Below are positions 1 through 13,182 of a DNA stretch of 13,182 nucleotides, in pieces. The stretch covers positions 2,136,639 through 2,149,820 of the forward strand of contig CM001047.1 of the NCBI GenBank assembly GCA_000183865.1, written 5' to 3'. Made by a program: the position numbers and the translations under genes. The notes below the pieces were generated by a model. The model was not told the DNA's origin. It saw only the letters and a list, made by a program, of their open reading frames with translations, and did no database searches. Numbering within the stretch: position 1 is the stretch's first letter; each line of letters starts with the position of its first letter. Origin of the DNA: Listeria marthii FSL S4-120. Its GTDB lineage: Bacteria > Bacillota > Bacilli > Lactobacillales > Listeriaceae.

Positions 1-52
1 AGCAAAAAAATAAACCATTTTACTAAATAGTTTATCTTTTTTCTAAGTATGA
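1..52 (-). terminator. Weak AT-rich hairpin downstream of the first Crp/Fnr gene
   Basis: Downstream of the stop of the leftward Crp/Fnr gene, ATAAAC (about 11-16) can pair with GTTTAT (about 30-35). T-runs flank the stem on the leftward strand (plus-strand A-run 4-10) and on the rightward strand (36-41). The stem is only about six base pairs and AT-rich, so this is at best a weak, possibly bidirectional, terminator at the window edge. Confidence 0.35.
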
Positions 53-754
53 CTAAGGAGCTGTTGCTTTTGATTTTAATCTTCCGCATGGACTTTCATA
101 TCTATTCAACAAAATAAAAGACTTCGAATTTTCTGCTAAAAAACCTGAGTCTATTAATTTTCTGCAAAGGTGTGTAACTGAACGCACGGAAAGGTTAGAA
201 TAGTTAGCAATAATTTTCCGCGTGAAACATTTCGGAATACGAAGCATCCCTTCTTTTTCAACTCCAAAAAAAATTCCCAATTGCTCTAAAGAATCTTTCA
301 AACGACTTTCCCCATTACCACGCATTAGATTGCATTTTTCGATTAGTACATTTTCGTGATTTCGGTTATTAAGATATAAATAGAGCCACCCCTCTTGCAT
401 CCCAATAATCGAGCAAATGATATCCTCTTTATCGAATTCATATGCTGTAATTGTTTCAATGACTCTGGCGGTGTAAACGTTTGCTTCTGCCATAAAGTAA
501 TCATTTAAACCAGCGATTTGGTTGGATCCTAAAAAACTTACTACATTTTTCTTCTTTTCTAATGAAACTATACCTTTTTCAATAAAGTAAACCTTTGCAT
601 TTATTGTATCTTCAGTTAATAAAATCGTGTTGGTTGATATTTTTGTTTTTTTATACGGGATTCTGTTATTGATTAAAGTTTGTAAGAAGCATGTATACCC
701 GAATTCTTCTTCCAAAACTTTTTTACTATACAAATCTTCAAATACCGACTGCAT
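53..754 (-). CDS. Crp/Fnr-family transcriptional regulator
   Basis: This 233-residue protein has the Crp/Fnr layout: an N-terminal beta-roll (about residues 35-115, with a YFIEKGIVSL segment typical of the cyclic-nucleotide-binding fold), a connecting helix, and a C-terminal winged helix (about 178-203, RKIIANYSNLSVRSVTHLCRK). It should bind DNA as a dimer near promoters. The beta-roll lacks an obvious cAMP phosphate-binding RxS signature, as is usual for Listeria paralogues of the PrfA group, so the ligand is unknown. There is no cysteine cluster of the FNR iron-sulphur type. It is divergent from a second Crp/Fnr gene at 1233. The start ATG at 752-754 has only a weak Shine-Dalgarno (GAGATG). 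The family call is firm; the regulon cannot be read from sequence. Confidence 0.85.
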   Translation of the reverse strand: MQSVFEDLYSKKVLEEEFGYTCFLQTLINNRIPYKKTKISTNTILLTEDTINAKVYFIEKGIVSLEKKKNVVSFLGSNQIAGLNDYFMAEANVYTARVIETITAYEFDKEDIICSIIGMQEGWLYLYLNNRNHENVLIEKCNLMRGNGESRLKDSLEQLGIFFGVEKEGMLRIPKCFTRKIIANYSNLSVRSVTHLCRKLIDSGFLAENSKSFILLNRYESPCGRLKSKATAP

Positions 755-1232
755 ATATTGTCATCTCATTTCTATTTTGTGTTATTAGCAAATAGTTTTA
801 TAATGCGATGAGTGGCTTCTTACAAGTGATGATACTACCAAACACTTTTAAAAGGAACCCAACAAAAAAACCAAACTTCCTACTTTTCCCAACTATTTTT
901 GACTTTTTTGTCACATTTCAAAATTATTCATCTTGCACATAATTTTGTAAGCATCTTTTGTTACTTCTATTATAAGTCATAGCCAGTGTTCCATATTTAC
1001 TCCTAAAATTTTTTATCTAGCATTTACTTGAAAATAGTACTCTAATAACTACCTTTTTGCGGCATTATTTCCTTTTTCCATTGATTTTCGTTATATCTTG
1101 AACTATTTGTGAAAGTTTTTATTTAGTAATATTGTTCTTCTGCATGAATTATTTAGCTAAAATGTTCTACTAAAAGAATAAAGTTTTATCGTTATAGGTT
1201 GAGGGAACTTAGTGGGATAAGGGGGAATCAGT
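755..1232. other. 478-nt AT-rich divergent intergenic region
   Basis: This gap separates the two divergent Crp/Fnr genes. Besides the leftward promoter at 797-825, I see only a weak rightward candidate: TTCTTC, 17 nt, TAAAAT, in the stretch about 1135-1165. I found no convincing small ORF with a ribosome binding site, no terminator and no exact PrfA-box-like palindrome. The gap is longer than two sigma-A promoters need, so it could hold operator sites for one or both regulators. Confidence 0.5.
797..825 (-). promoter_or_regulatory. Sigma-A type promoter for the leftward Crp/Fnr gene
   Basis: Read leftward: -35 TTGTAA (820-825), exact 17-nt spacer, -10 TATAAA (797-802). The predicted start near 790 gives a leader of about 36 nt before the ATG. 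The match and spacing are good; there is no experimental support. Confidence 0.6.
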
Positions 1233-1925
1233 ATGTATTTAAAAGACACGTTAGAGCAATTCGCTTCACTTGATAATATTCTCAAATTACTCAAAAAAGA
1301 TCCTAGCTTTAACAAACACTGTCGACAAGAGCGGCTGCCAGCAAAAACGATATTAACTGTAAATAAACAGGAGAATTACGTCTATATAATAGAAGAAGGT
1401 TTTATGAAATTGATATATGCCGGAAATCCCCAACATGCTTTTTCTTATATTGTATCAAAAGGTACGTTTCTTCATTTACCGATTTATTCAGCAGACATAC
1501 TTCCATACAGAGCGATGACCTCGTTAACTGATATTCTATGGTGGAAAATTGATTTTCTTTATTTTAAATCCACTCTCGAACTAGAAGACCCCAAAAATTA
1601 TTTAATGCTCCATCAACTAGCTGAAACAAGCAAAAAATTGTATCTGCTCGCTTTCCAACAAAAACTGACTTCCCGCGAACGTATCTTTTATTCTTTAAAT
1701 ACAATGATTGATTTTGGCTTGAGAATCTCAGAAAAAATAGTGGAACTTCCTCCATTTTTAACCTATCAAATACTTGCTGACCATGCGAACACTTCTAAAA
1801 GTTATGCTTCCAAGGTGCTCGGAGAATTACGCGCAAACGATATTTTGGCATCACAAAAAAAGCCCTGGCGCATTAATGATGTCCAGAAACTTCGACAATT
1901 AATTGAGGCGGATATTCGCTTATAA
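1233..1925 (+). CDS. Crp/Fnr-family transcriptional regulator (second paralogue)
   Basis: This 230-residue protein has a degenerate beta-roll (about residues 35-110, with YVYIIEEGFMKLIY) and a C-terminal helix-turn-helix (about 175-205, LTYQILADHANTSKSYASKVL) followed by a basic wing. It is the same family as the divergent neighbour but clearly different in sequence, so this is not a recent duplication. The start is supported by GGGGG at 1221-1225, seven bases before the ATG. It ends 7 nt before the bidirectional terminator at 1932-1969, so it is probably monocistronic. A sensory ligand is not apparent. Its head-to-tail position with the sugar operon does not by itself show that it regulates that operon. 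Confidence 0.85.
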   Translation: MYLKDTLEQFASLDNILKLLKKDPSFNKHCRQERLPAKTILTVNKQENYVYIIEEGFMKLIYAGNPQHAFSYIVSKGTFLHLPIYSADILPYRAMTSLTDILWWKIDFLYFKSTLELEDPKNYLMLHQLAETSKKLYLLAFQQKLTSRERIFYSLNTMIDFGLRISEKIVELPPFLTYQILADHANTSKSYASKVLGELRANDILASQKKPWRINDVQKLRQLIEADIRL

Positions 1926-1931
1926 AGATAC

Positions 1932-1969
1932 AAAAAAACTAAGAGCCGACTTGCGCTCTTAGTTTTTTT
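1932..1969. terminator. Bidirectional rho-independent terminator
   Basis: CTAAGAGC (1939-1946) pairs with GCTCTTAG (1955-1962) around an 8-nt loop. An A7 run (1932-1938) precedes it and a T7 run (1963-1969) follows, so both strands have a hairpin plus U-tract. It lies between two converging stop codons (1923-1925 and 1974-1976) and should end the rightward Crp/Fnr transcript and the leftward PTS/aldolase operon. Confidence 0.93.
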
Positions 1970-1973
1970 GCAA

Positions 1974-2873
1974 TTAAATTAGTTCACTTCGCCAAGCCGG
2001 TGTTTTTGCTTGTTGATATTTTTCTACTTGATCAATTGATTGGAACAGCTCCATTTTATACTTCACGACTTCCTTCGCAGCATCAATACAGTCTGGATAA
2101 ATCGCATTCGCATCCCAAAGCTCTGTTGTACTTAAGATTTCACGGCATTTCTTATAAAAGGCATATTTGTAATCGCTCGATATATTTACTTTTTGAATGC
2201 CAATTTCGACTGCGGCGGCAATTTCGGCATCAGGATTTGCGGAGCCACCATGAAGCACAAGCGGAATATTTACTAAAGCTTGTATTTCTTTTAAAATATC
2301 CAGGCGTAGTTTCGGCTCTTTGTCTTTTGGATAAATGCCGTGAGCCGTTCCAATCGCAACTGCTAGCGTATCTACCCCAGTGCGGCTAATATATTCTTCG
2401 GCTTCTTCAGGTTTTGTGTAAATAATCTCACTCACGCCGCCTTCAATACTATTTCCCGTTTTCCCGATAGTTCCAAGTTCGCCTTCAACCGAAACACCCA
2501 ATTTATGGCAAACATCAACGACTTCTTTTGTCACTCGAATATTTTCTTCAAAAGGTAATAATGACCCGTCAATCATCACGGAACTAAAGCCACAACGCAC
2601 TGCTCGCATCACATCAGCCATATTATCACCATGATCCAAGTGAAGCACAAATGGAACGGGGCTATTTTTAATTCGCGCAAGCACGTATTGGAAAAAATCA
2701 TCTTTGGTAAAATCTAATTCAGTTGGATGCACGGCGATAATTGCTGGAGCATTATTTTTTTCTGCTTCTTCTACCACAACTCGTAAAAAGTTACTATCTG
2801 CAACATTAAATGCCCCTACCGCGAATTTATTTTCTTTGGCTACTTCTAATAATTGTTTCATATTTACTAACAT
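1974..2873 (-). CDS. Class II ketose-bisphosphate aldolase (FbaA/GatY-KbaY type), last gene of the operon
   Basis: A 299-residue class II aldolase, a cytoplasmic TIM barrel using a divalent metal to cleave a ketose phosphate into dihydroxyacetone phosphate and an aldehyde. Visible motifs: HLDHG with catalytic Asp80 and metal-ligand His81, VEGELG around residue 130, GTAHG with His179, LHGGS with His208, and the NISSD phosphate-binding stretch (230-234). All expected catalytic residues are present. I chose the start at 2871-2873 because AAAGGAG lies about ten bases upstream; the open frame continues to 2981, but that extension only overlaps the preceding gene's C-terminus and has no aldolase similarity. 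The gap to the preceding aldolase is 16 nt. Fructose- versus tagatose-bisphosphate specificity cannot be told by eye. Confidence 0.9.
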   Translation of the reverse strand: MLVNMKQLLEVAKENKFAVGAFNVADSNFLRVVVEEAEKNNAPAIIAVHPTELDFTKDDFFQYVLARIKNSPVPFVLHLDHGDNMADVMRAVRCGFSSVMIDGSLLPFEENIRVTKEVVDVCHKLGVSVEGELGTIGKTGNSIEGGVSEIIYTKPEEAEEYISRTGVDTLAVAIGTAHGIYPKDKEPKLRLDILKEIQALVNIPLVLHGGSANPDAEIAAAVEIGIQKVNISSDYKYAFYKKCREILSTTELWDANAIYPDCIDAAKEVVKYKMELFQSIDQVEKYQQAKTPAWRSELI

Positions 2874-2889
2874 GTTTTCATTTCTCCTT

Positions 2890-3744
2890 TTAAAGTGATT
2901 TTCCGGTTGAACCGGATAGTTGAATATAATACTGCACTGCTTCTTTGCCAGCCATAATCGTTTCATGGATAAGGTCGACATAATTAATCCCTGGGTTTTC
3001 TTCTAATGTAGCTTTTATTTTGTTGGCTTGTGCTTTCATAAAATCTGAACCCACATTGATTTTATTAATGCCAAGCCGAACAGATTCGCGGATATTTTCC
3101 GCCCCACAACCAGAACCACCATGTAAAACAAGTGGCATATTCGTCGCGGCTTTAATTTCGCGCACAATATCAAACTGAAAAGCGGGCGTAAAGCCTTCTG
3201 GATAATCGCCGTGGGAAGAACCATATGAAATAGCTAATGCATCAATTCCCGTTCGCTCTGCAAAATCGATTGCGACTTTGGGATTAGTGTACATATCTTG
3301 GTTTGTGTAGTTATCCCCCGTCACCGCGCCAATGTTACCGACTTCCGCCTCGACACTTGCATTAAAAACTTCGGCAAACTCGACCATTTTTTTCGTGATT
3401 GCGACGTTTTCTTCATATGGATAACTGGATGCATCCATCATCACACTCGAAAAACCATCTGCTAAACATTGCTTCACTATCGCCACATCTTGCCCATGAT
3501 CTAAATTAATCGCTACTTCCACGCTTGCCTCTTCCGCCATTTTTATAATCGGCTTCGTTAAAAATCGACTACCCAGATGGCTGGTTAAATGGTCTTGAAG
3601 TAAATCAATGATGATTGGCGCACGGAGTTCTTGAGCCGCATCGATTACCGCTCTTGCTGTTTCCAAGTTAAAACAATTAATCGCCATTACCGCGTAACGC
3701 TCTTTGTTCGCACGCGCTAACATTCCTTTCATCGAAACATACAT
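2890..3744 (-). CDS. Class II ketose-bisphosphate aldolase, tandem paralogue
   Basis: This 284-residue protein is a second class II aldolase. It has NLDHG (Asp82, His83), VEAEVG (about 131-136), YGSSHG (His179), LHGGSG (His208) and NVGSD (230-234). The metal-binding and catalytic residues look intact, so it is not a degenerate, GatZ-like non-catalytic partner. I prefer the ATG at 3742-3744, nine bases after GGAG. The upstream in-frame ATG at 3751-3753 abuts the Shine-Dalgarno directly and is unlikely. It differs widely in sequence from the following aldolase while keeping all motifs, pointing to an old duplication with specialised substrates or a hetero-oligomer. It follows the EIIC gene by about 18 nt in the same operon. 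Confidence 0.9.
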   Translation of the reverse strand: MYVSMKGMLARANKERYAVMAINCFNLETARAVIDAAQELRAPIIIDLLQDHLTSHLGSRFLTKPIIKMAEEASVEVAINLDHGQDVAIVKQCLADGFSSVMMDASSYPYEENVAITKKMVEFAEVFNASVEAEVGNIGAVTGDNYTNQDMYTNPKVAIDFAERTGIDALAISYGSSHGDYPEGFTPAFQFDIVREIKAATNMPLVLHGGSGCGAENIRESVRLGINKINVGSDFMKAQANKIKATLEENPGINYVDLIHETIMAGKEAVQYYIQLSGSTGKSL

Positions 3745-3762
3745 TTGCCTCATCTCCTCGCC

Positions 3763-4860
3763 TTACGAAATTTTAATTCCAGACAAATCGACTTCCTCTT
3801 CTTCTTCCAAACCTTGATCTGCAATGCGTTCTTCTTCGTCGGTTGGCTCACGTTTTAGGATAAGCAACATCGCTGCCGTGACACATGTGCCAATTAGTAG
3901 CGCTAAGCAGAATAAAAATGGTTCGTTCATCGCTGGGACAATAAACATTCCGCCTGATGGAACTGGGGAACCAATCCCCCACGTCATACTTAGTCCCCCA
4001 CCAACCGCAGCTCCCAGCGTACAAGAAATAATAACGCGAATCGGGTCCACAGCGGCAATCGGAATAACGCCTTCTGTAATCATGCAAATTCCCATTGGAA
4101 AAGCAATTTTGATATTATCTTCTTCTGATTTTGTATATTTTTTCTTTTTAATCAGTTTGGAGACTACCCACGAAAGTGTAACTCCAAATGGCGGCACCAT
4201 CGAGGCTAGAATTTTCACAGCTTCTGGTTCTTTGACACCTTCTAAAAGTAATCCATCGGCAAATAAGGAAGCGACTTTATTGACTGGTCCACCAAAGTCA
4301 AATGCAGCCATGGCCCCGAGTATAGCGCCGAAAACAAATCGCATACTGCCTTGCATACCTTGTAAGAAACTCGTCATCGCTTCTGTTGCCCAAACGATTG
4401 GAACACCGACAACGAAATACATTAGGAGTCCGATGACCAAGCTACTAATGAGCGGAATAATCATCATCGGCATTAAACCTTGCGCCCATTTTGGCACTTT
4501 TACATATTTGACAAGAATAAGGATAAAATAACCAACTAAGTACCCACCAAGCATCCCACCTAAGAAACCAGCACCGATGGAATTGGCGATGAGCCCCATG
4601 AGTAGCCCTGGCGCAATCCCGGGCCTGTCTGCTATCGAATAGGCAATCGCGCCGGCAATAACTGGTGCAAGTAATCCCATACCGAGAACCCCGAGAGAAA
4701 CGAGCGCATCTGGAATAGAGTACGGCGCTTTGTAATTTTCAATAACCTGTCCACTTGTTAAATTTCCAATGGCAATAAGTAACCCCGAGGCAACAACTAA
4801 CGGTAACATATACGAAATCGCTGTAAGTGCATGTTTTTTGATTTGCAGTTTTTTCATCAT
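3763..4860 (-). CDS. PTS fructose-family EIIC permease
   Basis: This 365-residue integral membrane protein is the sugar-translocating subunit of a fructose-family PTS. It has about eight to ten hydrophobic segments and the signatures of the family: FDFGGPVNKVA (about 187-197), MITEGVIPIAAVDPIRV (about 260-276) and GSPVPSGG (about 297-304). It is a free-standing EIIC; EIIA and EIIB are encoded by the two genes just upstream. The C-terminus (about 338-358) is a very acidic cytoplasmic tail. The start ATG lies nine bases after GGGAG and 13 nt after the EIIB stop. Family membership does not prove the substrate is fructose: related ketoses, polyols or mannosyl compounds are also carried by this group. 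Confidence 0.92.
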   Translation of the reverse strand: MMKKLQIKKHALTAISYMLPLVVASGLLIAIGNLTSGQVIENYKAPYSIPDALVSLGVLGMGLLAPVIAGAIAYSIADRPGIAPGLLMGLIANSIGAGFLGGMLGGYLVGYFILILVKYVKVPKWAQGLMPMMIIPLISSLVIGLLMYFVVGVPIVWATEAMTSFLQGMQGSMRFVFGAILGAMAAFDFGGPVNKVASLFADGLLLEGVKEPEAVKILASMVPPFGVTLSWVVSKLIKKKKYTKSEEDNIKIAFPMGICMITEGVIPIAAVDPIRVIISCTLGAAVGGGLSMTWGIGSPVPSGGMFIVPAMNEPFLFCLALLIGTCVTAAMLLILKREPTDEEERIADQGLEEEEEVDLSGIKIS

Positions 4861-4873
4861 ACCGGTTCACTCC

Positions 4874-5185
4874 CTAGTTATTTATTTCGTTGTCTATTTT
4901 ATTGATAATTTGTTTTGGTGCTTTAATTGCTAAATCAGTCGGAATTTCAACCACACGTTTCCCTTTAAAACGATCTTTTCCACTGATTTTAATATCGGCT
5001 GCAATAATAACCACATCGGCATTTTTCACTTGCTCTGCTGAAAGTTCGTCTTCAATACCAATCGTGCCTTGCGTTTCAATATGGATGGTATGGCCAAGTG
5101 CGATGCCCGCTTTTGTTAATTTTTCCTTGGCAATATATGTATGTGCGATTCCTGATGTACAAGCTGCGATTCCAATAATATTCAT
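4874..5185 (-). CDS. PTS fructose-family EIIB phosphotransferase
   Basis: This 103-residue EIIB carries the phosphocysteine motif CTSGIAHT with Cys9 near the N-terminus (the family is usually CPTGIAHT). It accepts phosphate from EIIA and passes it to the sugar bound by EIIC on the cytoplasmic side. Length and fold pattern fit the single-domain EIIB-Fru family. Its Shine-Dalgarno (GGAGGAG) overlaps the EIIA stop codon, which suggests translational coupling and matched expression of the two subunits. Confidence 0.93.
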   Translation of the reverse strand: MNIIGIAACTSGIAHTYIAKEKLTKAGIALGHTIHIETQGTIGIEDELSAEQVKNADVVIIAADIKISGKDRFKGKRVVEIPTDLAIKAPKQIINKIDNEINN

Positions 5186-5197
5186 CCCAAACTCCTC

Positions 5198-5671
5198 CTA
5201 ATCTTGGTTTTTAGCTAATAATTTAATAAAATCTTCTTTTGTCTGTACGGTTTGAAATTGGCTAATCACCTCATCATCTGCGAGTAAAATCGCTACTTTT
5301 TGGAGTAACTTGATATGTGTTGTTGTCGCATCTGAATTTTTTACGGCAAAAAGGATAATAATATTAACTGGCTTTTCATCAAGTGACTCCCACTCTACCG
5401 GATTCCTCGTTCTTCCAACAGCAATCGATGTATTCGTGACGCTAGCTGATTTCCCGTGCGGAATAGCGACACCTTCACCGAGCCCTGTTTTCCCTTCTTC
5501 TTCGCGGTACAAGACATCCGCTATAAAAGTATCTCTATCTGCTACAGCACCAGTTTTAACAAGCAAATCGGTTAATTCTTCAATTACTTCTAATTTCGTT
5601 GTTGCTACTAAGTCTAAATCGACAAGTGCCGGACTTATCACTTTGCTAATATCTAATTCTTGGATATCCAT
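5198..5671 (-). CDS. PTS fructose/mannitol-family EIIA phosphotransferase
   Basis: This 157-residue EIIA (PTS_EIIA_2 family) has the active-site motif GVAIPHGKS with phosphorylatable His72. It takes phosphate from HPr and donates it to EIIB, and would also be the natural phosphate source for the PRD and EIIB domains of the adjacent regulator. The start ATG lies seven bases after AGGAGG, and that Shine-Dalgarno overlaps the regulator's stop codon. Many MtlR-type regulators carry an EIIA-like domain at their own C-terminus; here the regulator stops short and a separate EIIA follows directly. Confidence 0.93.
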   Translation of the reverse strand: MDIQELDISKVISPALVDLDLVATTKLEVIEELTDLLVKTGAVADRDTFIADVLYREEEGKTGLGEGVAIPHGKSASVTNTSIAVGRTRNPVEWESLDEKPVNIIILFAVKNSDATTTHIKLLQKVAILLADDEVISQFQTVQTKEDFIKLLAKNQD

Positions 5672-5682
5672 GGGTTCGCCTC

Positions 5683-7140
5683 CTATAAAGTTTCCATCAA
5701 TTTTTTCACCATCATTTTATCTTTTTCTGTAAACATCGCACTGACGAGCAGCGATGGAATTTCTTTGTTACTTTCTGCGTTGATTGTTGTTAGAATAAAA
5801 TCAATATTCTGATAGTCTTGCAAACTATTTTTGTATCTAGTAGATGATAAAACGTCTACTATCTCGACATCTGGAAAAGCTTTTTGAACCTTTACTTTTA
5901 AAAGTTCGGACGTTCCGATGCCGCTTGAACACATGATAATAATTCGTTTGACAAGTGGGGATGCTTCCATGTGTTTGGCGAAATATATCGTGATATAGCC
6001 AACTTCATCATCAGATATTGTGCTTAACTTAAAGGTTTCCGCAACATCGCGGGCGGTTTCTTTGATGATGTCAAACAGTTTTCCGTACTCTAATTTAATG
6101 TCGCTTAATAAGTTGTTTTTTATGTTAATTTGATGATTCATTCGGTTGACCATCGGCTTCATGTGGCTGAGTAGCTCAATCTTTAATTGCTTTTTATTAA
6201 TCGGCATATTGATTTTAGCCGCCACTTGATCGATATAAAAATCAGTCATTTCCTCCACGATAGGTAAAACTTTACTCGGAACTAATTCAATTTCATGATT
6301 AAAACGAGAAGAAATCAAGTATTGTAAAAAATGAAAGATTTCCCGCTTTGGTAAAGTCATTTTTAAATATTGTTCAATCGCTTCAATGGCTTCCACTGCA
6401 ATCGTATGCAGTTTTTCATTGGTGACAATATAAGTGTCCTCACTTTCGTTAAAATCTTCCACTTCCCCTTGGCGAAAACGATTGATCAAAATATACAGAT
6501 GCGAAAAAATATTAATATCATATGGATACGGAATGTTAATCATCAGCTTGCTTTCAATCATTTCCATTTGCCTAACAATGAACTGAACATCGGCTTTATT
6601 GAGGTCGCTATATTCCGTTTTTAAATCATCGTAGCTCGATAAATCGATGTTATTAATTACTTCATTAATTGCGGTGCGAATATTTTCTTCCGTACCGACC
6701 ACCCGAATTTCTTTTTGCCGTTTCTCAAGAGCCAATTCGTATTTCTCGATGGATTGATTTAAAAGCGCAAAGTCATTTTTGATTGAATTATAGCCAACGT
6801 AATAATCTTCATATAGTGCCGTTACATCCAAGTATTTAGGGGATTTAAATAATACTTGTAGTAAAATTTTTTCTCGTCTTTCTGTTGGTGTATAGCCGAA
6901 AATATCTCCTGTTGTTTCTAATTTCGCTTGAATATACGCCTTGTAATCTAGTTTAAAACCACGCCCCTTTTCAGATATAATGATATCTTTTGCTTCTGTC
7001 GTGGCGTTGATGTTTTTAATCTTTCGGTAAATGGTTTTAGAGGAAACGTCTAGAATTTCAGCTAGTTGCTTGGCTGTCAAAAAATCGTTTTTCGTTAAGA
7101 ACAAGTTAATTAATGCACGCTCCGTTTGGGTAAGAAGCAT
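5683..7140 (-). CDS. PRD-containing PTS-controlled transcriptional activator (MtlR/LicR-like, lacking the EIIA domain)
   Basis: A 485-residue regulator and first gene of the operon. Domains in order: N-terminal winged helix (about 1-62), a second helix-turn-helix-like domain (about 84-150), PRD1 (about 180-285, candidate phosphohistidines His214 and His270), PRD2 (about 290-395, His326 and His390) and a C-terminal EIIB-like domain (398-485) with Cys404 in CSSGIGTSE. MtlR relatives are usually about 650-700 residues with a terminal EIIA domain; this one lacks it. HPr phosphorylation of the PRDs would convey general sugar status, and EIIA/EIIB phosphorylation would convey substrate presence. 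The start has a near-perfect ribosome binding site (GGGAGGTGAT, three bases, ATG). Autoregulation is likely because the gene heads the operon. Activator rather than antiterminator is inferred from the DNA-binding N-terminus. Confidence 0.88.
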   Translation of the reverse strand: MLLTQTERALINLFLTKNDFLTAKQLAEILDVSSKTIYRKIKNINATTEAKDIIISEKGRGFKLDYKAYIQAKLETTGDIFGYTPTERREKILLQVLFKSPKYLDVTALYEDYYVGYNSIKNDFALLNQSIEKYELALEKRQKEIRVVGTEENIRTAINEVINNIDLSSYDDLKTEYSDLNKADVQFIVRQMEMIESKLMINIPYPYDINIFSHLYILINRFRQGEVEDFNESEDTYIVTNEKLHTIAVEAIEAIEQYLKMTLPKREIFHFLQYLISSRFNHEIELVPSKVLPIVEEMTDFYIDQVAAKINMPINKKQLKIELLSHMKPMVNRMNHQINIKNNLLSDIKLEYGKLFDIIKETARDVAETFKLSTISDDEVGYITIYFAKHMEASPLVKRIIIMCSSGIGTSELLKVKVQKAFPDVEIVDVLSSTRYKNSLQDYQNIDFILTTINAESNKEIPSLLVSAMFTEKDKMMVKKLMETL

Positions 7141-7163
7141 TTCATCACCTCCCTCTACGCTCT

Positions 7164-7193
7164 ATTATACACAAATAAAAGAAAACGGTTACA
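7164..7193 (-). promoter_or_regulatory. Promoter of the PTS/aldolase operon with overlapping CcpA cre site
   Basis: Read leftward, the -10 is a perfect TATAAT (7164-7169), preceded after 17 nt by a poor -35, GTAACC (7187-7192). Overlapping the -35 is a 14-mer at 7180-7193, read leftward TGTAACCGTTTTCT. It matches the cre consensus TGWAANCGNTNWCA at every position except the last. CcpA bound there would cover the -35. The weak -35 also fits dependence on the PRD activator. The predicted leader is about 18 nt. Confidence 0.7.
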
Positions 7194-7272
7194 CTAAGTT
7201 ATGTCCACTACACTAGACAATTTTTTGGCAAAGTTTGTGAAAAGCTAATTGCTATAGCTCTTTACTTCTAGC

Positions 7273-7301
7273 AAGACAATCCCCCGATAAAACCGTATAA
7301 T
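7273..7301 (+). promoter_or_regulatory. Sigma-A type promoter of the ABC exporter/GNAT unit
   Basis: Rightward -35 AAGACA (7273-7278), 17-nt spacer, perfect -10 TATAAT (7296-7301). The predicted transcript starts near 7308, with a leader of about 28 nt before the GTG start at 7336. It is divergent from the PTS operon promoter, about 80 nt apart. Confidence 0.65.
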
Positions 7302-7335
7302 AAAAACAGGGAAGATTTTAGAAAGGGGTGCTCAT

Positions 7336-8238
7336 GTGACGCTTGAACTACATAATGTGACGAAGAATTTTGGAACTAAAGTCGCGGTTAATGATTTATC
7401 GTTTCGCGTAGAACCAGGAAAAATACTCGGATTAATCGGACAAAATGGCGCTGGTAAAACAACTACCTTTCGTCTTATTTTGCATTTTTTAGAAGCAACT
7501 TCTGGGAAAATTACGTGGGACGGCAAAGAAGTAAGTAAAATTGATCCAAATATTATCGGCTATTTGCCTGAAGAACGCGGTTTATACCCAAATGTCACCA
7601 TTGAAGAACAGTTGATATTTTTCGCCGAATTAAAAGGGTATCCAAAACAAAAAATTAAAGCAGAAATTGATGATTGGCTTGAACGCGCCGAAATCGTCGG
7701 TAAAAAAACAGACTTAATCAAAACACTATCCAAAGGAAATCAACAGAAAATCCAGCTGTTAAGTACGATTATTCATCAACCAAAACTAGTTATTTTAGAT
7801 GAACCATTTAGTGGACTTGACCCTGTCAATGCAGAGATTTTGAAGAAATTTGTATTTGATTTGCGTGCTTCTGGAGCGGCAATTATTTTCTCCAGCCACC
7901 GCATGGAAAATGTCGAGGAGCTTTGTGATTCCCTTTTAATGCTCAAAAAAGGAAACGTGGTACTTCAAGGAACGACCGAATCAGTAAAATCGGTATTCGG
8001 TCGCAAACGGATTTTGATTGAATCCAATCATACGGCGGACGAACTAGCCGCATTGCCAGAGGTGTTACGTGTAGAGAAGCATCGTGACGGCGTTCTTCAA
8101 CTTGAAATTGCCGAAGAAGCAGATGCAGAGAAGATTTTTGACTACGTGGCAAAAGATGGTTTCATCCAAACATTCAGCCTCCAAGCTCCAACGCTCGAAG
8201 AAATTTTCAAATGGAAGGCTGGTGAATCTCATGAGTAA
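7336..8238 (+). CDS. ABC transporter ATP-binding protein (YhaQ/NatA-like)
   Basis: This 300-residue ATPase of an ABC-2 type exporter has Walker A GQNGAGKTT (35-43), Q-loop region GYLPEERGLY (75-84, where the usual Gln is part of a LPEERG form seen in this subfamily), signature LSKGNQQ (131-137), Walker B LVILDEP (151-157) and switch His188. A C-terminal extension (about 215-300) with the sequence TLEEIFKWKAG is typical of the NatA/YhaQ subfamily. It should act as a dimer energising the permease encoded next. The start is GTG at 7336-7338, seven bases after AAAGGGG; the overlapping ATG at 7334 is out of frame and stops at once. The substrate is unknown: relatives are linked to sodium, peptide or drug export. 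Confidence 0.9.
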   Translation: MTLELHNVTKNFGTKVAVNDLSFRVEPGKILGLIGQNGAGKTTTFRLILHFLEATSGKITWDGKEVSKIDPNIIGYLPEERGLYPNVTIEEQLIFFAELKGYPKQKIKAEIDDWLERAEIVGKKTDLIKTLSKGNQQKIQLLSTIIHQPKLVILDEPFSGLDPVNAEILKKFVFDLRASGAAIIFSSHRMENVEELCDSLLMLKKGNVVLQGTTESVKSVFGRKRILIESNHTADELAALPEVLRVEKHRDGVLQLEIAEEADAEKIFDYVAKDGFIQTFSLQAPTLEEIFKWKAGESHE

Positions 8239-9466
8239 ATTTTGGGTGATAACCAAGCAAGTTTACAAAAGACGTGTAAAAACTAAATCATTTTTAATTT
8301 CGCTACTCTTTCCTGTTTTAATTGCCGCACTCATCGCGGGCATTCCGAAAATGGTGGATTACTTTGATTCTACTAGCGATGTTACTAAAATCGCCGTGCT
8401 GTCTGATGATCCAGTTTTCGAAAAAGCATTAGCCGCAGACAAAAACCATTTCAAAGTAAATACGGATATCAACGACAAAAAAGCTGCCCAGTCTGCTTTG
8501 AAAAATGGCAAAATAGACGGATTTGTCACGATTACGGAAGAAAACGATACAGTTGGCGCGGTTTATACAACCCAAGAAACAGCTGGACAAGACGTGATTA
8601 CGCGTTTAACAGAAGATCTGACAGCTACCAAAATCGCCGAAAAAGCTGCTGCATATAAAATTACCAATGCGCAATTGCAGTCGATTACGTCCCCTGTTTC
8701 TGTAACCAATGATTTAGAGTCCAACAATCAGCTTACTAACCACGAAAAAGATGTCATGAGCGCAGCCGTACTTGTTTTAACGCTTGTTATCTTCATTTTC
8801 GTTATGAGCTACGCAAACATTGTTGCATCTGAAATCGCTACAGAAAAAGGTACACGCATTATGGAAGTCATTTTATCGAGTGTATCGGCGACAACGCACT
8901 TATTCGCCAAATTAACAGCAATTATTTTTATGCTTCTGACACAAATTGGTTTTTATGTCGTTTGCGGCGCGGTCGTTCTGATTGCTGGTCGTAACACGGA
9001 AATGGTCCAAAATGTCTTAGATCAAATTGCCGTTTTCCCAGCATATTACCTTGTGCTAAATCTACTATTTGTTATTTTAGGTTTATTGTTATATATTTTA
9101 CTCGCAGCAATGATTGGTTCGATGGTCCCAAATGTCGAAACCGTTGCCCAATTTATTTATCCAATGACAATTCTCGCTATTATCGGCTACTGGGGATCCA
9201 TTGCAGCAGCTAATGCACCTGACAATTTACTCGTTATCATCGGTTCGTACATTCCAACCTTTTCACCGATGATGATGCTAGCGCGAATGGACTTATTATC
9301 CGTTTCAACTATCGGTATTTTTAGTTCACTCGCCATTCTCCTTGCGAGCGTTATCGGCGCCTTTTTCCTCACCGTTCGCCTGTACCAAGGAAATGTCCTG
9401 CTATACAGCAACGATGGCTTGTGGAAAACATGGAAAACCTCGCTATCCTATGCAAAAAGAAAATAA
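8231..9466 (+). CDS. ABC-2 type transporter permease (YhaP/NatB-like)
   Basis: A 411-residue membrane protein with ABC-2 permease topology: TM1 (about 21-40), a large extracytoplasmic domain (about 45-170), then about five hydrophobic segments from residue 178 to 383, ending in a basic tail. The cytoplasmic loop SEIATEKGTRIMEVILSS (about 200-217) after TM2 is characteristic of this family and likely contacts the ATPase. I place the start at ATG 8231-8233, overlapping the ATPase stop by 8 nt, which implies translational coupling. A longer in-frame opening from 8084 lies inside the ATPase gene and lacks permease similarity. Together the two genes form a complete exporter without a separate solute-binding protein. 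Confidence 0.9.
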   Translation: MSKFWVITKQVYKRRVKTKSFLISLLFPVLIAALIAGIPKMVDYFDSTSDVTKIAVLSDDPVFEKALAADKNHFKVNTDINDKKAAQSALKNGKIDGFVTITEENDTVGAVYTTQETAGQDVITRLTEDLTATKIAEKAAAYKITNAQLQSITSPVSVTNDLESNNQLTNHEKDVMSAAVLVLTLVIFIFVMSYANIVASEIATEKGTRIMEVILSSVSATTHLFAKLTAIIFMLLTQIGFYVVCGAVVLIAGRNTEMVQNVLDQIAVFPAYYLVLNLLFVILGLLLYILLAAMIGSMVPNVETVAQFIYPMTILAIIGYWGSIAAANAPDNLLVIIGSYIPTFSPMMMLARMDLLSVSTIGIFSSLAILLASVIGAFFLTVRLYQGNVLLYSNDGLWKTWKTSLSYAKRK

Positions 9467-9482
9467 AGAAAGTTGGTAAATT

Positions 9483-9956
9483 ATGCAAATTAGACTATCT
9501 AAGCGCGAAGATGCTGCTTCTATGATTGAGTTAGAACATTTAGTTTGGACGCCGGGAACAACACCCGGCAATATCCATTTTGATAGCGAGGCAGACTTTT
9601 TACTTAAATGCCCTCCAGGTTCCAAAATTGTTGTTGCAACTGAGGATAAAGTCGTTGGGATTCTTGGCTACAAGTCCCCTATCCCGCTCTCGTCCAACCA
9701 ACACGTTGTCGAAATTGATATCGCTGTCCATCCTGACTTCCAACGTGCTGGCATTGGTCAGCTTTTAATGGACAAAATGAAAGAAGTAGCGCGTGAAAAA
9801 GGCTATGTTAAAATTGCCTTGCGTGTTCTATCCATTAATAAAAAAGCGATTCACTTTTATGAAAAAAATGGCTTTAAACATGAAGGTTTGCTAGAAAAAG
9901 AATTTATTATTCAAGACGAATATGTCGATGATATTTTAATGGCTTATTTCCTCTGA
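9483..9956 (+). CDS. GNAT-family N-acetyltransferase
   Basis: This 157-residue cytoplasmic acetyltransferase shows the acetyl-CoA pyrophosphate-binding motif A (about 78-92, VHPDFQRAGIG, the Q/RxxGxG/A signature) and the C-terminal motif B region (NKKAIHFYEKNGFKHEG, about 119-135). The sequence resembles the RimI/PhnO-like small-molecule or peptide acetyltransferases but does not fix the acceptor. It starts 16 nt after the permease stop with a weak Shine-Dalgarno, so it is probably co-transcribed with the exporter. No convincing terminator separates it from the sRNA gene downstream, so some read-through is possible. Confidence 0.9.
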   Translation: MQIRLSKREDAASMIELEHLVWTPGTTPGNIHFDSEADFLLKCPPGSKIVVATEDKVVGILGYKSPIPLSSNQHVVEIDIAVHPDFQRAGIGQLLMDKMKEVAREKGYVKIALRVLSINKKAIHFYEKNGFKHEGLLEKEFIIQDEYVDDILMAYFL

Positions 9957-10013
9957 CAAAAGGCCTGGCTTAAAATGCAAACTATGACTTTATAATCATT
10001 TTACGAATAAAGC

Positions 10014-10038
10014 GTTTACATTTATTTAGAACGGTTAT
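10014..10038 (+). promoter_or_regulatory. Sigma-B dependent promoter of the sRNA
   Basis: GTTT (10014-10017), a 15-nt spacer, then GGTTAT (10033-10038). This fits the Listeria/Bacillus sigma-B consensus GTTT-N13-15-GGGWAT with one -10 mismatch. Transcription is expected to start near 10045. Confidence 0.8.
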
Positions 10039-10074
10039 ATATAGAGTACAACGAACAAATAAAAGGTGATGCGA

Positions 10075-10101
10075 ATGACAAAAACTTGGTGTACAAGCTG
10101 A
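10075..10101 (+). CDS. Possible eight-codon ORF in the 5' end of the sRNA
   Basis: An AUG at 10075-10077 follows AAAAGGTGAT (10061-10070) by four bases, the spacing of a near-ideal Firmicute ribosome binding site, and starts a short ORF encoding MTKTWCTS, ending at UGA 10099-10101. The stop codon sits in the left arm of a hairpin (AAGCTGA 10095-10101 with TCAGCTT 10110-10116). This could be a translated leader peptide or dual-function element within the sRNA, or chance. At eight codons, coding statistics cannot decide. Confidence 0.35.
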   Translation: MTKTWCTS

Positions 10102-10524
10102 TTTTTTTCTCAGCTTTGTCATATGCCGGCAAAACGTCTGGTGAAGGATTGTAAGTGTCAAAATAGCTATGGTTAGCTGACAGGAGGAAGGCGAGGAGTA
10201 TACGCCGCGTCAAGGACTTTACGCTAGCTTAGTTGTAGGAAGACGGAATTTCGTTACGTCGCTCGTTTATCAATATTTTTATCCTCACTACATTGGTAAA
10301 TAAGCGAATAAAGTATCGTATCATTCATGGCCACTATTTAAGCAAGTTACGGGCGCTCATTTATTCGTAAGTTAGAATATCTTGAGAAGTAAGTAGCAAG
10401 ACAAATAATTCGCCTACTTGTTTGAAAATGCCTCACCGTTTTCCGATTGTTGTATGTTTATTCAGAAACATCCAGACATGGTCCGGCCCATCAGATGAGT
10501 GGCAAGACAAGCTCATCCGAAAAG

Positions 10525-10563
10525 AAAAACCCCGTGTGACGAAATTGTCATACGGGGTTTTTT
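10525..10563. terminator. Strong bidirectional terminator shared by the sRNA and the GntR-type gene
   Basis: The arm 10530-10540 (CCCCGTGTGAC) pairs with 10547-10557 (GTCATACGGGG), with one G-U wobble and a 6-nt loop. It is flanked by A5 (10525-10529) on the left and T6 (10558-10563) on the right. It ends the rightward sRNA. Read leftward it also has a hairpin plus U-tract, and the GntR-type gene's stop codon (10548-10550) is inside the stem. Confidence 0.95.
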
Positions 10564-11213
10564 GATTCTGAAAACAAGATAGAGATATTTTTATCATAAA
10601 ATCTTTGAATGACTAAGTGGCATTTTTCAAATTCTTTTGCTTCTAGATGTGTCACTAATTCTTCTAGCGTTTCTGTCACGTCCATCGTAAAATCTTCAAA
10701 AAGTGGCTTTTCATTCTCATTCTTCATATTTCGCAGCGTTTGGCTAAGAATATCGATATTTTTCTCCATCGCCGGCATTTCAGTATAGTGAATCATACAA
10801 GCATAAAAGTTTTTCACATGATTAATAAATACATCTGTATCTTGTTCCGCAACAGCCAATTTGATATATACTAGCTCTTTACGAAGGCAAGTTGCGCAAA
10901 TTTCTGCGTCTTGTTCTTGTAGTTTTTGTACCGCATAATTCAGATGAAAAAAAGCTAACTTTACTCGTGATTTTTCGCGATGCTGGGCTTCACTATTCAC
11001 TGCAACTGAAAAACCATTTCCTCCGCTGTTTTTGCATAATATACCACTTTTATGTAAACAATGAAGCGCACTAAAAGCTACTCGTTTGCTGACCTGAAAT
11101 CGTTTCATGATGTCGTCTATATTCACTTTCTCGCCACTTTCCAAAGTGTTAGACATTATCTCATTCTTGATTTCTCCATAAATTGGATCTGCAACAAATC
11201 CACTTTTTTCCAT
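10548..11213 (-). CDS. GntR-type (FadR-like) transcriptional regulator
   Basis: A 221-residue protein with an N-terminal winged helix (about 8-72: IYGEIKNEIMSNTLESGEKV, then DIMKRFQVSKRVAFSALHCLHKSGIL) resembling the GntR DNA-binding domain, and an all-helical C-terminal part (about 85-215). That part is similar in layout to an FCD ligand domain, but the usual metal-binding Asp/His pattern is not clear to me, so the effector domain is divergent. I chose ATG 11211-11213, eight bases after AAAGAGG; a TTG further upstream at 11246 would add eleven residues without a ribosome binding site. The stop codon lies in the terminator shared with the sRNA. It is separated from the upstream membrane gene by a terminator, so it is likely transcribed alone. 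Target genes are unknown. Confidence 0.75.
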   Translation of the reverse strand: MEKSGFVADPIYGEIKNEIMSNTLESGEKVNIDDIMKRFQVSKRVAFSALHCLHKSGILCKNSGGNGFSVAVNSEAQHREKSRVKLAFFHLNYAVQKLQEQDAEICATCLRKELVYIKLAVAEQDTDVFINHVKNFYACMIHYTEMPAMEKNIDILSQTLRNMKNENEKPLFEDFTMDVTETLEELVTHLEAKEFEKCHLVIQRFYDKNISILFSESKNPV

Positions 11214-11350
11214 AATTTGAACCTCTTTAAATTTTATTGCTTTCAATGTTATATTTTACACGAAAAAATTCCATTTAGAGATGGCTTTTTGCGAAAAAAT
11301 GTGTCCATTACGTTACAAAATTGATTTCCAGCACATAACATTTCAATATA

Positions 11351-11378
11351 AAAAGCAGAGCCACAAAGCCCTACTTTT
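11351..11378 (-). terminator. Rho-independent terminator after the PfoR-like membrane gene
   Basis: Read leftward, AAAAGTAGGGC pairs with GCTCTGCTTTT (two G-U pairs, 6-nt loop) and is followed by TTTTTATATT-like sequence. It begins about 10 nt after the stop codon at 11388-11390. The remaining gap to the GntR-type gene (11214-11350) has no ORF that I support; it must hold that gene's promoter, for which I see only a weak -10 (TATAAC near 11228-11260). Confidence 0.75.
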
Positions 11379-11387
11379 CACATTATT

Positions 11388-12404
11388 CTACTGCAACTCA
11401 ATCGTTAAATCCCCTGTTTTCAAGCGTTCTCTTTTAACAAGAATCGGTCTGACAATAAGTGCAATAACACCTGGCAAGACAACTGCCACCAAAATAAAAG
11501 CAGCAAGTGTGCTGAATCCGTAATTTGCTATTAAATAAAGTGGTGCAACAAAGGCGCATAATCCGAGACCAGCAACTTCACTCGCGGCTTGAATATGAAA
11601 TACCATCACACCAAGAGGTCCAGCGATTAATGTCGTCAGTAACGGCACTAACATCAAACTAGGCTTTCTAATAATATTCGGCGTTTGTAATTTCGGTGTA
11701 CAGATAAGTTGCGCGAAAAACGCACCCCAGTTGTTGTCCCGATAGCTTAATACCGCAAATGATACAAATTGCACCGAGCAACCAATCAACGCCGCAGCAC
11801 TAGCTGTTGGATCAAGTTGAAGCGCAATCGCGAGCGCAGCAGATGAAGCCGGACTAAGTATCAGTAACCCAAACACAAAAGCAATAACCATCGATGAAAT
11901 CAGCGGCGAACCACCAATTAATGAACTAATTCCAAGACTTACAGAAGCTAAAATTGGCGCCATAATCTTTGCAAATAAAATACCGCTCAGTCCGCCTGCT
12001 AAAAGTGCTACGCCAGGAATTAAAATCATATCAAATTTCGTCTTCCCAGTGACTCTTTTCCCAGTCCAAACCGCCACAATAACGGCCAAAATAGCGCCCA
12101 CCGGTTCTCCGCTAGTAATCCCAACGCCACCACCAGCTAAAGTCACTACCGCCCCGCCGCCAATAACAGCAGATGCAGCCGCGCTTATCGTCACAAGCGT
12201 ATTCGCATGCAAGCACATCGCAATACCAACACCAATTCCCGGAATGAGCATCGTTTTACCAATCGCACCAATCGTTACAAGAAATGAAATTCCTGTCATC
12301 TGGCCAATCGTTTGCAACAGAAGCCCAATCCCAAGCGTTACAAGAACTGCATTCGCAATCCCCATAGAAGCCTTATAGGAACGATCTATAAAATATTCTT
12401 TCAT
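11388..12404 (-). CDS. PTS_EIIC_2 family membrane protein (PfoR-like), orphan
   Basis: This 338-residue, strongly hydrophobic protein has about eight to ten membrane segments and long Gly/Ala-rich stretches (for example AAASAVIGGGAVVTLAGGGVG, abbreviated here to its Gly/Ala character, about residues 75-95). The pattern matches the PTS_EIIC_2 family, which includes clostridial PfoR, named as a regulator of perfringolysin O expression but built like a PTS permease. No EIIA or EIIB partner is encoded nearby, so transport by PTS phosphorylation is not evident from context. The start ATG lies five bases after GGGGAG. It follows the LysR gene in the same direction after 71 nt, suggesting co-transcription. 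The substrate and true role are unknown. Confidence 0.75.
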   Translation of the reverse strand: MKEYFIDRSYKASMGIANAVLVTLGIGLLLQTIGQMTGISFLVTIGAIGKTMLIPGIGVGIAMCLHANTLVTISAAASAVIGGGAVVTLAGGGVGITSGEPVGAILAVIVAVWTGKRVTGKTKFDMILIPGVALLAGGLSGILFAKIMAPILASVSLGISSLIGGSPLISSMVIAFVFGLLILSPASSAALAIALQLDPTASAAALIGCSVQFVSFAVLSYRDNNWGAFFAQLICTPKLQTPNIIRKPSLMLVPLLTTLIAGPLGVMVFHIQAASEVAGLGLCAFVAPLYLIANYGFSTLAAFILVAVVLPGVIALIVRPILVKRERLKTGDLTIELQ

Positions 12405-12417
12405 TACTTCTCCCCTT

Positions 12418-12438
12418 CTAAAATGTATTCTTCCTCAT
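12418..12438 (-). CDS. Possible six-codon leader ORF before the PfoR-like gene
   Basis: Leftward AUG at 12436-12438 preceded by AAGGGAGTGAT and four bases, an almost ideal ribosome binding site, encodes MRKNTF and stops at UAG 12418-12420. The ribosome binding site of the membrane gene starts immediately after this stop, about 13 bases before its AUG. It could couple ribosome loading to the membrane gene, or be a chance ORF. Confidence 0.35.
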   Translation of the reverse strand: MRKNTF

Positions 12439-12475
12439 TGTAATCACTCCCTTGTTAAAAAGCTAGTTTTATTTA

Positions 12476-13182
12476 CTAATTTTCCTTTAAAAATGTTAAA
12501 AAGGTTTCCGCAATACGATTTTCCAATCTTTGTTTATTTTTCAATACTGAAAATTTCCGCATAAGGCTGCCCGCATCATTGAAAACGCGTAATTTTCCTT
12601 CTGTAATTTCCGTTTTAACGACGCATCTGGAAATAACTGTGTAGCCCATTCCCTCAAGCACCATTTGTTTGACCGCCATATTACTCCAGGCAACAACTTT
12701 TTCAGTAACATTCCAGCCATTCGTACTCAATACATGATCCAGATATTCGCGCGTTCCGGAACCTTCTTCTCGCGCAATCCAAGTAGCGCCTCGCTCAATT
12801 TCCGCAAGTGAACTATCTGCCCGACCAACAATACACATTTCGTCATCCGCAAAAGCACTTATCGCCAAATCTTTCTTGCTCACTTGGCCTTCAATAAGCC
12901 CAGCATCCACTTGAAGCAGTTCGACTTTATCAGCAATTTTAGCCGTATTTTCAATGATGAGTTCGATGGTAATATCTGGATAGTGCGCATGAAACTTCGC
13001 AATCAGCGCCGGCAAATAATACTCTCCTATCGTAAAACTCGCACCAATCCGCAGCCGTCCTTTTAAATGGTGGTGATACAAACTAATTTCATCTTCCACT
13101 TGTTTATACAAACCTTCTAATTGTTTCGCGCGGTGGTATAGTATTTCTCCCGTAGCTGTTAAAATAAACTTTTTCGCTTGCC
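12476..13182 (-). CDS. LysR-family transcriptional regulator, N-terminus outside the window
   Basis: The reading frame stays open to the window edge, and the visible 235 or so residues begin with FILTATGEILYHRAKQLE, the end of a LysR winged-helix domain, followed by the linker helix and the effector-binding domain (from about KGRLRIGASFTIGEYYLPALIAKFHAHYPDI). The helix-turn-helix itself and the start codon lie beyond 13182. A TTG near 13111 is an internal codon, not the start. The effector domain resembles the CysL/CysB-like branch, but the ligand is not determined. It sits directly upstream of the PfoR-like gene on the same strand, so the two may form one unit with the regulator autoregulating it. 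Confidence 0.88.
   Translation of the reverse strand, partial: QAKKFILTATGEILYHRAKQLEGLYKQVEDEISLYHHHLKGRLRIGASFTIGEYYLPALIAKFHAHYPDITIELIIENTAKIADKVELLQVDAGLIEGQVSKKDLAISAFADDEMCIVGRADSSLAEIERGATWIAREEGSGTREYLDHVLSTNGWNVTEKVVAWSNMAVKQMVLEGMGYTVISRCVVKTEITEGKLRVFNDAGSLMRKFSVLKNKQRLENRIAETFLTFLKEN

Follow-up and report, generated by a model that had tools for sequence, protein, structure and literature searches.

Rli47/SbrE of Listeria marthii: an ilvA-complementary loop on a structured RNA found across the genus Listeria

What does the greater part of a long stress RNA do, if the stretch that pairs with its known target is short? The question is raised by a locus of Listeria marthii FSL S4-120, analysed here in a window of 13,182 nt (contig CM001047.1). 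The element is Rli47/SbrE, a known RNA of Listeria that is induced by stress and silences a gene of isoleucine synthesis. Its dependence on sigma-B has been reported for L. monocytogenes and L. innocua (PMC3565269; PMC2813243), and its CU-rich loop is described as binding the Shine-Dalgarno sequence (SD) of ilvA, thereby lowering threonine deaminase (PMC8079631; PMC12596718; PMC3565269; PMC2813243). In stationary L. monocytogenes 10403S, it was among the most abundant transcripts (PMC2813243). The literature nevertheless reports mild phenotypes of mutants and a single established target. The initial annotation of this DNA held most of the RNA to be functionally unexplained, fairly so, since the ilvA-pairing stretch takes up only about 13 of its 519 nt. 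The unexplained part is a conserved structure present across the genus Listeria. In our view, the known ilvA-silencing loop very probably sits on an older structured RNA, for which we infer a second, ilvA-independent role.

The Rli47/SbrE locus of the window

The RNA matches the Rfam model rli47 (RF01478) end to end over positions 10036-10547 (601.7 bits, E 2e-177, gathering score 200), and the source genome, a single contig of 2.88 Mb, holds one copy (Table 1). This alignment over the whole length, together with the ilvA-complementary loop, bears out the assignment to Rli47/SbrE made by the initial annotation, which had suggested the comparison. It agrees with the L. monocytogenes RNA in sequence and length, in the type of promoter and the genes on either side, and in its terminator and the loop complementary to ilvA; nothing differs between the two. 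The proposed body of about 520 nt measures 519 nt (10045-10563) and carries a well-formed SD and a predicted 8-codon frame at its 5' end; it folds at -146.3 kcal/mol (z -3.3), and none of 100 shuffles was equally low. The promoter sequence GTTT-N15-GGTTAT is present exactly as annotated, at 10014-10038. The pattern GTTT-N15-GGNTAT occurs once in the window against 0.19 expected, and since 34 of 200 shuffles also gave at least one match, the motif is weak evidence alone, but it is well placed. The terminator, described as very strong, indeed folds at -27.0 kcal/mol (z -8.1, for 10523-10566). A simple terminator scan did not list the hairpin at 10525-10563, probably because the A-U pairs of its stem use up the T run.

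Upstream of the RNA lie ABC transporter genes and a GNAT gene (9483-9956, + strand, Pfam Acetyltransf_1); downstream there is a convergent GntR-like gene (10548-11246, - strand), whose stop codon falls within the terminator hairpin, followed by a PTS_EIIC_2 transporter gene. The annotated place between the GNAT and convergent genes and the GNAT assignment both stand, while the GntR type is likely rather than firm, because the Pfam match reaches 23.7 bits against a cut-off of 27. Rli47/SbrE has the same position in EGD-e, where its locus is reported as the lmo2141/lmo2142 interval (PMC2813243). Five records labelled "Listeria phage" (OR848260, OR846919, OR848212, OR846931, OR846862) carry this chromosomal region at 95-99% identity and probably contain host DNA.

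Table 1. Features of the Rli47/SbrE locus, in coordinates of the window.
Feature	Position	Strand	Basis
Sigma-B-type promoter GTTT-N15-GGTTAT, GTTTACATTTATTTAGAACGGTTAT	10014-10038	+	one match; similar elements before copies in other clades
Rli47/SbrE transcript	10045-10563	+	start estimated from promoter; RF01478 match; fold z -3.3
SD AGGTGAT (10064-10070) and predicted 8-codon frame MTKTWCTS (10075-10101)	10064-10101	+	SD and start in 33/34 copies
Hairpin P2	10095-10116	+	compensatory swaps at two pairs among 25 genomes
P1 5' strand, long-range helix (GCCGG..GUCUGGUG)	10125-10143	+	beats shuffles in 14/14 representatives
GAGGAAG box and hairpin P6	10184-10206	+	GGC/GCC in 25; GACC or GGCC with GGUC in 9
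P7 5' strand, long-range helix (GGAAGACGG)	10238-10246	+	covaries between clades; 0/5000 permutations
Hairpin P8; 17-nt loop (10275-10291) with AUCCUCACUAC (10281-10291), complement of ilvA ribosome-binding site	10261-10305	+	sequence complementarity
P7 3' strand (CCGUUUUCC)	10436-10444	+	covariation between clades
Hairpin P3 (AUGUUU/AAACAU)	10454-10471	+	in 25 first-group genomes only; no compensatory changes
P1 3' strand (CCAGAC..CCGGC)	10472-10487	+	pairing with P1 5' strand
Hairpin P4	10494-10517	+	seventh pair varies; first six without two-sided change
Intrinsic (Rho-independent) terminator, into which the convergent gene extends	10525-10563	+	-27.0 kcal/mol, z -8.1 (fold of 10523-10566)

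The loop segment AUCCUCACUAC (10281-10291) is an exact 11-nt complement of the ilvA start region and ribosome-binding site of the same genome, in which TAGTGAGGATG occurs a single time, at ilvA. The best predicted duplex between loop and ilvA has 13 pairs, at -21.1 kcal/mol. In the mechanism that we propose, sigma-B would transcribe Rli47/SbrE as an RNA of about 519 nt ending at its own terminator. Under stress, the P8 loop would pair with the ilvA ribosome-binding site, through 11 consecutive Watson-Crick pairs or the 13 of the best predicted duplex. This duplex would block ribosome entry and lower threonine deaminase, and isoleucine synthesis and growth would in turn be restrained. The silencing step is reported as demonstrated by others in L. 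monocytogenes; for the present genome it is supported by sequence alone. The rest of the RNA forms a structured core, composed of P2, P1, the GAGGAAG box with P6, P7 and P4, throughout Listeria.

Diverged copies in all Listeria genomes examined

The window RNA is 90.0-98.7% identical to that of 14 other genomes, L. cossartiae being the closest; the 15 genomes called sensu stricto here were grouped by this identity and by the known names of three. Syntenic copies were found in all 34 Listeria genomes, including all 19 non-stricto ones examined. Seventeen of the latter are L. ilorinensis, costaricensis, goaensis, fleischmannii, floridensis, valentina, aquatica, kieliensis, grayi, riparia, cornellensis, booriae, rocourtiae, newyorkensis, grandensis, rustica and portnoyi, species that we take to belong to Listeria sensu lato. 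Identity to the window RNA, measured for four of these copies, is 61.5% in ilorinensis, 55.1% in goaensis, 50.5% in riparia and 39.7% in grayi. At all 19 loci the RNA converges on an orthologue (72-79% identical) of the window gene at 11388-12404, and at eight second-group loci the upstream neighbours, an ABC permease and a GNAT gene, are also those of the window. Nine first-group non-stricto genomes (L016-L024) have no GntR-like gene beside the RNA; there, the GNAT neighbour is replaced by a gene for a siderophore-binding-protein-like lipoprotein, which is split between frames in L. aquatica (L023).

None of the 19 diverged copies reaches the Rfam gathering score, and two of them (L040 and L041) are unmatched by the model at E 0.5. 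In the genus group of 25 genomes, RF01478 matched 24: fifteen scored above the gathering score, and nine fell short of it at E 1e-11 to 4e-35. In the family sample (36 genomes) it also matched eight of the nine second-group genomes, at E 4e-6 to 1e-10. The two genomes that it misses, L. grayi (G009) and G035, nonetheless have the RNA beside the transporter gene. All 34 copies were recovered by a profile of the 5' core trained on 15 of them (R2), the weakest at E 4e-11. Beyond Listeria, the order sample comprises 261 genomes, of which two belong to the same family; neither R2 nor RF01478 found a copy in them, under strict filters that weak relatives may escape. One weak RF01478 match (E 0.002) in a second genus of the family (G025) lies at another locus and was taken as chance. 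A 3'-core model trained on ten copies (R1) gave five weak matches among the 398 genomes of a class sample; these were discounted, as the three examined lack the box and the CRGRC..CCGG motif. Matches to other known RNA families all stayed below threshold, whether in the window, at five diverged loci or in L040 and L041; near the G035 locus, such a match to Ref64, an Enterococcus sRNA family, was seen at 411-479 (+ strand) of L040 (37.4 vs 44.3 bits, E 2e-4).

These genus-wide copies contradict a 2025 paper (PMC12596718) in which rli47 is described, with reference to Marinho 2019, as 'notably absent' from sensu lato species, and they undercut the host role that is argued there from this absence. 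Literature searches, with most subscription papers outside their coverage, returned no report of sensu lato copies or of the leader frame. For L. weihenstephanensis, published RNA-seq reports 10 long non-coding RNAs. The SD with its short frame and the genus-wide P1/P7 core are not among the features given in the consulted descriptions of Rli47/SbrE (RF01478). A structural model would be better founded on the 34 copies than the present Rfam model is; as they include natural loop-less and target-less copies, they also provide material for testing the function of the long core.

Structured core and leader frame

Side-by-side reading of the copies gives the order P2, P1 (which closes the core), GAGGAAG box with P6, P7, P8, P3, P4 and terminator. 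Pairing of P1 and P7 was tested in 14 of the 34 sequences, and unconstrained folds were calculated for 18. P7 is the strongest case of covariation, its strands being complementary in each clade despite sequence change: GGAAGACGG/CCGUUUUCC in the window, UAGGAUGCGA/UCGCAUUCUA in genome G021, CUUUGAGA/UCUCAAAG in L. valentina, GUAGAAAGUAG/CUACUUUCUAC in L. grayi and GGAAUACG/CGUAUUCC in L. riparia. With long windows, true P7 pairs could not be told from swapped ones (-14.3 vs -13.3 kcal/mol). When the best uninterrupted helix was sought between windows set by anchors, the sum over one sequence per clade (eight clades) was -114.5 against a permuted mean of -87.7, and none of the 5000 permutations was as low; shuffles within single species gave p ≤0.05 in 6 of 14. 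P1 pairs better than shuffles in every representative, and swapped strands often pair equally well, because the P1 strands are so alike. The unconstrained folds contain P7 (at least 6 pairs) in 15 of 18 cases and all five tested P1 pairs in 13 of 18; for the window core, P7 is present and P1 absent (mean probability 0.58).

The seventh pair of P4 is U-G in 17 copies, C-G in four, U-A in three and A-U in one, a count that is less certain because the pair was placed by text pattern. In a ten-sequence alignment, no two-sided change was seen anywhere in P3 or in the first six pairs of P4. Two further ideas about the core were rejected. Pairing of the CCUC loop with the internal GAGGAAG box would couple these elements, and they are not coupled, because the box is unchanged in species that have lost the loop. 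A second start site after the mid-RNA AGGAGG was dropped as well, its ATG being missing in sensu stricto and others.

At the 5' end, a promoter-like element is followed by an SD and a start codon in 33 of the 34 copies, the exception being L. grayi. The frame thus opened has 8 codons in the 15 sensu stricto genomes; nine other genomes have 12-20 codons, eight have 39, and L. grandensis has 43. The frames of 39-43 codons are conserved after the promoter-like element in nine second-group genomes (L031-L038, L040). Since their start codon lies far upstream of P1, about 310-330 nt before its strand, the second-group unit resembles a small mRNA whose 3' portion is structured. No known protein family matches the longer frame, and the sole database match of the 43-codon L. 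grandensis frame is itself, annotated as a hypothetical protein. The 39-codon frame resembles a CsbD-type stress protein by eye; this candidate was abandoned, as neither Pfam nor NCBIfam gave a weighty match and comparison with the CsbD of the same genome gave no meaningful one. The pN/pS ratio is 0.63 in frame vs 0.85 and 0.77 out of frame, as calculated from eight of the nine frames, which are mutually similar (that of L. grandensis, with its shifted end, was left out). Protein-level selection on the leader frame is thus weakly indicated at best, and its translation stays hypothetical.

The RNA could accordingly be seen as a sigma-B-controlled messenger for a small protein or leader peptide, whose structured 3' part became, or always was, the regulator, and whose frame either was reduced to 8 codons in the sensu stricto lineage or regulates through its own translation. 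We regard this as a serious possibility whose chances lie somewhat below even. SgrS and RNAIII are bifunctional RNAs of this kind, in which a base-pairing RNA likewise carries a short frame with an SD; by comparison, the Rli47 frame is putative and its peptide is not conserved between clades. The recurrence of promoter-like element, SD and start codon ahead of frames of 8-43 codons and the database entry of the L. grandensis frame speak for a messenger, as does the reported recovery of Rli47 with SecA2, a protein that associates with translating ribosomes (PMC9736482). On the other hand, the peptides fit no protein family, the pN/pS difference is weak and comes from eight similar sequences, L. 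grayi lacks the frame, and in sensu stricto the codons overlap structure, the last of them and the stop lying within the P2 5' strand.

Returning to an older RNA that bears the ilvA loop, we infer that its origin was messenger-like. Tentatively, and with a little less than half of our confidence, Rli47 might be the sensu stricto branch of an ancient genus-wide sigma-B stress messenger, made of promoter, SD, small frame and a large core whose function would not depend on ilvA and would be kept even where that gene has gone. The ilvA loop would then be a detachable part, tuned in sensu stricto and lost elsewhere, and the frame would have shrunk to 8 codons. If this is true, the published idea that rli47 marks host-associated Listeria is wrong.

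The ilvA loop and the role of the core

The CCUCA motif of the P8 region is present in 26 of 34 copies (15/15 sensu stricto, 2/2 ilorinensis/costaricensis, 9/9 second group, 0/8 others). In 13 of the 15 sensu stricto genomes, no stretch of the RNA core has a longer complement in the ilvA start region than the P8 loop, and shuffle p is ≤0.02 in 10 of 15. Outside this group the complement is not above chance, with p <0.05 in one of 16 genomes, L. portnoyi, which owes it to an A/U run and not to CCUCAC. Control of ilvA is therefore firmly indicated only in sensu stricto, and the loop may have other targets elsewhere. The matching GUGAGG occurs in the ilvA start region of 14/15 sensu stricto, 7/9 second-group and 0/7 other ilvA-bearing genomes. 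A Fisher test of loop against GUGAGG in ilvA (21/26 vs 0/5, p 0.0015) was not taken as proof, because it ignores relatedness and the complement exceeds chance in sensu stricto only.

The threonine deaminase domain (PF00585) was found in 33 of 36 family genomes and had no match in L. aquatica (89% complete), L. kieliensis and L. valentina (99%), that is, genomes G001, G014 and G023. When the complete IlvA protein served as query, nothing closer than remote paralogues turned up in these three (27-28% identical, 48-51 bits). They have neither an ilvA orthologue nor the loop, yet the RNA is retained; in total eight species are loop-less, three of them also without ilvA. This survival of the core argues that it would do more than hold the ilvA loop, and the persistence of copies in the three species without ilvA suggests that most of the Rli47 length probably serves a role older than ilvA silencing.

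Alternatively, the core could be a mere stabilising scaffold for an SD-blocking loop with several targets, another part of the RNA having taken over pairing in loop-less species. LhrC of Listeria and RsaE are short SD-blocking sRNAs whose C/U-rich single-stranded loops likewise pair with Shine-Dalgarno sequences; they are much shorter, whereas in Rli47 the loop accounts for little of a large structured molecule. A scaffold would account for a CCUCA loop more widespread than its ilvA complement and would agree with further targets, such as tsaE, reported as predicted for the same loop (PMC12596718). It is rather unlikely, given that eight species retain the core without the loop and that conservation of the GAGGAAG box, P1 and P2 exceeds that of the P8 loop. 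A main role in cis, in which the convergent gene would share the terminator and be under antisense control, is very improbable: in the window the convergent gene ends within the terminator, and a convergent gene also faces the RNA at the 19 non-stricto loci, but the partner varies (in sensu stricto it is the GntR-like gene, elsewhere the transporter gene directly), the overlap in the window is limited to the terminator, and action in trans on ilvA has been reported.

The loop was likely, if not provably, lost two or three times. In the ilvA tree (31 rows), L. grayi is placed next to sensu stricto, and G021 next to ilorinensis/costaricensis; the transporter tree (21 rows), which contains no sensu stricto genomes, puts L. 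grayi next to the second group and gives G021 no resolved position. L. riparia and L. cornellensis were left out of the ilvA tree. In the assemblies, ilvA of L. cornellensis (G028:C22:49855) contains an in-frame stop and that of L. riparia (G032:C13:18130-18409) is split between frames, reflecting either decay or sequencing error.
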